A stretch of 64,000 nt of DNA from the IMG/VR virus record IMGVR_UViG_3300042863_003045, positions 38,657 through 102,656 of that record, one strand, 5' to 3'. Below, in pieces: positions 1-64,000 of this stretch. The notes under the pieces are model-generated. The model saw nothing but the letters and a program-made list of their open reading frames with translations, ran no database searches and was not told the origin of the DNA. Each line of letters starts with the position of its first letter. The first letter of the stretch is position 1. A program made the translations under genes and the position numbers. The stretch comes from a virus.

Positions 1-576
1 GAGATTATCAAAGAAGCTGTAATGACAGTAAATGATATCTATAGAGTGAATACCATGATTGATATTCCACAATCTCTTATCAATGCTTATGTTAAAAAAG
101 TAAAAGACACAACTGGAAAAAATCTTAAACAACTATTCGGTGATGTTGTCATCGCAGAAGAAATTGTTAAATTCATAGCACAGAATTACTTGAATGTAGA
201 TCAGTTACCCGCTGGAGCACTAACTGGAGATGCTCAGATACAATCACAGGGACAAGGTCAAATGCAAGGTCAAGCTCAGATGCAAACTCAACCACAAGGT
301 CAACCAGAGGGACAAGGACAATCTCAAGTACAAGTACAGACACAAGGTCAGGCTCAAGGTCAGGCACAAGGTCAAGATCAGGCACAAGGTCAGGCTCAAG
401 GTCAGGCTCAAGGTCAAGGTCAGGCACAAGGTCAGTCTCAAGGTCAGGCACAAGGTCAGGCTCAAGGTCAGGCACAAGGTCAAGGTCAGGCACAAGGTCA
501 AGGTCAGGCACAAGGAGAATTTGAAGAGGTAGATGAAGAAGGAGAAGAGTCAGAAGAAGATGAACTTCCAATTTAA
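1..576 (+). CDS. Gln/Gly-repeat protein, probably 5' truncated
   Basis: The reading frame is open to the left window edge; the first Met is at 22, with seven in-frame codons before it, so the true start may lie outside. Residues ~1-70 look globular and helical. From about residue 75 the protein becomes a low-complexity run of GQAQGQ/GQGQ units made by 6- and 12-base DNA repeats (about 240-516), and it ends in an acidic tail (EEVDEEGEESEEDE). I do not recognise the family. An acidic-tailed Gln-rich protein next to virion genes could be a structural or core protein, but that is inference. A strong terminator follows directly. Confidence 0.75.
   Translation, partial: EIIKEAVMTVNDIYRVNTMIDIPQSLINAYVKKVKDTTGKNLKQLFGDVVIAEEIVKFIAQNYLNVDQLPAGALTGDAQIQSQGQGQMQGQAQMQTQPQGQPEGQGQSQVQVQTQGQAQGQAQGQDQAQGQAQGQAQGQGQAQGQSQGQAQGQAQGQAQGQGQAQGQGQAQGEFEEVDEEGEESEEDELPI
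330..516 (+). repeat. Tandem GGTCAG(GCACAA/GCTCAA) repeats
   Basis: Short units such as CAAGGTCAGGCACAAGGT are repeated many times in tandem inside the gene and code for (GQAQ)n. Long open frames on the other strand and in other frames here are by-products of the repeat. Confidence 0.9.
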
Positions 577-601
577 TAATTATTAAATATTAATTAATTT
601 A

Positions 602-626
602 AACCCACCAATAGGTGGGTTTTTTA
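602..626 (+). terminator. Rho-independent terminator
   Basis: AACCCACC - AATA - GGTGGGTT followed by a T run, 25 bases after the stop codon of the preceding gene. Confidence 0.9.
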
Positions 627-636
627 TTTTAAAAAA

Positions 637-646
637 TTAATATATA
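637..646 (+). promoter_or_regulatory. Late-type promoter motif TTAATATATA
   Basis: TTAATATATA ends 4 bases before the ATG at 651. The same motif and spacing recur in front of many genes in this window. If it is a -10 element, transcription would start at or next to the ATG. Confidence 0.55.
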
Positions 647-650
647 TGTC

Positions 651-1109
651 ATGAGATATTTAAAGACTTTTGAAAACTTTGATTTTGACTTTGATTCTAT
701 AGATTTAGATGAGTCAGAATATTTATATGTAGAAGATTCTCAAATTCCAAATGCCGGAAAAGGATTGTTTACATCAATTGATATAGAAAAAAATGAGATA
801 ATATCCAAATTCATAGGAGATATTTTATCAGATTATGAAGCAGATATCAGAGCTGATAGAGGTGATGATGATTATTTCATGAATTTACCATCTGGTGAAA
901 TATTAGATTGTAAATTATCAGATTGTTTTGCTAAATATGCCAATGATTCAGAAGGAATAAATAGTGGATTTAAGAATAATTCGTTTATTTCAATGGATGA
1001 TGAAGATAATGTTGTTTTGGTTGCTAAGAGAGATATTTCGGCTGGTGAGGAAATATTTGTTAGTTATGGAAAAAAATATTGGAAAAGAAATAAATATAGA
1101 ATAGTTTAG
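651..1109 (+). CDS. SET-domain protein with capsid-targeting-like N-terminus
   Basis: 152 residues. It begins MRYLKTFENF, the recurrent leader described for many genes here. The rest reads as a compact SET lysine methyltransferase domain: SQIPNAGKGLF (SAM-binding GxG region, ~residues 31-41), YANDSEGINSG (equivalent of the NHxxxPN motif, ~100-110) and GEEIFVSYGKKYW near the C-terminus (~135-147). No pre- or post-SET cysteines are seen. Predicted role: methylation of lysines on a host or phage protein. If the leader is a capsid-targeting sequence, the enzyme would enter the cell with the DNA. The His of the NH motif is replaced (ND), so activity is uncertain. It is followed 3 bases later by another leader-bearing gene, probably in the same transcript. 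Confidence 0.8.
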   Translation: MRYLKTFENFDFDFDSIDLDESEYLYVEDSQIPNAGKGLFTSIDIEKNEIISKFIGDILSDYEADIRADRGDDDYFMNLPSGEILDCKLSDCFAKYANDSEGINSGFKNNSFISMDDEDNVVLVAKRDISAGEEIFVSYGKKYWKRNKYRIV

Positions 1110-1112
1110 ATA

Positions 1113-1730
1113 ATGAGATATATAAAAAAATTTGAAAATTATAATAACAATTCAATACTAATAATTGTTGACGTACAGAGATCATTTCGATCATTCTTTA
1201 CAGAAATGTATATTCATAAATTAAAGGAATATTGCAAACAATTCACAGAAGTATATCAGATTTTCGATAACCATCATGAAGGCAAAAATGTTGATAAAGA
1301 TTATCTATATGATGATAATCCAGATATTCCAATCAGTGATGAACTCTATACATTTCCAAACCAAAAAGATATAATCGAAAAAAGATATAACTATGATGTG
1401 AATGTTGATTTTTATAAAAAAATCTTAGATAAAGAAACTTATAAAGAATCTAAAGAAAAAGAAGATAATAACACTTTAAAGAAAGGAGATTTGTTTAAAA
1501 CAACCGAGGGAACTGCAATAGTTTATATCGGGAATAATCATAATTGGTTTCATATTCCTAAAAAGCTTTATGAACTATTTTCAAATATTAATGGAAAAGA
1601 AATTGTGATTTCCGGAGGAAGTGATTCCGAATGTTTACAAGATATTTACATTTCTGCTAAATCGATGGGAGTTGATATTAAAAGAGATCATAGATTCATA
1701 TATTCTGCATCACATTGTCCTATAAGGTAA
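1113..1730 (+). CDS. Isochorismatase-like cysteine hydrolase with capsid-targeting-like N-terminus
   Basis: 205 residues, starting MRYIKKFENY. The Asp of the family appears in ILIIVDVQRSF (~residues 16-26), and the C-terminal motif GGSDSECLQDIYISAKSMG (~169-187) supplies the catalytic Cys in the place expected for isochorismatase or nicotinamidase-like hydrolases. Length fits the family. The substrate is unknown. Because the phage also encodes nicotinamide salvage, a nicotinamidase-type role is possible, but nothing in the sequence proves it. A ~40-residue charged insertion (KESKEKEDNN) sits in the middle. It lies directly behind the SET gene. Confidence 0.7.
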   Translation: MRYIKKFENYNNNSILIIVDVQRSFRSFFTEMYIHKLKEYCKQFTEVYQIFDNHHEGKNVDKDYLYDDNPDIPISDELYTFPNQKDIIEKRYNYDVNVDFYKKILDKETYKESKEKEDNNTLKKGDLFKTTEGTAIVYIGNNHNWFHIPKKLYELFSNINGKEIVISGGSDSECLQDIYISAKSMGVDIKRDHRFIYSASHCPIR

Positions 1731-1759
1731 TTTGAAAAATAAAAAATAAAATATATCAT

Positions 1760-2005
1760 ATGCCATCAAAATCAAAATCTCAACAACGTTTAATGGGAGC
1801 AGCTTACGCTTATGCTACTGGAAAAAACAAAGATGTTCCAGAAGAAATAAAAAATGTTGCTAAATCATTTATGAAATCTGGAAAAAAGAAAGGAAAAAAG
1901 GCTCTTAGAGATTTTGCCAAAACAAAACATAAGAGCCTTCCTGAGAAAATAAAAGAGAATTTTAATCACATATTATCATTTGATGATTTCAAATGTTCAG
2001 AATAA
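1760..2005 (+). CDS. DUF3008-like small basic protein
   Basis: 81 residues. MPSKSKSQQRLMGAAYAYAT and the later RDFAKTKHKSLPEK match the pattern of the small phage/bacterial DUF3008 family (MPSKSKAQQRLFGAAL...DFAKTKH). It is very lysine rich. The C-terminal ~13 codons overlap the 3' end of the opposing gene at 1966-2154, so the two operons converge here. Function unknown. Confidence 0.8.
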   Translation: MPSKSKSQQRLMGAAYAYATGKNKDVPEEIKNVAKSFMKSGKKKGKKALRDFAKTKHKSLPEKIKENFNHILSFDDFKCSE

Positions 2006-2154
2006 GAAATTGATTTATCAAATGATTCTGAAAGATAATCTGTATAAGAAATTGATTTATCAATGCTCTCAGAAATATATTCTGAATACTGAATCCGTTT
2101 TGAAAACTTTCTCTTTTCTTTGATCTTTTTTATACTATCCTTTAGATCATTCAT
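1966..2154 (-). CDS. Small protein sharing the scaffold 14-residue repeat
   Basis: 62 residues, starting MNDLKDSIKK and overlapping the upstream gene stop (ATGAATGA). After a basic N-terminal part it contains about two and a half units of the form EYISESIDKSISYT / DYLSESFDKSISYS / EHLKSS. These are clearly the same repeat as in the protease-scaffold protein at 47175-49265 (EYIAENLDKNISYS). It may be a small core or scaffold-interacting protein. It is the last gene of a minus-strand group. Confidence 0.65.
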   Translation of the reverse strand: MNDLKDSIKKIKEKRKFSKRIQYSEYISESIDKSISYTDYLSESFDKSISYSEHLKSSNDNM

Positions 2155-2806
2155 CAATTGTCTCTGTGTTTGTTGGTAGAACTTCAGCCATAAGGAGATC
2201 ACTTCCATCTAAAGTAAGTGCCCATTTTTGAATATCTTCTACCAAAGACTTTGCTTTTGCGTCATAATAGTTGATTATCTTAGAAGCATCTCCGATTCTA
2301 TTTAGAAGTGAAGCAAAAGTACGAGCTTCTTTTGTAAGACCTTTTACTTTATAACCTTGTATAAGATGATAAACATATGTCAATTCGGTTGCATTCATCT
2401 TAACCGCGACAAGCTCACTATCATTCTTAAATTTAGTGTCGTATATAGACTTTAGCATATTATCCAATTCCAATGCCACAAAAAGTGTATTAACATCAAA
2501 TTCTAATTTTTTCAACAATAAATCACTAAGAAGATTGTATTGTGGTCGATTAAAATAGAAATTGAATTTTGCTTCTCTAAGCTCATTCTTATAATCTACA
2601 TAAAGTGATTGAGCATTTGCATAAATCAAATCCTTCTCTATATCACTCATTCCAACTCCATTGTTGTCACTCATGTATTTTTCTACAGATTCCATTTTAG
2701 AATCTAGACTAGATTCAACATCAAAATCCATTATTCTAAACATTTCTTCATTTTCAAAGAATGTCAACTCTGGTTTATTCACTACATTTTCAAATTTTTC
2801 TTTCAT
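2147..2806 (-). CDS. Hypothetical protein, 219 residues
   Basis: A soluble, mostly helical, acidic protein with no motif I recognise. It lies in a tight minus-strand series (3068-3493, 2818-3078, 2147-2806, 1966-2154) downstream of tail-type genes, so a virion-assembly role is possible. A/G-rich start region (on the minus strand AAAAAAAGAAAA before ATG) without a clear Shine-Dalgarno sequence. Confidence 0.75.
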   Translation of the reverse strand: MKEKFENVVNKPELTFFENEEMFRIMDFDVESSLDSKMESVEKYMSDNNGVGMSDIEKDLIYANAQSLYVDYKNELREAKFNFYFNRPQYNLLSDLLLKKLEFDVNTLFVALELDNMLKSIYDTKFKNDSELVAVKMNATELTYVYHLIQGYKVKGLTKEARTFASLLNRIGDASKIINYYDAKAKSLVEDIQKWALTLDGSDLLMAEVLPTNTETIDE

Positions 2807-2817
2807 TTTTCTTTTTT

Positions 2818-3078
2818 TTATTTTTTTAATCCTAATTCTTCAACTAGTAAATTTAGTGATTCTAATTTATCTTTAGATTCACAATATTGTGTAACCCATC
2901 TATCATGTTCACTCAATAAGTCAGAATGCTCACCAATTGCTGCTAAATTTGCATTTGATAGATACAAAGATAAGTTTGCTTTTGATTCTTCCATTTGAGA
3001 CTCATATTTTTTAGTAAGGGCACTTATATAAATTTTTGATATATTCATAATTTTTCTTTTTTCTTTTTTAAAAATCAA
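2818..3078 (-). CDS. Hypothetical protein, 86 residues
   Basis: The frame runs 2818-3078; the Met at MNISKIYISA (about residue 11) is an equally good start and would avoid the long overlap with the upstream gene. Predicted helical, charged, possibly coiled coil (KKYESQMEESKANLSLYLSN). Not recognised. Confidence 0.65.
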   Translation of the reverse strand: MIFKKEKRKIMNISKIYISALTKKYESQMEESKANLSLYLSNANLAAIGEHSDLLSEHDRWVTQYCESKDKLESLNLLVEELGLKK

Positions 3079-3493
3079 ATTCTTCTACACCGTCCGACTT
3101 TTGTTTTTGGTATAGATCTTCAACTTGATTTGCTCTCATTACTTTTTCAGTTCCCCATTTATTAATAATACTAGCGAAAGTATTAAGATCCGGCCTGATC
3201 ATCTTAATCTTACCACTTTCAACATTAATTGAAACTTTATCCAATTCCTGTTCAATTAGAATTTTTATCGATTCTGCATCAAAAATATTTAAAAGATCTT
3301 CATTCATCATCACCAATAATTCTTTTCCTAATAGGAAAGAATATTGATCAGGCAATTTTGCGATCTTTATTAATTGTTTTTGACTCTCAGATCCAACAAA
3401 CTGAAATCCAACTTGGATTGGAAAAGATTTAGTATTAAAAACACTATTGAACTGATTAACAGTATCATCACTTAATTCATAAAATTTGTTCAT
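3068..3493 (-). CDS. Hypothetical protein; resembles phage putative-metallopeptidase-like proteins
   Basis: 141 residues. The central part (VGFQFVGSESQKQLIKIAKL, then DQYSFLLGKELLVMMNEDLL and KILIEQELDKVSI) recalls the phage family annotated as putative metallopeptidase. The place where that family has HExxH reads IEQELDK, so the zinc ligands are absent and it is unlikely to be an active peptidase. First gene of the 3493-1966 minus-strand group. Confidence 0.6.
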   Translation of the reverse strand: MNKFYELSDDTVNQFNSVFNTKSFPIQVGFQFVGSESQKQLIKIAKLPDQYSFLLGKELLVMMNEDLLNIFDAESIKILIEQELDKVSINVESGKIKMIRPDLNTFASIINKWGTEKVMRANQVEDLYQKQKSDGVEEFDF

Positions 3494-3532
3494 ATTCTTT
3501 TTCTTTATTATAAGTAAAAATGGTTAATTTGT

Positions 3533-3961
3533 TTAAAAAAATATTAATTTAATAATATAAATTAATAAAATAAAAGAGCATATTGGCAAAAGTATTCTAT
3601 AAATAATCTTATTGATTTCCAAAGAATCTAATTGTTTATATCCTATTATAATAAGATAGGAATACTTTTCAACTTTTTTAACAGGTTCGTAAAAATCATA
3701 TAATTCTGATAATCCAATTGAATTTAAGTAAGTACTTAATTTAGAAACATATTCTCTTATATAAGATTCTGAAATTTTATCAACATCAGATTTTTTAAGA
3801 TCATAAGCTTCTCCTATCTCATCACTAGGCACATTCAGTACTGTATATAGACGATCCGCATTATCGATTCTAATATTGAAATTAGACTTTAATTCAACTC
3901 TTTTGGATTTAATTATTCTTTTAAAGAAGAAATAGTTTTTAATATCTTTAATTAAGCTCAT
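3533..3961 (-). CDS. Small protein with a C-terminal membrane segment
   Basis: 142 residues: a soluble helical N-terminal part of ~110 residues, then a hydrophobic stretch at the extreme C-terminus (RILLPICSFILLIYIIKLIF). This tail-anchored layout could fit a lysis or membrane-associated protein, but no family is recognised. It lies just downstream of the 1238-residue gene on the same strand. Confidence 0.65.
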   Translation of the reverse strand: MSLIKDIKNYFFFKRIIKSKRVELKSNFNIRIDNADRLYTVLNVPSDEIGEAYDLKKSDVDKISESYIREYVSKLSTYLNSIGLSELYDFYEPVKKVEKYSYLIIIGYKQLDSLEINKIIYRILLPICSFILLIYIIKLIFF

Positions 3962-3976
3962 ATCATGTATATAAAA

Positions 3977-6900
3977 TTATTCCAATTTGTTTAATTTTGA
4001 AAATTTAACATCTATCTTTGAATAATCTACTGCATAATATCCATTTTTATCATCCACAAGAGCTGATTCAAATTCTGTTCCTATAAGTTCTTGTGCAATA
4101 ACACCCACATAAATCTGATGTGAATTGAATTTGTATGTGAACTCATATATGTTTATTCCAAGAGGAGAAGTTCCTATTTTTCTTATAATGTTTTTAAGTC
4201 TTCTATCAGAAGAAGATACTTGTATATTCCTTTCATTTGTTGAGTTGTCCATTAAATAATTCCTAAGATCACCACTTACAACACTTGAAATACTTGATAA
4301 AATACCCGTCATATTATCCATTTTTTTACCAAGTTTCTGCAGCTCAACTATATTAGGATCAGATTTAGAAGTTCCACCAGATGTTTTTACTGTACTTTTT
4401 TCACTTGTTGATTTTTTCTGATCTTCAAAATCCTTTATTAATTCAGCAAATACACCACCCTTTTCTTCTATCCTGGTAAGAACATCTTCCAACATATCAG
4501 GATCCATAAGTGATAGCATAATCATATTACTCGACATTCCCTTTACCAATGAAAGTTTCTCAACATCCAATCCTTGAATAGAATTAGAAAATTTATTCAT
4601 AGTAGATCCTAATTTATCAAAGGCAATTGCCAACATTGTTATATTTGAGACAGCTTGTTCTAATGGAGTTTTTCCACCGAAAAAAGATGAAATACTCCCC
4701 ATTATTCCACCAGAACCCAATCCACTGAAATTAAGTAATGAAATTATATCTTGAAATTTCTGAAGCGCATAAATAGTTCCATCAATCCATTCTGGTTTTG
4801 GATATTTAGTATAATCCCCTTTCGATATTTCTAATGATATCTCATTTATGGATTCACCAATTGATTTTAAAGTGCTCTTTATTTTTCTAGGACTTATAGA
4901 CTTACCCGAAAGTAATTCAAAAACTGGAACAAAAGCTTGTATCGATCCTGAAACCCCTCTTACCCATTCTTCTGGTGGTGGATTTAAAAAGCTAGCATTT
5001 GATTTTGAGAAAATATTGGCAGATTCTATAAGACCTTCTGTTATCATAAGTATAGCACCTTTCATATCACCCACGGATGGTCCAGAACTAAATATTCCAG
5101 AACTTTTTGCGAGTACCTCAAAAACAGGAGTAAATGCACTTAAAGCACCACCAACTCCTCTCACCCAAGATTCTGTCGGACCTCCACTCCAGATATCACC
5201 AACACCTGCAAATTTCTGACCGGAAGTTATTATACCATCTGTGATAGTACTTATTGCATCTGAAAATTCTTTAGGTCCAACACCACCGAATAATATTTTA
5301 TTCGCCATTAACATGCCATAAACTGGAAGAAATGCTCCCAATGCCAATGATATTCCAGATGACCATTCTTTTGTCGGACCGCCTTTATAATCTCCTGTTG
5401 CTAATGTGAATGAAATGTCTGATATAGTTTGAGCAATTCCTTTGATAGAAGATATACCTACTTCCAAAGTACCAGAATCAATTCCACCGATAACCATAAT
5501 ACCCATGGAAAAAGCAATTAAACTCATGCCAACGCCAGATGACCATTCTTTTGTCGGACCACCTTTATAATCTCCGGTTGCCAATGTGAATGAAATATCT
5601 GATATAGTTTGAGCAATTCCTTTGATAGAAGATATTCCTGATTCTAAATCATCAGAATCTATTCCACCGATAACCATAATGCCCATGGAAAAAGCAATTA
5701 AACTCATGCCAACTCCAGATGACCATTCTAAACCAGGATACTTTGTGTAATCACCACTTGATATCATCTTATCAACAATTGGTATAGCCATAGCTATTGA
5801 CAGTACGGCTTCTATACCAGCATCAATTGGATTCTCTACTAATCCAAGACTAAATGTACTTGCTATACCTCCTACTGAATTCACAACACCAAGTAAAACA
5901 ACTGCTGCTCCAAAAAGAATCAAAGATGTTCCAACTCCTTTAGCCCAATCTAAACCAGGATACTTAGTATAATCACCACCTGATAATATCTTATCTACTG
6001 CAACTATTGTTCCAGCGATTCCCACAATTGCTAAAGCACCAGCTGCTAAAACTACCGCACCAGCACCAGTTGATACTATTAAACCAAGTACAAGTGCTGC
6101 CATTCCAAATCCAACTAAAGAAAGTCCAACTCCTAAAGCCCACGAAAGATTAGGATAAGTAGAATAATCACCTAATGATAGAATTCTAGATGTTAACATA
6201 ATAACGGTTGCAATAACTGCAATAGAAATTCCACCTTTTATGAAATCACCAGGACTTCCAAGTTTACTCATAGAAAAACTCAAAAGTCCAAACGCAAGTA
6301 TAGATAGTCCAGTGGACATTCCCCACATTAAATCAGGAAACTTTTCATAACTACCTAAAGATAAAATCAATGAAGCTAACATTATTGTTGATGCTAAAAT
6401 TAATATTGATTTACCACCCTTTATGAACTCATTTACATCACCCATCTTATTCACCGCTTTTACAGCCAAAGCTAGTACTACAACAGAAAGTGATATTGAT
6501 GCAGATAATAAAAGAAATTTAAAAATACTTGAAATTTCAACTGGTGCCATACCCATCAAAATCCAAGAAGCGAGAGTAACTGCAGCGGTAAGTGCGAGTA
6601 TAACAATAGTTCCTTTTTCAATATCCACATAATTTACATCCTTTATACCAGATAATAAGGGTTTTACAGCATAAGAAAGAACTACGAATGTTGCAGATAT
6701 AAGAATTGCTGTTAGTGCCTGAAATAATCCTATCGGAACAATCGCTTGAAAATACCAAGAAGCTCCTACGATGGCTAGTGATAATGCAATAAGAACTATT
6801 GGGATAGCTGCAGCAGCTATCGCCGCAGTTGCAGGATCAATTCCTTTAAAAGATTCTATCAATTTCCCTATTCCATAAGCCATAACTCCAAAAGCAGCTG

Positions 6901-7693
6901 CTATCAGAATGGCGGTTAGTGCTTGGAATAATCCTATTGGAACAACTGCTTGTAAAATAACTGATGACGCGACGATGGCGATGGATGTTGCTATAAGAAC
7001 AATAGGAAGTAAGAATGAACCTTGTATAGCAACAGCAGGATCAATTTTTCCAAGAGCATTTAATAAAAATCCAAGACCAACTGCGGCTGCGCCAAATGCA
7101 GCAGCAATAAATACAACAGTTATAAGTTGAAAAAGACCTACTGGAACAACACCAGCAAGTATTCTTGATGACACCATTATAGCAAAAGACATCGCCACAA
7201 GAGCAACAGTCGCGCCAACAATTTTACCTGCATCAATTCCCTCTACTTTTGAAATTCTTGCAAAAGCCTCTGCCATTAGCGGTAGAGCAAATGCAATTGC
7301 AAGTACAGAAAGAAAATCGACACTTCCAATAAGTTTAAAAGCCAACCCAATCGCTAAAATAGCACCTGCAATCAATCCAATGACAGCAACCCCATCTTTT
7401 ATCATTTGTTTGGTCTTACCACCACCAGCTTCTTCAAAAACCTTACTTTCGCCGGATGTTTGTTGTTTTTGTAATTTTATTATAGTTTCTTGATTATCTA
7501 AAATCTTTTTAGTATCTTCTTTTATAGATTTTATTCCTTCATTTATCTCTACTAATTGTTTTGAAAAATCCCCTGATTGTAATGAGTTTCCTACATCAGA
7601 TTTTACAGGCGATTTTGATTTATCAAGAGATTCACTTAACTGTTCAAGTGCAATAGAAATATTATTAAGAGCATCAAGTAGCTTTTGGTCCAT
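3977..7693 (-). CDS. 1238-residue hydrophobic repeat protein with C-terminal S74 chaperone domain
   Basis: The N-terminal ~95 residues are polar, with coiled-coil character. Residues ~95-750 contain about a dozen very hydrophobic Ala/Ile/Val/Gly-rich segments, some linked by repeated GDYTKYPGLEW / GDYKGGPTKEW units. A more polar part follows. The last ~80 residues read as an intramolecular chaperone/auto-processing domain of the peptidase S74 type: SDRRLKNIIRKIG, then YVGVIAQEL, then GYYAVDYSKIDV. The Ser-Asp pair before RRLKN is where S74 domains normally self-cleave. S74 domains usually trimerise fibres, so coupling one to a tape-measure-like hydrophobic body is unusual. It may be a tail protein that inserts into the host membrane (inference). 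Upstream on the minus strand there is an AT-rich TTTATATATACT element. Confidence 0.75.
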   Translation of the reverse strand: MDQKLLDALNNISIALEQLSESLDKSKSPVKSDVGNSLQSGDFSKQLVEINEGIKSIKEDTKKILDNQETIIKLQKQQTSGESKVFEEAGGGKTKQMIKDGVAVIGLIAGAILAIGLAFKLIGSVDFLSVLAIAFALPLMAEAFARISKVEGIDAGKIVGATVALVAMSFAIMVSSRILAGVVPVGLFQLITVVFIAAAFGAAAVGLGFLLNALGKIDPAVAIQGSFLLPIVLIATSIAIVASSVILQAVVPIGLFQALTAILIAAAFGVMAYGIGKLIESFKGIDPATAAIAAAAIPIVLIALSLAIVGASWYFQAIVPIGLFQALTAILISATFVVLSYAVKPLLSGIKDVNYVDIEKGTIVILALTAAVTLASWILMGMAPVEISSIFKFLLLSASISLSVVVLALAVKAVNKMGDVNEFIKGGKSILILASTIMLASLILSLGSYEKFPDLMWGMSTGLSILAFGLLSFSMSKLGSPGDFIKGGISIAVIATVIMLTSRILSLGDYSTYPNLSWALGVGLSLVGFGMAALVLGLIVSTGAGAVVLAAGALAIVGIAGTIVAVDKILSGGDYTKYPGLDWAKGVGTSLILFGAAVVLLGVVNSVGGIASTFSLGLVENPIDAGIEAVLSIAMAIPIVDKMISSGDYTKYPGLEWSSGVGMSLIAFSMGIMVIGGIDSDDLESGISSIKGIAQTISDISFTLATGDYKGGPTKEWSSGVGMSLIAFSMGIMVIGGIDSGTLEVGISSIKGIAQTISDISFTLATGDYKGGPTKEWSSGISLALGAFLPVYGMLMANKILFGGVGPKEFSDAISTITDGIITSGQKFAGVGDIWSGGPTESWVRGVGGALSAFTPVFEVLAKSSGIFSSGPSVGDMKGAILMITEGLIESANIFSKSNASFLNPPPEEWVRGVSGSIQAFVPVFELLSGKSISPRKIKSTLKSIGESINEISLEISKGDYTKYPKPEWIDGTIYALQKFQDIISLLNFSGLGSGGIMGSISSFFGGKTPLEQAVSNITMLAIAFDKLGSTMNKFSNSIQGLDVEKLSLVKGMSSNMIMLSLMDPDMLEDVLTRIEEKGGVFAELIKDFEDQKKSTSEKSTVKTSGGTSKSDPNIVELQKLGKKMDNMTGILSSISSVVSGDLRNYLMDNSTNERNIQVSSSDRRLKNIIRKIGTSPLGINIYEFTYKFNSHQIYVGVIAQELIGTEFESALVDDKNGYYAVDYSKIDVKFSKLNKLE
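5355..5714 (-). repeat. Two 180-bp direct repeats within the S74 protein gene
   Basis: Units 5355-5534 and 5535-5714 are nearly identical and a third partial copy starts at 5715 (each starts at CCAGATGACCATTCT on the + strand). They encode the 60-residue unit GVGMSLIAFSMGIMVIGGID... The divergence is small, which indicates recent in-frame duplication. Confidence 0.9.
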
Positions 7694-7738
7694 ATCTAAC
7701 TTTTATTTATAAAGTATATATAAAATATATTCTATTCT

Positions 7739-7748
7739 TTAATATATA
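7739..7748 (+). promoter_or_regulatory. Late-type promoter motif TTAATATATA
   Basis: TTAATATATA ends 4 bases before the ATG at 7753. Confidence 0.5.
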
Positions 7749-7752
7749 CTAT

Positions 7753-8232
7753 ATGAAAAAACAAGTCAATGTCATGAACTTTAAAAAATTCCTTTCCTAT
7801 TTCAGTTTGAAAGAATCTTATTTCAAAGATTCTAAACTTAATTCAATACTTGATAAGATGAACAAAGGTGTATCAATAACTAGTCGTGAGCAGAATTTTC
7901 TCGACAACTATGATAACATCATAGATGATGAATTTAAAGATGTAAAGATGCTTACAGCAAATTCAACATTCAATCAAATTATAACACTTTTAGAAAGAAA
8001 TAAAAAAATAATATGCAACATTTCTGATAGAAATGGCACAATTGGACTTCCCATAAAGAAGATTGAAAAGAATTATGAAAACGAAAAGATCATAATAGAA
8101 GTTTCCGGTGGTGAAAAATTAGAACTAAAAGATAATTTCTTTTATGAGATAAATTATAACTTTGATAAAGACAATTACTCACTAGAAACATCAGATGAAT
8201 TCTTTGAAAAAATACCAGTTAAGAATGATTAA
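7753..8232 (+). CDS. Capsid-targeting-like leader plus DUF6576-like motif, unknown
   Basis: 159 residues from 7753; an internal start at 7774 would give MNFKKFLSYFSLKES, which matches the recurrent leader pattern. The promoter-to-ATG spacing favours 7753. Residues ~28-52 (LNSILDKMNKGVSITSREQ...FLDN) match the short LDKI..G..SLT.EE..FL motif of DUF6576, common at the C-terminus of Bacteroidota rhomboid proteins. The same motif occurs in the gene at 30563. The remainder is a beta-rich acidic domain of unknown function. Its stop overlaps the start of the next gene. Confidence 0.75.
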   Translation: MKKQVNVMNFKKFLSYFSLKESYFKDSKLNSILDKMNKGVSITSREQNFLDNYDNIIDDEFKDVKMLTANSTFNQIITLLERNKKIICNISDRNGTIGLPIKKIEKNYENEKIIIEVSGGEKLELKDNFFYEINYNFDKDNYSLETSDEFFEKIPVKND

Positions 8233-8488
8233 AAGATTTAAGGAATTCAATGAATCAATTTCAGGAACAGAATTTGTTGGATCATTTGGTCCAAATTATG
8301 GGGATACTCAAGTTAAAAACAAAACCATAAGTTCAAATGATACATCAGTCATATATTCTGATCTAACTGGTGAAATATACACCCACGATGATTATAACTC
8401 AATCTATCAGGAATATTTGAAAATAGGAGGAGAACCTCTTCACGGATTTAATTTAGAGAATTTAAATAGAGTTATTTCATTTTTATAA
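8225..8488 (+). CDS. Small protein with capsid-targeting-like leader
   Basis: 87 residues, starting MIKRFKEFNESISG. The ATG at 8225 overlaps the previous stop (ATGATTAA). FNE-S fits a prohead-protease cleavage site of the T4 type (x-x-E before a small residue). The mature part has no recognised domain. It ends 6 bases into the opposing fibre gene. Confidence 0.7.
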   Translation: MIKRFKEFNESISGTEFVGSFGPNYGDTQVKNKTISSNDTSVIYSDLTGEIYTHDDYNSIYQEYLKIGGEPLHGFNLENLNRVISFL

Positions 8489-11335
8489 TTCGCCATATGT
8501 TATTGTTTGCCAATATACTTCTCCTGTAAAAGAAGACATAGTGTTAGAATTTATAACAAATTGTGTATTTGCTTTAGAATCTACACTCCATGACAAAGCG
8601 TCTTCGCCTGAAATGTTTATTGAATAGCTATTATTTGGATAAGGGCTTGTAAAAATAACAGAAAAAGTTCCACTGGAAAAGGAAGCTCCATTAACTACAC
8701 CTGATTTTATTATATTATTTCTTGTTAATGTTGATCTTTCATGTATCTGTGAGAATGTTCCAAAATTTGTTACATTATCTACAATATAAGGAACATATAC
8801 TGTGACTATGCCTCCATTAACTGTATTTCCACTTAATCCAATTGTCAACATAGATGGTTCCGATAATCTTATTGTACCAACTCTAGAACGGCTTTTAATT
8901 ATTTTAGAAGAATTTATTTCAGTAACATTTGTATAGGGTATTATAACTTCTCTAGAATCTGATAAACCAAATTCAGATAAAGACGGTGTTATTGATATTG
9001 GTGATGTTCCTGAAAGAGATCCACCAGAAGAAGACGATTGCACAGTACTTAATCCAACTGAAATAAAAGATGTCCCAGTTGTTGATATTGCGTTTTCTGT
9101 CATTATAAAAGCATCTTCCACAAATATTACAGATCCACTTGGAAACACAGAAGATCCACCGACACCTGGAGAACTTATAGAACTCACTGAGAAATCATTA
9201 CCTTGCTTCATATATCTTTTTGTATCAACAAAATCATGTCCGAGTGATGTTGAAGTTGTTATAAAATCATCCTCTAATCTATTTAATATCTCTCTTGTAA
9301 CAAGATAATTATTAAAATTATCACTCCATCTAAAACTTAATTTTTGAGGAGGAATTCTACCAGGACCATACTCCAATAACCTTGTCCCATAGGAAACAGA
9401 CCAAGTTCCTGATGTATGTACTCTAAGCGTGTCTGATAAAATGAATTCAAAGTCTCTATTTATCCCACTTACAGATAGATTAGGATCAAGAGTAACAACA
9501 ATATCCCCTGTTGGTGTTGCAAACGAATTGTTGCCAAAAAAATAGACCGTTGATGATGTTTCTCCCGCTATCAAAGTATATGATGTGGTTTGCGCCCAAT
9601 TTCTTCTCAGTGTTGTTTCATTTAACGCTACATTATCCCTATACCTTAATATATTTGTTGAATCATCCCACACAACAACTTTATCAATTGAATTATCATT
9701 TTCTAATATTCCAACTTTTGGCATTCCAGTCATTCCTATACTGAAATAATCATTTCCATAATAATCCGAAACATTAAATAATGTATTTGATGGTGTCTTA
9801 CCAATTGATACTGATGGAAATCTAAATCCACCATCTATATCACCATTTACATAAAGAACACGCCCCTCATCATTTCTTAGATCCATTAAAGTATGTGTAT
9901 CCGAAATTCCACTATCAATAACAAATCTTGCCCAATTAGGATCACCTAATGACAAATCTTGCTCTGATTCAATTCCATCAATCAATATACCAGATCCATT
10001 TATATGTAATTTCTTCAAAGGATCCGCAACCGATATGCCTAAATATCTGTCAAAAGTAGTAGATGATGTAGATGAAGGATAAGAACTTGATGTAGAATAA
10101 ACTAAATCATCTGATTCAGTTACAACTCTCGCAGTAGCACCAAGAATCGGAATATACTTTAACTCACTCTCAAAAAGAATTCTACCTTCTTTACCATACT
10201 TTATCTCAGATATATCTATTTTTGTATTATCATCTGCAACTGTCAATAAATCATATATCTCAATATTGCCAACATTATTTATTGTTGAACCAGACGCAGC
10301 AATCAAAGCACCATTCGTTACAACAACTTTACCAGCAGTTCCAATATCCAAAGTTCCACGAACCTCTAAATCACCATATATGTAATATAACTCATTATCC
10401 GGCACAGTAATTGTTTCAACTGACTCAATTATGTATTTTGGTCTTCCCTCAGGTAAAGTAGGGAAAACACTATTTATCTCTATTTCAGTTCCAGGACCAT
10501 ATGAAAAAGATATTCCAGTTCCAGCAATCAAATTTGCTGATATAATTCTTTCTCCTAAACCACCAGTTGATATTGTTATTCCAGTTGCTCCAATTATCTC
10601 TGTTAATAATTCAATCTGTTGCAAAGTTCCAAAACTGAAAGTAGCAACCGAACCAGATCCTGTTAATTGACCATTCAAAATAGTTATATTTCCCCAAGAA
10701 TCAATTCCACCATCAACATTAAGATCACCATAGATAAGATACTGAGAACCAGTACTTACACTTAGAGTAAGTCCTAAAGGCACATCATATCTAAGAGTCC
10801 AAGGCTCTTTTACAAACTCATATTTCGTCCATACTCCTTGTATAAATGAAAATATAGCATCAGTATCATCATCAACTCTTATCGTAGTACCTTCAGTTGG
10901 TATAGTTGGGTTCCAGTTTGAACCATCCCACTCAACAATATAATCATCAAGACCCGACCAAAGACCTGATCCAGAACTAACTAAGTATCTATCACCAATA
11001 GTAGGCGATCCTGGAGGTGTTCCACTTATAGATATAACCGAATCTAACCATTCAGTAGTTGTTGGGACACCAGATATATTTATAATATCCCAGTTTAAGT
11101 TATCCGAAATATCAGGTGAACTTATTTGTTTTAATTGATAAAAATCATCATCATTTATAATATAAACCAACATTCCGAATTGTCTTCTATCAGTTGTTAT
11201 AAGATCTCTATCAGATAGAGTTTGCACTGAATGCAATCCACCTAAGATCTCATTGGATAAAGCAGTCGCAATTGTCATGCCAGGCGAAAGTGGCCTTATA
11301 GGTGATGAAATTAATGTTCCTTGATTTAATGGCAT
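8483..11335 (-). CDS. Large tail fibre/adhesin-like structural protein
   Basis: 950 residues, rich in Gly, Ser, Thr and Ile with predicted beta-repeats. Around residues 105-150, TPPGSPTIGDRYLV...GLWSGLDDYIVEWDG resembles the DUF2793-type module found in phage tail fibres. Later parts contain fibre-like repeats (YGDLNVDGGIDSWGNITI; YGDLEVRGTLDIGT). There is no S74 or collagen-like end. Likely an exposed tail or baseplate structure; receptor unknown. On the minus strand a TTAATATATA element lies about 20 bases upstream of the ATG. Confidence 0.75.
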   Translation of the reverse strand: MPLNQGTLISSPIRPLSPGMTIATALSNEILGGLHSVQTLSDRDLITTDRRQFGMLVYIINDDDFYQLKQISSPDISDNLNWDIINISGVPTTTEWLDSVISISGTPPGSPTIGDRYLVSSGSGLWSGLDDYIVEWDGSNWNPTIPTEGTTIRVDDDTDAIFSFIQGVWTKYEFVKEPWTLRYDVPLGLTLSVSTGSQYLIYGDLNVDGGIDSWGNITILNGQLTGSGSVATFSFGTLQQIELLTEIIGATGITISTGGLGERIISANLIAGTGISFSYGPGTEIEINSVFPTLPEGRPKYIIESVETITVPDNELYYIYGDLEVRGTLDIGTAGKVVVTNGALIAASGSTINNVGNIEIYDLLTVADDNTKIDISEIKYGKEGRILFESELKYIPILGATARVVTESDDLVYSTSSSYPSSTSSTTFDRYLGISVADPLKKLHINGSGILIDGIESEQDLSLGDPNWARFVIDSGISDTHTLMDLRNDEGRVLYVNGDIDGGFRFPSVSIGKTPSNTLFNVSDYYGNDYFSIGMTGMPKVGILENDNSIDKVVVWDDSTNILRYRDNVALNETTLRRNWAQTTSYTLIAGETSSTVYFFGNNSFATPTGDIVVTLDPNLSVSGINRDFEFILSDTLRVHTSGTWSVSYGTRLLEYGPGRIPPQKLSFRWSDNFNNYLVTREILNRLEDDFITTSTSLGHDFVDTKRYMKQGNDFSVSSISSPGVGGSSVFPSGSVIFVEDAFIMTENAISTTGTSFISVGLSTVQSSSSGGSLSGTSPISITPSLSEFGLSDSREVIIPYTNVTEINSSKIIKSRSRVGTIRLSEPSMLTIGLSGNTVNGGIVTVYVPYIVDNVTNFGTFSQIHERSTLTRNNIIKSGVVNGASFSSGTFSVIFTSPYPNNSYSINISGEDALSWSVDSKANTQFVINSNTMSSFTGEVYWQTITYGEL

Positions 11336-11397
11336 AATTTTAAATTAATTTTCTTATATATTAAATTTTTATATTCTTTAAATTATCATAAATTAAC

Positions 11398-12999
11398 TCA
11401 GATATTTATAAATGATTTCAAATTATTCCAAAGCAATTCCCAAATAATATTATCTTGATCATATTTAATTCTAATTAGATTAATAAAATTTTCCTCACAA
11501 TAATTATTTTTTATTTCATCATTTATTTTATATTTTTCAAAAGCTTCAACTCCACCAAAAAAAGAAATTGGTTGAAAGTGTTGAATACCATCAAATTCTA
11601 TACAGGTTCGTAAACTTTCGATATAAAAATCGAACTTAAGGTAAGATTTATTACGACATTCTGGAAAAATATGCTCTCTTATATAAGAGATTTTATATTT
11701 TTCAAGAAATTTACTTATTTCTCTCTCACCCTTCGAATCACTACACATTCTACAACCACTTCCGCTTAGATGTGATCCCGGCAATTGATGAAAGTGTCCG
11801 TGTAGTGGACACTTTATAGTTATTTTTGCCAAACTATTCACATAAAATGATTTTTCATAATTATATTTATTATTATGTATTTTATTTGATTGTTCAATAA
11901 ATTCTTCTAAAGTTAGTGAATTTCTTAACTCAGGTGCATATATCAAATGGTTATGTGGTAATTGCTCATATATTTTATTATTGTAAATGATTTTAATAGG
12001 AAATTTGCATGAAATAAAATTGGATAATGAATAATCATATTTATCTCCCCATTTTCTTTTCGATTTAATTAAGAAAATTTCTTGATTTAAGAAACCTTCT
12101 ACTGGATATTTTAAATGTGATTTTGGTAATTGTTCATAGACTATACCATCATGAAGTATTTTCACTTTAGTTTTTGAATTTTTGTATTCAGTTAAAGAAT
12201 AATCATATTTATCTCCCCATTTTAATTTTGCATCCATTATAAATTCCTCCGTGCTATATTTCGGTATGTATATTCTGTCTCTATATTTATCACCACATTT
12301 TTTACAACCCATTCCTCTTAAATGTGAGTTAGCAACTTGGAGAAATTCACCATGTTCTATACAGATAATAATAACTTTCTCATTAGAATAAGTATAATTT
12401 GTTTTTGAGTAATCATACTTTGAGTTATGAATTTTATTTGACCTTCTAATGAACTCAAGAGTATCTACTTTGTCTTTTTTTCTTTCTGGTGCATATATCA
12501 AGTGATTCGATGGAGTTTGTTCATAAACTATACCATTGAATATAATTTCAACCTTCTCATTACAATTTTTAAATTTAACGAGTGAATAATCATACTTATC
12601 TTTCCATTTATCTTTAGATTTTTTTATAAAATACTCTAAATTCATATTTGATTCAACAGATTGTCCTTGAAGGTGTGATGAAGAAGTTTGTTCAAAAACA
12701 ATATCATCATAAATTATTTTTATTTTTTTATGAGCACCTTCATATTTAACCAATGAGTAATCATATTTATCTCCCCAAATACTATATGCTTCTTTTAAAA
12801 AATTTTCTGTTGTCTTAATGGGAGTGTTTTTCTCAGGACACCTACCCATTAGATGTTTTACCACACGCTGCTTATATAGTATATCATCAAATACAACATC
12901 AATTATATCATTTGATTTTATAATATCATTCAAATTTAAATAAGAGTATTTAAATCCATGCGTATTTCTTGCTTTTTGGAGGAAATCATATTTATTCAT
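11398..12999 (-). CDS. DUF723-repeat homing-endonuclease-like protein
   Basis: 533 residues. At least seven degenerate repeats of ~60 residues of the form F...K..WGDKYDYSLVKY...K..I...G..YEQ.P..HL, two of them with Cys pairs (GCKKCGDKY; GCRMCSDSK). This is the DUF723 type associated with phage endonucleases. The C-terminal ~110 residues (ISKFLEKYKISYIREHIF, then KFDFYIESLRTCIEFDGIQH) form a PD-(D/E)xK/VSR-like nuclease domain with candidate residues D, E and H. Likely a free-standing homing endonuclease beside uvsX; the DUF723 repeats probably bind DNA. Confidence 0.8.
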   Translation of the reverse strand: MNKYDFLQKARNTHGFKYSYLNLNDIIKSNDIIDVVFDDILYKQRVVKHLMGRCPEKNTPIKTTENFLKEAYSIWGDKYDYSLVKYEGAHKKIKIIYDDIVFEQTSSSHLQGQSVESNMNLEYFIKKSKDKWKDKYDYSLVKFKNCNEKVEIIFNGIVYEQTPSNHLIYAPERKKDKVDTLEFIRRSNKIHNSKYDYSKTNYTYSNEKVIIICIEHGEFLQVANSHLRGMGCKKCGDKYRDRIYIPKYSTEEFIMDAKLKWGDKYDYSLTEYKNSKTKVKILHDGIVYEQLPKSHLKYPVEGFLNQEIFLIKSKRKWGDKYDYSLSNFISCKFPIKIIYNNKIYEQLPHNHLIYAPELRNSLTLEEFIEQSNKIHNNKYNYEKSFYVNSLAKITIKCPLHGHFHQLPGSHLSGSGCRMCSDSKGEREISKFLEKYKISYIREHIFPECRNKSYLKFDFYIESLRTCIEFDGIQHFQPISFFGGVEAFEKYKINDEIKNNYCEENFINLIRIKYDQDNIIWELLWNNLKSFINI

Positions 13000-13021
13000 T
13001 AATTATATATAAAATTATTTC

Positions 13022-13087
13022 TTCCCCCCTTTGATTCTTTATTGTAAAAAAATATTTCATAATCACATAAAAAATCAAAAGGGGGAA
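13022..13087. promoter_or_regulatory. 15-bp inverted repeat upstream of uvsX
   Basis: TTCCCCCCTTTGATT (13022-13036) and AATCAAAAGGGGGAA (13073-13087) are complementary at 14 of 15 positions, with a 36-base AT-rich centre. It lies between divergent genes and is rich in C/G for this genome. It could be an operator or RNA hairpin; no T run follows. Confidence 0.5.
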
Positions 13088-13093
13088 ATATTT

Positions 13094-13103
13094 ATTAATA
13101 TAT
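13094..13103 (+). promoter_or_regulatory. Promoter motif TTAATATATA before uvsX
   Basis: TTAATATATA about 21 bases upstream of the uvsX ATG, followed by an A-rich leader (AAAAAATAATAAATAAA) typical of Bacteroidota translation starts. Here the spacing leaves a short leader. Confidence 0.45.
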
Positions 13104-13124
13104 ACTTAAAAAATAATAAATAAA

Positions 13125-14351
13125 ATGGCTAAAACACAAACAAAAGAAGTAAAAAGGTTTGAATTCTCAAAAGTTGGATCGATTTTGGATAACATCTCTA
13201 AGTCAATTCCAATTCAAATTGAAAAAGAAATAAAAGAGAAAAAGTTTATATCAACAGGCGTCTACATAGTAGATGCTGCAATGTCTGGTAGATTATTAAA
13301 TGGTGGTGTTGCAACTAACCGTATTAGTGTTTTTGCAGGAGAAAGTGGCTCAGGAAAATCATTTTTAGCATACTCTGTGGCTAAAAATGCTCAGAAATCT
13401 GGATACTCAATAATTTATATTGATACAGAACAAGCTGTCGATCTAGAAGATTTGCCAAAATTCGGAGTAAGTAACGACTTAGATAAATTTAGATTGGTTA
13501 GATCAAATAAAGTTGAAGATATTAATATAACATTAACTCAATTAGTAGATGAATTAAAAGAACAAAAATTAGCAGGATATGAATTGCCTAAATTAATGAT
13601 TGTACTTGACTCATTAGGACAAATGGCTTCTAATAAAGAAAAAGCTGACTTATTAAAAGGTGAAATTAAACAAGATATGACCAAAGCAAAAGCAATTGGT
13701 TCTATGTTTCGATCTATTAATAATGATCTTGGATACTTAGATATACCTATGATTGTGTGTAACCATACATACTTGACGATGGATCTTTTCCCACAAGCAG
13801 TCATGAAAGGAGGTTTATCACTTTTATATTCAGCTTCAGTTATTGGATTTATGACCAAATCAAAATTGAAAACTGGTGAAGAAGATGATATGGATTTAGG
13901 ACAATCAGGTATTACTGTTTTATTTAAAACACAAAAAAATCGTTTAGCAAAACCTAAAAAAATAAGATTTGATATATCTTTTGCAACTGGCATGAATTCC
14001 TTTACTGGATTAGATGCCTTCTGTCGTCCGGAATATTATGATAAAATAGGAATTGCAAAGGGTAAAGAAGAAGTAGATAAATCAACTGGTGAGATAACTT
14101 TTAAACCAGGAGGAAACCGTTGGTTTGTATCACATTTGGGAAAATCAGTAACGACTAAACAATTATTTACGCAAGAAGTATTTACATCAGAAGTTTTAAA
14201 AAAAATGGAACCAATAGTAAATGATTATTTCAGATTCAAATCGATTGAAGAAGTTGAAGAAGTTGAGAAAAATTTCAATTCAATTATTGAAGATGATGAA
14301 ACAACTGATTATGATGGTGATTCATTTGACGCAGAAGATTTATTTGAATAA
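13125..14351 (+). CDS. uvsX: UvsX/RecA-type recombinase
   Basis: 408 residues. The Walker A motif GESGSGKSF is at ~residues 69-77, with the RecA-fold IIYIDTEQAVD strand near residues 92-105 and the Walker B-like LMIVLDSLGQM at ~155-165. KTQKNRLAKPKK fits the L2/DNA-binding region. The C-terminus is acidic (YDGDSFDAEDLFE), as in T4 UvsX. Catalyses strand exchange in recombination-dependent replication and repair. It presumably works with the UvsY-like protein at 21099. A short gene follows two bases after the stop. Confidence 0.92.
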   Translation: MAKTQTKEVKRFEFSKVGSILDNISKSIPIQIEKEIKEKKFISTGVYIVDAAMSGRLLNGGVATNRISVFAGESGSGKSFLAYSVAKNAQKSGYSIIYIDTEQAVDLEDLPKFGVSNDLDKFRLVRSNKVEDINITLTQLVDELKEQKLAGYELPKLMIVLDSLGQMASNKEKADLLKGEIKQDMTKAKAIGSMFRSINNDLGYLDIPMIVCNHTYLTMDLFPQAVMKGGLSLLYSASVIGFMTKSKLKTGEEDDMDLGQSGITVLFKTQKNRLAKPKKIRFDISFATGMNSFTGLDAFCRPEYYDKIGIAKGKEEVDKSTGEITFKPGGNRWFVSHLGKSVTTKQLFTQEVFTSEVLKKMEPIVNDYFRFKSIEEVEEVEKNFNSIIEDDETTDYDGDSFDAEDLFE

Positions 14352-14353
14352 TT

Positions 14354-14551
14354 ATGAAACAGATTATCTTCAATATTTTAAGTCAGAAAGACCTTTTAAA
14401 TAAAGGTTATGATATAGAAGAGCTTTATAAGGCAGGTATAGATAATATTATTTTAAGTATAGAATACTATCATGATAAGCCCTATACCTGTCAATCTGTT
14501 CTACAAGAATTATTTCAAAGGGGGGTTTTAAAGAAACTAAAAGAAATTTGA
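14354..14551 (+). CDS. Hypothetical protein, 65 residues
   Basis: Starts two bases after the uvsX stop and ends one base before an opposing gene, so it is probably co-transcribed with uvsX. Predicted helical with a DIEELYKAGIDN segment. Family not recognised. Confidence 0.65.
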   Translation: MKQIIFNILSQKDLLNKGYDIEELYKAGIDNIILSIEYYHDKPYTCQSVLQELFQRGVLKKLKEI

Positions 14552-14821
14552 TTATCTATATTTTATAACTCCTCCTATATTATTGGTACTTAATTTCATA
14601 TGTTTTGGATAACCGGTTGTTTTCAATTGATATCCTGTTATCTGATCTGGGAATTTAGTAAAGTATTTCACTAAGTCAGATTTTATTTCATCAATAGAAT
14701 CATAGTCTTCTTCTTCAATATTCATAATTTGAATCAATTGTCTGATATTATTTTCAACATATGATTCTGCTGTTAACTTATGTTTTAAATTAAATTCTGA
14801 AAATCCTTTTAAATTATCCAT
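14552..14821 (-). CDS. Small protein with leader-like N-terminus
   Basis: 89 residues, starting MDNLKGFSEFNLKHKL, a loose version of the recurrent leader (aromatic residues at positions 7 and 10). On the minus strand TTAATATATA (14831-14840) precedes the ATG by 9 bases. No domain recognised. Confidence 0.65.
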   Translation of the reverse strand: MDNLKGFSEFNLKHKLTAESYVENNIRQLIQIMNIEEEDYDSIDEIKSDLVKYFTKFPDQITGYQLKTTGYPKHMKLSTNNIGGVIKYR

Positions 14822-14851
14822 TTTGAGAATTATATATTAAAATACTTTTCA

Positions 14852-14859
14852 TATATTTG
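14852..14859 (+). promoter_or_regulatory. Bacteroidota-type -7 element TATATTTG
   Basis: Perfect match to TAnnTTTG, ending 4 bases before the ATG at 14864. Confidence 0.6.
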
Positions 14860-14863
14860 TGAT

Positions 14864-15460
14864 ATGAGAATAGAAACACAAAACATATTTTTCATTTCAG
14901 ATCTGCACATAGGCCATTCCAATGTAATAAAATTTGACGAAAAAGATCACCTAAGTTGAATACAATATCATCCTCACCAACAACAGAGTTCCACCTCTCA
15001 ATTAATTCAGAGTGCATCTCATTAACGTCTTTGAATGGATTTAAAAACTGCAAAATGGTTTGTCAGTCAGTTGAATGGCAAAATATACCATATCATGGGG
15101 AACCATGATAAAATGAGAGATATGGTTGAACTTGGAAGATTTGAAAAGATTTTTGGAGATTCAACTGGACTTGGTGGAGCTACAATACAAGTTCAAGATT
15201 CTGATTCAAACAGAGGTTATCAAGATATTGTAATGTGTCATTATCCTATTCTTTCTTGGAACAAATCACATCACTCTTCCTGGCATCTTCATGGACACAC
15301 CCATCATTCTCTGAGTAAGAATCCTGATATGAAATGGTTCTATGAGAGGAAAGTTCTTGATATGGGTTGTAACGGTTGGGATTATACACCAGTATCTTAT
15401 CTTCAAGTAAAAGAGATAATGAAGGAGAGAGAAATTAAATCAGTAGATCATCATTCATGA
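14864..15460 (+). pseudogene. Metallophosphoesterase gene disrupted by an internal inversion
   Basis: The 5' part reads MRIETQNIFFISDLHIGHSN (metal motif DxH) and then stops at 14959. The 3' part (from about 15035) reads GNHDK, then CHYPIL, then HGHTHH: the remaining calcineurin-type phosphoesterase motifs. Both parts are in the same frame, 171 bases apart. The missing middle, including NLGD (the GD motif), is present in the intervening DNA but on the minus strand: it reads NPFKDVNEMHSELIERWNS followed by VVGEDDIVFNLGDL. Turning 14942-15041 around gives one uninterrupted frame of ~198 codons with all motifs in order (SDLH, NLGD, GNHD, CHYP, GHTH). As it stands the product is broken. The gene has a host-type promoter element 4 bases upstream. 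The intact enzyme would be a small phage Ser/Thr-phosphatase-like or nucleotide phosphoesterase. Confidence 0.9.
14942..15041 (-). other. ~100-bp inverted segment inside the metallophosphoesterase gene
   Basis: Read on the minus strand it encodes the central part of the enzyme in the frame that joins both flanks. The ends are approximate; only short A/T tracts match at the junctions (left GAAAAAGATC, right TTTAAAAAC), and I see no long flanking inverted repeat. Confidence 0.85.
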
Positions 15461-15537
15461 AGTCTTTCAGATCAGGGGAAGATCTCGATCTAATTTTAAT
15501 ATATATATTATATTATATATCATGATGTTACATGTTT

Positions 15538-16254
15538 TTAATAATGCGAAGGGTTAATTCCTATAAATTCACTATCACCTTTAACATCTTCACAAGATAA
15601 AATCCATTTAAGAAAGTTCATAGTTAATGAGATAGTTATTTTATCATCAATATCTGATTCTAATTTATCTTTATCAATAAATTTATTTAATAGAAAATTT
15701 ATATCTAAGTGAGGAATTTCTTCGATTTCTACTTTTTTATTAGATACTTTATTAAAAATATATTCTTTTATATTTTCTCTAATAATTTGTATTTCTACTT
15801 CAGTGAATACAATCACTTCAAAATCATTTTGAATATCTTCGACTTGGAATATATGTTTTTCCGAGTCTATAACATTTATACTACTTAAAGAAACACCAAA
15901 TTCATTTGCTATCATTTTTTCGTGTAATATAGATGATTGTTCTATTCCTTTCCATATACAATCACGAATAGAAATAATTTTAAATTCATCTGATTCAAAG
16001 AATTTAAAATTTTCAAATGTTAAAACACCATCTTTTTCCATTGATTCTCTATCATCGAGAACATCATTTATTACACGATTTATATTTTTAATGTCTGATA
16101 ATCCTTTTCTTTCTAAAAAGTTTTTCAATTTATCACTATTTCTAAGGTATTTACCTAATTTCGAAGGTCTAATCTTATGATTATCAATATAATCATCTAT
16201 AAACTCATTTACGAGTTGATAATACTTATTTGCGTCTTCTGAATTTTTTATCAT
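15538..16254 (-). CDS. Hypothetical protein, 238 residues
   Basis: Acidic, helical, no motif recognised. Oddly, the leader-like string VLTFENFKFFESDEF occurs internally at ~residues 97-111, which may mean that an N-terminal module was fused to a formerly leader-bearing protein. On the minus strand a TTAATATATA element lies ~13 bases before the ATG. Confidence 0.7.
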   Translation of the reverse strand: MIKNSEDANKYYQLVNEFIDDYIDNHKIRPSKLGKYLRNSDKLKNFLERKGLSDIKNINRVINDVLDDRESMEKDGVLTFENFKFFESDEFKIISIRDCIWKGIEQSSILHEKMIANEFGVSLSSINVIDSEKHIFQVEDIQNDFEVIVFTEVEIQIIRENIKEYIFNKVSNKKVEIEEIPHLDINFLLNKFIDKDKLESDIDDKITISLTMNFLKWILSCEDVKGDSEFIGINPSHY

Positions 16255-16363
16255 AATAGTAGTATATATATTAAAAAAAATATATTATTTTTAAAACAAA
16301 CAATAATTTCTTTATATATAGTATTACGGAATATTCCGATAAAAAATCAAAAAAGAAAAAATA

Positions 16364-16534
16364 ATGAAAAACGTTTTCGCATTAATGTTTGTTGTTCTTT
16401 TAGCTTCTTGTGGTGCTATCACAGAACAAGAAGTAGAGGCTGTTGACACAACCGCAGTTGAAGTAGTAGCTGCAGAAGTTGAAGTAGTTGAAGTTGATAC
16501 AACAGTTGTTGATACAACTGTTGTTGCTCAATAA
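16364..16534 (+). CDS. Small host-type lipoprotein
   Basis: 56 residues. A Lys-Asn N-terminus, a hydrophobic core (FALMFVVLLA) and the lipobox LASC give a type II signal peptide with lipidated Cys16. The mature part is a short Val/Glu/Thr repeat (VEVVAAEVEVVEV, DTTVVDTTVV). Small Glu/Val/Ala-rich lipoproteins of this kind are typical of Bacteroidota. Base composition is less AT-rich than its neighbours, suggesting acquisition from a host. It would be displayed on a cell membrane, so superinfection exclusion is one possible use. A/G-rich start region (AAAAAGAAAAAATAATG). A terminator follows. Confidence 0.75.
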   Translation: MKNVFALMFVVLLASCGAITEQEVEAVDTTAVEVVAAEVEVVEVDTTVVDTTVVAQ

Positions 16535-16552
16535 TCTAAAAAGACATCAAAT

Positions 16553-16583
16553 TAAAAAGGCCTCCCAAAGTGGAGGTTTTTTT
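16553..16583 (+). terminator. Rho-independent terminator
   Basis: A-tract, then CCTCC - loop - GGAGG and seven T, just after the lipoprotein gene. Confidence 0.9.
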
Positions 16584-16597
16584 ATGCAAAAAATTTT

Positions 16598-16607
16598 TTA
16601 ATATATA
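16598..16607 (+). promoter_or_regulatory. Late-type promoter motif TTAATATATA
   Basis: Ends 4 bases before the ATG at 16612, directly after the preceding terminator. Confidence 0.55.
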
Positions 16608-16611
16608 GATA

Positions 16612-17517
16612 ATGAATATCTATTATGTATATGCTTATTTAGATCCAAGAAATCCAGGAAAGTTCAAATATGAGGACATTGAATTTGATTATGAGCCATT
16701 TTATATAGGAAAAGGAAAAAATTCAAGAATGATAAGACATTTGGATCCTAATAATGAACACAATCAACTAAAGAAAAATAAGATAAAAAAAATAATTGGT
16801 AGTGGATTGATCCCTATAATAATTAAGATAAAAGAAGAAATTTCAAATAGTGATGCCTTAAATTTAGAAATAAAATTAATAAATATAATAGGAAGAAAAA
16901 TAAGAAATAGTGGACCTCTTTTAAATTTTTCAAAAGGAGGAGAAACGTTTCTTGGATATAAACACAAAGAAGATTTTAAAAAAAAGTTAAATAAAAGAGT
17001 TATAAAATACGATTTAGAAGGCAATAAATTAGAAGAATATGAATCTGTAAAAGAAGCTGGTGAAAAAAATAATATCCTACCTCAAACAATAAGCAGTTTT
17101 TGTAGTGGATCAATTAAAATATCTAAAGACAATTTTATTTTTTTATATCATAACGAAAAGTTTGAAAAAAGAGAAAGAAATAAAAAGCAATATGTAGTAG
17201 AACGAATAGATTATAATAATAGTATAGTAGAATATGATTCTCTTACAGATGCTGCAATAAAAAATAATGCAAACCTATCAAAAATAAATAGTGTTTGTAT
17301 GGGGAAAAGATTCCACACATCTGGATATCTATGGAGATATAAATGGCATACAGATAAACTTAAATTCGATGAAATAATAAATAGTAATTTTAAAAAATAT
17401 ATTGATTTAATGGATTCTGAAATAGAATTTGAAGGAAATATGTATAAAAATATACTTCATTTAGTAAAAGAAAAAGGATTGAGAATAAACAATATAATTA
17501 AAATGATAAATAGATAA
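16612..17517 (+). CDS. GIY-YIG homing endonuclease (SegA-like)
   Basis: 301 residues. The N-terminal GIY-YIG nuclease domain shows YYVYAYLDP (~4-12) and FYIGKGKNSRM (~31-41), a conserved Glu around 87 (LNLEIKLI), and NFSKGGE. The C-terminal half has two NUMOD1-like DNA-binding repeats (KYDLEGNKLEEYESVKEAG; RIDYNNSIVEYDSLTDAA) and a sequence ending in GYLWRYK. Typical free-standing phage homing endonuclease. It overlaps the next gene by one base. Confidence 0.88.
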   Translation: MNIYYVYAYLDPRNPGKFKYEDIEFDYEPFYIGKGKNSRMIRHLDPNNEHNQLKKNKIKKIIGSGLIPIIIKIKEEISNSDALNLEIKLINIIGRKIRNSGPLLNFSKGGETFLGYKHKEDFKKKLNKRVIKYDLEGNKLEEYESVKEAGEKNNILPQTISSFCSGSIKISKDNFIFLYHNEKFEKRERNKKQYVVERIDYNNSIVEYDSLTDAAIKNNANLSKINSVCMGKRFHTSGYLWRYKWHTDKLKFDEIINSNFKKYIDLMDSEIEFEGNMYKNILHLVKEKGLRINNIIKMINR

Positions 17518-18422
17518 TGAATTTCACACAGACAAAAACATTCTATAATAATAAACCAATAGAATATATCATAAAAGAAACTTATAATGACCTTAAAGAG
17601 GATAGAGAATTTATTCCACGATTTTCTTTAAAGAAATTTAAAGGATTTGAGAAAATTCCTGTAAATGAGCCAATTAAGTACGATGAAAAACTTATAATTA
17701 AAGCAATTGAATATGGCCTTGTTTTCCTTATTAACTATAAAGGAGAAAAAGATAAAAATTTTGCTGGACATGAAAGGGTTATCTATCCGATGGTAATTGG
17801 ACGTTCCTCAAAAGGAAAAACGCTTATAAGGGGATGGCACCTAAACGGTTGGTCTGTATCAAACAGAAGGCATATTAATAAGATATGGAGACTTTTCAGA
17901 GCTGATAGAATATTATCTATGACTTTTACTGGTTCTTTTTATAGGTTGCCTCCTGCTGGTTATAATATGAATGATAAGGGAATGAGAGGTGGTATAATAG
18001 CTAAAGCAGATTTTAATCAAATAAGAAGGAATCAACAGAAATTAGTTCAGCAGAATGCGATTCAGAATAGAGATGAAGTATCACTTGGAACAGAAGAAAG
18101 GAAATTCGCTACTGTTAGAATAAAAGCAACTGATACTAAACTTGATCTATTGAAAGCAGTTGAGAATCCTTATATAAACAATTTGAAAGATTCAGAAAGT
18201 CTAAGGATATCATTTTTAAAGAGTATTTATGGAAATCAGTATATTGCTATACTTGGTGCGCTTGGAGAGCCTGGCAACACCGTAAAAGTACTTACTGATA
18301 AGGGAAATAATATTGGTGTTTTTAAAGTACTTGACTCAACAACTGGTAAAGTATTGAAAAGTATAAAAAATGTAAAGGGCAATAGCATCTATGATCTTTA
18401 TATTTTTGATAAAAAAATTTAA
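17517..18422 (+). CDS. WYL-like domain protein
   Basis: 301 residues. Residues ~60-135 (KAIEYGLVFLINYKG, then ERVIYPMVIGRSSKGKTLI, then KIWRLFRADRI) follow the WYL pattern of small-ligand or nucleic-acid sensing domains. After ~180, a beta-rich C-terminal domain follows. No helix-turn-helix is seen. Similar WYL-like proteins occur in large phages, but the function is unknown. The start ATG overlaps the stop of the endonuclease gene (TAATGA). Confidence 0.55.
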   Translation: MNFTQTKTFYNNKPIEYIIKETYNDLKEDREFIPRFSLKKFKGFEKIPVNEPIKYDEKLIIKAIEYGLVFLINYKGEKDKNFAGHERVIYPMVIGRSSKGKTLIRGWHLNGWSVSNRRHINKIWRLFRADRILSMTFTGSFYRLPPAGYNMNDKGMRGGIIAKADFNQIRRNQQKLVQQNAIQNRDEVSLGTEERKFATVRIKATDTKLDLLKAVENPYINNLKDSESLRISFLKSIYGNQYIAILGALGEPGNTVKVLTDKGNNIGVFKVLDSTTGKVLKSIKNVKGNSIYDLYIFDKKI

Positions 18423-18506
18423 ATGGTGAGGATACTAAAGTTTAATCAAATTAATGAATCAAATGAAATAAATATATGGAAATATAGATTTTATTTTAAT
18501 ATATAA
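18423..18506 (+). CDS. Orphan capsid-targeting-like leader ORF, 27 codons
   Basis: The ATG follows the previous stop directly. It encodes MVRILKFNQINESNEI and about ten more residues, then stops within the promoter of the next gene. FNQINES has the leader plus cleavage-site look, with no mature domain attached. It may be a remnant or a very small core peptide. Confidence 0.4.
   Translation: MVRILKFNQINESNEINIWKYRFYFNI
18496..18505 (+). promoter_or_regulatory. Late-type promoter motif TTAATATATA
   Basis: Ends 5 bases before the ATG at 18511. Confidence 0.55.
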
Positions 18507-18510
18507 TACT

Positions 18511-19623
18511 ATGAGAATATTTAATTATAAAATTTTTAATGAGTCTGCTTCTATTGGAGATGATGATGGTGTGAATCAAATTGTCCAAAATTTATCAAGG
18601 ATAATTAATGATATGAGATTTAAGTTGTTAAATCTTATAGAAATCAATTCAAATATAGATGTTAAAGAGGAATTAGATCTTTTAAAAGATGAGTTTGGCG
18701 AGGATGTTATTAGAGATTTGAATATAGAAGCACTACTTAGAAAGTTATATCAGATAATTTCACTTAAAGGAAGTAACATAAAAGAAAGAATTTCAAATGA
18801 AATAGATTCATATTTAAATTCTTTAGAAAGTAGATTGAATAGTCAAAAAGAAATAAGTGATGATGATCATTTTGATGAATTTGAGGGAGAATATTCAATT
18901 CTGCCAAGAAAAAAATACGAAAAAGAGAAATTTGGACTTCAAGTTGAATTAATGAAACTACAAGAGTGGGTTGTTAAGAATAATAAAAAAGTTGCAATTG
19001 TATTTGAGGGTAGGGATTCTGCTGGAAAAGGTTCGACAATAAAAAGATTCATTGAATATATGAATCCTAAATATTTCAGGGTTGTTGCTCTTGGAATACC
19101 AAGTGAAGAAGAAAGGAACAATTGGTTTGGAAGGTATGAGAATCATCTTCCTAAAGAAGGTGAAATAGTTTTTTTTGATAGAAGTTGGTACAATCGAGGT
19201 GTTGTTGAGCCGGTTATGGGATATTGTACAGAAGATCAATATGATGATTTTATGGACAATGTTGTTAATTGGGAAGAATCTCTAATAAGAGATGGTATTA
19301 TCTTGATAAAATTCTGGTTCTCTATAACGAAAGATAAACAACAACAAAGATTTAAAATAAGACAAGAATCTCCATTAAAATATTGGAAGTTTTCACCAAA
19401 TGATGCAAAAGTAGTTGATAAGTTCGAAATGATAGGAGAATTTAAAAATATTATGTTCCAAAAAACATCAACAAGAACAACTCCTTGGGTTGTTATAAAC
19501 TCCAATGATAAAAAGATCGGAAGATTGAATGCGATCAGATATGCTCTGGATAAGATAGATTATGATGATAAAGATGAATCAAAATGCAAATGGTATCCAG
19601 AGGTAGTTAATGTTTTGTTGTAA
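18511..19623 (+). CDS. Polyphosphate kinase 2 (PPK2) with capsid-targeting-like leader
   Basis: 370 residues, starting MRIFNYKIFNESA. Residues ~15-130 are an extra helical N-terminal region. The PPK2 domain begins at ~145: Walker A FEGRDSAGKGS (~166-176), the lid-region GRYENHLPKEGE, Walker B FFDRSWYNRGVVEPVMG (~222-238) and the C-terminal KYWKFSPND and TPWVVINS motifs. PPK2 enzymes transfer phosphate between polyphosphate and nucleotides (NDP/NMP phosphorylation, or the reverse). If the leader is cleaved after FNE, a ready-made kinase would enter the host cell and could make (d)NTPs from host polyphosphate. It has its own late promoter. Confidence in the family is high; the nucleotide preference is not readable. 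Confidence 0.92.
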   Translation: MRIFNYKIFNESASIGDDDGVNQIVQNLSRIINDMRFKLLNLIEINSNIDVKEELDLLKDEFGEDVIRDLNIEALLRKLYQIISLKGSNIKERISNEIDSYLNSLESRLNSQKEISDDDHFDEFEGEYSILPRKKYEKEKFGLQVELMKLQEWVVKNNKKVAIVFEGRDSAGKGSTIKRFIEYMNPKYFRVVALGIPSEEERNNWFGRYENHLPKEGEIVFFDRSWYNRGVVEPVMGYCTEDQYDDFMDNVVNWEESLIRDGIILIKFWFSITKDKQQQRFKIRQESPLKYWKFSPNDAKVVDKFEMIGEFKNIMFQKTSTRTTPWVVINSNDKKIGRLNAIRYALDKIDYDDKDESKCKWYPEVVNVLL

Positions 19624-19640
19624 AATATGATTTAACACAA

Positions 19641-19787
19641 TTAGAGATTCTCTTTTTTAACTTTAGAATATTTATATACACCTCTTAGTAAAGTCCCATT
19701 AAATACATCAGGGAATTTATTGGAGAATTCTGAGGAAGCGAATTCCTCTTTAATAAAATCTAAATATCTTTTAATAATCTTACTCAC
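19641..19787 (-). CDS. Small leader-bearing protein, GTG start
   Basis: 48 residues from a GTG codon: MSKIIKRYLDFIKEEF, then SSEFSNKFPD and ending KKENL. It is codon-like throughout and starts with a leader-type sequence. On the minus strand TAAATATATA ends 4 bases before the GTG, the same spacing as at other genes. Not recognised otherwise. Confidence 0.55.
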   Translation of the reverse strand: MSKIIKRYLDFIKEEFASSEFSNKFPDVFNGTLLRGVYKYSKVKKENL

Positions 19788-19887
19788 AAGCTATATATTT
19801 AGTTTTAAAACTAAAAAAATAAACAATCCAAAATTATTGAATATAAACCCTATTATAGTTTATAAATTAAAAATAAAATAAAATAAT

Positions 19888-20211
19888 ATGAAAACACAGA
19901 AAGAACAACTTAAAGAACAACTTGGAAAAACAGTTGAATTGTCTAAAAATTTACAAGAACCTAGTAATGAAGATGAACAACAGATGTTAGATAATATTAT
20001 GAATGAAATTAAAGATTTAGATGACTATTTAGATGAAATATCAACAGTTGAAGGAACTGATGGTAAAAAATACAAACATAAAAATAATAAATTAGAAGAT
20101 GAAAATGGTAATATATACACAAAATCAACTGATGATACAGATTATGTTTTTTCAATTGTAAGTAAAGAAACCGGTAAAGAAGCTAAATATACTGTTTATA
20201 ATAAAGATTAG
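19888..20211 (+). CDS. Hypothetical acidic protein, 107 residues
   Basis: N-terminal coiled-coil-like helices (KEQLKEQLGKTVELSKNLQ), then a small beta-rich part (YKHKNNKLEDENGNIYTKST). The A-rich region TAAAAATAAAATAAAATA lies before the ATG. Not recognised. The 100 bases upstream hold no gene. Confidence 0.65.
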   Translation: MKTQKEQLKEQLGKTVELSKNLQEPSNEDEQQMLDNIMNEIKDLDDYLDEISTVEGTDGKKYKHKNNKLEDENGNIYTKSTDDTDYVFSIVSKETGKEAKYTVYNKD

Positions 20212-20320
20212 AAAAATAAAAAATTAATTGTTCTTAAAAATTATTAAAAATATACGGTGTGTCTTTTCTAAAATTTTCTAACACTAATGTTAATTCGGAG
20301 AACTGAATCACACTTACACA

Positions 20321-20410
20321 TAACGGTAAAGTGTATGAGAAGGTTTGTTTAGATGAACTTTCAAATTAGCACAAAAATTTTTAACAAACTTTCTTATACA
20401 CCTTGTTAGC
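20321..20410 (+). repeat. attC-like imperfect hairpin
   Basis: GTGTATGAGAAGGTTTGTT (20331-20349) pairs with AACAAACTTTCTTATACAC (20383-20401), 17 Watson-Crick pairs and two G-T. Outer TAAC (20321-20324) and GTTAG (20405-20409) also pair across an unequal bulge. A folded imperfect hairpin bounded by TAAC/GTTA is the architecture of integron attC sites. The 262 bases 20212-20473 contain no other gene. Confidence 0.5.
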
Positions 20411-20924
20411 ACCAGTACGGTTTATTTGGTATAATTTTAAATTTGGAATATTTATATATAAACAAAAACACAAATGGAATTGAGAAAATTTATAGCAACA
20501 ACATTAAGAGAATATCTTAATGAAAATGTAAATATTGAATATTATGAACACGGACAATGTGAATTATTTGCATTAGCACTACATAAAACATTAGGTTATG
20601 ATATGTACTTTTTTATTGATAATAATGCAGAATTTGAAACTGATGAGGGGTTTGATTATGGGGATGCTTTGGTTCATGCATATTGTAAAGACAAAAAAGG
20701 CAACTATTATGATGCAAGTGGATTAATAACATTAAATGATATTGAAAACGACCACGCTGAATATGTTAATGAACCAGAACATATTCTTGTAACAGAAAAA
20801 ATGTTTTATGATTATATCCAAAATGGTTTTATTTCAAAATTTAAAATAACTGAACTAAATAAACTTGAAACTTATATAAAAGAAAATGTTTCAAAATACG
20901 CAGTTCGGTAGTATTGGTGCTAAC
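20405..20924. mobile_element. Cassette-like unit bounded by GTTAGCACCA inverted repeats
   Basis: GTTAGCACCA (20405-20414) and TGGTGCTAAC (20915-20924) are perfect 10-bp inverted repeats that enclose a single gene (20474-20911). Similar bases continue inwards (GTACGG / CGGTAGTAT). It could be a gene cassette or a small transposon-like unit; no recombinase is encoded. Confidence 0.4.
20474..20911 (+). CDS. Hypothetical protein in cassette-like unit
   Basis: 145 residues, starting MELRKFIATTLREYLNEN, an N-terminus that resembles leaders of other phage small proteins (aromatic and xxLNE). The body has CELFALALHKTLGYDMYFFI and HAYCKDKKGNYYDASGLI. The Cys...His...Asp order and the G-(N)YYDA segment recall papain-like/transglutaminase folds, but this is weak. 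Upstream is an AT-rich region with TTTATATATAAAC. Confidence 0.7.
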   Translation: MELRKFIATTLREYLNENVNIEYYEHGQCELFALALHKTLGYDMYFFIDNNAEFETDEGFDYGDALVHAYCKDKKGNYYDASGLITLNDIENDHAEYVNEPEHILVTEKMFYDYIQNGFISKFKITELNKLETYIKENVSKYAVR

Positions 20925-21098
20925 TATTATATATCTATAACCGATTCAAAACACTTATCAAATCTACTAAAATTAACGAATATTCTTAAAATTTTCGAGT
21001 AAAAATTAAGATGTAAAAATTATTCTCAGATAAGATTTACGATCAAAACTTTACAGTTACTTTTTAAACATTTCTAAAAAAATTTGATATAAAATTCT

Positions 21099-21590
21099 AT
21101 GATAATATATCCGCCAGAAGAGTTAGAAAGGATAAAAAAGGTCCAAGAAACAAATCAGAGACTTGAAGATTTCTTTAAAGTAAGAAGAGAAGAATGGAAC
21201 AATAGTGTTGAACCATTGACTGAGATTTTTAAAATGGATCTAAACACACAAAGTGCAAAAAAGATAATGGAAGTTCAAGCACTTTCTCTCAGTTATAGAC
21301 AAAAAATAAATGATGAGGTTTCAGTTTTTCTTGAGAAAAGATCCAAACAAGATGTTAAGTTAAAGAAGCTAAGACAAGATAAATTCATTTATTATGCTAC
21401 TTCTTTTGCCGTTAAAACAAATACAACTGAAAAGACGATAATGATAGAAGCTCATATTGCAGAAGAAAATAGAAACATAGAAATAATAGATAATTATATT
21501 GACTTTCTTAGATCAACTAATAAAAACATTGAATCTCTACAATTCACAATAAAACATATTATCGAATTGTTTAACTATTTAGGAAGATAA
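21099..21590 (+). CDS. uvsY: UvsY-like recombination mediator
   Basis: 163 residues. Helical, with basic helix KRSKQDVKLKKLRQDKFIYY in the centre and the C-terminal QFTIKHIIELFNYLGR, which aligns with the C-terminal GFAIKHIQDMRAF region of T4 UvsY. UvsY loads UvsX onto gp32-coated ssDNA. Size is close to T4 UvsY (137 residues). The assignment rests mainly on the C-terminal pattern and layout, so moderate confidence. Its stop overlaps the start of the next gene. The 187 bases upstream contain no gene that I can see. Confidence 0.55.
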   Translation: MIIYPPEELERIKKVQETNQRLEDFFKVRREEWNNSVEPLTEIFKMDLNTQSAKKIMEVQALSLSYRQKINDEVSVFLEKRSKQDVKLKKLRQDKFIYYATSFAVKTNTTEKTIMIEAHIAEENRNIEIIDNYIDFLRSTNKNIESLQFTIKHIIELFNYLGR

Positions 21591-21892
21591 TGGAAAAGTT
21601 AATAGTAAAAGAAGAAATAAAATTTTTAAATAATACCATATTCAAAAAAGGCGATATCATTGATAAATCAGATACATACAATGTAGAAATAGAAAGTGGA
21701 AATATTGTAATATTTTACACAATGATTGAAAATTTTGTTGAACCATATCATGATATTGATATAAAAATATCAAATCCTTCCGATGACGAAGAAGAAAAAA
21801 TATGGAGAATGCAACTCGATGTTAAAACAACAAGAAAAAAAGCAATAGAAATAGAAAATTTTTTAAGAAAAACTTTAAGAGATTTTATTTAA
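21590..21892 (+). CDS. Hypothetical protein, 100 residues
   Basis: Starts at the stop codon of the UvsY-like gene (TAATGG overlap). Small beta-rich protein with a C-terminal helix (RKKAIEIENFLRKTLRDFI). Not recognised. Confidence 0.65.
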   Translation: MEKLIVKEEIKFLNNTIFKKGDIIDKSDTYNVEIESGNIVIFYTMIENFVEPYHDIDIKISNPSDDEEEKIWRMQLDVKTTRKKAIEIENFLRKTLRDFI

Positions 21893-21896
21893 TCCT

Positions 21897-21904
21897 TATA
21901 TTTG
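21897..21904 (+). promoter_or_regulatory. Bacteroidota-type -7 element TATATTTG
   Basis: Matches TAnnTTTG, 21 bases before the NMN adenylyltransferase ATG. An A-rich leader follows. Suggests that the NAD genes are read by host sigma factor, early. Confidence 0.65.
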
Positions 21905-21925
21905 TAAATATAAAATCCTAAAAAA

Positions 21926-22837
21926 ATGGATGAAGACGTTAAAAACTACTCAATAGGTGTTGTTGTGGCAAGATTTCAAGTTCATGATCTACATGAAGGA
22001 CATCACCATGTTATCAAACAAGTTGTTGATAATCACAAAAAAACCATTATATTTCTTGGAGTTCCAAAATTTGTAGGAACAAGAAAAAATCCTTTGGATT
22101 TTGATACAAGAAAACGAATGGTACAAACACATTATCCAGATTCAGTGATAATGGCAATTCCAGACCAATCAGATAATAAAAGATGGGCAACTGAATTAGA
22201 TAGAAGAATCAGAGAAGTATATCAACATGGTGAGGTACTTATGTACGGAAGTAGAGATTCTTTTATACCACACTATAAAGAAGGTGGTGGTAAATTTGAA
22301 ACAAAAGAACTTAAACCACTTTCAACAATTGCTGGAACAGATATAAGAAAAATATTATCTGATCAGGTTAAAAATTCCCAAGACTTTAGAAGCGGTGTAA
22401 TATATCACGCATATAATCTATTTCCAAGAGTTATTCCAACTGTTGATGTAGTTATACACAATTCAGATAAAACTGAAATACTATTGGCAAAAAAATATGA
22501 TGAATCAAAATGGAGATTCATTGGTGGATTTCTAAGACCCGAAGACGATAACATAGAATACGCAGCTAAGAGAGTTGTTACAAAAGAAACTGGTAGAAAC
22601 ACAGTTACTGCAGATTACAATTTTCTATTTTCTAAAAAAATAAAAGATTGGAGATTCAGAGGCGAAGACGATGTTATTATGACATCGGTATTCTCTTGTC
22701 AATATCAATGGGGAATGATAACACCATCGGATGACATCATGGAATTAAAATGGTTCAAAATATACGATGTAAAAGACATCGATATTATGGAAGAACACAA
22801 AGAACTTTTCACAGAAACAATTAAAAAATTAAAATAA
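21926..22837 (+). CDS. NMN adenylyltransferase / Nudix fusion (NatV/NadM type)
   Basis: 303 residues. The N-terminal nucleotidyltransferase domain shows VVARFQVHDLHEGHHHVI (HxGH motif), GTRKNPLDFDTRKRM and GSRDSFIPHY, with GTDIRK at ~140. It makes NAD+ from NMN and ATP. The C-terminal Nudix domain (~175-303) has the box GGFLRPEDDNIEYAAKRVVT followed by KETG. The canonical REUxEE is changed to RVVTKE, losing one or more catalytic glutamates. The order is as in phage KVP40 NatV. The gene lies one base before the nicotinamide phosphoribosyltransferase, completing a two-step route from nicotinamide to NAD+ (the NARP2 type of phage NAD+ reconstitution). Confidence 0.9.
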   Translation: MDEDVKNYSIGVVVARFQVHDLHEGHHHVIKQVVDNHKKTIIFLGVPKFVGTRKNPLDFDTRKRMVQTHYPDSVIMAIPDQSDNKRWATELDRRIREVYQHGEVLMYGSRDSFIPHYKEGGGKFETKELKPLSTIAGTDIRKILSDQVKNSQDFRSGVIYHAYNLFPRVIPTVDVVIHNSDKTEILLAKKYDESKWRFIGGFLRPEDDNIEYAAKRVVTKETGRNTVTADYNFLFSKKIKDWRFRGEDDVIMTSVFSCQYQWGMITPSDDIMELKWFKIYDVKDIDIMEEHKELFTETIKKLK

Positions 22838-22838
22838 G

Positions 22839-24302
22839 ATGAACTACGACATTTTTAACAACATTCTACTACTTACAGATAGTTATAAACCAACACACTT
22901 TAAACAATATCCTAAAGGAACACAAAAAGTAATTTCCTACCTTGAAAGTCGTGGTGGAAAGTTTGATAACACACTTTTTTATGGACTGCAATACATTATC
23001 AAAAATTATCTTACTGGTAGAGTAGTAACAGAGGAAAAAATCCAACAAGCAAAAAGTTTCTGGGATGCACAAGTAGGCCCAGGAAACTTCTATGAAGAAG
23101 GCTGGAGATTCATTCTAAATGAATTTGATGGTCATCTACCAGTTACAATTAAAGCGGTTCCTGAGGGATCGGTAGTACCAACTGGAAATATACTAATTGA
23201 AGTTGAAAATAATGGAGGAGAACTTACACGATGGCTAACAAACTATCTTGAAAGCATTCTTCTACAAGCTTGGTACCCAATTACAGTTGGAACTCTTTCA
23301 AGAGAAATAAAAAAAGTTCTTATCAATTATCTGAAAAAAACAACAGATTATGATGCAGAAACAATAAATCAGATTGTACAATTTGGTCTTCATGACTTTG
23401 GTTTCCGAGGATGCTCATCTGTTGAAAGTTCAGGAATCGGAGGATCCGCTCATCTAATCAATTTCAGAGGAACAGATACCGCAACTGCTATCCTAACTGC
23501 ACAACATTTTTACAATACAAGTGAAATGTTGGGATTCTCAATTCCAGCATCAGAACACTCAACAATTACTTCTTGGGGAGAAGAGAATGAAGTTAAAGCA
23601 TTTGAAAACATGTTGGATTCTTATAAAGGAATAAGAGCCTGTGTATCAGATTCTTATAATATCATTAGAGCATGTGAAAAATATTGGGGAGAAGATCTTA
23701 GAGATAAAATTCTAAACCTTGATGGAAGACTTGTTATTAGACCCGATAGCGGGGATCCAGTACAAACACTTAAAAAAATATTCTCAATTCTTTGGGATAA
23801 ATTCGGTGGTAGAATCAACTCAAAGGGATTTAAAGTACTTGATGACCACCTTAGAGTTATTCAAGGAGATGGTGTTAACTATGAGTCAATCAAAGATGTT
23901 CTTGATATGATGGTAGATGAAGGATTCTCAACAGAGAATCTAGTATTTGGAATGGGAGGAGCACTGCTTCAAAAAGTAGATAGAGATACTCAGAAATTCG
24001 CTTTCAAGTGTTCAGCAATTGTTTTAAATGGTGAACTAAGAGACGTTATCAAAAGACCAATTGAGATTGATGAGAATGGAGAAATCCAACAATCATTTAA
24101 AACTTCTAAGAAGGGTCCTATGAAACTTCTAAGAAAGGTTAATGGTGATGTTGAAGAATGGGAAACAGTTCAAGAAACAACCGATCTGGTAGGTGATTAT
24201 ATGGTTAAAGTATTTGAGAATGGCAAGATTCTTAAAGAATGGACATTTGAGGAAATTCGAGAAAGAGCCGAGGTTAAATTTAAAGTCAATGAGTATGTTT
24301 GA
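22839..24302 (+). CDS. nadV: Nicotinamide phosphoribosyltransferase
   Basis: 487 residues, full length for the NAMPT/NadV family. LLTDSYKPTHFKQYPKGTQ at the N-terminus, HDFGFRGCSSVESSGIGGSA (~188-207), FRGTDT, SIPASEHSTITSWG (~236-249, including the catalytic His), and RPDSGDPVQTLKKI (~308). It converts nicotinamide and PRPP into NMN. It follows the NMN adenylyltransferase by one base, so the pair is co-expressed from the TATATTTG promoter. Phage NAD+ salvage is known both as metabolic support and as a counter to host NAD+-depleting defence systems. Confidence 0.96.
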   Translation: MNYDIFNNILLLTDSYKPTHFKQYPKGTQKVISYLESRGGKFDNTLFYGLQYIIKNYLTGRVVTEEKIQQAKSFWDAQVGPGNFYEEGWRFILNEFDGHLPVTIKAVPEGSVVPTGNILIEVENNGGELTRWLTNYLESILLQAWYPITVGTLSREIKKVLINYLKKTTDYDAETINQIVQFGLHDFGFRGCSSVESSGIGGSAHLINFRGTDTATAILTAQHFYNTSEMLGFSIPASEHSTITSWGEENEVKAFENMLDSYKGIRACVSDSYNIIRACEKYWGEDLRDKILNLDGRLVIRPDSGDPVQTLKKIFSILWDKFGGRINSKGFKVLDDHLRVIQGDGVNYESIKDVLDMMVDEGFSTENLVFGMGGALLQKVDRDTQKFAFKCSAIVLNGELRDVIKRPIEIDENGEIQQSFKTSKKGPMKLLRKVNGDVEEWETVQETTDLVGDYMVKVFENGKILKEWTFEEIRERAEVKFKVNEYV

Positions 24303-25017
24303 TGGTAAATCATTTGAAGAACGTTGGAATAAAAGACTTAGAGATATTCGATTAAAAGTTTCTGCTTTTGAGAGAATATCACCTAAACAAGAAAAATTAC
24401 TTAAACTTAGATTTTCTGATAGAAGTTTTGATCCTTCGACAACAGATATTCCAAAAATAAGTTTTATATTTGATTATTCCGTATCGAAACGATCACTGAA
24501 AAGATTTGATAATATTTTATTTGAATTAAATAAAAGAGGATTGGCGATATCATATTTTAAGGATGTTTTGCATCGTCCATTAGAATCGATTGTATATGAA
24601 GATTGTGTAAATTACGTAAAATATGAGGTAGAAGAATCATATTTTAAAATAATGAATAATGAATATGTAAATAGAAAAATTAAATTCATTTCAACTGACT
24701 TAATAAAAATAATCGGCGCTGTTACTATGATAGAAAACGCAGTTGGCATCATATCAAAATATTATGAATATGATTCGGATGGAAATGAAATTTGCAATCT
24801 CCCTTATTCAATTGGAGATATAGTATCATTAAAAAACAATAGAGATTCTGATTATATAGTTAAAAATGTTTATTTTGATGATGAGTTGATGTTCTTTGTT
24901 TCTAAACTTATTTCTCCAATAGAATCAGAAGTTATTTTATTCGATGAAGAAGTTTTAGTAAAAGAATCGGAAATTATTTCTAACAGAGATTTTAGAATTG
25001 ATCAAATTTTAAAATAA
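24289..25017 (+). CDS. Hypothetical protein, 242 residues
   Basis: The ATG at 24289 overlaps the last 14 bases of nadV; a second ATG is at 24295. The open frame extends further upstream but only inside nadV. N-terminal basic helix (FEERWNKRLRDIRLKVSAFE), then mixed alpha/beta. Near residues 175-215 an SH3-like strand set (YSIGDIVSLKNN). No family recognised. Confidence 0.7.
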   Translation: MSMFDGKSFEERWNKRLRDIRLKVSAFERISPKQEKLLKLRFSDRSFDPSTTDIPKISFIFDYSVSKRSLKRFDNILFELNKRGLAISYFKDVLHRPLESIVYEDCVNYVKYEVEESYFKIMNNEYVNRKIKFISTDLIKIIGAVTMIENAVGIISKYYEYDSDGNEICNLPYSIGDIVSLKNNRDSDYIVKNVYFDDELMFFVSKLISPIESEVILFDEEVLVKESEIISNRDFRIDQILK

Positions 25018-25023
25018 TTTTTG

Positions 25024-25031
25024 TATATTTA
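25024..25031 (+). promoter_or_regulatory. -7 element variant TATATTTA
   Basis: One mismatch to TAnnTTTG, ending 4 bases before the ATG at 25036. Confidence 0.4.
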
Positions 25032-25035
25032 CAAT

Positions 25036-25440
25036 ATGAAGTTCTTTAAAGTAAAAACATACGAGACTGTTGAAAGACTGAAAGAGATTGATGAAAAACT
25101 TCCTCAGGATATCTCTGAGAAGGTTCAAAGTATGCCAGGAGATGCTTTTGATGAAAGAGTATCCGAAAATGAAATGATATCATATTTTCATATTGAAGAA
25201 AGTGATTTTTACTTTATAATTAATATATTATTTGAGAATTATGTCAAACTTGAGTACGAAGATATTACTTTTGATGTTTTAATGGATAAATATGAATTTA
25301 AAGATGAAGACTTTGAAATAGTTAAAAAGGACTATATCAAAAATAATACTACTCTTGATATAGTTCTTGATAAAATTAATTTAAAAGGAATAAATTCACT
25401 TAATGATATAGATAAAGAATTATTGGAATCATTCTCCTGA
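25036..25440 (+). CDS. Hypothetical acidic protein, 134 residues
   Basis: Starts MKFFKVKTYETVERLKEI. The preceding codons contain the promoter-like element, so the ATG at 25036 is chosen rather than an upstream TTG. Acidic, alpha-rich. Not recognised. It converges on the gene at 25429-25752 with a short overlap. Confidence 0.65.
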   Translation: MKFFKVKTYETVERLKEIDEKLPQDISEKVQSMPGDAFDERVSENEMISYFHIEESDFYFIINILFENYVKLEYEDITFDVLMDKYEFKDEDFEIVKKDYIKNNTTLDIVLDKINLKGINSLNDIDKELLESFS

Positions 25441-25752
25441 TCCAAATGTATGACCACCTGATTTCCAGCTTATATCATCTGATTTTCTGTATCTAAGAAC
25501 CATTCCATCGCTAAGACCTGGTTTACCATCATAATTATCTTCTTTAGCAAGATCCATTACTTTCTCAATTTCAGCATCAGTAGGCATTTTTTTCATTCGT
25601 TTTGAATAAGCGACAATAAACTTATCCAACATATCTTTGAATTCTTCTTCTTTGGTTTTTATTCCAAGTTTCTTTTTTGAAAATGATAGAATATCACTTC
25701 CGATACCTTCATCCACTGAATTGAAATTTTCAAATGTTTTTAAATGCTTCAT
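25429..25752 (-). CDS. Small protein with capsid-targeting-like leader
   Basis: 107 residues, starting MKHLKTFENFNSVDEGIGSD. The mature part has a basic helix KKMPTDAEIEKVMDLAKED and a Gly-rich C-terminus (KSGGHTFGSGE). One of the clearest copies of the shared leader. On the minus strand a TAATATATATAG element lies ~20 bases upstream. Confidence 0.75.
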   Translation of the reverse strand: MKHLKTFENFNSVDEGIGSDILSFSKKKLGIKTKEEEFKDMLDKFIVAYSKRMKKMPTDAEIEKVMDLAKEDNYDGKPGLSDGMVLRYRKSDDISWKSGGHTFGSGE

Positions 25753-25807
25753 GTTAAAATATTTTTTTTATTCTATATATATTAGTATGAAAAAATCATT
25801 TTTTTAC

Positions 25808-25879
25808 TATATTTGTAATATATATTATTTTTTATATTCTATATATTAGTATAAAAACACACTTTTTTCCTTATATTTG
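25808..25879 (+). promoter_or_regulatory. Duplicated TATATTTG promoter region
   Basis: TATATTTG occurs at 25808-25815 and 25872-25879, each preceded by a related TATATATTAGTAT(G/A)AAAA stretch, so a ~60-base promoter region is tandemly duplicated. The second copy ends 4 bases before the ATG at 25884. Confidence 0.6.
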
Positions 25880-25883
25880 TTAT

Positions 25884-26237
25884 ATGAAAACTCTGAAACA
25901 AGTAATCAATTTTCCAGCTCTCTTACTACACGAAGTTTCACATATTCTGGTTGCTTATCTACTTGGTGGTAAATTAGATTCAATCAAAGTAAAAGAACAT
26001 CAGAAAGGACATCTTGTTTGCCTTTTGAATATCATTGGTCTTAAAGAAAATTATGTTAAATTTGTTGCCTTTTCACCAATTCTTATTCCAATTATTTTCA
26101 TTTTCATTGGATTCACTTTTCCAAAAATTGGTGTTGGATATTTTGTGTATTCAATTCTTACAATTAAAACAACTCTTCCAAGTCCTACTGACTTTAAAGT
26201 ATGTGGATTTAAAGTTCCTGAATTTATCAAAATTTAA
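25884..26237 (+). CDS. Membrane zinc-metalloprotease-like protein
   Basis: 117 residues. LLLHEVSHILVAYLLGG (~13-29) contains HExxH within a hydrophobic helix, as in site-2-protease-like/M50 and related membrane peptidases. Residues ~60-85 (FVAFSPILIPIIFIFIGFTF) form one or two more membrane segments. It is short for an M50 enzyme; the second motif NPxxD is not present, but PTDF appears near the C-terminus. Likely a small membrane peptidase-like protein expressed early from the host-type promoter. Confidence 0.65.
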   Translation: MKTLKQVINFPALLLHEVSHILVAYLLGGKLDSIKVKEHQKGHLVCLLNIIGLKENYVKFVAFSPILIPIIFIFIGFTFPKIGVGYFVYSILTIKTTLPSPTDFKVCGFKVPEFIKI

Positions 26238-26531
26238 TTATTTTGCATAATTTGGTTTTCTACCAGATCCCTTAGATCCTTCTTTCTCAACTCTTCTTTT
26301 TCTAGAAACAGAAGCTTTTTTCTGTTTCTTTGACATTTTTGCAGCAACTCTTACTTTTCTGCATTTTGGATAACCTCCTTTATCAGCATCTTCCCTGCCA
26401 CATGGTGGGTGAGATCCATCTGGATTTGTCTTTGATATATCAACCCATTTTTCTTTGAACCACTTATCTAAACCACCTTTTGGTTTTTTTTCTTCATTTA
26501 TAAACTCATTGAATTCTAATAAGTACTCCAT
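26238..26531 (-). CDS. DUF5872-like basic protein with leader-like start
   Basis: 97 residues from the ATG at 26531, whose A is the last base of the upstream stop (TAATG); the frame stays open further upstream. Starts MEYLLEFNEFINEEKKP, leader-like with cleavage site FINE. Then KGGLDKWFKEKWVDISK, PCGREDADKGGYPKCR and KKASVSRKRRVE, the pattern of the phage-associated DUF5872-type family. Strongly basic; probably nucleic-acid binding and virion packaged. Confidence 0.75.
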   Translation of the reverse strand: MEYLLEFNEFINEEKKPKGGLDKWFKEKWVDISKTNPDGSHPPCGREDADKGGYPKCRKVRVAAKMSKKQKKASVSRKRRVEKEGSKGSGRKPNYAK

Positions 26532-27472
26532 TATTTCTTTTTTTTCTTTTTTTCTTTTCTCCACTTACCACCTTTTTTCTTATACCTTTTAGCAGCCGCA
26601 CCAACCGCATAAGCAGATGGCCAAACATCATACTTTGTCTTTGCCCAAGATTTACAAGAACTCCATAAAGACTGATCAACAGCTACATTCTTCTCTAAAA
26701 TAGGAGATTCTGATTCAATCAGATCATTGACATAATCAACCATCTCTGAATATTCATCAACTCCAAATTTCATATCAATGAAAGAAACAATCCTCTCTGA
26801 TTTATCCTTAGGTGATAAAGTATCATCATTGAATATCGAAAGTAATTTGGAATTTATATCAGAAGAAATATTAAAATCTTTTTCCGATAACCAATCAATA
26901 AAAGTATTGCAAATTTCTTCTGATCTGTCCAATTCTTCAAATAAGAAATCGTAATTCTCACTTATACCCAACTCTGATTGCATGTCTTTCTCTATCATAT
27001 CCAATCCTTCTTCAACAGAATCAATAATTTCCTCCATGACAATCTTATCATTCTGAGTTTTTGAAATGAAACCAGAGTCTATATCCAATTCATATTTGAA
27101 CGAATCTCCATTGATCTGATATGTTATTACAATATTATGATCATCTTCATTCTTCCATTCATACATAAGATCTTTACCATCCGAAAAAGACATAACAAGT
27201 TCTTCTAACTCACTTAATTTTTCATCAACATACGATGATTCGTAATTTTTTACAAATTCTAAGAATAATTTTATCCTTCTAGACTCTAATATCTCATATT
27301 CATCTAAATCTGGAATCAAACTTAAAGATGAACCATCATCCCATTTAACCATTATCTGACTTAAATCATCAACTCCAGTTACCAAACCTTCATCGCCAGA
27401 TTTCAACTTTGTATAAGGATCCTCCATTCTTATAAGACGAACTCTTTTACCTATAATTTCCTCCTTTAACAT
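26531..27472 (-). CDS. DUF4314 domain plus Lys-rich C-terminal motif
   Basis: 313 residues. The N-terminal GKRVRLIRMEDPYTKLKSGD and DEYEIL segment (~8-62) is a DUF4314-type SH3-like domain. RRIKLFLEFVKNYESSYVDE (~64-83) resembles the recurrent leader but is internal. The middle is acidic and helical. The C-terminus has LWSSCKSWAKTKYDVWPSAY then KKKGGKWRKEKKKKK, a short module known from many phage proteins. So it appears to be a fusion of three modules. Function unknown. Confidence 0.7.
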   Translation of the reverse strand: MLKEEIIGKRVRLIRMEDPYTKLKSGDEGLVTGVDDLSQIMVKWDDGSSLSLIPDLDEYEILESRRIKLFLEFVKNYESSYVDEKLSELEELVMSFSDGKDLMYEWKNEDDHNIVITYQINGDSFKYELDIDSGFISKTQNDKIVMEEIIDSVEEGLDMIEKDMQSELGISENYDFLFEELDRSEEICNTFIDWLSEKDFNISSDINSKLLSIFNDDTLSPKDKSERIVSFIDMKFGVDEYSEMVDYVNDLIESESPILEKNVAVDQSLWSSCKSWAKTKYDVWPSAYAVGAAAKRYKKKGGKWRKEKKKKKK

Positions 27473-27527
27473 CTAAACAAAATATATTTTTAATTATATA
27501 TTAGATATAAAATACCTAAAAATAAAC

Positions 27528-28307
27528 ATGAGCCAAAAACTCAAAATACTATTAGAACAATCTAATTTTGATGATCTCCTATCAAAAATAAAAGATCTTA
27601 CAAAAATATCTGATACAATAAAGATAAAAATAGATAATGATTCTATTTTCATGTACGCTATGATAGGAAGCGAAAGTATTGTACTTGCTTTTAAAAGTTA
27701 TGAAATCCCCACAAAGGATTATCTTCTTATAAAAGAAGAATTAACACACACAATCAATATAATTATCACAAGCGCAAAAAGATTTGTTAAAAATATGTCT
27801 TTTATAAAAAAAGACCATAAAATAGAAATGATGATAATACATAAAGCAGAGAATGATAATAATTCAGAAGCTCGCAGTGTTCAAATCAAAAATGATAAAT
27901 TCAAACTAAATATAGAAACCGGAGAAACATCAGAAATAAAAGAAATAACAAAAGAACAACTTAATAAAAGGTTAGATCTTAAGAATAAAAACTGGTCATT
28001 TAGAATAAAAAATTCAGACTTCAACGATATTAAAAGCCTATCAACAATCAATTCAGACGATACAAGAAGAATTTTAAATATAAATATAGAAGACTACAAA
28101 GTTTTCATATCAGAAACAAACCTTTGGGAAATTGAGATAGATTATATAACAGAAGAAAACAAACAACTAAGTATAAATAAAAAATTCCTGTCTTCAATAA
28201 ATGACGGTGGAAAAGATATAGATGCACATGTATTCGAAACATTTATTCTCATTAAAGATGATGAAAGCCAATTAATGATATCATTCGAACAAGATTTTAC
28301 ACAGTAA
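27528..28307 (+). CDS. Probable sliding clamp (gp45-like)
   Basis: 259 residues. Two clamp-like halves can be seen: KIKIDNDSIFMYAMIGSESI (~32-51) in the first, and NWSFRIKNSDFNDIKSLSTI with FETFILIKDDESQLMISFEQ at the C-terminus in the second, like the strand pattern of T4 gp45. It precedes the DNA polymerase fragment and lies 3.5 kb from the clamp loader. No motif proves it; structure prediction would decide. Confidence 0.5.
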   Translation: MSQKLKILLEQSNFDDLLSKIKDLTKISDTIKIKIDNDSIFMYAMIGSESIVLAFKSYEIPTKDYLLIKEELTHTINIIITSAKRFVKNMSFIKKDHKIEMMIIHKAENDNNSEARSVQIKNDKFKLNIETGETSEIKEITKEQLNKRLDLKNKNWSFRIKNSDFNDIKSLSTINSDDTRRILNINIEDYKVFISETNLWEIEIDYITEENKQLSINKKFLSSINDGGKDIDAHVFETFILIKDDESQLMISFEQDFTQ

Positions 28308-28321
28308 ATTAAATAATAGAA

Positions 28322-28507
28322 ATGAAACAATCACACATTATAATCAAGGAATTGCAGAATGGAAGAAAACAAGGTATAGTACTATTAAATATAGAAGAAA
28401 TATGGGAATTTGAAGATTTTGAAGAAGCTGAAAGAATTGCAAAAGCCTTTGAAATTAATTCAGATTCTGGTTGGAAATATAAGGTTAAAAGTATTAAATC
28501 AATTTAA
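28322..28507 (+). CDS. Hypothetical protein, 61 residues
   Basis: Starts 14 bases after the clamp-like gene. Small alpha/beta protein (VLLNIEEIWEFEDFEEAERI), similar to short phage proteins with a single beta-alpha-beta unit. Not recognised. Confidence 0.6.
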   Translation: MKQSHIIIKELQNGRKQGIVLLNIEEIWEFEDFEEAERIAKAFEINSDSGWKYKVKSIKSI

Positions 28508-28530
28508 TTATAAAAAATAATAAAAATAAA

Positions 28531-28638
28531 ATGACAAAAGAGGATAAAATAAATAAACTCATGTCACTAAAAAAACAGGCAAGCGAGTTGCAAAGAGAAG
28601 CTGATTACTTCAATGCGTTGCAACTCGCTCTTTTTTGA
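28531..28638 (+). CDS. Small coiled-coil ORF, 35 residues
   Basis: MTKEDKINKLMSLKKQASEL, then QREADYFNALQLALF. Upstream A-rich AAAATAATAAAAATAAA fits the translation starts in this genome. Its 3' half forms the stem of a terminator-like hairpin, so coding and termination overlap. Confidence 0.5.
   Translation: MTKEDKINKLMSLKKQASELQREADYFNALQLALF
28583..28636 (+). terminator. Terminator-like hairpin
   Basis: GCGAGTTGCAA (28583-28593) pairs perfectly with TTGCAACTCGC (28618-28628), followed by T6. The loop is long (24 bases). Confidence 0.65.
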
Positions 28639-28662
28639 CCCCCTCGGATTAATCTGAGGGGG
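28639..28662 (+). other. GC-rich hairpin before the polymerase fragment
   Basis: CCCCCTCGGA - TTAA - TCTGAGGGGG, ten pairs (one G-U), very GC rich for this genome and not followed by a T run. It sits 17 bases before the first polymerase residues and may mark the junction where the polymerase gene is split. Confidence 0.7.
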
Positions 28663-28679
28663 AGTGGCTAAAACTTATA

Positions 28680-29990
28680 TTGAATGGATCGTATGGTGCA
28701 TTCGCAACGAAATATTTCGTCTTGTTCAACAATTGGGTAGCATCTAGCATAACAGCGCAAGGTAGAGACCTTATAAAAACCATGGATACTATCAACCAAG
28801 ATTATTGGTATAATCAATGGCATTTAGATTTTGAATTGCATAAAAAAATGTGCATTAAAAATATATCTAAGATAGGTGAGAAAGAAACTGTTTCTGTGTA
28901 TGCTGACACGGATTCAATTTTTGTATCATATGATCCCGCGATAAAAAATTCTGAATGGAGAAATCTTCCTCTATCAAAAATAGATAGTTTGCAAAAATCT
29001 TTTGTTATTTTGGAGAAAAGACAAGAAACAATAACAACGAATTCAAATTGTTTAGGAATATTTAGAGAGGTAAGTGATTTTATAAACTTCTTAAAGGACA
29101 ATTCGCCTGATATATTAATAATAGATGGATTTTTTGTTAAAGATTATGAACTCAATTCGAAAGAAAATTCTGAAATCTTATCCAATAATAAGATATTTTG
29201 GAATTGGGTCAATGAATTGGATTATATTCAGGGAATAGATCATTTTAGGATCGGTGGATACTTTAAAAAGTCTCTTGAGGATTATGCAAAAAATTATGGA
29301 GTTGAGAATAGAGAAGATTTTGAATTAGAAAGAATATCAGAGTCAATTATAAATATTGCTAAGAAGAAATATATACAACATATTGTATATGAAGATGGGA
29401 TTACATATGATAGGTTAAATTATATCTTCCCAAAAGGTGTTGAGCTCGTAAGATCTTCAACTCCACTTTTTGCGAGAAATAAGATTGTGGATATAGTAAA
29501 ATATCTTTTTTCACATCCTGATGACTTTAATATAAAAGATCTTTTAAAATTAGTAAAAGATTTAAGAAAAGAATTTGAGTTAGCTGATATTGATGATATC
29601 GCGATGCAATCTTCTGTTTCTAAATACGATACAAAAGTTCTTGATGATAAGAATTCTTTGAGTTTTGTTAGTGGTGCTCACTTTGCTGTCAAAGCATCTG
29701 CTTATCACAACTATCTTTTATTTAAAAATCCTTCATTGCAGTCTAAATATGAATTTGTCAAATCTGGAACAAAGATAAAATATTATTATGTGAAGAATTC
29801 TAAAATAAATGATATGTTTGCTTATGTGCGGGGATCGTATCCAATGGAATTCGGACCTGAGGTCGATTATGATATTCAATTCTTCAAATCTATCATAAGC
29901 CCGATAAATTCAATTATTTCTCCCTTGGGATTGCCAGAAATCACGAAACGTTTGAGTGTTGTAATGGATATTTTCTCAGGAGATTTTTAA
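28680..29990 (+). CDS. Family B DNA polymerase, C-terminal fragment (split gp43)
   Basis: 436 residues from a TTG at 28680; the frame opens a little earlier (LKLI before LNGSYGAF) after a stop next to the hairpin. LNGSYGAFATKYF at the very start is polymerase motif B, and VYADTDSIFVSYD (~72-84) is motif C with the two catalytic Asp. The rest matches palm end and thumb, with an extra ~90 residues after motif C, ending LSVVMDIFSGDF. T4 gp43 has ~560 residues (exonuclease, fingers) before this point; none are here. The polymerase is therefore split at motif B, with the N-terminal part elsewhere, as known for gp43 of some Aeromonas phages. Whether this product is translated from TTG, or is joined by splicing, cannot be told. 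Confidence 0.85.
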   Translation: MNGSYGAFATKYFVLFNNWVASSITAQGRDLIKTMDTINQDYWYNQWHLDFELHKKMCIKNISKIGEKETVSVYADTDSIFVSYDPAIKNSEWRNLPLSKIDSLQKSFVILEKRQETITTNSNCLGIFREVSDFINFLKDNSPDILIIDGFFVKDYELNSKENSEILSNNKIFWNWVNELDYIQGIDHFRIGGYFKKSLEDYAKNYGVENREDFELERISESIINIAKKKYIQHIVYEDGITYDRLNYIFPKGVELVRSSTPLFARNKIVDIVKYLFSHPDDFNIKDLLKLVKDLRKEFELADIDDIAMQSSVSKYDTKVLDDKNSLSFVSGAHFAVKASAYHNYLLFKNPSLQSKYEFVKSGTKIKYYYVKNSKINDMFAYVRGSYPMEFGPEVDYDIQFFKSIISPINSIISPLGLPEITKRLSVVMDIFSGDF

Positions 29991-30018
29991 CAGAGAAGGA
30001 AGTGTGAATATATAAGAT

Positions 30019-30243
30019 ATGATTAAAGATCATATCTTATATGAACATTTTATTGCTTATGTAAACTCTAAGGCATTTAATAATGGGTATTTCACCATTT
30101 TAAAGAATTCACATTCTTATTTTGAATCTTTTTTAGAAAGATATGAAAGTGATGAGAAGTTTAAAGACAAATTAAATAAAATGGTGAAGTCTTATATAAG
30201 GGAAGAAAAAATTTCAATTATAATGAATGAGATTGATAAGTGA
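30019..30243 (+). CDS. Hypothetical protein, 74 residues
   Basis: Helical and basic, begins MIKDHILYEHFIAYVNSKAF. Overlaps the start of the next gene by 17 bases. Located behind the polymerase fragment. Not recognised. Confidence 0.6.
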   Translation: MIKDHILYEHFIAYVNSKAFNNGYFTILKNSHSYFESFLERYESDEKFKDKLNKMVKSYIREEKISIIMNEIDK

Positions 30244-30559
30244 AACAAGTTTGGATGGTATTATAATAAGATATTTTGATGGATGTGATATTAATAAAAT
30301 GTTAAGTCATCCAAGTGATGGTTCTGATGGAATAATGGTTGTTTTCATTAAATCATACAAAGACGAAGAGATCATGTTCAATAGAGATTCTATAATAAAT
30401 TCCATAATTGGTGGCACTAGATTTAAAAAATTATCCGAGATATTTGAACAATTGGATAACCATTATCTGATGATATATCAAACAAGTGGATTTATCGATG
30501 TTGTTTATAAATCGGTTAAAAATAAAATAGAAAATTTTAAATTGAATCTTAATATATAA
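30227..30559 (+). CDS. Hypothetical protein, 110 residues
   Basis: MRLISETSLDGIIIRYFDG..., mixed alpha/beta. The ATG at 30227 lies in the end of the preceding gene (translational coupling). Not recognised. Confidence 0.6.
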   Translation: MRLISETSLDGIIIRYFDGCDINKMLSHPSDGSDGIMVVFIKSYKDEEIMFNRDSIINSIIGGTRFKKLSEIFEQLDNHYLMIYQTSGFIDVVYKSVKNKIENFKLNLNI

Positions 30560-30562
30560 CAT

Positions 30563-31060
30563 ATGAAACATCTTATGAGATATGAGGGATTTAGTTCAAG
30601 TGAAAGACTTGATGAGATATTGGATAAGATATTAAAGTTTGGAATACAATCAATCTCAAGGGAAGAAAAGACTTTTTTAGATTCACATAAAGATGGGAAG
30701 GAAGAGGAAGAGCATATAAATCTTCAATTTTTAGAAAACGAAACTATTCTTGAGGATGATTCAGGACTTTTTAAATTTGAATTTCTTGATATTAAACATT
30801 ATAAAGATGAAACACAAATAATTGGGATAATATATGTACCAGATCTTCGATTTGAAAGTGGAAAGATAATTCAAGGTAGGTTAGAGGGAAAAATAGTTAT
30901 ATATGAGAACGGAGAAACTTCACCAGACTTTTATGTAAATATGAAAAATGGCAATAGAGAAATAATGTTTGATGTATTTGAGTTTCTAAATGGTAAGGAA
31001 TGTGAATTCGATTCTTTTATTGATTATGTTGTTGATGAGCTTAAAAATAAAAAAAAATAG
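30563..31060 (+). CDS. Capsid-targeting-like leader plus DUF6576-like motif
   Basis: 165 residues, starting MKHLMRYEGFSSSERLDE. Residues ~17-46 (LDEILDKILKFGIQSISREE, then FLDS) match the LDKI..G..SLT.EE..FL motif of DUF6576 and the similar stretch in the gene at 7753. These two proteins look like divergent paralogues. C-terminal ~110 residues beta-rich, unknown. Confidence 0.75.
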   Translation: MKHLMRYEGFSSSERLDEILDKILKFGIQSISREEKTFLDSHKDGKEEEEHINLQFLENETILEDDSGLFKFEFLDIKHYKDETQIIGIIYVPDLRFESGKIIQGRLEGKIVIYENGETSPDFYVNMKNGNREIMFDVFEFLNGKECEFDSFIDYVVDELKNKKK

Positions 31061-31069
31061 AATTTATCT

Positions 31070-31843
31070 ATGAAATTATTCCGTTATAAAAATTTTATTA
31101 AAGAATCAAAAGAGGACATAGACTCTATATGTAAAAAATTTGGTATAAAGAATTATACCATTAATGAAGACTCAGTTGATGTTGATGGAAATGTTAAACT
31201 ATACGATAAAGGATTAACTAAAATCCCCTTGAAATTTGGAAAGGTAAGTGGTTATTTTTATTGTCATGGTAATAAATTAATAAGTTTAGAAGGTTCTCCC
31301 CTTTCAGTTGGTGGTGATTTTTCTTGTCAGTATAATCAATTAAAGAGTTTGGAAGGTTCTCCCCTTTCAGTTGGTGGTAATTTTAATTGTAGTCATAATC
31401 AATTAAAAAGTTTAGAGGGTTCTCCTCTTTCAGTTGGTGGTCATTTTTCTTGTAGTTTTAATCAATTAAATAGTTTATCAGGCGCTCCCCTTTCAGTTGG
31501 TGGTTATTTTTCTTGTCGTTTTAATCAATTAAAGAGTTTAGAAGGAATTTCTGGAAGGATTTCCGGCGCAATTTATTGCACTGATAATCAACTAAGAGAT
31601 GTTAAAGGAGTTAAAGATGGTTGGTTAGGAGAATTTAGTGTATATGGAAATCCAGTCTATGAAATATTCAAATTATTTCCTAGAGACAACTGGGATGAAG
31701 TTATTGAAATCTTAAATGAGTATGAAGTGATCCGTGATAATGGCAATTTAATTATTTTACAAAGACTTGAACAAGTTTTTCTGGATCTAGGTTTAGAAGT
31801 TCCAGAAATTGAAGAAATTAAAGGATATAAAATTCATTTTTAA
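31070..31843 (+). CDS. LRR-like repeat protein with capsid-targeting-like leader (copy 1)
   Basis: 257 residues. Leader MKLFRYKNFIKESKED (cleavage-site-like IKE-S). After a small domain (IDSICKKFGIKNYTINED) come repeats of ~20-23 residues: LKSLEGSPLSVGGNFNCSHNQ and similar, at least four, capped by GISGRISGAIYC and a C-terminal helical domain (VIEILNEYEVIRDNG; LQRLEQVFLDLG). It is a close paralogue of the gene at 36001. These short LRR-like repeats are usually protein-interaction surfaces. Confidence 0.8.
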   Translation: MKLFRYKNFIKESKEDIDSICKKFGIKNYTINEDSVDVDGNVKLYDKGLTKIPLKFGKVSGYFYCHGNKLISLEGSPLSVGGDFSCQYNQLKSLEGSPLSVGGNFNCSHNQLKSLEGSPLSVGGHFSCSFNQLNSLSGAPLSVGGYFSCRFNQLKSLEGISGRISGAIYCTDNQLRDVKGVKDGWLGEFSVYGNPVYEIFKLFPRDNWDEVIEILNEYEVIRDNGNLIILQRLEQVFLDLGLEVPEIEEIKGYKIHF

Positions 31844-31860
31844 ATTACTTAGATAGAATA

Positions 31861-32820
31861 TTAGTTAAGTAAATCTCTGAATTTTCCAACTAACGTCATT
31901 CCAAGTATTATAGGATCAGTTCTCGATTCTAATTTTTCCCTTAGTTCTGAAATAACATAATTGCATTTAAAAAGCGAATCAATATTCTTTTTTTCTTTTA
32001 AAGACCAATCAATAAAATTCCTACCAAGTACATTGAATAATTGATCCATATTATCTGGACCATAAGCAGACATTATAAAATGATATATTTTCTCATAATC
32101 AGCAGATTTATCATATATTATATCATAAGTATCCATAATTAGTTTGTTGCTTATTATAGTCGATGATGAACTTATATCTCCGGTATCTTTAATATTTTGT
32201 AATTGTACAATGATTGATCTTAAATCTGGAAATTGTTTATTGATTATATTAATAAGTGTTTCTTTTTTTATATCAATTTTTTCTGATTCTGCAATTTGAA
32301 TAACCTTTTTATAAATTCCAGTTTTTATAAACTTTTCTTCATCTTTATTTAGTACATCAAAATTTATTGAAGTAAATCTGGATTTTATTCCATCAGATAT
32401 TTTATTATAGTGATTTGTTGTAAGTATGAATCTCACATTATTATGATATCTTTCTATAAAAGCTTTCATAGCATCTTGATATTGTATTGATACTCTATCA
32501 AATTCATCGAGAAATACATATTTTATAGGATCTTCTGTTTCAAACATTGGAACAGTTTTGCAGAATCTTTCAATTTCATTTCTAAGAATATCAATTGAGG
32601 TATAAAGTGATGAGTTTATCTCTAAGAAAGCTTTTTCTCCTGAATATTTTCCTATTAGAACTCTAGCAAGTGACGTTTTGCCAGTTCCATAATTTCCATA
32701 AAATATAAAATTTTTGGTTATTCCATTTTTAAAATGATTCGTTATTCTTTCTGGAAGAATAAGGTCTTCAATTTTAGAAGGCCTCCATTTTTCCCAAAGT
32801 AAAAGATTATTAATTGACAT
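31861..32820 (-). CDS. Clamp loader large subunit (gp44/RFC-like)
   Basis: 319 residues. WEKWRPSKIEDLILPERI, Walker A GNYGTGKTS (~42-50), Walker B YVFLDEFDR (~102-110), sensor 1 FILTTNH (~131-137) and the arginine finger SRFTSINF (~147-154). This is an AAA+ ATPase of the gp44 type that opens and loads the sliding clamp. It is on the opposite strand to its neighbours and diverges from the gene at 32874. Confidence 0.93.
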   Translation of the reverse strand: MSINNLLLWEKWRPSKIEDLILPERITNHFKNGITKNFIFYGNYGTGKTSLARVLIGKYSGEKAFLEINSSLYTSIDILRNEIERFCKTVPMFETEDPIKYVFLDEFDRVSIQYQDAMKAFIERYHNNVRFILTTNHYNKISDGIKSRFTSINFDVLNKDEEKFIKTGIYKKVIQIAESEKIDIKKETLINIINKQFPDLRSIIVQLQNIKDTGDISSSSTIISNKLIMDTYDIIYDKSADYEKIYHFIMSAYGPDNMDQLFNVLGRNFIDWSLKEKKNIDSLFKCNYVISELREKLESRTDPIILGMTLVGKFRDLLN

Positions 32821-32873
32821 ATAGAGATAATTTTATTTAATATATAGTTATAAGAAAATTTTTTAGATTGTTT

Positions 32874-33626
32874 ATGCCAAGAATAGGAGAAGAGTTCAAT
32901 TATAGTGATGTATATTTCAGGGATCTAACCATGTGCCTTCTTGATACATTAGAAGGAAGAGTAAAATGGACAAATAATTTCACATCAGGTGATGTTGAAG
33001 TAAATGTTCCTTTTTATTATTCACTTACTGGATCCGATAGATTCTTATTGGATAGTTTTTCAGATGATATAGTCTCAAATAATAGATTTGTTGAGCTGAA
33101 TACTGATATTATACCGAGAGGACATATAACACTTACAAATTGGCAAATAAGATCTGATGAATTCAGAAATCCTAATATTTGGCTTAGAAATGTAGTTGAG
33201 GATAATCAAGAAGTAAAAAGAGTATTGAATAAGGTAAGAGCGATTCCAATCACTGCGACATATGATCTTACTATTCTTTTAAAAACAGAGATAGATGTTT
33301 TTAAATGCTCACAGGCTATAATGAACACACTTTGGCTTTATAAATTCATGTATTTTGAACATAATTATATGCACATAGATGCGGTTATGACGCAACCAGA
33401 TACAAATGCTATTGAGATTGTTCGTGAGCAGAATTTAACAAGTGAAACTACAATAAAACTAACTGCATCAATAGAAGTTCAAAGTTATTATCCGGCATTT
33501 GTTAGAGACCAAGAAATTAGACCATTTAGAACAAGATGGTTCAACAATATAGTTGCGATGAGAAGTGGTTCTGCAAGACCTGGAAATCCAAATGCAAATG
33601 ATCAAAATCTATCAAATAATGGATAA
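32874..33626 (+). CDS. gp15-like tail terminator/sheath stabiliser protein
   Basis: 250 residues from the ATG at 32874 (MPRIGEEF). YFRDLTMCLLDTLEGRVKW, later IPITATYDLTILLKTEIDVF and IMNTLWLYKFMYF follow the pattern of T4 gp15 (sheath stabiliser; ...KMIYELSIFTRYEDDMFQ...). Polar C-terminal tail. Inferred to close the tail top and join the neck. A promoter motif TTAATATATA lies ~30 bases upstream. Moderate confidence. Confidence 0.55.
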   Translation: MPRIGEEFNYSDVYFRDLTMCLLDTLEGRVKWTNNFTSGDVEVNVPFYYSLTGSDRFLLDSFSDDIVSNNRFVELNTDIIPRGHITLTNWQIRSDEFRNPNIWLRNVVEDNQEVKRVLNKVRAIPITATYDLTILLKTEIDVFKCSQAIMNTLWLYKFMYFEHNYMHIDAVMTQPDTNAIEIVREQNLTSETTIKLTASIEVQSYYPAFVRDQEIRPFRTRWFNNIVAMRSGSARPGNPNANDQNLSNNG

Positions 33627-33692
33627 ACCAAAATTGAAAAAAATGACTTTTTTTACATAATATATAGTAATAAGAAAAAATAAAATTTTAAT

Positions 33693-34973
33693 ATGAAGAA
33701 TCTAAAACTCGAACTTTTTAACTTTAAGAAATCCCTATCATTTGATCAAGAGGATGTTTCTTATGTAATTGAAGGACACTTAAATAACTTTGTGGAATTC
33801 GGAGAGAAACAAATGATACACTCTTTGAACGAAAGGCTAAGGCCATATACTTATGATAAGAGTGTTAAAAAATTCCTTGAATCTTTGAATTCAGATCTTG
33901 CTCAGTATGAGCTTGTTTATGAGCTTAAGTCACTTTATAATATCCTAAATACAAAGAATCAAGGTGAATTGCTAAGACAACCAATAAACGTACTATTACA
34001 GACTATCAATTTAGAAACAGATCAAGATAGAATGTCTAAGATTCTTAATGAATTGGCCATTTACGACTGGGTTCCTGAGATAAAACTTTTTGTACACAAT
34101 CTTACAAAGTCTCCAGAGAAAAGAACTAATCTTTTAAGTGGTGGTAAAGGAGAATCTGTTTATACAATTGTAGAACAGGTTGAAGAAGGACATCTTGCTT
34201 TCATAAAGGATTCTTGGTTCCTTTTATCAGAAAGTGCAATTGAAAAAACTCTTTTAGAGAACCATGTAAAGGATGAGAATAAGTTGAGAACACTTAGAAA
34301 CCTACAAACTGCTCTTCAGTTCTGCAATGTTTCTGAAAGTAGAGTTGATTTTAGGATATCTGAATATCTTACCGTTGGTATCGGTGTTCAGAAAAAGGCA
34401 ATTTTTATCAATGATGATGAGTTGAATGGTGAATCTACTTTAGAGAGTATATTCTCATCTCCAATTGTTCCTATCGTAAATAAGAATTTTTATCCACTTA
34501 TACAAGAGGTTGCTAATAATATAGACTCATTTGTAGAATTGGATATTGTTAAAAGAGTATCAAATCTTATTAATCCTACATTAGAAGTATTTGCTTTCAA
34601 TTTTAAGAACAATATGCACGTTTATAGATGTGATGAGAGATATGGATATTCTCTTTTTGCGTATTCTTCAGCCGTTGAGTTAGTAAATGAAGTTAGAAAT
34701 GAGTTGAATTTTGATTTAACGTATTTTTACGAAAATAGACTAAGTAATGAATTAATATCAAAAAGAAAGTTAGAAGATAAAGAAAGACAAATCGAGTTGA
34801 AACTCGAAGATGTTACTTTTAATATATCAAAAGTAAAAGCATCTATTCAGATGTTGGGAGAAAGCAAGGTTCTTAAAGAAGCTCTTTCAAACTTAGAAAA
34901 AAGAAATGATAATCTAAGTACTGAATTACAAGCTGTTAAAGAACTTCAATATAACGAAAGGATTAGAAAATAA
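33693..34973 (+). CDS. Virion-type protein with C-terminal coiled coil, unknown
   Basis: 426 residues. Mixed alpha/beta N-terminal ~340 residues, C-terminal ~80 residues heptad-like (KRKLEDKERQIELKLEDVTF, then LSNLEKRNDNLSTELQAVKE). Codon choice and regular expression signals resemble the structural genes, and a strong terminator follows. Family not recognised. Confidence 0.75.
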   Translation: MKNLKLELFNFKKSLSFDQEDVSYVIEGHLNNFVEFGEKQMIHSLNERLRPYTYDKSVKKFLESLNSDLAQYELVYELKSLYNILNTKNQGELLRQPINVLLQTINLETDQDRMSKILNELAIYDWVPEIKLFVHNLTKSPEKRTNLLSGGKGESVYTIVEQVEEGHLAFIKDSWFLLSESAIEKTLLENHVKDENKLRTLRNLQTALQFCNVSESRVDFRISEYLTVGIGVQKKAIFINDDELNGESTLESIFSSPIVPIVNKNFYPLIQEVANNIDSFVELDIVKRVSNLINPTLEVFAFNFKNNMHVYRCDERYGYSLFAYSSAVELVNEVRNELNFDLTYFYENRLSNELISKRKLEDKERQIELKLEDVTFNISKVKASIQMLGESKVLKEALSNLEKRNDNLSTELQAVKELQYNERIRK

Positions 34974-34987
34974 TTATTAATAGATTT

Positions 34988-35032
34988 AAAAAAGGTGGGA
35001 ATTATAATTATATAATTCCCACCTTTTTTTTT
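34988..35032 (+). terminator. Strong rho-independent terminator
   Basis: AAAAAAGGTGGGAATTAT pairs with the complementary ATAATTCCCACCTTTTTT, followed by further T. Confidence 0.95.
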
Positions 35033-35090
35033 AAACTTTTTTTACTATTAAATGTATAACATGAAACCAAATAAAAAATAATTTACATGA

Positions 35091-35456
35091 ATGTACTTAA
35101 ACAACAAGGATTTATACTATGAGATAATTGTCTCAAAGGCTCAAGGAAAACTCACAAGAAAGGCCGAAAGGATGCTAGAGATTTTAGGCAAAGAAACAAT
35201 AAAAAAAATGAGGTATTGGAGCAATGATGATAGAAATGATTGCTTACAAGGTGGATTACTTGATATGTATGCAAACTGGTATAATTTCAATGAAGAAAAA
35301 AGTGTGAATCCATTCGCTTATTTCACTGAGATATTCAAAAGAGGTATCGCAAAAGCATTCAATGAGATTTATAAGAAAAAAGGAGATCCAGAATCTTCTA
35401 TAAGATTGGTCTCATTAGAAGGATCTAACGGTGGATTGGGACTACACTCACTTTAA
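35091..35456 (+). CDS. Late-transcription sigma factor (gp55-like)
   Basis: 121 residues. RNDCLQGGLLDMYANWYNFN then EKSVNPFAYFTEIFKRGIAK corresponds to sigma region 2 of T4 gp55 (..[28 protein letters not shown]..). The C-terminal part is shorter than in T4 (185 residues) and ends GGLGLHSL; a hydrophobic C-terminus is where T4 gp55 binds the clamp. It probably directs host RNA polymerase to the TTAATATATA promoters seen throughout the window, as gp55 does at TATAAATA in T4. Confidence 0.75.
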   Translation: MYLNNKDLYYEIIVSKAQGKLTRKAERMLEILGKETIKKMRYWSNDDRNDCLQGGLLDMYANWYNFNEEKSVNPFAYFTEIFKRGIAKAFNEIYKKKGDPESSIRLVSLEGSNGGLGLHSL

Positions 35457-35983
35457 ACCCCAAGCTTTTTAAGTGTAGATTCTGTGATTACTATGAACTC
35501 CCAACCCTTCTTGTCACAAAATTTTATCATGGTCTCCCACTTCTTTAGGTTTTTTTGAGCCATCTTCAATTTATATTCTAGATTTTTTAACCTTTTGATA
35601 GTTGGATTATCTGGTACTTCAAATTTCTTTTCTTGTAAAAGAATTACATCTTTATATTCTGATTCTGGTTTAACCTCAACTATTATTTTTCTTATACCAT
35701 TATTTGATTCGAGCTCATAATAAAAGTCTGAGTAATAGGTATGATTTTTAAGATTTATATCACCATTACTCTCATAGTGAGTTAGTTGATAAGGTATTGA
35801 TATACATTCAGCACCCCATCTTTTAACTTTATCGGAGTTATCAAGGAATATCATCATTCGATATTCAAGCGAACTTCTATAATAGATCCCTCCTTCATTA
35901 TTAAATTTAATAACCTTTTCTCTATTTTTTGGAATATAGTTTCCTTGGTGATAATTTTTATTGTTCGGTTTTGAGTTTATCAT
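35453..35983 (-). CDS. Head-completion nuclease (gp4-like)
   Basis: 176 residues. YHQGNYIPKNREKVIKFNN, IYYRSSLEYRMMIFLD, SIPYQL, YYSDFYYEL and IIVEVKPESE form the TnsA-like/PD-(D/E)xK pattern (D in YSDF, E and K in VEVK) seen in T4 gp4 and relatives, a protein added to filled heads. C-terminal extra helical part to ~176. Overlaps the sigma gene end by 4 bases on the other strand. Confidence 0.8.
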   Translation of the reverse strand: MINSKPNNKNYHQGNYIPKNREKVIKFNNEGGIYYRSSLEYRMMIFLDNSDKVKRWGAECISIPYQLTHYESNGDINLKNHTYYSDFYYELESNNGIRKIIVEVKPESEYKDVILLQEKKFEVPDNPTIKRLKNLEYKLKMAQKNLKKWETMIKFCDKKGWEFIVITESTLKKLGV

Positions 35984-36000
35984 TATTTATATATATAAAC

Positions 36001-36774
36001 ATGAGATTGTTCAGATATAAAAACTTTATTAAAGAATCAAAAGAGGACATAGATTCTATATGTAAAAAATTTGGTATAAAGAATTATACCATCAATGAAG
36101 ACTCAACTATTGATGTTGATGGAAATGTTAATCTACACGATAAAGCATTAACTAAACTTCCCTTGAAATTTGGAAAGGTAAGTGGTAATTTTTATTGTCA
36201 TAGGAATCAATTAATAAGTTTAGAAGGCTCTCCCCTTTCAGTTGGTGGTGGTTTTTATTGTCATAGGAATCAATTAATAAGTTTAGAGGGAGCTCCTCTT
36301 TCAGTTGGTGGTAATTTTGATTGTGGTGATAATAAATTAATAAGTTTAGAAGGTTCTCCTATTTCAGTTGGTCGTTATTTTGATTGCAGTTCTAATCAAT
36401 TAAAGAGTTTAGAGGGTTCTCCCCTTTCAGTTGGTGGTGATTTTTCCTGTAGTTTTAATCAATTAAAGAGTTTAGAAGGAATTTCTGGAAGGATTTCCGG
36501 TGGAATTTATTGTGATAATAATCAACTAAGAGATGTTAAAGGAGTTAAAGATGGTTGGTTAGGAGAATTTGATATAAGAAGAAATCCAGTCTATCAGATA
36601 TTTAAATTATTTCCTATAGACAAATGGGATGAGGTTATTGAATTCCTAAACGAGCATGATACAATTAGAGATGGTAATTTAGTCATTTTACAAAGACTTG
36701 AACAAGTTTTTTTGGATCTAGGTCTAAAAGTTCCAGAAATTGAAGAAATTAAAGGATATAAAATTCATTTTTAA
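36001..36774 (+). CDS. LRR-like repeat protein with capsid-targeting-like leader (copy 2)
   Basis: 257 residues from the ATG at 36001: MRLFRYKNFIKESKED. Paralogue of 31070-31843, nearly identical over the leader, first domain and C-terminus; the internal 20-23-residue repeats (LISLEGSPLSVGGGFYCHRNQ type) differ in number and order, as expected for recombining repeats. TTTATATATATAAAC lies directly upstream. Confidence 0.8.
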   Translation: MRLFRYKNFIKESKEDIDSICKKFGIKNYTINEDSTIDVDGNVNLHDKALTKLPLKFGKVSGNFYCHRNQLISLEGSPLSVGGGFYCHRNQLISLEGAPLSVGGNFDCGDNKLISLEGSPISVGRYFDCSSNQLKSLEGSPLSVGGDFSCSFNQLKSLEGISGRISGGIYCDNNQLRDVKGVKDGWLGEFDIRRNPVYQIFKLFPIDKWDEVIEFLNEHDTIRDGNLVILQRLEQVFLDLGLKVPEIEEIKGYKIHF

Positions 36775-36799
36775 TATATAAAGAAAAATAAAATAAAAA

Positions 36800-36988
36800 A
36801 TGAGACATATAAGACCATTTAAAGAAAATAAAACCGATATGATTGAAAGAAAAGATCCAGAGAGTTATAGAAAAGAGATAGTTCAAAAAGTAATAGATGC
36901 GCTTGTTAAAGATCAGAACAATCACCCTGGTTATCAATCATTTAGAGAAGAGTTAGAAGATTTCTTAAGTACTTTCCCAAAAGAATAA
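36800..36988 (+). CDS. Small leader-bearing protein, 62 residues
   Basis: MRHIRPFKENKTDMIERKD, then a charged helical body. A-rich region AAAAATAAAATAAAAA before the ATG. Leader-type start with a very short mature part. Unknown role; probably packaged if the leader model holds. Confidence 0.65.
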   Translation: MRHIRPFKENKTDMIERKDPESYRKEIVQKVIDALVKDQNNHPGYQSFREELEDFLSTFPKE

Positions 36989-37037
36989 AAGAGAAGGGAG
37001 GATTTTTTATATATATACTTAAATTTTTGATGTTTTC

Positions 37038-37697
37038 ATGAAAAAATGTAGTAAATGTAGTATTATAAAATCTTTAGATTTATTCAATAATGATAAATCC
37101 TCTAAAGATGGTTTCAGATCAAACTGCAAAGATTGTAGAAAGAATCAAAATAAACTATGGTATTCTAAAAATATCGATAAGATAAAATTAGAAAAAGTTA
37201 AATACTATGAATTGAATAGAGATCTGATTTTAGAAAAAAGTTCTATAAGATATGAAGAAAATAGAGATCAAAAGTTAGATTATCAAAAAGAATATCAAAA
37301 TAAGAATAAAGAAAAAAGAAATCAATATTTATCAAGAAGGCGCAAAAATGATGTGATGTTCAGATTAACTACAAATATTAGAAATTTAATTAATAATTGT
37401 TTTTATGAATCAGGATATTCTAAAAAAACAAGAACTGAAGAAATAATAGGTTGTTCATTTAATGAGATGAGATTCTATCTGGAATCTAGATTTGAAGATT
37501 GGATGGATTGGGAAAATAGAGGAATATACACAGGAGAATTCAATTCTGGATGGGATATAGATCATATAATCCCGATATCTTCCGCTAAAAGTGAACAAGA
37601 AATAATCAATCTCAACCACTATACAAATTTACAACCACTCTGTAGTAAAATAAATAGAGATATTAAAAAAAATAAAATAGAATATGGCATCATATAA
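37038..37697 (+). CDS. HNH homing endonuclease
   Basis: 219 residues. N-terminal zinc ribbon (KKCSKCSIIK...NCKDCRK, two CxxC), a basic helical middle, and a C-terminal HNH nuclease: WDIDHIIPISSAKSEQEI, then LNHYTNLQPLCSKINRDIKK. Free-standing homing endonuclease directly upstream of, and overlapping by 14 bases, the portal gene. Confidence 0.85.
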   Translation: MKKCSKCSIIKSLDLFNNDKSSKDGFRSNCKDCRKNQNKLWYSKNIDKIKLEKVKYYELNRDLILEKSSIRYEENRDQKLDYQKEYQNKNKEKRNQYLSRRRKNDVMFRLTTNIRNLINNCFYESGYSKKTRTEEIIGCSFNEMRFYLESRFEDWMDWENRGIYTGEFNSGWDIDHIIPISSAKSEQEIINLNHYTNLQPLCSKINRDIKKNKIEYGII

Positions 37698-39372
37698 TCC
37701 ATCAAATAATAGCAATCAATTCCAATATACCATGAACTCCGCTGTTGAGAACAGAGGACTATTTTCTAGGATACTCAGAAACCTCTCATCTTGGGGAATG
37801 AACTACGATGATATGGTAGCTAGAAATCAAGTGGGTGTTGGAATAAACGAAGATCCTTATTCGCAACAAGGAAATTCAATGTATGATTTCTTTTCAAGAC
37901 GAGCAGTTGCATCAGTTTTAAATAAGAAGTCAATACCTTATCTTGATAGATCTTATTCAGATAAAAGAAGAATTTTAAGAGAGTATTCGATAAAAGATGA
38001 GATAAGGGATTTTATATCAAGTGTTTGTGATGAAGCAATAATATATTCTGATAAGGATTTCTGTAGTCCTAAATCTTTATCAACAGATTACTCACAGGAT
38101 GTAAGAGATAAATATCAAGAATATTTTGAAAAAATATACAATCGTTTTGGATTTTCCGATTCTATAACTGCTTGGCAGATGATGAAAGATTTTCTCATAG
38201 ATGGGTATATTGCAGTTGAGATCGTATGGGATGATAAAAAGAAGAATATAATATATTTTAATAGGATGAGACCAGAAACATTGGTTCCAGCATATGAACC
38301 AACCATTGGTAATCTTTGGATTCAATATCCAGAGGATCCACAACTTCGTAGGATATTTTTAGATTCACAATTGATATTCATTTCATATTCATCTCAGAAT
38401 GATTATTCAGAAACCTCTTATGTTGAAGGACTCATAAAGCCATATAATCAAGTAAAGATATTAGAACAAACAAAGATAATGTTCAATATCATAAATGCAA
38501 CACTTTATCAGAAATTCACTGTACCTATTAAAGGTTTGTCAAGACAAAGAGCAGAAGAACAAATCGGTCAACTTATTCAAGACTATTCAGAAGAAGTAGA
38601 ATGGGATGATAGCTTAGGCAGTCTAAGAATAAATGGTCAAAAACATCTTCCTTATAATAAACAGTTCTGGTTTCCAGAAGGAGATGCTGGTACTCCAGGT
38701 ATGGAATTGATGTCACCACAGGGACATAATCTTAATGAAGATGATATGTTGAAATGGTTTTTTGCAATATTAAAAAGAGCATCTAAGATACCTGCTCAAA
38801 GATTTAATGAAGATGGTGGAGGAAATGTTTTTACAGATGCTGCTGAAATAACAAGAGATGAGGCTAAATTCAGTAACTTTATTCATAGATTAAGAGCCAA
38901 TTTTAGGGAACTTATTGTTAAGCCACTTAGATTACAAATGCTTGTTGAGTTTCCAGAATTAAAGAATGATGAAAGGTTTTTAAATGAAGTTGATATTAAT
39001 TTTATTTCTAATCAATTATTCGAAGAATGGAAAAAACTAGGTAATCTTATGAAGAAATCAGAGATATTAACTTCTCTTAATGGAATACAGAAAGCAGATG
39101 GACAACCTTATTTCCATATTGAATATCTTATTGATAATGTTTTAAGTTTAACACCTGAGGAAAAAGAAGAAAATAAAAAGTACTGGTTGAAAGATAGTGC
39201 TGGTGCTGGATCAGGTCCAGAAGGCGCACCAGGAGAAGAAGGTGGTGCCGAAGGAATGGGCGATACGGGAACAGAAGGTGGCGGTGAAACAGAGACTCCA
39301 GAAGCACCAGCTGAAACTCCTGCTCCAGAAGAAGGAGGAGAAGCTGGTGGAGGAACTGAATTTGAATTTTAA
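37684..39372 (+). CDS. Portal protein (gp20-like)
   Basis: 562 residues. T4 gp20-type signature: YIAVEIVWDDKKKNIIYFNR, KASKIPAQRF-type segment (ILKRASKIPAQRFNED), AAEITRDEAKFSNFIHRLRA near residue 400, then a C-terminal Gly/Glu/Pro-rich acidic tail (from ~500). The portal is the dodecameric DNA gate that nucleates head assembly. Its ATG lies in the end of the HNH gene. Confidence 0.93.
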   Translation: MASYNPSNNSNQFQYTMNSAVENRGLFSRILRNLSSWGMNYDDMVARNQVGVGINEDPYSQQGNSMYDFFSRRAVASVLNKKSIPYLDRSYSDKRRILREYSIKDEIRDFISSVCDEAIIYSDKDFCSPKSLSTDYSQDVRDKYQEYFEKIYNRFGFSDSITAWQMMKDFLIDGYIAVEIVWDDKKKNIIYFNRMRPETLVPAYEPTIGNLWIQYPEDPQLRRIFLDSQLIFISYSSQNDYSETSYVEGLIKPYNQVKILEQTKIMFNIINATLYQKFTVPIKGLSRQRAEEQIGQLIQDYSEEVEWDDSLGSLRINGQKHLPYNKQFWFPEGDAGTPGMELMSPQGHNLNEDDMLKWFFAILKRASKIPAQRFNEDGGGNVFTDAAEITRDEAKFSNFIHRLRANFRELIVKPLRLQMLVEFPELKNDERFLNEVDINFISNQLFEEWKKLGNLMKKSEILTSLNGIQKADGQPYFHIEYLIDNVLSLTPEEKEENKKYWLKDSAGAGSGPEGAPGEEGGAEGMGDTGTEGGGETETPEAPAETPAPEEGGEAGGGTEFEF

Positions 39373-39380
39373 TTGATGGT

Positions 39381-40052
39381 ATGAATTATGATAGGTGGAA
39401 TAAAGATAAACACAAAGAATTTAGAAGGTTAAAAAGATCTGGATATACAGATGATATGTTGATTCAATATTTTGGAGAAGATATTTATTATTCTGGTATG
39501 TATAATAGAAAATCAACAATAATGCCTTGGTTAGAGTTTCTAACAGAGATATTAATTACACCAGAATATACTGAGTATGATATTTCAAAAACTCCATCTG
39601 TTATTTACAAAAATCAATTTGACTATGTAATTAGTTTTGAAAACAATAGTGTTGTTTATATTATCTCATTATTTTATTATATAATAGATGGAGTAGAAAC
39701 ATACAATTTTCTATTGACAACTGATAAACAATGGGAGGAATATAGAAAAAAGTTAAATGAAATTGGATATAAGGGGTATATAACCAATGATGAAAGAAGT
39801 GATTTGATTAATATTGTTGAAAAAGAAACAGTACTCAATCAATTATATCCTGTTATGAAGAAAACATCTTATATTTTGTTTGATGTTTTTAAACAACATT
39901 TAAAAGGTTCTATTATCTCATTAGGAGAAACAAAAAATTTGGTTAAGATAAATTTATATAGAAATATTATCAAAAACTTTTCAGACATTGAAGAAATTGA
40001 AGAAAAGTTTGATGATGTTGGTAATAGATACTTTCTTTATCGAATAAGTTAA
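39381..40052 (+). CDS. Hypothetical protein, 223 residues
   Basis: Starts 8 bases after the portal gene. Mixed alpha/beta; the N-terminal DRWNKDKHKEFRRLKRSGYT is basic. Not recognised. First gene of the accessory stretch between portal and protease. Confidence 0.65.
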   Translation: MNYDRWNKDKHKEFRRLKRSGYTDDMLIQYFGEDIYYSGMYNRKSTIMPWLEFLTEILITPEYTEYDISKTPSVIYKNQFDYVISFENNSVVYIISLFYYIIDGVETYNFLLTTDKQWEEYRKKLNEIGYKGYITNDERSDLINIVEKETVLNQLYPVMKKTSYILFDVFKQHLKGSIISLGETKNLVKINLYRNIIKNFSDIEEIEEKFDDVGNRYFLYRIS

Positions 40053-40077
40053 GAAAGTATTTCAAATATAAGAAAAA

Positions 40078-40470
40078 CTATTTAAGAATGAATCTCCAAG
40101 AATCTTTCTTAGTAGATAAAGTTAAAATATTTTTCATTTTTTCATATATCTTTCCTTTATCATTCTCAAGGAACTCAACATTAACTTTTAAAGATTCTAT
40201 TTTAAGTTCTGAATCCACAATAACTTCAATACTTTCAATTGTTGCTATTGCATCACCTAATAATATATCATTATCATCATTACAATCTATGTAGTATGGA
40301 CTACCCATAGATGTTTTCATATCTTCTAAGGTTATTAATGATTTCTTACCTAAAAGAGAATTTAACTTGATCTCTCTTAAAAAATCTTTACCTGGTCGAA
40401 ATTGTCTTATATACTTTTCAAATTCAATAAGATCATTGTTTGAATCATCAATTTGTAGATGGTATTGCAT
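40078..40470 (-). CDS. Hypothetical protein, 130 residues
   Basis: MQYHLQIDDSNNDLIEFEKY..., beta-rich, small. Overlaps the end of the endonuclease fragment upstream by 23 bases. Not recognised. Confidence 0.6.
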   Translation of the reverse strand: MQYHLQIDDSNNDLIEFEKYIRQFRPGKDFLREIKLNSLLGKKSLITLEDMKTSMGSPYYIDCNDDNDILLGDAIATIESIEVIVDSELKIESLKVNVEFLENDKGKIYEKMKNILTLSTKKDSWRFILK

Positions 40471-40816
40471 TTCTCTCGCTTATTCTTTTTCTTATTTTAG
40501 TGAATATCTCAGTGTTCTGTATAGGATATTCAACACCATAATTTTCTATTAAAGTTTCTTTTCTCTTTTTTTCAGAACACTTTCTACAATAATATTCTAA
40601 CCATTTATTGTCATACTTTACATAGTTTTTAAATATAACATCTTTAACAACACCACATCCATCACATTTACAAGTTATCTTATAATGAGAACCCTTTGAA
40701 AGTAATTCAACTGGAATTGTTAAGTTTTCACCTATGTTTATATCATATCCAAAATCATCAAAATATTGAAAGTTTGATGAATTTATTTTAATTGTTATTT
40801 CTCTTGTTAGAATCAT
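40448..40816 (-). pseudogene. Fragment of a DUF7487/VSR-type homing endonuclease
   Basis: 122 codons starting MILTREITIKINSSNFQYF. Matches only the N-terminal zinc domain of the endonuclease at 43939-45519 (ITIKINSSNF / SITINSANFNHY; CDGCGVVKD...CRKCSEKKR; LIENYGVEYPIQN). The nuclease and C-terminal domains are missing and the frame ends in the following gene. Likely a deletion remnant. Confidence 0.65.
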
Positions 40817-40876
40817 AAAAAACCGTAAGAATTTAAAGTATATATCTTGAATGGTCATGCCTGTTCTAAAATTTCT

Positions 40877-40884
40877 TATATTTG
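40877..40884 (+). promoter_or_regulatory. Bacteroidota-type -7 element TATATTTG
   Basis: Perfect TAnnTTTG match ending 4 bases before the ATG at 40889. Confidence 0.6.
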
Positions 40885-40888
40885 ATAT

Positions 40889-41182
40889 ATGAGCGAAGTA
40901 GATATGTGGATAGAAGTAATGTCAAGATTAGGATTTCTCTTTATAGAAGAAACATGCACTGGAGACATCAATGTTTTAGAATATGTATGGACTCCAACAA
41001 ATCATACATACCAAATCTATTTTAATCTGAATACAGAAGAGGTCAATTCACTTTTCTGTGTCATTTCATCCACCACGGGAATACCTCCTATCCGAAATTC
41101 CGGTGGTGTTACTAAAAAATCATTTTATAATCAGTATATAAATATATTCAGACAAGTAAAATTAGAATATCTTGATACATAG
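40889..41182 (+). CDS. Hypothetical protein, 97 residues
   Basis: MSEVDMWIEVMSRLGFLFIE..., small alpha/beta protein with a Cys in EETCTGDIN. No leader; host-type promoter with leaderless spacing. Not recognised. Confidence 0.6.
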   Translation: MSEVDMWIEVMSRLGFLFIEETCTGDINVLEYVWTPTNHTYQIYFNLNTEEVNSLFCVISSTTGIPPIRNSGGVTKKSFYNQYINIFRQVKLEYLDT

Positions 41183-41211
41183 TGTCACTTTCTAAAAAAA
41201 TATGATATTTT

Positions 41212-41221
41212 TTAATATATA
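41212..41221 (+). promoter_or_regulatory. Late-type promoter motif TTAATATATA
   Basis: Ends 5 bases before the ATG at 41227. Confidence 0.55.
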
Positions 41222-41226
41222 GAAAT

Positions 41227-41859
41227 ATGAAATATGTTAAAAAGTTTGAAGAATTTACAGATAGTACTTTAAAAACTAATATCGATGCTTACAATAGATA
41301 TTATAATAGATATACTAATAGATCAGGTAAAGTAGCTTGGGAAGCAAAAGATTCACAAGAAGATAATTTCAATTTAGTATCGGATCATATAAAATCTGGA
41401 GACTCTGTTTTAGATTATGGTTGTGGTTTAGGTGATTTAATATCACACTTAGAAAAAAAGAAAATACAAATTTCCGACTATTTAGGTGTTGATATAAATC
41501 AGAAATACATAGAAGACGCAAAAAAACATTATTCGGATTCTAATTTTAAACTAATCACTGATATAGATCAACTTTCTGGTAAATGGGATAAGGTTTGTGC
41601 TGTTGGTGTATTCACTTGGTATATAGGAAAAGAAGAATTTATAAAATCAATAAGAAAACTCATCGATTTATCAGAAAAAGAAGTTCTATTGACACTTTTA
41701 TATGATGATGATGTGGATTTCGAATCACCTAATTACTGGGAGTCTAATTATAGATATTATAATGAGGAACTTTTTGAAAATTTATTCCCCGATTTGATTG
41801 ATAATTTTGAGTTTCATAATTCATATCGAACTATATTGGTTAGAATTAAAAAGAATTGA
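41227..41859 (+). CDS. SAM-dependent methyltransferase with capsid-targeting-like leader
   Basis: 210 residues. Leader MKYVKKFEEFTDS; then a class I methyltransferase: SVLDYGCGLGDLISHLEKK (motif I, ~58-76), YLGVDINQKYIEDAKKHY (~80-97) and the motif IV region WDKVCAVGVFTWYIG. Length fits a single domain. The substrate cannot be read. With the leader it would be injected with the DNA. Confidence 0.85.
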   Translation: MKYVKKFEEFTDSTLKTNIDAYNRYYNRYTNRSGKVAWEAKDSQEDNFNLVSDHIKSGDSVLDYGCGLGDLISHLEKKKIQISDYLGVDINQKYIEDAKKHYSDSNFKLITDIDQLSGKWDKVCAVGVFTWYIGKEEFIKSIRKLIDLSEKEVLLTLLYDDDVDFESPNYWESNYRYYNEELFENLFPDLIDNFEFHNSYRTILVRIKKN

Positions 41860-41869
41860 TTAATATATA
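41860..41869 (+). promoter_or_regulatory. Late-type promoter motif TTAATATATA
   Basis: Ends 4 bases before the ATG at 41874; overlaps the stop region of the preceding gene. Confidence 0.55.
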
Positions 41870-41873
41870 GAAT

Positions 41874-42365
41874 ATGAAATACATCAAAAAATTTGAAATA
41901 AACGAATCAGTTGATCTTACGAAATCATATAAACCAAAATTGAGTTTTGAAAATGTAACAGGTGAGTGGTTAGTAGATCATGAATTTCCATCTGATGTCA
42001 AGGAATATTTGGAAAAAACCATAATACCATATTTTTGTGTGTTTTTATATTTTGATCCAAATAGATCTCATCATTCTTTAGGACAACTTTCTTATTTAAA
42101 ACAATATTATTCAGATTCAATTACTGATTTTATCGAGAATCCTGCTGTTTCTTTTCAATTAAGAACTAATATTGAAGAAAGTTTTTATTCAAATGATAGA
42201 CATTGGTTCTCAGTGGATGATCTTATATCAAATGAGGGATCAATGCCAAAATTACTTAGTATTGCGGAAAAAATAGAAGAATTTAACTCAGTAAGAAATG
42301 TTTATATTTCAGTGATAGATTTTAGATCTCAACAAATCACAATAATTTTTAAAAATACGATATGA
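41874..42365 (+). CDS. Leader-bearing protein of unknown function, 163 residues
   Basis: MKYIKKFEINESVDLTKS: leader with INE-S cleavage-site-like end. The body includes FLYFDPNRSHHSLGQLSY and SFYSNDRHWFSVDDLIS. Not recognised. Its stop overlaps the next start. Confidence 0.7.
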   Translation: MKYIKKFEINESVDLTKSYKPKLSFENVTGEWLVDHEFPSDVKEYLEKTIIPYFCVFLYFDPNRSHHSLGQLSYLKQYYSDSITDFIENPAVSFQLRTNIEESFYSNDRHWFSVDDLISNEGSMPKLLSIAEKIEEFNSVRNVYISVIDFRSQQITIIFKNTI

Positions 42366-43174
42366 GAAAAATTTTTACAAAACTAAAAAATAATTTAAAA
42401 CAATTTGATTTTGAGTTAGAATCTAGTTCATCAAATTATACAATTAAATTAACACCTAAAAAGGACATGATTGTAGATGATGAATCGATTAAAATATTCA
42501 AAGACTTTTTTAAAATTTTAGAAGATGAGGGAGTTCTTAATATTTCAGATGTGATGATGCAATTCGGCAAAAAGATATCACGGTCAAAATGGGCAACGAC
42601 TCCTTGGAAATGTCAATCGTTTAATTCTGAATCAGATTTGAAAAAAATAATCGGTGAAAAAATACATTTGGTAGAAATTTTTGTTGAATTAGCTGATCTT
42701 GAATATCACGAAACAAATAACCACAAAAGAAATATTGATTACATTCAAAATTTTTTAGATAATAACACAGATTTATTATATAATATTGAATTAAATGTAA
42801 AAAAAGATATAAAAATCGGGAACACATCTCGTTTGGTTGAAAGAATACTACATAATGATCAAAATTTTTGGATAGTAGAATATGATTCTAAACTAATACT
42901 AGTAACAGAAATAGAGAATAAATTAACTGCTGTTTCTTCTATAAGATATACTCTTTCGGCAGAATCATTTTATGTTGTATCAGTTTATACACTTCCTGGA
43001 TATAGAAGAAAAGGATTTTCATTTATCTTGCATAAATATATACAAGATAAAACTGGATTAAAATATAATACAAGACTATCATTAACAAAATCTGGATTAG
43101 GTCATATGCTTTCAAATAGAAAAAAACTTATATCTGAAAATATGAAACATATTAAAAGTTTTAAAAATTTCTAA
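42362..43174 (+). CDS. GNAT-like acetyltransferase domain protein
   Basis: 270 residues. Near the C-terminus, YVVSVYTLPGYRRKGFSFIL (~210-229) resembles the acetyl-CoA-binding motif A (V...P.YR.KG) of GNAT enzymes. The N-terminal ~150 residues are unknown and helical. The last ten codons read MKHIKSFKNF and stop, a leader-type sequence at the wrong end: see findings. It overlaps the previous gene by 4 bases. Confidence 0.65.
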   Translation: MRKIFTKLKNNLKQFDFELESSSSNYTIKLTPKKDMIVDDESIKIFKDFFKILEDEGVLNISDVMMQFGKKISRSKWATTPWKCQSFNSESDLKKIIGEKIHLVEIFVELADLEYHETNNHKRNIDYIQNFLDNNTDLLYNIELNVKKDIKIGNTSRLVERILHNDQNFWIVEYDSKLILVTEIENKLTAVSSIRYTLSAESFYVVSVYTLPGYRRKGFSFILHKYIQDKTGLKYNTRLSLTKSGLGHMLSNRKKLISENMKHIKSFKNF

Positions 43175-43222
43175 AAAACATTTTTTAAATATAATATATA
43201 CTAAAAAATAAAATAAAAAAAA

Positions 43223-43462
43223 ATGAAACATATTAAAAAAATAAATGAATTCAATGACATAGAAGATTCTTATGAAAGAGATGATAATTCACCATCTGAT
43301 GATTGGATGAATGATGAAGAACAAATTGAAACTATGTGGCATCTAGAATTCGATGATAAAGAACCAACTCCAACTGAAAAAATGGAGTGGTATCACAAAA
43401 TGAGAACAAAAGGTTTTGATGGAATATTAATATTCGATGTGGTTGGTCATTTGATGGATTAA
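43223..43462 (+). CDS. Small leader-bearing protein, 79 residues
   Basis: MKHIKKINEFNDIEDS, then an acidic body with WYHKMRTKGFDGILIFDVVG. An A-rich run precedes the ATG, after a TATAATATATACT element ~25 bases upstream. Not recognised. Confidence 0.7.
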   Translation: MKHIKKINEFNDIEDSYERDDNSPSDDWMNDEEQIETMWHLEFDDKEPTPTEKMEWYHKMRTKGFDGILIFDVVGHLMD

Positions 43463-43510
43463 TTTGCATAAAATTACTACATTTGTGATATAATTAAATA
43501 AATAAGAGAA

Positions 43511-43942
43511 ATGCAACATTTAAAACTATTTGAAAACTTTAAAAATGTTAAAACCATCAGAGATTTGATTGGTGATTTTCAATCTACTCTATTATTTCCA
43601 TATAAAGTAGGAAATTTTACTTTTAATAAGTATTTTATAAAAACAACAAATGGAGTTATAGTTAATGGATTTTCCTCTAAAGAAGAATTCAATTTTAATT
43701 TAGATAAAGAAATTCACGTTAAAGATAATCTAGTATATTCAATTTCAAATAAGTACCGCGCAATTGGATGTTTAGGAATAAAAGATGGTGAGATTTTAAT
43801 TTATTCCGACATACCTGGAGACTATCAGGGATCTGCATGGAAAGGCAACACTTTTTATGTGTATGGACACGATGGTCGTGAAAAAATAAATTTAGATGAT
43901 TTAGGAGAATCCGGATTTGCTGATAGAGGTGATCTATATTAA
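43511..43942 (+). CDS. Leader-bearing protein, 143 residues
   Basis: MQHLKLFENFKNVKTI leader. Beta-rich body with YSDIPGDYQGSAWKGNTFYV. TACATTTG (host-type element) lies ~28 bases upstream. Not recognised. Overlaps the opposing endonuclease gene end by 4 bases. Confidence 0.7.
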   Translation: MQHLKLFENFKNVKTIRDLIGDFQSTLLFPYKVGNFTFNKYFIKTTNGVIVNGFSSKEEFNFNLDKEIHVKDNLVYSISNKYRAIGCLGIKDGEILIYSDIPGDYQGSAWKGNTFYVYGHDGREKINLDDLGESGFADRGDLY

Positions 43943-45519
43943 TTATTTAATTCCCATTTAATCTTCCCACAATCCCAAACTCTTGGTAAATCCAACTCAG
44001 ACTCTGAAAGTCCAGTTATACTTCTTTTGAAATTCGATTTATGAACTCTTTTGAAGTCCACTAGATATTTATAATCTGGCTTAGTTTCATAAGCCTTTTG
44101 AAATCCTAACTTTTCATAGAGTATTCCCCTGCTCCAATCTTTATCAGAATAACTTATTATTCTGGTAGGTAAATATTCTTTTGTAAAAAATGTTAAAATC
44201 TTAGAAGCTCCGCCAACAACACTGAATCCAGATTTATTACAGAATCTGTTTAGATTCCATTCAGTTTCTTTCATTTTCTTTCTTCCTTCAAATTTATCAA
44301 ATGTCATTAAACTAACTAATTCAGAATCAAAGAATAATCCAATCTTAACTTTTGAATTCACATAACCTTGAATGTGATTTTTATCCAAAAAATCTTTCAC
44401 TAAAACAGAATCATTTATTTCTCTTACTTCACACTTTCTCGCCATAATAATTGAACTTTTTCCTAAAATATTCTGAATCTGACTTTTCAATATATCAGAT
44501 TTTTCATCCCAATCATCTTCCCATATGTGAAAAATACGAATTTCTTTTTCTTCAAAGAATTCACTTTTCTCAATATGAAAAGTCTTTTCTTTATAAACGT
44601 CTGAATGCCAGTAAACTCCATTGAACTCAAATCCTAATTTGAAATAGGGCAAATAAATATCAATTTCTTTCCTATCAATCCTAAAGTTCTGAATTATTTC
44701 ACCAGGATAAATTGATTCAATAAAATTGAATAATTTAATTTCTTTTCCTGATTGATGAGTATCAACTGGATTACAAATAGTACATATGGTGGTTTTATAT
44801 TTTATTCTTTTTGAATAAACATCAATTCCAATTTCAAATTCATGATCTTTATTGTTATCACATCTGAAAAGAGATTCACCATCTTTTAAATATTTTAAAT
44901 AATTTGGATCATTTGCAATTTTGAAGTTTGATTTTCTAAATTTCTCACTTTTTTTATTGTTTCCTTCTCCCCAGTTCTTTATATAAGTCTGAGTCTTTTT
45001 TTCTTTTGTTTCAGAAGACTGTGATATATTTTCAACACCCCACCTTTCTATGTTGGTTGTTTTCATTTTATTCAAAATTTCTTCATTTTGCAAATGATGT
45101 TCTTTTCCAAACTTTTCTATATTATTCTCTTTTATCTTTTTTTGAATTTCTTTGGATTGAGATATAAACTCAACTCCCCATTTTTCTAAGTTTGTTTTTT
45201 TAGATTTTTCTTTAACAGAATCTAATTGGAATACATTCTCAACTCCCCATTTTTCTAAATTATTCTTTTTTAATTTACATTTTCTACATAGATAATCTCC
45301 TCCAGTATATCCATATTTAAAGTAGTCTTTAAATACTAGATTTTTCTCTACACCACATTCATCACACTTCACAAGTATCTCTGACCTTGATGCGTGCGTC
45401 AAATTTTCTATTGAAACTTGAACAACATCTTTTACTCTAAGATCCTTTTCAAAGAACTTCTGATAATGATTGAAATTTGCTGAATTTATTGTTATTGATA
45501 CTTGATCACTTATTATCAT
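43939..45519 (-). CDS. DUF7487/VSR-type homing endonuclease (copy A)
   Basis: 526 residues. N-terminal zinc domain (CDECGVEKN...CRKCKLKKN), then repeats of NLEKWGVE.. (four or more, DNA-reading helices), a VSR/EDxHD-like nuclease (DIYLPYFKLGFEFNGVYWHS, then FHIWEDDWDEKSDILKSQI), and a C-terminal GNAT-like module with DFLDKNHIQGYV and GVSKILTFF-type segment ending SGLSESELDLPRVWDCGKIK. Family of large phage homing endonucleases. Overlaps the upstream gene (copy B) start-to-stop, forming a tandem pair. Confidence 0.85.
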   Translation of the reverse strand: MIISDQVSITINSANFNHYQKFFEKDLRVKDVVQVSIENLTHASRSEILVKCDECGVEKNLVFKDYFKYGYTGGDYLCRKCKLKKNNLEKWGVENVFQLDSVKEKSKKTNLEKWGVEFISQSKEIQKKIKENNIEKFGKEHHLQNEEILNKMKTTNIERWGVENISQSSETKEKKTQTYIKNWGEGNNKKSEKFRKSNFKIANDPNYLKYLKDGESLFRCDNNKDHEFEIGIDVYSKRIKYKTTICTICNPVDTHQSGKEIKLFNFIESIYPGEIIQNFRIDRKEIDIYLPYFKLGFEFNGVYWHSDVYKEKTFHIEKSEFFEEKEIRIFHIWEDDWDEKSDILKSQIQNILGKSSIIMARKCEVREINDSVLVKDFLDKNHIQGYVNSKVKIGLFFDSELVSLMTFDKFEGRKKMKETEWNLNRFCNKSGFSVVGGASKILTFFTKEYLPTRIISYSDKDWSRGILYEKLGFQKAYETKPDYKYLVDFKRVHKSNFKRSITGLSESELDLPRVWDCGKIKWELNN

Positions 45520-47050
45520 TATTTAGGTTTTTATTTATATTCAATTCAAATACAATTGTTCCAGAATCATATATTCTGAAATAGTTAAGTTTGTTCATTA
45601 TTTGATGTTCGGTCAATGATATATCAAATCCCTCTTTTATTAGGTCAGATTTATTGAAATTTGATTTATTTATTCTCAGAGTATAATCTTTATGGAAGTA
45701 TGAGTATTCCGGATTTTTTCTAAGTATCTCTTTGAATCCTATATTTTTATATGATTCATATAATGGCCAATCTATACTTGTGCAATAAATTAAACTTTTC
45801 GGATTAAATGTTAATATTAAGTGGTTCAATAATTTTTGAAATGATGCTGGTATGTTATAATTCAATTTATTGCAGAATCTTTTTATTTCGTAACTATTAG
45901 AAGAATTTGATCTGCATATAGATATGGTGCTTATTAAATTTTCTTTAAGAAAAAGTCCAAATCTATACTTTGTTATATAGTGTCCATTAATATGATTTTC
46001 ATTCAAGAAATTCTTAGTTTCAATTAGAGAAATTTCTGATATTATACATTCATCCAAATTGATGCTAATATTTTTAGATATTAAATTTACTATCATAGAT
46101 TTTACTATTTCTTTTTTATTTTTCCAATCATCTTCCCATACATGCACCACCTTTATTCCTAACTCCTCAAAAAAAATACTTTTATCTCTGTGATAATTTT
46201 TTTCTTTATATTTTTCAGAGTGCCACCATAATCCATTACACTCAAATGCCAGATTCATATCAGGCAGATAAATATCCATTTCATATTTTTTGAACATCTT
46301 ACACTTCCTTATTACTTGAGTATTTGCGTTCTTTTCTATAAAATCAGCAACATCCATCTCAAAAAAAGAATCATTGTTGTTTGGATTACAATTCAAGCAT
46401 ATTTTAATATTACCACGATTTCTTTGACTGAATAATGACCTAGTTATAGAAAATGATTTAGAACAATCATTGCAAAATAAATGAAAATTATATTTATCCA
46501 TACTTTCAACAAGATATCCAAGGCTTTCTATATTTTTTTTCGATTTTATCGTATTCGTCTCTGATAATACTTCTTTAATCTTTTTAGATTTCTCTTTATT
46601 GATTTCTTTATTTTTCGATATGTTGTTTACTCCATATTTCTCTATTACCGTTTCAGATCTTTTTTGATTTATTTCTATTCTTTTTTCTTCACTGAATCCT
46701 TCTTTTGTGGAATTCGCTTTTTCAGTCATTAAATTTCTCAAATCCTTGTCATAGTTACACAACGACATCTTTTTTATTCTTGACTCTTTTATCTTATCAT
46801 CTTTATGTGTATGCTCTGCTGCACATTTTTTAGAACAATATTTTCTATATCCCTGTGAAAATTTTATGAATTTAACTTTTGTTTCACAGTTTTTACAACT
46901 TGGTGTTTTAGAAAATCCATTTTGAAAAAGCCAGACATATTCACTCAGTGATATATCCTCCTCCTTTACAAATTCTATCATCTCATCATAAAATTCTTTA
47001 TGATCTCTTTTTAATTTCTTCTCAGTCAATCTATTGGTTGTTTTGAACAT
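45506..47050 (-). CDS. DUF7487/VSR-type homing endonuclease (copy B)
   Basis: 514 residues. Different N-terminal zinc finger (CKNCETKVKFIKFSQGYRKYC, MYM/CxxC-like), then EKYGVNNISKNKEI repeats, the same nuclease core (MDIYLPDMNLAFECNGLWWH, then VHVWEDDWKNKKEIVKSMI) and C-terminal module (NFLNENHINGHYITKYRFGL; YRIYDSG-type FRIYDSGTIVFEL). Same family as 43939 and 51136 but strongly diverged, so probably independent insertions. Confidence 0.85.
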   Translation of the reverse strand: MFKTTNRLTEKKLKRDHKEFYDEMIEFVKEEDISLSEYVWLFQNGFSKTPSCKNCETKVKFIKFSQGYRKYCSKKCAAEHTHKDDKIKESRIKKMSLCNYDKDLRNLMTEKANSTKEGFSEEKRIEINQKRSETVIEKYGVNNISKNKEINKEKSKKIKEVLSETNTIKSKKNIESLGYLVESMDKYNFHLFCNDCSKSFSITRSLFSQRNRGNIKICLNCNPNNNDSFFEMDVADFIEKNANTQVIRKCKMFKKYEMDIYLPDMNLAFECNGLWWHSEKYKEKNYHRDKSIFFEELGIKVVHVWEDDWKNKKEIVKSMIVNLISKNISINLDECIISEISLIETKNFLNENHINGHYITKYRFGLFLKENLISTISICRSNSSNSYEIKRFCNKLNYNIPASFQKLLNHLILTFNPKSLIYCTSIDWPLYESYKNIGFKEILRKNPEYSYFHKDYTLRINKSNFNKSDLIKEGFDISLTEHQIMNKLNYFRIYDSGTIVFELNINKNLNNDNK

Positions 47051-47140
47051 GTATTTAATCTCTTTTACCTATATATCAAGTTCTGTGTTTCCCCTCCTTG
47101 TTATAAAAAATCCACCTTTATTTTTTTTGGTTTTTTACAC

Positions 47141-47150
47141 TTCAATATAT
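47141..47150 (+). promoter_or_regulatory. Promoter motif TCAATATATA before the protease-scaffold gene
   Basis: One base different from TTAATATATA, ~22 bases before the ATG, with an A-rich leader. The leader may help strong translation of the capsid genes. Confidence 0.4.
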
Positions 47151-47174
47151 ATCTGAAAATAAAGCAAAAATTAT

Positions 47175-49265
47175 ATGAAATCAGTACTAATTGTAGAAAA
47201 TGCAACTAACTCGTTATCACTCAATGAGAATGCAAGTCCTAAAAGAGATGAATATCTTTTAAGCGGTGTGTTCACTGAGTTTGATATCGTTAATAGGAAT
47301 GAAAGAATCTACACCGCAGAAAAATTCTTACCTGCTCTACAAGAGTTAAATGAGAGAATAACTTCACTTGGCGTAGTTTATGGTGAATTTGACCATCCCG
47401 ATGTTTTTGACACTTCGCTTTCAAGGTCTTCACACATTTTGAAAAAGGCAGCTTTCGTTAGAGAGTCTAACAGAGTTGAAGGTGAGATAAGATTATTAAA
47501 TACTTATTGGGGCAAAGAGGCTAAGGCACTTGTCAGTGATGGTTGTCCAATATTTGTATCATCAAGAGCAGCAGGTGTAACTGAGGCGAATGGTACAGTT
47601 AGTCTTAAAAAATTATTCACTTACGATATCGTAGCAGATCCTGGATTTTCATCTGCGAGAATGAACATAGTAACTCTTAACGAGTCACTTGGTTATAACA
47701 AAAAATCAAATTTCAGAATCTATGAGATGAAAGATGAATCAAAAATTAATGAATTATTCAACATGAACGCAAATGACTTTGTAACAAAAAAGCAGTTGAC
47801 TGATTATTCTAATTATTTAGTTAATGAGTTGTCAACAACAAAGAAGTCGGTTAAAACGGCTTTGAACAAGGGAAATCTTAACCCTAAGAAAATGGAACAA
47901 CTTTTAGAATACTATGATGAGTTGAACAAGACTAATTCACAGATTGTGAAGTATCTTGATTACTTAGCAGAAAAAGTACAGATTGTTGTTAATGAGAACA
48001 ATACTTTAAGATCTACTCAAGATAAGTTGATCAAACACAATGATTACTTAGCTGAGAGTTTAGAGAAGTCTATAAACTATACTGAATATATCGCAGAAAA
48101 ACTTGATAAGAATATTGAGTATTCTGAGTATATCGCAGAAAACTTGGATAAGAATATTTCTTATGGTGAGTATTTAGCTGAACATCTTGATAAGAACATT
48201 GCTTACTCTGAGTACTTAGCAGAAAATTTAGATAAGAATATTGAGTATTCTGAGTATATCGCAGAGAATTTAGATAAGAATATTTCTTATGCTGAATATG
48301 TTGCAGAGAACTTAGACAATTCAATTGCTTACTCTGAGTACTTAGCTGAACATGTTGAAGGTAACATTGCTTATGCTGAGTATATCGCAGAGAACTTGGA
48401 TGATAACATTGCTTACTCTGAGTATATCGCAGAGAATCTTGATAAGTCTATATCATACTCTGGTTTGATAGTAGAAAAATTAAAAGGTAACAAAAGATTG
48501 TTTGAATCTTATGGATCTGAGGAAGATGAAATGCCATCTTTGGATGACATGGGATTTGAACAAGTTAAAGAAGAAGAAGAAGATGATATGATGATGATGG
48601 GTGATGAACATATGTATCCATCAGTTGATGAAACTCCAGTGATGGTAGGTTCCTATGACGAAGAGGAAGAAGGTGAAGACGGAGAATGTCTTACTTGTGG
48701 TTCCGATGAAGAAGAGGAGGAAACCTACGAATCAACTGGTGATTCTGATACAGAGTTATCTAAATCTATTGATAAATTGATCGAAGAGGCTAAAAAACGT
48801 AAAGTCGCTGAAACAACCGATCTACATTTCTTGAAGTTTCTTAACAAAACTCAGGTAGACAGTTTCTACAGCCTCACAAATGAGGACCAAGAAGCAGTAA
48901 AACTTTACATAAACGAAAAAAGTTTCTTTAGCACGAAAGAAGTGCTTAGTCTAATATCTGAAGCGTTAAGTTCAAAAGAAGAAACTCTTGAACAAAGAGT
49001 AATAAGAATGATGCCAGAAAACGTAAAACCAATCTGGAATCAATTGAACGAGAGTTCTAGAAAGTCAGTTCTATCACAGGCTAGACTTTACCCTGAAGAT
49101 GTGTTGAAAACAGAATCACAAGTTGAACACTTCTGGTTGACTAGAAATCTTAAAAAGAATGAATCTGTGACTAAGAAATTAGTTTCACATGAAGCGTTAA
49201 TTCAAGAAGATAAATTATCTGACAACGAGTTAACATCAATCATGGAAAGATTCAAAAACCTTTAA
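47175..49265 (+). CDS. Prohead protease fused to scaffold protein (gp21/gp22-like)
   Basis: 696 residues. Residues ~1-170 are a T4 gp21-type prohead serine protease: VVYGEFDHPDVFDTSLSRSSH (His) and ILVSSRAAG-type PIFVSSRAAGV (Ser), then DIVADPGFSSARM. From ~200 the protein is helical scaffold: KSTQ-like linkers, then ten 14-residue repeats EYIAENLDKNISYS (~290-429), an acidic Met/Asp/Glu stretch (EEEEDDMMMMGDE), and a C-terminal helical domain ending MERFKNL. In T4 the protease and scaffold are separate genes. The fused precursor presumably assembles the core and digests itself, the capsid protein and any leader-tagged cargo. Directly followed by the capsid gene. Confidence 0.85.
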   Translation: MKSVLIVENATNSLSLNENASPKRDEYLLSGVFTEFDIVNRNERIYTAEKFLPALQELNERITSLGVVYGEFDHPDVFDTSLSRSSHILKKAAFVRESNRVEGEIRLLNTYWGKEAKALVSDGCPIFVSSRAAGVTEANGTVSLKKLFTYDIVADPGFSSARMNIVTLNESLGYNKKSNFRIYEMKDESKINELFNMNANDFVTKKQLTDYSNYLVNELSTTKKSVKTALNKGNLNPKKMEQLLEYYDELNKTNSQIVKYLDYLAEKVQIVVNENNTLRSTQDKLIKHNDYLAESLEKSINYTEYIAEKLDKNIEYSEYIAENLDKNISYGEYLAEHLDKNIAYSEYLAENLDKNIEYSEYIAENLDKNISYAEYVAENLDNSIAYSEYLAEHVEGNIAYAEYIAENLDDNIAYSEYIAENLDKSISYSGLIVEKLKGNKRLFESYGSEEDEMPSLDDMGFEQVKEEEEDDMMMMGDEHMYPSVDETPVMVGSYDEEEEGEDGECLTCGSDEEEEETYESTGDSDTELSKSIDKLIEEAKKRKVAETTDLHFLKFLNKTQVDSFYSLTNEDQEAVKLYINEKSFFSTKEVLSLISEALSSKEETLEQRVIRMMPENVKPIWNQLNESSRKSVLSQARLYPEDVLKTESQVEHFWLTRNLKKNESVTKKLVSHEALIQEDKLSDNELTSIMERFKNL
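48042..48461 (+). repeat. Ten 42-bp tandem repeats in the scaffold gene
   Basis: Ten in-frame copies of a 42-base unit coding for (D/E)Y(I/L)AE(N/H/K)LDKNI(A/S/E)YS. Copies are diverged at third positions but aligned without gaps. Confidence 0.92.
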
Positions 49266-49306
49266 TCTACAGGTTTAAGTAGAAATAAAAATTAAAATTA
49301 AAAATT

Positions 49307-51064
49307 ATGTCACATATTAGAATAGACAAACAAAAAGCCGTTAAGAAGTGGACTCCAGTATTGGAGAACATGGGCGTTACGGGTGACAGAGTCGAATGGA
49401 TGTCAGAATTGGCTGAATTCCACTCTATTAACGAAAACGCTTACGCTAACGCAACTACTGCAGGTATGGGAGCTGTTGTAAATCCAGGTCTTAGTTCACT
49501 GCCAGGTCTTGCTGGTCCAAGTTTTAATCCTGGATTAGGAATAGGATCTGCACTTGGTTCACAAGTGGGATCAGGTGACCTTGGTCAAAACTTACTTCCA
49601 GTAGCTATGAAAATCGCGGGTCAAACTATCGGTCTTGATCTTGTAGCGGTTAAACCTACTCCAGGTCCAAAAATTGATCTTCTTTATATTGATTTCCAAT
49701 ATGACGATCTTACAAATGGTACTACTACTGGTCGTCCACAAGTATTCAAATTAAATGCTACTACTATTGCACCAATCTCAGCAACTCTTTCAGCCTTTGT
49801 ATCTAGCAATGGTAGACTTACTCAAGGTGGTATTGATGGTACTCAAGTATTTGTTGCGTTTAACACATTAGGATCAGGAACTGCAGGAGTATTGACTACT
49901 TCACTTCCTGGTGCTAACGTACAAGGATTGTTAGAGTTTCTTGGTTTCTCAAGAATTGATGGTCTCCCAATGTTTAAAGCTTACAGACAGTCAAATGCAA
50001 CTGGTCAAGCTACTGGTTCAGGAGGAGTTGGAGGATATCCTTTCTACTTTGATCAAACTTTGAATACATTCGGTCCTACTGGATCAATGTTGACTTCTTT
50101 ACAATCAGGTAATTTTGGTGGTGTTACTGCATCTACTTTTGGTACTGCAGCAGTAGAATTGATATCAGCTCTTGAAGATCACCTTCCTGGATTCTCTGCA
50201 AACTGGACAGCTGCTGCTTCAAGTGGTGACTACCCAATGAGTCGTCAGGATGATGATGATAGATACTCAGGTGTTATCGGTCCAAAAATTTCTTCTAAAT
50301 CAGTAGCAGTAGGTACTATTGAAGTATCAACATCTCTTAGAAGAACTGAAATTGAGGATATCAAAGCTAACACTGGTATGGATATCGTTCAAAAAATGGA
50401 ATCTATCCTTGTTAATGAACTTTCTCAGACAATTTCTAAACAAATCGTTAAGAAAATCTTTGAATTAGGAGATACTAACAGAACAAATGCACCTGCTTAT
50501 GGTGGGCCAGCTACATTCGTTGGTGTTCCTGGAACTGCAACTATCTTTGACTTAGATACTTCATATGTTAACGCAAATGGTGGTATCGGTGGTGAAACTA
50601 CTCACGCTGTTCAAAGAAAACTTGTAACTAAGTTGGCACACGCTTCTAACTACATTGCAACAGAAGGTCGTGTTGGCCCTGCTCAGTATGCAATCACAAA
50701 CGGAGGTCTTGCTGCTTCACTTATGGATATTGCTGGTTACACTGTTAACCCGTTAAAATCTAAAATGAACTCACAAGGTCAATTATATCCTGTAGGAACA
50801 ATTGGAGATATTCAAATCTACGTTGATCCATATCAGAGATATAACGATAACAGAATCGTTCTTGGTAGAAAGAACAACCCAGATCAACCTGGTTTGATTT
50901 TCGTTCCATACTTGATGGCTCAATCTATAAGCATCATCTCTGAGGCAACTTTTGCTCCAAGGATGCTTTTGCGTTCTAGATACGCTATTACTGACGTGGG
51001 TTTCTTCCCAGAGAAGCAATTCATGACAATGTATGTTGTGGATGCTGCACAATTCTTGAACTAA
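49307..51064 (+). CDS. Major capsid protein (gp23-like)
   Basis: 585 residues. N-terminal propeptide region with KWTPVLENMGVTGDRVEWM, then Gly-rich AGPSFNPGLGIGSALG. HK97-fold features of gp23: LLPVAMKIAGQTIGLDLVAV (~102-121), TSLRRTEIEDIKANTGMDIV (~343), SKQIVKKIF and the C-terminal YQRYNDNRIVLGRKNNPDQP and FFPEKQFMTMYVVDAAQFLN. The propeptide is probably removed by the protease encoded just upstream. Better codon use than its neighbours (more GC), as for a highly expressed gene. A terminator follows. Confidence 0.93.
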   Translation: MSHIRIDKQKAVKKWTPVLENMGVTGDRVEWMSELAEFHSINENAYANATTAGMGAVVNPGLSSLPGLAGPSFNPGLGIGSALGSQVGSGDLGQNLLPVAMKIAGQTIGLDLVAVKPTPGPKIDLLYIDFQYDDLTNGTTTGRPQVFKLNATTIAPISATLSAFVSSNGRLTQGGIDGTQVFVAFNTLGSGTAGVLTTSLPGANVQGLLEFLGFSRIDGLPMFKAYRQSNATGQATGSGGVGGYPFYFDQTLNTFGPTGSMLTSLQSGNFGGVTASTFGTAAVELISALEDHLPGFSANWTAAASSGDYPMSRQDDDDRYSGVIGPKISSKSVAVGTIEVSTSLRRTEIEDIKANTGMDIVQKMESILVNELSQTISKQIVKKIFELGDTNRTNAPAYGGPATFVGVPGTATIFDLDTSYVNANGGIGGETTHAVQRKLVTKLAHASNYIATEGRVGPAQYAITNGGLAASLMDIAGYTVNPLKSKMNSQGQLYPVGTIGDIQIYVDPYQRYNDNRIVLGRKNNPDQPGLIFVPYLMAQSISIISEATFAPRMLLRSRYAITDVGFFPEKQFMTMYVVDAAQFLN

Positions 51065-51090
51065 TTCTTAATAGAATAGTTAAAAATAAA

Positions 51091-51122
51091 AACACCTCCC
51101 CTAAAAAGGAGGTGTTTTTTTA
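51091..51122 (+). terminator. Strong rho-independent terminator
   Basis: AACACCTCC - CCTAAAAA - GGAGGTGTT followed by T6, 26 bases after the capsid gene. Confidence 0.95.
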
Positions 51123-51135
51123 TATATACTATACA

Positions 51136-52461
51136 ATGAATATAAGTGTGTGTGAATATAAAGAACTTTGTAAGAATAAAAATGGAATATATTCGAGGGA
51201 AGATTATGTTAAAGAAAAATTTCCAAAAATATATTCAATTATAATTGAATCAACCATTGATACTAAGTTCAATGAAAGAGTATATATGTTTTTGAATGAT
51301 ATGAATCACCGACCTAAGTGTTTATATTGTAATGATGAAGTAAAATTTAAAAGTAAAACAATTGGATATCAGAAATTCTGTAGCAATAGTTGTTCAACTA
51401 AAGGATCAAAAGAAGTAGTTACTAAAAAAATATTTGAAAATTGGGGTGTAAATCATCCTTCTTTACTACCACATAATATAGAAAAAAGAAAATTAAAAAA
51501 AATAGAATCGATAAAGATTGTAATAAAAGAAAATGGCAAATTTATAGATTATAATTTTGAAACTGATATATTTACTTTGTTGTGTAATGATTGTGGTAAA
51601 ACACATTATACTTCTTATGAAGTTCTTCGACAAAGGAAATATTTAGGATTGAGTTGGAAAGATTGTATAACTTCTGCCTTTAATACATCATCAGTTGAAA
51701 ATGAATTAAGAAAATTCATACAAGATGAATATAATGGTGTTATCTTATTCAATGATAAAAAAACTTTATCAAATAACAAAGAGATTGATATTTACTTACC
51801 AACTGATAAAATAGCATTTGAATTCAATGGTATTTGGTGGCATAATGAATTGAATAAACCTAAAAGATACCATTATAATAAGTGGAATGAGTGTGAGAAT
51901 TTAGGAATTTCTTTAATACAGATTTATGAAGATGACTGGAAATTTAAAAATAAGATAGTTAAATCGAGAATAAGAAATATACTTGGTATCACTAAAAATA
52001 AAATTTATGCAAGAAATTGTGATATTAAAAGAATAATAGATTTAAGACATGTTGAGTCATTTTTAATAGAAAATCACTTACAAGGATCTATAAAATCTTC
52101 ACACAATTTCGGATTATATTATAATGGAGAATTAGTTAGTATAATGACATTTGAAAATATCAAAGAAGAAATATATGAAATGGTTAGATTTTGCAATAAG
52201 GTTGATTTATTAGTTATTGGATCTGCTTATAGATTATTTGAATATTTTATTAAATTAATGAAACCAGATGAGATAGTAAGTTATTCACATAATGAGTGGC
52301 CTGAAAAAATATATTATGAAATAGGAATGGATTTAGAATGTATTAAAGAAGAATCTTACTGGTATGTTGAAAACGAAGTGAGAAAAAATGAAATTAAAAA
52401 AGATTCTAAAATCATTAGAATTTGGGGATCTGGACAAAAAAAATTCATATGGAAAAAGTAG
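51136..52461 (+). CDS. DUF7487/VSR-type homing endonuclease (copy C)
   Basis: 441 residues from the ATG at 51136 (MNISVCEYKELCKNKNG); an upstream start would lie in the terminator. Zinc finger CLYCNDEVKFKSKTIGYQKFC, NWGVNHPSLL repeat, nuclease core EIDIYLPTDKIAFEFNGIWW and IYEDDWKFKNKIVKSRI, C-terminal module VESFLIENHLQGSIKSSHNF ... IRIWGSGQKKF. Same family as copies A and B. Located directly behind the capsid gene terminator. Confidence 0.85.
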   Translation: MNISVCEYKELCKNKNGIYSREDYVKEKFPKIYSIIIESTIDTKFNERVYMFLNDMNHRPKCLYCNDEVKFKSKTIGYQKFCSNSCSTKGSKEVVTKKIFENWGVNHPSLLPHNIEKRKLKKIESIKIVIKENGKFIDYNFETDIFTLLCNDCGKTHYTSYEVLRQRKYLGLSWKDCITSAFNTSSVENELRKFIQDEYNGVILFNDKKTLSNNKEIDIYLPTDKIAFEFNGIWWHNELNKPKRYHYNKWNECENLGISLIQIYEDDWKFKNKIVKSRIRNILGITKNKIYARNCDIKRIIDLRHVESFLIENHLQGSIKSSHNFGLYYNGELVSIMTFENIKEEIYEMVRFCNKVDLLVIGSAYRLFEYFIKLMKPDEIVSYSHNEWPEKIYYEIGMDLECIKEESYWYVENEVRKNEIKKDSKIIRIWGSGQKKFIWKK

Positions 52462-53018
52462 TTTTTTCAAAAAAAGGCCTTAAATTAACTAACGATGAAT
52501 TCATTAAACGACTAAACTCTTTTGGATTCACTAAAGTGGATGAATATGTTGATTCTATAACTTCTATTAGTTTTAAATGTTCTACCTGTGATAAATTATA
52601 TAAAAGAAAGCCAAAAGAATTATCTCAAATAAAGTGCCCTTGTAAAGTTAAACACATTGAATATGAGAAGATTGTCAGTAAAAACTTCATAGTTTTAGAA
52701 AACTACAAAAACATTCGACATAAAATTCTACATCAGTGTAAAATTTGTAAATTAATATTCAAAACATCTCCAAAATCAATAATAAATTCTGTGAATGGAT
52801 CTTTATATGAAAAATTGAATTTCAAAAAAAGTGGAAAAACTCAATTGAATTATTGGTGGGTTGTAAAGGGTGTTAGAAAACACAGATTTAATTACAATAA
52901 AAGAAAGTTGGTCAAACAAGGACACGATAGTACAAAAACTGAGGTAGAGATAATGCACTCACTTGGAAATTTCAGAATATGGGGATGTGGCCAAACAAGA
53001 TATATCTTAAATATTTAA
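52449..53018 (+). pseudogene. Endonuclease-derived gene lacking its nuclease core
   Basis: 189 codons from the ATG at 52449, overlapping the end of copy C. The N-terminal part (FTKVDEYVDSITSISFKCST...CDKLYKRKPKEL; CKICKLIFKTSP) is a DUF723-like recognition module. It then jumps to LYEKLNFKKSGKTQLNYWWV, then GVRKHRFNYNKRKLVKQGHD and FRIWGCGQTRYIL: the C-terminal module of this endonuclease family. The nuclease domain between the two is absent, so it is probably an internal-deletion derivative. Confidence 0.65.
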
Positions 53019-53028
53019 GTTTTAATAA

Positions 53029-53038
53029 TTAATATATA
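53029..53038 (+). promoter_or_regulatory. Late-type promoter motif TTAATATATA
   Basis: Ends 5 bases before the ATG at 53044. Confidence 0.55.
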
Positions 53039-53043
53039 TCTCT

Positions 53044-53541
53044 ATGAAACATATTAAAACATTTAAAATATTTGAATCAGGACCAATTAGAAATCCTTAT
53101 GTTGATCCAAAATTAATGGATAGAAGAGCACCAGAGTTCATTGGAGATATTAGACAACCAGTTGAAATTAGAATTGATGTAGAAGCTTTAGGACATGCTT
53201 TAGGACGACAATGGAGACATGGTGTTACTACTGATAGTGATAAAATAGTCTCAAATATAACAAAGGATGAGATATTAGATACAATTGAAGAGGCGGTTGA
53301 GCAAATAACAATTGCTCTTATGCAAGATGAGTTTGATATCTATCAGAATAAGGATGACTATCCAACTCGTGGTGTTAGGGCAGGTGGTCCAAATCGTTTT
53401 GTAATTAGAAATAAAGAAACCAATTTGAATATTGTTTGTGCTTTATTACCGGGTGATTTGGAATTCAAGCTTACTGTTATTACAGTGATGAAGAAGCCAG
53501 ATTTTAAAGAGTATAGAGGACAATTTGTAGTTGAGGTATAA
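53044..53541 (+). CDS. Leader-bearing protein, possible RNase-like fold
   Basis: 165 residues. Leader MKHIKTFKIFESGPIRN (IFE-S cleavage-site-like). The body contains ALGRQWRHGVTTDS, EEAVEQITIALMQDE, FVIRNKETNLNIVCALL and ends FKLTVITVMKKPDFKEYRG. The order His-rich helix, then I.N...LNIV, then TVITVM is reminiscent of small BECR-type RNase domains (RelE/EndoU/BrnT style), but I cannot confirm this. Own late promoter. Confidence 0.7.
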   Translation: MKHIKTFKIFESGPIRNPYVDPKLMDRRAPEFIGDIRQPVEIRIDVEALGHALGRQWRHGVTTDSDKIVSNITKDEILDTIEEAVEQITIALMQDEFDIYQNKDDYPTRGVRAGGPNRFVIRNKETNLNIVCALLPGDLEFKLTVITVMKKPDFKEYRGQFVVEV

Positions 53542-53611
53542 TCTGTAAAAAAAATAAAAAATGTAAAAAAGTCATTTTTTTACATTAATATATAAAAATA
53601 AAAAAAAAGCC

Positions 53612-54280
53612 ATGTCATTACCATATTTAAGAATTGATGATGTAAGTTATTCTACTGCATCAAACGTATTAAGTGTTTCTTTAAAAGCACTGAGAATCAG
53701 AGGATACGATTCTGAAAACGATATTATAATTGAGGGATTCTCTCAATCTAAAACAATTCCTATCACAAATGGTTTCTTTGAGGGAAGTGTAACATATTCT
53801 ATTCCTAATTTAGAGACTTCTACTGCTTCAACTAGTCCAACAACTACATATGTTCCAGCTTCTAGAACTTGGACGTTTGCTGGAACGGCTAGTCCGAATA
53901 ATACTGTGAGAGTAAATTCACCTGACTTTGGTGCCGTTGGATCAAATTTATTTATTTTCACGTTTTCATCTACTCAATCTGTGAGTAATGCTGTTGCTAT
54001 TCTTGTTGCAACTGCTTCTCAGAATGCAACTGGTAAATGGGCTGGATTCACTGCTGAGCAAAGTGGTAACACTTTTATTTTAAGTGCTCCTTGGGGAGCT
54101 TATAATAATGGTCTTGATGTTGTTATAACTGCATCTGGATCCTTGACGGTTAGTCCAACTGCTTCTCATTTGGTTGGTGGTGTTACTCAGTATAATCTTG
54201 ACTTTAAGAGAAGTAATCCAGCATTGGGTTCTTTGGGTGTTAATACATTCAACTTTACTGTTGGCACATATTCTCTTTAA
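53612..54280 (+). CDS. Probable virion decoration/structural protein
   Basis: 222 residues, Ser/Thr/Asn/Gly-rich, beta-strand pattern, no charged helices (SNLFIFTFSSTQSVSNAVAI; YNLDFKRSNPALGSLGVNTF). Composition and codon use resemble capsid-surface or tail-tube proteins. TTAATATATA lies ~20 bases upstream with an A-rich leader, like the capsid gene group. Strong terminator behind. Family not recognised. Confidence 0.65.
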   Translation: MSLPYLRIDDVSYSTASNVLSVSLKALRIRGYDSENDIIIEGFSQSKTIPITNGFFEGSVTYSIPNLETSTASTSPTTTYVPASRTWTFAGTASPNNTVRVNSPDFGAVGSNLFIFTFSSTQSVSNAVAILVATASQNATGKWAGFTAEQSGNTFILSAPWGAYNNGLDVVITASGSLTVSPTASHLVGGVTQYNLDFKRSNPALGSLGVNTFNFTVGTYSL

Positions 54281-54321
54281 TAAGATATGAAAAGTTCTAA
54301 TAGAACTTTGTGGTTTAATAT

Positions 54322-54355
54322 AAAAAACTCAGATTGTAAAATCTGAGTTTTTTTT
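54322..54355 (+). terminator. Rho-independent terminator
   Basis: AAAAAACTCAGATT - GTAA - AATCTGAGTTTTTTTT. Confidence 0.92.
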
Positions 54356-54363
54356 AATATATA
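54354..54363 (+). promoter_or_regulatory. Late-type promoter motif TTAATATATA
   Basis: Begins in the T run of the terminator and ends 4 bases before the ATG at 54368. Confidence 0.55.
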
Positions 54364-54367
54364 AGAC

Positions 54368-54757
54368 ATGATAAAAGGAAAGGTGATATTTGAGTCTAAA
54401 AAGGAAAAGTTTCCAAATATTCAAAAAAAACAAGTAGGAGATTTTTTGGTTCTTATTGGCAGGGATGCGGTATCTAATGATTATTTAACAACAATAGAAT
54501 CGTACAGTGATGATCTTTGGTTTCATGCTAAAGGAGTTCCTGGATCACATGTTGTTATTAGGATTAAAGATAAGTTACCAGATAAGTCAGTTATTGAAGA
54601 AGTTGCTAAGATTGCTGCGAAGAATTCCAAATGTAAAGTAGGTGAATGTGTAGTAGTTTATTGCAAGGCCAAGTTTGTTACTAAGGATTCTACTATGAAT
54701 CCAGGTCAAGTAAAGGTGGATCATAGAAATGCAGAAGAAATTAAAGTTAATATATGA
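54368..54757 (+). CDS. Stand-alone NFACT-R domain protein (RqcH/Rqc2 related)
   Basis: 129 residues. GRDAVSNDYLTT (~34-45), DDLWFHAKGVPGSHVVIRIK (~52-71), IEEVAKIAAKNSKCK and VVYCKAKFVTKDS, then PGQVKVDH, match the NFACT-R (DUF814) domain of bacterial RqcH and eukaryotic Rqc2/NEMF, in particular the DDxWxHxKxxPGSHV signature. The NFACT-N, HhH and coiled-coil parts that bind the ribosome and tRNA in RqcH are absent; the gene is complete as a single domain. RqcH adds Ala tails to nascent chains on obstructed 50S subunits. A stand-alone phage domain could compete with it or bind RNA. It is 2.5 kb upstream of a phage tmRNA, the other rescue route. Confidence 0.88.
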   Translation: MIKGKVIFESKKEKFPNIQKKQVGDFLVLIGRDAVSNDYLTTIESYSDDLWFHAKGVPGSHVVIRIKDKLPDKSVIEEVAKIAAKNSKCKVGECVVVYCKAKFVTKDSTMNPGQVKVDHRNAEEIKVNI

Positions 54758-54810
54758 AGAACTATACAAATCTAAATAAAACTTATTAAATTCATTGAAT
54801 ATAAATTAAT

Positions 54811-55338
54811 ATGAGACGAATATTAAAGTCTGAGTTAGATAAATTTTATACAAAAGTTGACTTAGCAAAAAGACTAATAGAAAAAGTAGATATAGATAAA
54901 TATGATTTAGTTATTGTTCCATGTTGTGGAGATGGATCATTTTATAATAATATATTAAATAATAAAATAGGTATTGATATATCGCCAGATATAGATGATG
55001 TTATAAAAAGTGACTATCTATTATGGGATTATAGTAAATTTTTAAAAACCCCATTTGAGCTTAATGTTTTAGTTATATCAAATCCTCCTTTTGGCAAACA
55101 GGGATCTCTTGCCATGAAATTTGTCAAAAGAAGTTGTGAATTTGCAAATACTGTAGCATTTATACTACCTATAAGTTTTTCAAAACCAAGTATTAAAAAT
55201 AGAATACCGAAATATTTTCATCTTATATATGAAGAGATATTACCAAGTAATTCTTTTTTATTGGATAGTTATGATTATGATGTGAAGTGTGTATTTCAAG
55301 TTTGGGAAAGAAGATTATATGAAAGAGATGATAAATGA
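54811..55338 (+). CDS. Adenine-specific DNA methyltransferase-like protein
   Basis: 175 residues. KFYTKVDLAKRLIEKVD, a SAM-binding VIVPCCGDGSFYNNIL (motif I, ~35-50) and the catalytic NPPFGKQG (~91-98) of N6-adenine (or N4-cytosine) methyltransferases. It lacks a target-recognition domain, so specificity is unknown; RNA is another possible substrate. May protect phage DNA from restriction. The stop overlaps the small gene at 55328. Confidence 0.8.
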   Translation: MRRILKSELDKFYTKVDLAKRLIEKVDIDKYDLVIVPCCGDGSFYNNILNNKIGIDISPDIDDVIKSDYLLWDYSKFLKTPFELNVLVISNPPFGKQGSLAMKFVKRSCEFANTVAFILPISFSKPSIKNRIPKYFHLIYEEILPSNSFLLDSYDYDVKCVFQVWERRLYERDDK

Positions 55339-55444
55339 TATAGTTTCTACACTAAACAATACAGTTTGGGAGGATTTAACAGTTGGACCACGTTCTATTT
55401 CAAAGTCAGAATTAAATTTAATTATTAATTCTATTATCAATTAA
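55328..55444 (+). CDS. Small protein, 38 residues
   Basis: ATG inside the last codons of the methyltransferase gene: MINDIVSTLNNTVWEDLTVG, then PRSISKSELNLIINSIIN. Codon-like, coupled, ends before a terminator. Unknown. Confidence 0.5.
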   Translation: MINDIVSTLNNTVWEDLTVGPRSISKSELNLIINSIIN

Positions 55445-55457
55445 ACAATTTTATATT

Positions 55458-55497
55458 AAAAAATGTCACAAATATTAATAAGTTTTGTGACATTTTT
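55458..55497 (+). terminator. Rho-independent terminator
   Basis: AAAAAATGTCACAAA - loop - TTTTGTGACATTTTT. Confidence 0.9.
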
Positions 55498-55508
55498 AAT
55501 ATAAAATA

Positions 55509-55518
55509 CTAATATATA
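55509..55518 (+). promoter_or_regulatory. Late-type promoter motif CTAATATATA
   Basis: Nine of ten bases of TTAATATATA, ending 5 bases before the ATG at 55524. Confidence 0.5.
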
Positions 55519-55523
55519 GTCTT

Positions 55524-57263
55524 ATGAAAAGATTAAATTACTCTGATTCACTTTGGGATATACTTGTAGATATAAATGATAAGATTGCTAGTGTAATGAT
55601 GGATTCAGAAAATGTTACTGTTCCAAAAGGATTTGCGGAATATGTTGATGTTTCTGAACATGATTATTCATTCAATGTTATCATAGATGGTATAAAAACA
55701 CACTTAAAAGTTGGTACCTATATAAGGACCGCTTACCCAGATAAGTTTTCAAGACAAGAAATAGGTAGCTTCATAAATAAATATAATGTTTTGAAAGATG
55801 GTGAGTTGCCAGAAGATTCAAGTGCGATTAAATTAGTAGAGGTACCGCCTTTTAAGTTCAATCCAAAAGATTTAAGAAGTACTTTTATTTCTTTAGTGAC
55901 TAAGACTTATCCGCATGGGCATGAAGAAGAAGTCGTTCCATTAATATCTCCAATAGGGCTACAAAAAGATAAATGGGGAAATTATTATAAGATAGTTGGA
56001 AAATCAGAAACTATGTTTACATCACATTTGGACACTGCGGATCGTCAACAATCGGATGTTGTTCTTTATTCCGATATTAAGGGAACTGATGAGATTTTAA
56101 GATCTGATGGAAAGACTATTTTAGGAGCGGATTGTAAGTCAGGAGTTGCTATTATGCTTTATATGATTTCGCATAATATTCCAGGTATTTATTACTTTTT
56201 CATAGGTGAAGAAAGGGGTGGTATTGGATCAAGAGATGTTTCTAATAATTTTGAAAGTGTTGTGCATTTAAAAGGTGTGAAGAGATGTGTATCATTTGAT
56301 AGAAGAAATTATAATTCTGTTATAACATCTCAGTTTGGTGAAGTTTGTTGTTCCGATACATTTGGAAAGGCACTGGCAGGTGAGTTAAATAGGAGTGGAT
56401 TAAAGATGACATTGGATCCTACTGGTATATTCACGGATTCTGCTTCTTTTATGGATATTATACCTGAGTGTACAAATATATCAGTTGGATATTTTGAAGA
56501 ACATACTAGAAATGAGCATCAGAATATGACTTTTCTTCAGAAATTAGCAGATGCTTGTTTAAATGTAAAATGGGAGTCTCTACCTACTGATAGAAAGGCT
56601 GGCATCGATGAAGATGTTCAGGAAGTTTTTGGAAAGTTTCTGAGTGATGTAAAAGAGTCTATAATCTACTGTTCTGCAAAGGTTGTAAAAGAAAGAAAAG
56701 AATCTTACTTAAAATTTGATATAGATGGTGCAAATTTTGAATATGTTAAATCTGATATTTATAGTTTGAGTCATCTTATGGGCAGGAACAAATTGAATAA
56801 TCTTAATATTCATATAGATGACTACTCACTTTTTATTGAACTAAGTGATGATGATATGAAATATAAAAAATATTTAAAATATTTTGAATCATATGATGAT
56901 TTTGATGGATATGATTATACTGGTGATGAAGATTATACTGATAATACTGATAATAGTAATGATGGAGAAGAAGTTCCTGATGATACAGTAGGAGAATTAT
57001 GTTATTGGTTAAGAAAGATGTATAAATCAAATGATTTAGATGCGATTGTTGAGTCTGATACCGGCATGGATGTTACTGCATATGTTGTAATGAAAAAGAG
57101 ATTGAAGATCATGGATATTGTAACTGCATTTGAAGTCACTGAAAAAATAAAAAAAGATCTATTAACAAATCATGTTGTTGAGGTCGAATTATATGAAGAT
57201 AAGAGTGGTTCCTCAGTATTTCAATTTGATTTTATACAAGATGAATTTGAAGAACCTTTTTAA
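55524..57263 (+). CDS. Zinc aminopeptidase-like protein (M20/M28/M42 type)
   Basis: 579 residues. Residues ~120-350 are a di-zinc exopeptidase: TSHLDTADR (HxD), GADCKSGVAIMLYM (metal-bridging Asp), FIGEERGGIGS (catalytic Glu pair), SFDRRNY (Asp ligand) and EEHTRNEHQN (His ligand), all in the expected order. N-terminal ~110 and C-terminal ~230 residues are extra; the latter carries an acidic Asp/Tyr-rich linker (YDYTGDEDYTDNTDNS). Peptidases of this kind trim peptides from the N-terminus. It is unusual in phages. It directly precedes the tmRNA gene; a link to clearing tagged peptides is speculative. Confidence 0.8.
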   Translation: MKRLNYSDSLWDILVDINDKIASVMMDSENVTVPKGFAEYVDVSEHDYSFNVIIDGIKTHLKVGTYIRTAYPDKFSRQEIGSFINKYNVLKDGELPEDSSAIKLVEVPPFKFNPKDLRSTFISLVTKTYPHGHEEEVVPLISPIGLQKDKWGNYYKIVGKSETMFTSHLDTADRQQSDVVLYSDIKGTDEILRSDGKTILGADCKSGVAIMLYMISHNIPGIYYFFIGEERGGIGSRDVSNNFESVVHLKGVKRCVSFDRRNYNSVITSQFGEVCCSDTFGKALAGELNRSGLKMTLDPTGIFTDSASFMDIIPECTNISVGYFEEHTRNEHQNMTFLQKLADACLNVKWESLPTDRKAGIDEDVQEVFGKFLSDVKESIIYCSAKVVKERKESYLKFDIDGANFEYVKSDIYSLSHLMGRNKLNNLNIHIDDYSLFIELSDDDMKYKKYLKYFESYDDFDGYDYTGDEDYTDNTDNSNDGEEVPDDTVGELCYWLRKMYKSNDLDAIVESDTGMDVTAYVVMKKRLKIMDIVTAFEVTEKIKKDLLTNHVVEVELYEDKSGSSVFQFDFIQDEFEEPF

Positions 57264-57295
57264 AAAACAAATTTGTGAGTTTAATATATAATATA

Positions 57296-57303
57296 TATAT
57301 TTG
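57296..57303 (+). promoter_or_regulatory. tmRNA promoter: -7 element TATATTTG with TTTG -33-like box
   Basis: TATATTTG matches TAnnTTTG exactly; TTTG at 57272-57275 lies 20 bases upstream, within the Bacteroidota TTG-N17-23-TAnnTTTG spacing. The mature tmRNA 5' end (57317) is 13 bases downstream, leaving a short leader for RNase P. Confidence 0.8.
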
Positions 57304-57316
57304 TATAATCAAAAAC

Positions 57317-57685
57317 GGGGACGAAATGTATTGATTCGGAGTTGTTGGAGATAGTTAGGCAAGTATCGGTTTGTTAGTATCCGATTAAAACAAATTGACA
57401 AACAACGCAAACGGCAACGTTTCAAACGAAGTAGGCACCAGTGAAGATTTAGTAGCTGCTCTACAAAACAACATGCTCACTGTAAGAGAGCTTGAAGTAG
57501 CTTAATTGAAACTTCATAAAAACTTACACTGAATCACAACAGTTAAAAATAGTGATAGTTTTTTGTTGATTTCTTATGAGTAAAAGAAATCAAATATTTT
57601 GTCAGTTTAGAAAAACATGACTAAGCTTGTAAACGACTGATTATAGTCACCTCAGGAAGAAGAGGATTCGCACCCTCCGTCTCCA
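57317..57685 (+). ncRNA. ssrA: tmRNA (SsrA) with long atypical tag
   Basis: About 369 bases. Ends form a tRNA-Ala-like acceptor stem: GGGGACG (57317-57323) with CGTCTCC (57678-57684), including the G3-U70 pair needed by alanyl-tRNA synthetase, and discriminator A (57685); CCA is not encoded. GATTCGG near the 5' end and a T-arm-like GAGG-ATTCGCAC-CCTC near the 3' end fit the tRNA-like domain. The resume codon is GCA at 57407-57409; the tag runs 32 codons to TAA at 57503-57505, reading ANGNVSNEVG..., ...TVRELEVA. The stop lies in the loop of a hairpin TGAAGT/ACTTCA (57493-57498, 57511-57516), as in helix 5 of tmRNAs. Bacterial tags usually end ALAA or similar; this one ends LEVA and is about three times longer. 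The downstream part has room for pseudoknots, not folded here. Confidence 0.9.
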
Positions 57686-57690
57686 CTAAT

Positions 57691-57720
57691 AAAAAATCCA
57701 CCTAAATGGTGGATTTTTTA
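57691..57720 (+). terminator. tmRNA terminator
   Basis: AAAAATCCACC - TAAAT - GGTGGATTTTTT, directly after the tmRNA 3' end. It may also serve the opposing gene. Confidence 0.93.
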
Positions 57721-57722
57721 TT

Positions 57723-58337
57723 TTATAATATTAGAATAAAGAAATCTTGAATGATTTCACCATTTATATCAATACGTTGATTTATTTTTTTATAATCTAC
57801 GTTGTTATATGATAAAAACAATTCATAAAATTTATCTCGTTTGTTATAATCTGCTTTCAATTCACTGCTTAAATCATTATCAATTGATTTAAAAATTATA
57901 TAATTTATTTTATGATATGAAACCATACTTTTAATTATATTGATTATAGTTGTTATTTTTCTAAAAAGTGTTTCATTATCATTGACATTTTTATCATAGT
58001 TATAAACACCATCTAAATATTCTCCAAATCCAACATATAGATATTTATCAGTGTGTTTATTAAATTGTAATAAATAATCACTCAACGTTTTATAGTTTCT
58101 ACCACCATTTACGCAAATAGTATCACTATCATTTATAATAATTGAAGAAACTATAACATCTCTTTTATCTATTTTAAAAGAAGAACATAAATAATCACCA
58201 GATTTATAAAGATTATTTTCAACACTATATGGAATTGAATTTCCTAATGATATCTCTTCTTTTATGTATTTTGATATATCAGAATAATCAAATTTTTCAA
58301 AATCATCACGATCTCCAAATGTTTTTATATATTTCAT
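57723..58337 (-). CDS. Leader-bearing protein, 204 residues
   Basis: The ATG at 58337 gives MKYIKTFGDRDDFEKF, the shared leader; the longer open frame upstream would run through the divergent promoter and is rejected. The body (VSSIIINDSDTICVNGGRNY, ...LYVGFGEYLDGVYNYDKN) is mixed alpha/beta, unknown. Converges on the tmRNA terminator. Confidence 0.7.
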   Translation of the reverse strand: MKYIKTFGDRDDFEKFDYSDISKYIKEEISLGNSIPYSVENNLYKSGDYLCSSFKIDKRDVIVSSIIINDSDTICVNGGRNYKTLSDYLLQFNKHTDKYLYVGFGEYLDGVYNYDKNVNDNETLFRKITTIINIIKSMVSYHKINYIIFKSIDNDLSSELKADYNKRDKFYELFLSYNNVDYKKINQRIDINGEIIQDFFILIL

Positions 58338-58343
58338 ATACTT

Positions 58344-58398
58344 TATATATTTAAAATCATGTGTGTTCAAAAAACTTCTATATTTATTTAAATATATA
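58344..58398. promoter_or_regulatory. Divergent promoter pair TTAAATATATA
   Basis: The same 17 bases, TTAAATATATAAAGTAT, occur on the minus strand (58354 to 58338) and the plus strand (58388-58404). Each leads straight into an ATG, 6 and 4 bases after the TATATA. Confidence 0.55.
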
Positions 58399-58402
58399 AA
58401 GT

Positions 58403-58906
58403 ATGATAGATTCATTTTCTGGCAGATTTTCATTTCTAAGTAATTTTTATCCATGTGAGATAAAACATCAAGGAATAACATATAAAAGTGTTGAAGCTTA
58501 TTATGTTGCAATGAAAGTAAAGGGAGATCAGATGATAGATGGTAGATTCTATCCAGAAACAGATGTCAGAGAAATGATATCTATGATAAAGAATCCAGGT
58601 GATGTAAAAAGATTTGGAAGAAATAAGATATCACTTAGAAAAGATTGGGTTGATATAAAGTTATCTGTTATGGAATGGGCAGTTCGTGAAAAATTTAAAA
58701 ATGAATCATTGAAAGAAATGTTGTTATCAACAGGAGATGAAGAATTAATTGAAGGAAATTCTTTTAATGATGTTTACTGGGGAGTTTGCCAAGGACAAGG
58801 TCTTAACTATTTAGGAAAGATCTTAATGAAGATAAGAGCAGAGATTAATAGTAGAGAAAAGAAACCTTCTTTAGAGGATATACTTTTTCCTAGATTTGAT
58901 AATTAA
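58403..58906 (+). CDS. NADAR (YbiA-like) N-glycosidase
   Basis: 167 residues. SGRFSFLSNFYPCEIKHQGI (~6-25), KSVEAYYVAMKV, KNPGDVKRFGRNKISLR, WVDIKLSVMEWAVREKF, LLSTGDEELIEGNSFNDVYW and GVCQGQGLNYLGKILMKIR cover the whole NADAR/DUF1768 fold. NADAR proteins act on ADP-ribose conjugates and related N-glycosides; some remove ADP-ribose from guanine bases in DNA. With the NAD+ salvage pair at 21926-24302, it suggests that the phage meets NAD+- or ADP-ribosylation-based host defence. Confidence 0.93.
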   Translation: MIDSFSGRFSFLSNFYPCEIKHQGITYKSVEAYYVAMKVKGDQMIDGRFYPETDVREMISMIKNPGDVKRFGRNKISLRKDWVDIKLSVMEWAVREKFKNESLKEMLLSTGDEELIEGNSFNDVYWGVCQGQGLNYLGKILMKIRAEINSREKKPSLEDILFPRFDN

Positions 58907-58984
58907 GTTCTACATTGGATCATATTTTTTTATATCTAAAAAGAAAGTATTTAAAATAATTTAGTTGTTTAGTTTATGATCTTT

Positions 58985-59152
58985 TCAAATATTCTTTAAA
59001 ATAATATTTTCTAAAAAATCTTTAACACTAAGACCATTTGTATTACAATGGTCTTTTATTTTTTTGTGCAATTCCTTAGAGATTTGAACGAATGTTTTGT
59101 CAGAATTATACTTTTTTTTGGAGATTTTGTTAGATTCTTGATATTTTTCCAT
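58985..59152 (-). CDS. Small ribbon-helix-helix-like protein
   Basis: 55 residues from the ATG at 59152 (MEKYQESNKISKKKYNSDKT). FVQISKELHKKIKDHCNTNG then LSVKDFLENIILKN fits a strand plus two helices of RHH/Arc-like DNA-binding proteins or plasmid/phage regulators. The frame continues upstream but through the promoter region. May be a repressor of the adjoining endonuclease or methylase genes. Confidence 0.6.
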   Translation of the reverse strand: MEKYQESNKISKKKYNSDKTFVQISKELHKKIKDHCNTNGLSVKDFLENIILKNI

Positions 59153-59207
59153 AAGGAGAGGTAATGTTTTTAATATATACTTTATATGAAAAAATAATTT
59201 ATGGTTT

Positions 59208-60029
59208 ATGAGAAAATTGAAATATTTAACAGATCCAGAAGAAAAAGAACTCTTCAATGAACGAGAAAATGGTATGAAAAGAAAAGATAATTTGAAAAAA
59301 TGGGGTATATCCGAAAGACATTATAAAAATATAATTTTAAAATTTGGTGGTGAGTTGAAAAAAATCCCAACTTGGTGCAATTTTAATATAGATTACTTTG
59401 AATCTATAGATACCGAAGACAAAGCTTACTTTTTAGGATTTATTGTTGCAGACGGGTGTGTTAGTGATAGTACAAATAGCATTACAATAACGCAGAAAGA
59501 AACTGATATTTTATATGAATTTAAAAAATATACTAATTCAGAAGGTAATGTATTTACTTCAAAAGCTAGAAATATTTCAAGTTTTGTTTTATCATCCGCT
59601 AAAACTAAGAGTGATTTAGGAAAATTAGGAATACACTCAAATAAAACAATGGTAGTTAAATATCCAAATATACCTGAAAGATTACAAAATCATTTCATGA
59701 GAGGTGTTTTCGATGGTGATGGATGTATATCTATACATCATGATAAAAGAGATAATAGTGACAGAGGACAGGTTAATATATGTTCGGGTAGTTATGATTT
59801 TATAAAAGAATACTATGATAAATTGGTTGAATTTGCTAATTTAAGTGGTAAAAATAAAATAAGATGTCCAAAAGGAACTTATTATGTCATTGATTGGGGT
59901 GGTTTAACTGATATTGAGAACATTTACTATTTTTTATATAAAGACGCGAATGTGTTTTTAGAAAGAAAGAAAAAAACTTTTGATAAGGCAGTGTCTATAA
60001 GTAAAGAAAAAATTAAATATAGAAAATAA
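59208..60029 (+). CDS. LAGLIDADG homing endonuclease
   Basis: 273 residues. Two LAGLIDADG helices, YFLGFIVADGCV (~72-83) and FMRGVFDGDGCIS (~163-175), each with the catalytic Asp; a short HTH-like N-terminal region (KKWGISERHYKNIILK). A single-chain two-motif enzyme. It is free-standing, not within an intein or recognisable intron. Followed one base later by the Dam-type gene. Confidence 0.88.
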   Translation: MRKLKYLTDPEEKELFNERENGMKRKDNLKKWGISERHYKNIILKFGGELKKIPTWCNFNIDYFESIDTEDKAYFLGFIVADGCVSDSTNSITITQKETDILYEFKKYTNSEGNVFTSKARNISSFVLSSAKTKSDLGKLGIHSNKTMVVKYPNIPERLQNHFMRGVFDGDGCISIHHDKRDNSDRGQVNICSGSYDFIKEYYDKLVEFANLSGKNKIRCPKGTYYVIDWGGLTDIENIYYFLYKDANVFLERKKKTFDKAVSISKEKIKYRK

Positions 60030-60030
60030 A

Positions 60031-60972
60031 ATGTCTTGTATATCATATTTTGGGGGTAAGAGTTCTTCAGCCTTCCATTCCTTTATAAACACAAAAATTC
60101 CAAAAAATGGAATTGAAACTTACATCGAACCATTCAGTGGATCAATGGCCACCTATATGGATGATGATTCATTAGTATTTGATACAGTTATCTATAATGA
60201 TAAAAATCGTCACCAAGTAAACCTTTATAAGTGTTGCTCTGAACCAGAAGAATTTCTTAAATATCTTGAAAGATTAAAAGAGACTCTCTTAAAAACAGAA
60301 GAAACAGATCCATTAAAAAAATGGGATTTTTATAAGGATATTTATAAAAGATATATAAAAAATGACTTTTTAGATAATATGAACTTTGAGATTGGTGATT
60401 TCAAAAAGGGTGCTATATATGCCTTTCTAATAACATCAGCACACAATTCGACTTTTCCTCGTGGCGCGGGCTTCAATGGGTACAAAAAAGATAAAGATGA
60501 ATTAAAATTAGAAGTTCTTATAAGAAAATTGAAAAAGAATACTTATACTGAGAAACTTAAATCTATTACAGAGTTTCATAACATAGACTTTGAGGAATTA
60601 ATCTTGAAATATGATTCTGAAGATACTTATATCTATTTAGATCCTCCTTATTTCAGACCTGATGAAAATGGTGAAGATGATTCTAGAAGACTTTTTTGGT
60701 ATGGTTCTGATAAAGATGATGTATTTGGACCAGCTTCACATAGAAGGCTTTTAGAATTACTAAAAAATATAAAATCAAGGTGGTCATTGTCATATTATTA
60801 TTTTCCTTTATTGGATGAATTATTGCCTAAGGATAAGTATATGTGGTTTGAAAAAGAGGTTTTTAGAAGTTCTGCACAAGGTGGAAATAATTCAAACCTA
60901 AAAAAGGAACAATCAAAAGGAATAGAATTACTTATAACAAATTACGATCTAACAACAGGTAAAAAAATGTAA
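60031..60972 (+). CDS. Dam-type DNA adenine methylase (D12 class)
   Basis: 313 residues. ISYFGGKSSSAFHSFI (motif X/I region), ETYIEPFSGSMATYM (FxGxG-like SAM motif), IYNDKNRHQVNLYKC and the catalytic DPPYF (in TYIYLDPPYFRP, ~207-218), typical of alpha-class D12/Dam enzymes. The length is slightly above T4 Dam (259). The FSGSM motif has Ser for Gly. Probably methylates adenine in phage DNA. Confidence 0.9.
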   Translation: MSCISYFGGKSSSAFHSFINTKIPKNGIETYIEPFSGSMATYMDDDSLVFDTVIYNDKNRHQVNLYKCCSEPEEFLKYLERLKETLLKTEETDPLKKWDFYKDIYKRYIKNDFLDNMNFEIGDFKKGAIYAFLITSAHNSTFPRGAGFNGYKKDKDELKLEVLIRKLKKNTYTEKLKSITEFHNIDFEELILKYDSEDTYIYLDPPYFRPDENGEDDSRRLFWYGSDKDDVFGPASHRRLLELLKNIKSRWSLSYYYFPLLDELLPKDKYMWFEKEVFRSSAQGGNNSNLKKEQSKGIELLITNYDLTTGKKM

Positions 60973-60978
60973 AAATAA

Positions 60979-61680
60979 ATGGAAGATTTCGAAAAATCAA
61001 TATTAGAAAAATTCAATTTTATCAATAAAACAAAAGTTGTTGGTGAAATCCGTCAATTAAAAGTGCAAATGTCACTTACTGATGAGGAAATGATATTATC
61101 CTTAATAAAAGAAGAATTAAAACAATCTTTATTTAAAAACTTATTTAAAGATTCTTTAAAAATCTCAAATATTGAATTTCTCGATCTAAGACCTTTAGGT
61201 TTAGAATCCACTTATCTACCACATGTGACATATCTTTCCAAGATAGTTGATAGATTAAAGAATATTCAAGGAAAAAATTTATTAACGAATGGTAGATTAT
61301 ATACTGATCTAAGTGATTCCTCTCAATTTTATGTACATAATGCAAAAATAGTGGCGGCGGATCCACTTCCTTTTTTAGTCGGAAGTTTGTCTGGTAAAAA
61401 TTTATGGGTTGATGTGTTTACTCAGTGGGATGAAAATTTCATTCTAATATTTGATTCAATTGATCTTGAAATAGTAAGTATAGGCAAAAACATTAATAAT
61501 AATTCACCAAACATTGTATCACAAATGGAAGTTTATTTAGATTATAAATTTTCTATTTCAAATCCTTCAGTTCTTTATATCTTTACTAATGATTATCAAA
61601 AGAACTTATCTATTCTTATAAGTAGTCAAAGAGATAATCGTATAGATGAAATATTTGATGAAACTGAAAAAATTTATTAA
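60979..61680 (+). CDS. Hypothetical protein, 233 residues
   Basis: Starts 6 bases after the methylase gene. Helical N-terminus (LKVQMSLTDEEMILSLIKEE) and beta-rich C-terminal half. Not recognised. Confidence 0.7.
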   Translation: MEDFEKSILEKFNFINKTKVVGEIRQLKVQMSLTDEEMILSLIKEELKQSLFKNLFKDSLKISNIEFLDLRPLGLESTYLPHVTYLSKIVDRLKNIQGKNLLTNGRLYTDLSDSSQFYVHNAKIVAADPLPFLVGSLSGKNLWVDVFTQWDENFILIFDSIDLEIVSIGKNINNNSPNIVSQMEVYLDYKFSISNPSVLYIFTNDYQKNLSILISSQRDNRIDEIFDETEKIY

Positions 61681-61690
61681 TTTTATTCTA

Positions 61691-61706
61691 TATTTTTGTA
61701 TCTTTG
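61691..61706 (+). promoter_or_regulatory. Overlapping -7 elements TATTTTTG and TATCTTTG
   Basis: Two adjacent matches to TAnnTTTG upstream of the gene at 61749. Confidence 0.5.
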
Positions 61707-61748
61707 TGTTCAAGAATTAAGAAATCACAATCTATAGATAAATCCATA

Positions 61749-62063
61749 ATGAAACCATTAACACAAAAATTATTTTTTGCATTATTTGGTACAACCGAAA
61801 TGCGAAATATATCTTTAAATTTAATTGAAAAAATATTAGAAAAAGAAAATCTTGATGGTTTTCAATATAGGGAACCAGATTATTTTAAAGAAGGAAATGT
61901 TTATTTGTTTTGTGACCTTGGAATAAATAAAACATTCACTTCTAAATGTCATAAGCAGAATGGATATTGGTGGACAAACGAAGGTCTACAATATAAAGCA
62001 ACATCAATACCTTGTTACTTGGTTGGTCAGAAAAACAAAAAAATTATGTTAAATGAACTTTGA
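61749..62063 (+). CDS. Hypothetical protein, 104 residues
   Basis: The ATG at 61749 (MKPLTQKLFFALFGTTEMRN) is preferred because earlier codons lie within the promoter region. Contains CDLGINKTFTSKCHKQNGYW. Not recognised. The stop overlaps the next start by 11 bases. Confidence 0.6.
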   Translation: MKPLTQKLFFALFGTTEMRNISLNLIEKILEKENLDGFQYREPDYFKEGNVYLFCDLGINKTFTSKCHKQNGYWWTNEGLQYKATSIPCYLVGQKNKKIMLNEL

Positions 62064-62604
62064 GATACATTTTTTAAAAAACCTATCAGAGTCTCTCGAT
62101 ACATCTAATATTAATATTAGATGGATTGATAAAGATAAAAGATTGATTGGGTTATTTCAGATTGATAAAAATGTCTATCAATTGGATTTTAATTTAGTTG
62201 GCGATTCTTGGTCTTATAAATTTTATTTAGTTGAGAAGAAAAATAATGAAGTAAGTTTATCATCAAATAAAACGAGTATAAACACTGATAAATATAAAGT
62301 TTTATCAACATCTATAAAGGGTCTTAAATATTTGATTGATAGTAAATCACCAAATGCAATTGTATTTTGTGCTATAGATGGGGATGATGTTAAAAAAATA
62401 GAGGTTGATGATAAACTTTTGACAAAAAGACAGAGCATCTATTTAAATATGTTGGAAAATTTACCGGATTTATATCCAGATTATACTTATGATATTAAAA
62501 ATATTGATAATAATCAAATTTATATTGTTTATAAAAAACTATTAGACGAATCTGATAAAACATTTGATAATATTGAGAAAATAATAATGAATTATATTTC
62601 ATAA
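62053..62604 (+). CDS. Conserved-type phage hypothetical, 183 residues
   Basis: GDSWSYKFYLVEK, VLSTSIKGLKYLIDSKSPNA and IVFCAIDGDDVKKIEVDD have the layout of a small family seen in large phages (W.YKF....N..F.VL.T......FI....P..I.F.A...D..R..LY). Function unknown. NLSESLD near the N-terminus is faintly leader-like. Confidence 0.65.
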   Translation: MNFEIHFLKNLSESLDTSNINIRWIDKDKRLIGLFQIDKNVYQLDFNLVGDSWSYKFYLVEKKNNEVSLSSNKTSINTDKYKVLSTSIKGLKYLIDSKSPNAIVFCAIDGDDVKKIEVDDKLLTKRQSIYLNMLENLPDLYPDYTYDIKNIDNNQIYIVYKKLLDESDKTFDNIEKIIMNYIS

Positions 62605-62655
62605 ATATTTTTCTTTCAAGAAATCTATAAAAAAATCTATTTAAAACAGTTAATA

Positions 62656-63396
62656 ATGAAAAACATACATATTAAAGCTTCAGAAATTTTTCTTTTACGT
62701 AAATTCTTTAATAATGCGCCATTAGATAGCATCAACGCATATTACAAAAAGAAAAACTACACATCATCAAAAGGCAAATACAGAGAAGGTAGTGAAAAAT
62801 GGTTACTTGAAGTAGCTAAAGATGAAGAAAACGCTTTATTGCCAGACTTTAAAGTCTCAGATGAATATGCAGATGTCATTATAGATAACCAGGTAAAATT
62901 TGGAATTTGCACAATAGAGCATAAAATAGAACATTGGGTGTATGACTCAGAGTCATACACTGAAACTGTAAAAAGCAGATTTCTATGTGAAAACAGTCAT
63001 TGGGGGCATGGTATCATAACCAATATGGAAGAATTATGGGAAAATCATAATGTACAAAAAGCAATAGAAGCAGATCAAGAAAACACTTTTTATAGAGAAA
63101 TATATGATAGACTGCGTAATCTTGGTGATTGCTTTACACTCTTACGAGAAAGGGTTTATAAAGCTCATGAAGAATTTATAGATGTTAGTTACTATACAAA
63201 GTATGTGACAGCTGATCATAGGAGAATAGGTAAATGTGTGGTGATAGGTGACAAAGAAGTATTCACAGAAGAAGAGCTTCAAAAAGTGAGTACTGCTTTA
63301 AAGAATAATGTAAGGTTTTATAACGATCAAGATGAGATAATAGAATTCAAATCTTATGATAACGATTATCTAACATATTATCTAATTAACAGCTAA
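62656..63396 (+). CDS. Hypothetical protein, 246 residues
   Basis: MKNIHIKASEIFLLRKFFNN..., charged, alpha/beta, with Cys/His residues (GICTIEHKIEHWVY; FLCENSHWGHG) that could bind metal. More even codon use than its neighbours. Not recognised. Confidence 0.65.
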   Translation: MKNIHIKASEIFLLRKFFNNAPLDSINAYYKKKNYTSSKGKYREGSEKWLLEVAKDEENALLPDFKVSDEYADVIIDNQVKFGICTIEHKIEHWVYDSESYTETVKSRFLCENSHWGHGIITNMEELWENHNVQKAIEADQENTFYREIYDRLRNLGDCFTLLRERVYKAHEEFIDVSYYTKYVTADHRRIGKCVVIGDKEVFTEEELQKVSTALKNNVRFYNDQDEIIEFKSYDNDYLTYYLINS

Positions 63397-63429
63397 TAAA
63401 ATCTTATAAGAAACTATAAAAATGGGTTT

Positions 63430-64000
63430 CTATCTAAGTAATTTAAATATTTTACTACTCCTATATAAGTCAACATCATATTTAGTAACAAATCTTTCTG
63501 ATAATTTATCTGACCTATCATCTTCTATATATGTAGAATTTATTAGTTTAACATCATTAATAACTTCTTCTATTAATCCTATTAATTTATTTTCAAAATA
63601 TTTGGATTTCTTTTTGAAAAGAAAATCCCAATCTTTTAATATTTTTAAACATTCTTTATCAGAAGTTGGAATTTTATATAAATTAAAATTCATATTTGGA
63701 AATTTCAATAACATCTTAGTATTTAATTCAGATAAAAAATGTTTTAGTAATGGATAATTGATATTATAACTATTATAATCAAAATCATTTAATATATTCT
63801 TATATTTCCACGCGCTTGTTTTATACAAATTTTCTAATATTATATCTTTATTATCAGTTAAATCTTCCATTAATACTATATATGTTTCAGAAACTCTAGC
63901 ATTAATCTCTTGGTTTAGACTTAGATATATAACATAACATAAATCATTTATTAATTTATCTGAATAATTACCACGGATTGACATCAATATTTGATTCAAT
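63430..64000 (-). CDS. Hypothetical protein, 5' end beyond the window
   Basis: About 189 residues visible, frame open at the right edge. Helical, Asn/Lys/Tyr rich (KYFENKLIGLIEEVINDVKL; ERFVTKYDVDLYRSSKIFKL). Not recognised. Confidence 0.65.
   Translation of the reverse strand, partial: LNQILMSIRGNYSDKLINDLCYVIYLSLNQEINARVSETYIVLMEDLTDNKDIILENLYKTSAWKYKNILNDFDYNSYNINYPLLKHFLSELNTKMLLKFPNMNFNLYKIPTSDKECLKILKDWDFLFKKKSKYFENKLIGLIEEVINDVKLINSTYIEDDRSDKLSERFVTKYDVDLYRSSKIFKLLR

What the first reader, a model, noticed from the sequence alone, without database searches (positions are those of the whole stretch)
14864..15460. Metallophosphoesterase gene with a precise ~100-bp internal inversion
The N- and C-terminal parts are in the same frame, and the missing middle, carrying the GD motif, is present but reversed. 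Flipping 14942-15041 restores a single frame with all five phosphoesterase motifs in the correct order. This is either a natural inversion (on/off switch or fresh mutation) or an assembly error. No long inverted repeats flank it, which argues against a classical invertase switch.
Basis: seen in the sequence. Interest (0 to 1): 0.85.

Follow-up and report, generated by a model that had tools for sequence, protein, structure and literature searches.

The report
Huge-phage gene broken by small inversion
In what is probably a huge bacteriophage, a 99-base stretch inside a metal-dependent phosphoesterase gene lies backwards, which breaks the gene; the same break appears in four separately named metagenome contigs, so it is probably a real, recent DNA-copying accident and not a reversible switch or an assembly slip.

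Summary
A calcineurin-like metallophosphoesterase gene (PHROG 547) at 14864-15460 carries its middle (residues 28-60 of the closest intact relative, with the GD motif) on the opposite strand at 14940-15038. N part, reversed middle and C part each match independently. Two refinements matter. First, three further IMG/VR contigs from three other metagenome accessions carry the identical inversion, one with 3 SNVs elsewhere, so a one-off assembly error is unlikely. Second, the locus is 15 nt shorter between conserved flanks than the closest intact relative and lacks an arginine invariant in eight aligned relatives; a clean flip does not restore the relatives' gene. There is no exact inverted repeat above 5 nt at the breakpoints, no resolvase or tyrosine recombinase in the 102.7-kb record, no contig in the other orientation, and no inversion in the other MPE loci found. 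Best reading: a natural, recent, irreversible micro-inversion with small loss, most likely a replication template switch at an A-tract, which inactivated the gene. It is a new instance of a known mutation class, of modest interest.

The parts
14852..14859 (+). TATATTTG, a Bacteroidota-type -7 promoter element (TAnnTTTG) 12 nt before the ATG of the phosphoesterase gene
   Evidence: Same -12 position in many stand-alone relatives of both MPE clades; reading it as a promoter is inference.
14864..14941 (+). N-terminal part of the metallophosphoesterase gene (residues 1-26, SDLHIGH motif), right orientation
   Evidence: Aligns with L060 residues 1-26; 9 synonymous and 4 non-synonymous codon differences.
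14940..15038 (-). Inverted middle part (33 codons, residues 28-60, GD motif)
   Evidence: tblastn with L060 on the minus strand; PHROG 547 profile positions 49-83; dN 0.15 / dS 1.46 against L060 in the minus-strand frame.
14940..14944 (+). AAAAA tract at the left junction, readable both as the end of the N part and as the complement of the CTTTTT that ends the middle; candidate 3-5 nt microhomology
   Evidence: that it mediated the event is inference.
15038..15460 (+). C-terminal part (DLKTAKW...GNHD...HGHTHH), right orientation; open from an ATG at 15035 that lies in the inverted sequence (141 aa)
   Evidence: PHROG 547 profile positions 90-210, E 2e-24; ORF 15035-15460.

Best explanation
The gene is a recently inactivated phage metallophosphoesterase. 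In an ancestor with an intact gene, DNA synthesis crossing it switched at an A/T tract from its template to the complementary strand about 100 nt away, copied 99 nt backwards, and switched back, skipping a few bases. This left a 99-nt inversion with a net loss of about 15 nt. The product is a 31-residue N-terminal stub and, at most, a 141-residue C-terminal fragment that lacks the first two metal-binding motifs (DxH and GD), so the enzyme should be dead. The event is natural and irreversible, and it is present in four contigs. Shown: the inversion, its recurrence in identical form, the base deficit relative to relatives, and the lack of recombination sites. Inferred: the template-switch mechanism, loss of function, and the recent date.
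For: Three pieces of one gene, the middle on the other strand, by independent queries. Identical inversion in contigs from three further accessions: 100% over 9.1 and 12.0 kb, and 3 SNVs outside the gene in 13.2 kb for the third. Between residues 26 and 64 the window has 96 nt against 111 in L060; Arg27, invariant in eight aligned relatives, and residues 61-63 are missing. A-tract at the left junction; template-switch sites in ape genomes are enriched for poly(dA:dT), and copied fragments reach 128 nt (PMC7954356). No exact inverted repeat above 5 nt at the breakpoints. All three pieces still show purifying selection against L060, so the break is younger than that divergence.
Against: No intact relative closer than 78% amino-acid identity was found, so the exact ancestral bases are inferred, and part of the 15-nt difference could be older length variation (several relatives are 1 codon shorter than L060 there). 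At 99 nt the copied fragment is long for the class (median 12 nt in apes). A microhomology of 3-5 A's in AT-rich DNA is weak evidence. The definite human-chimpanzee micro-inversions were all flanked by inverted repeats of at least 3 nt (PMC8755829); none stands out here.
Confidence: 0.72

Rival explanations
1. Assembly or library artefact, such as an inverted chimera from amplification, with no such phage genome in nature.
For: Only metagenome contigs are available and no raw reads could be mapped. Whether the four assemblies come from independent libraries could not be checked.
Against: Same breakpoints to the base in contigs from three further metagenome accessions, one with 3 SNVs elsewhere. 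No contig shows the other orientation. The deficit of bases relative to relatives is not what a merely mis-oriented assembly block would give.
Confidence: 0.1
2. A programmed, reversible on/off switch (intragenic inverton) moved by a site-specific recombinase.
For: The block sits inside a gene, carries a catalytic motif, and flipping it gives an open frame.
Against: No exact inverted repeat above 5 nt at the breakpoints. No serine or tyrosine recombinase family hit in the 102.7-kb record, though this is probably a fragment of a larger genome. The flipped frame is 5 codons short and lacks an invariant Arg. Only one orientation is seen in four contigs, and no other MPE locus is inverted.
Confidence: 0.06
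3. Double-strand breakage at or in the block, with the fragment rejoined backwards by end joining or copied backwards by microhomology-mediated break-induced replication, with end trimming.
For: Accounts equally well for a small loss at the junctions and for little microhomology; break-induced replication has been proposed for micro-inversions (PMC8755829).
Against: End joining needs two breaks 99 nt apart. The A-tract at the left junction fits a template switch slightly better. The final sequence does not separate these routes well.
Confidence: 0.12

Closest known systems
Short-range template-switch mutations (four-point model; PMC7954356)
   Same: A short reverse-complement block copied locally, a net length change, an A/T-tract at one switch point; order of points 1-3-2-4 (inversion with flanking loss).
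   Different: 99 nt is near the top of the ape range (median 12, maximum 128); here it is in a phage and destroys a gene.
Human-chimpanzee micro-inversions (PMC8755829)
   Same: Small inversion inside otherwise collinear DNA.
   Different: Those are 17-33 nt, mostly pure inversions, with flanking inverted repeats; this one is longer, lost bases and has no evident repeats.
Intragenic invertons / invertase-driven phase variation
   Same: Inverted block inside a coding sequence.
   Different: No inverted repeats, no recombinase found, one orientation only, bases lost.
PHROG 547 phage phosphoesterases / Pfam Metallophos; nearest solved chain by sequence 1xm7 (aq_1665)
   Same: The three pieces carry the family's motifs in the right order once the middle is read on the other strand.
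   Different: The gene is broken in this phage.

Membership tests
Calcineurin-like metallophosphoesterase, PHROG 547 | Profile match along the gene | tested here: met
   In pieces: minus-strand ORF at profile 49-83, plus-strand ORF at 90-210; intact relative L060 at 27-211, and Pfam Metallophos above cut-off.
Calcineurin-like metallophosphoesterase, PHROG 547 | Motifs DxH, GD, GNHD, H, GHxH in one reading frame | tested here: not met
   All five are present, but GD is on the opposite strand and the frame has three stops. The gene is a pseudogene of the family, not a working member.
Template-switch micro-inversion | Reverse-complement block from the same locus, flanks collinear with relatives | tested here: met
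Template-switch micro-inversion | Microhomology at the switch points | tested here: inconclusive
   3-5 A's at the left junction, 1 base at the right; the ancestral bases are inferred.
Intragenic inverton | Inverted repeats at the two breakpoints | tested here: not met
   No exact match above 5 nt at the breakpoints; a 7-nt pair at 14913/15079 lies outside and would invert a different block.
Intragenic inverton | Cognate recombinase in the genome | tested here: inconclusive
   No PF00239 or PF00589 hit in the 102.7-kb record, which is probably only part of the genome.
Intragenic inverton | Both orientations in the population | tested here: inconclusive
   One orientation in all four contigs; reads were not available.

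The most novel reading that the evidence does not exclude
A reversible intragenic switch in a huge phage that works without inverted repeats, with the off state dominant in every sampled population.
Probability: 0.03. Interest if true: 0.85.

Novelty: new member of a known kind. Interest (0 to 1): 0.33.

Why it matters
It is a clean example of a gene-breaking micro-inversion in a (probably huge) phage that recurs identically in several assemblies. It shows that such events can persist in phage populations, and that a broken gene in a metagenome can be a true mutation and not an assembly error. A scan of aligned relatives found no other case, so such events seem rare here.

Tried and rejected
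A paralogue that could replace the gene: none in the 102.7-kb record, but the genome is probably incomplete. Recurrent inversion at the same gene in relatives: none among 101 MPE loci, duplicates included, other than this phage's own. Other micro-inversions among the RecA-region relatives: the only further candidate, L030/L047, is a palindromic terminator-like repeat. An 8-nt repeat, TTGAATGG at 15031-15038 and 15071-15078, which would have been inverted in the ancestor: judged likely chance, and its second copy is not at a breakpoint. A TAnnTTTG promoter as a genome-wide signal: 1 of 104 long ORFs, no enrichment. Literature searches for intragenic inversion with long reads gave nothing usable.

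Full report
The window is bases 38657-102656 of a 102,656-base virus record of IMG/VR. Its UvsX/RecA-like gene at 13125-14351 is most similar among annotated phage records to uncultured phages of 634-642 kb, which a paper on marine megaphages places among the largest known phage genomes (PMC9723777). The record is therefore probably a fragment of a huge phage; this is inference.

Observation. On the plus strand, 14864-15460 reads as the start of a metallophosphoesterase, then three stops, then the rest of the enzyme in the same frame. The missing middle is on the minus strand. The core of the block is residues 28-60 of L060, window 15038-14940, 99 nt. This is far beyond chance.

Breakpoints. 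Beside L060, the N part is alignable to GAC GAA (and possibly AAA), the middle from CCA (Pro28) to CTT TTT (Leu59-Phe60), and the C part from GAT (Asp64). Between residues 26 and 64 the window has 96 nt and L060 has 111. Arg27 of the RPF motif, invariant in eight aligned relatives, and residues 61-63 are absent. A conservative recombinase would not lose bases.

Is it real? With the RecA-like protein as bait, three further contigs from three other metagenome accessions cover the site and are identical there; two are identical over their whole 9.1 and 12.0 kb overlap, and the third differs by 3 bases in 13.2 kb, all outside the gene. An exact search with 26 nt from inside the block, on both strands, finds only these three contigs. 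Library independence could not be checked, so an artefact stays possible but unlikely.

Is it a switch? There is no exact inverted repeat longer than 5 nt at the breakpoints, no resolvase or tyrosine recombinase hit in the record, and no contig in the other orientation. Of 101 MPE loci examined, duplicates included, only this phage's own contigs are inverted. A scan of pairwise alignments among the RecA-region relatives, about 3 Mb summed over pairs, finds no other micro-inversion.

Mechanism. A template switch explains a block copied backwards from the same locus with small losses. At the left junction the A-run can be read as both the end of the N part and the complement of the CTTTTT that ends the middle, a 3-5 nt microhomology; the right junction shares one base. 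Poly(dA:dT) enrichment and copied fragments up to 128 nt are reported for such events in apes (PMC7954356). Break repair with trimming is a rival that the final sequence cannot exclude (PMC8755829).

Consequence and age. The remaining 141-aa ORF lacks the DxH and GD metal-binding motifs, so loss of activity is expected but untested. Codon differences from L060 show strong purifying selection in the N part (dN 0.08, dS 1.72) and in the inverted middle read on its own strand (dN 0.15, dS 1.46); in the C part 49 of 79 changed codons are synonymous and dS could not be estimated. The break is therefore younger than the split from L060. No second copy of the gene was found in the record. A sister strain, 98.7% identical up to window 14840, has a different gene where this one begins, so the position is variable.

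Verdict. A genuine, probably irreversible micro-inversion that inactivated a phage phosphoesterase; a new instance of a known mutation class.

Noticed in passing
window 14852-14859; upstream regions of MPE genes in many loci: TAnnTTTG, the Bacteroidota-type -7 element, precedes the ATG in 25 of 77 distinct MPE upstream regions, mostly at exactly -12, in both MPE clades. This suggests a Bacteroidota host and nearly leaderless messages.
   Followed up: partly
window 14840; L005 from 4105, L006 from 7716: A sister strain 98.7% identical up to this point carries a different gene (433-aa open-ended ORF on the minus strand) where the phosphoesterase gene lies in the window.
   Followed up: partly
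L008, L009, L011, L018, L019, L020, L024, L026-L031, L033-L035, L050: A second MPE clade, about 30% identical, lies near the RecA-like gene, mostly upstream and in reverse orientation, in many relatives; no second MPE was found in this record.
   Followed up: partly
window 11398-12999 and 16612-17517: A 533-aa ORF built of repeated units (KWGDKYDYS type) and a 301-aa ORF whose start looks like a GIY-YIG endonuclease (YVYAYLDPRNPG...FYIGKG), by eye only; both may be mobile elements.
   Followed up: no
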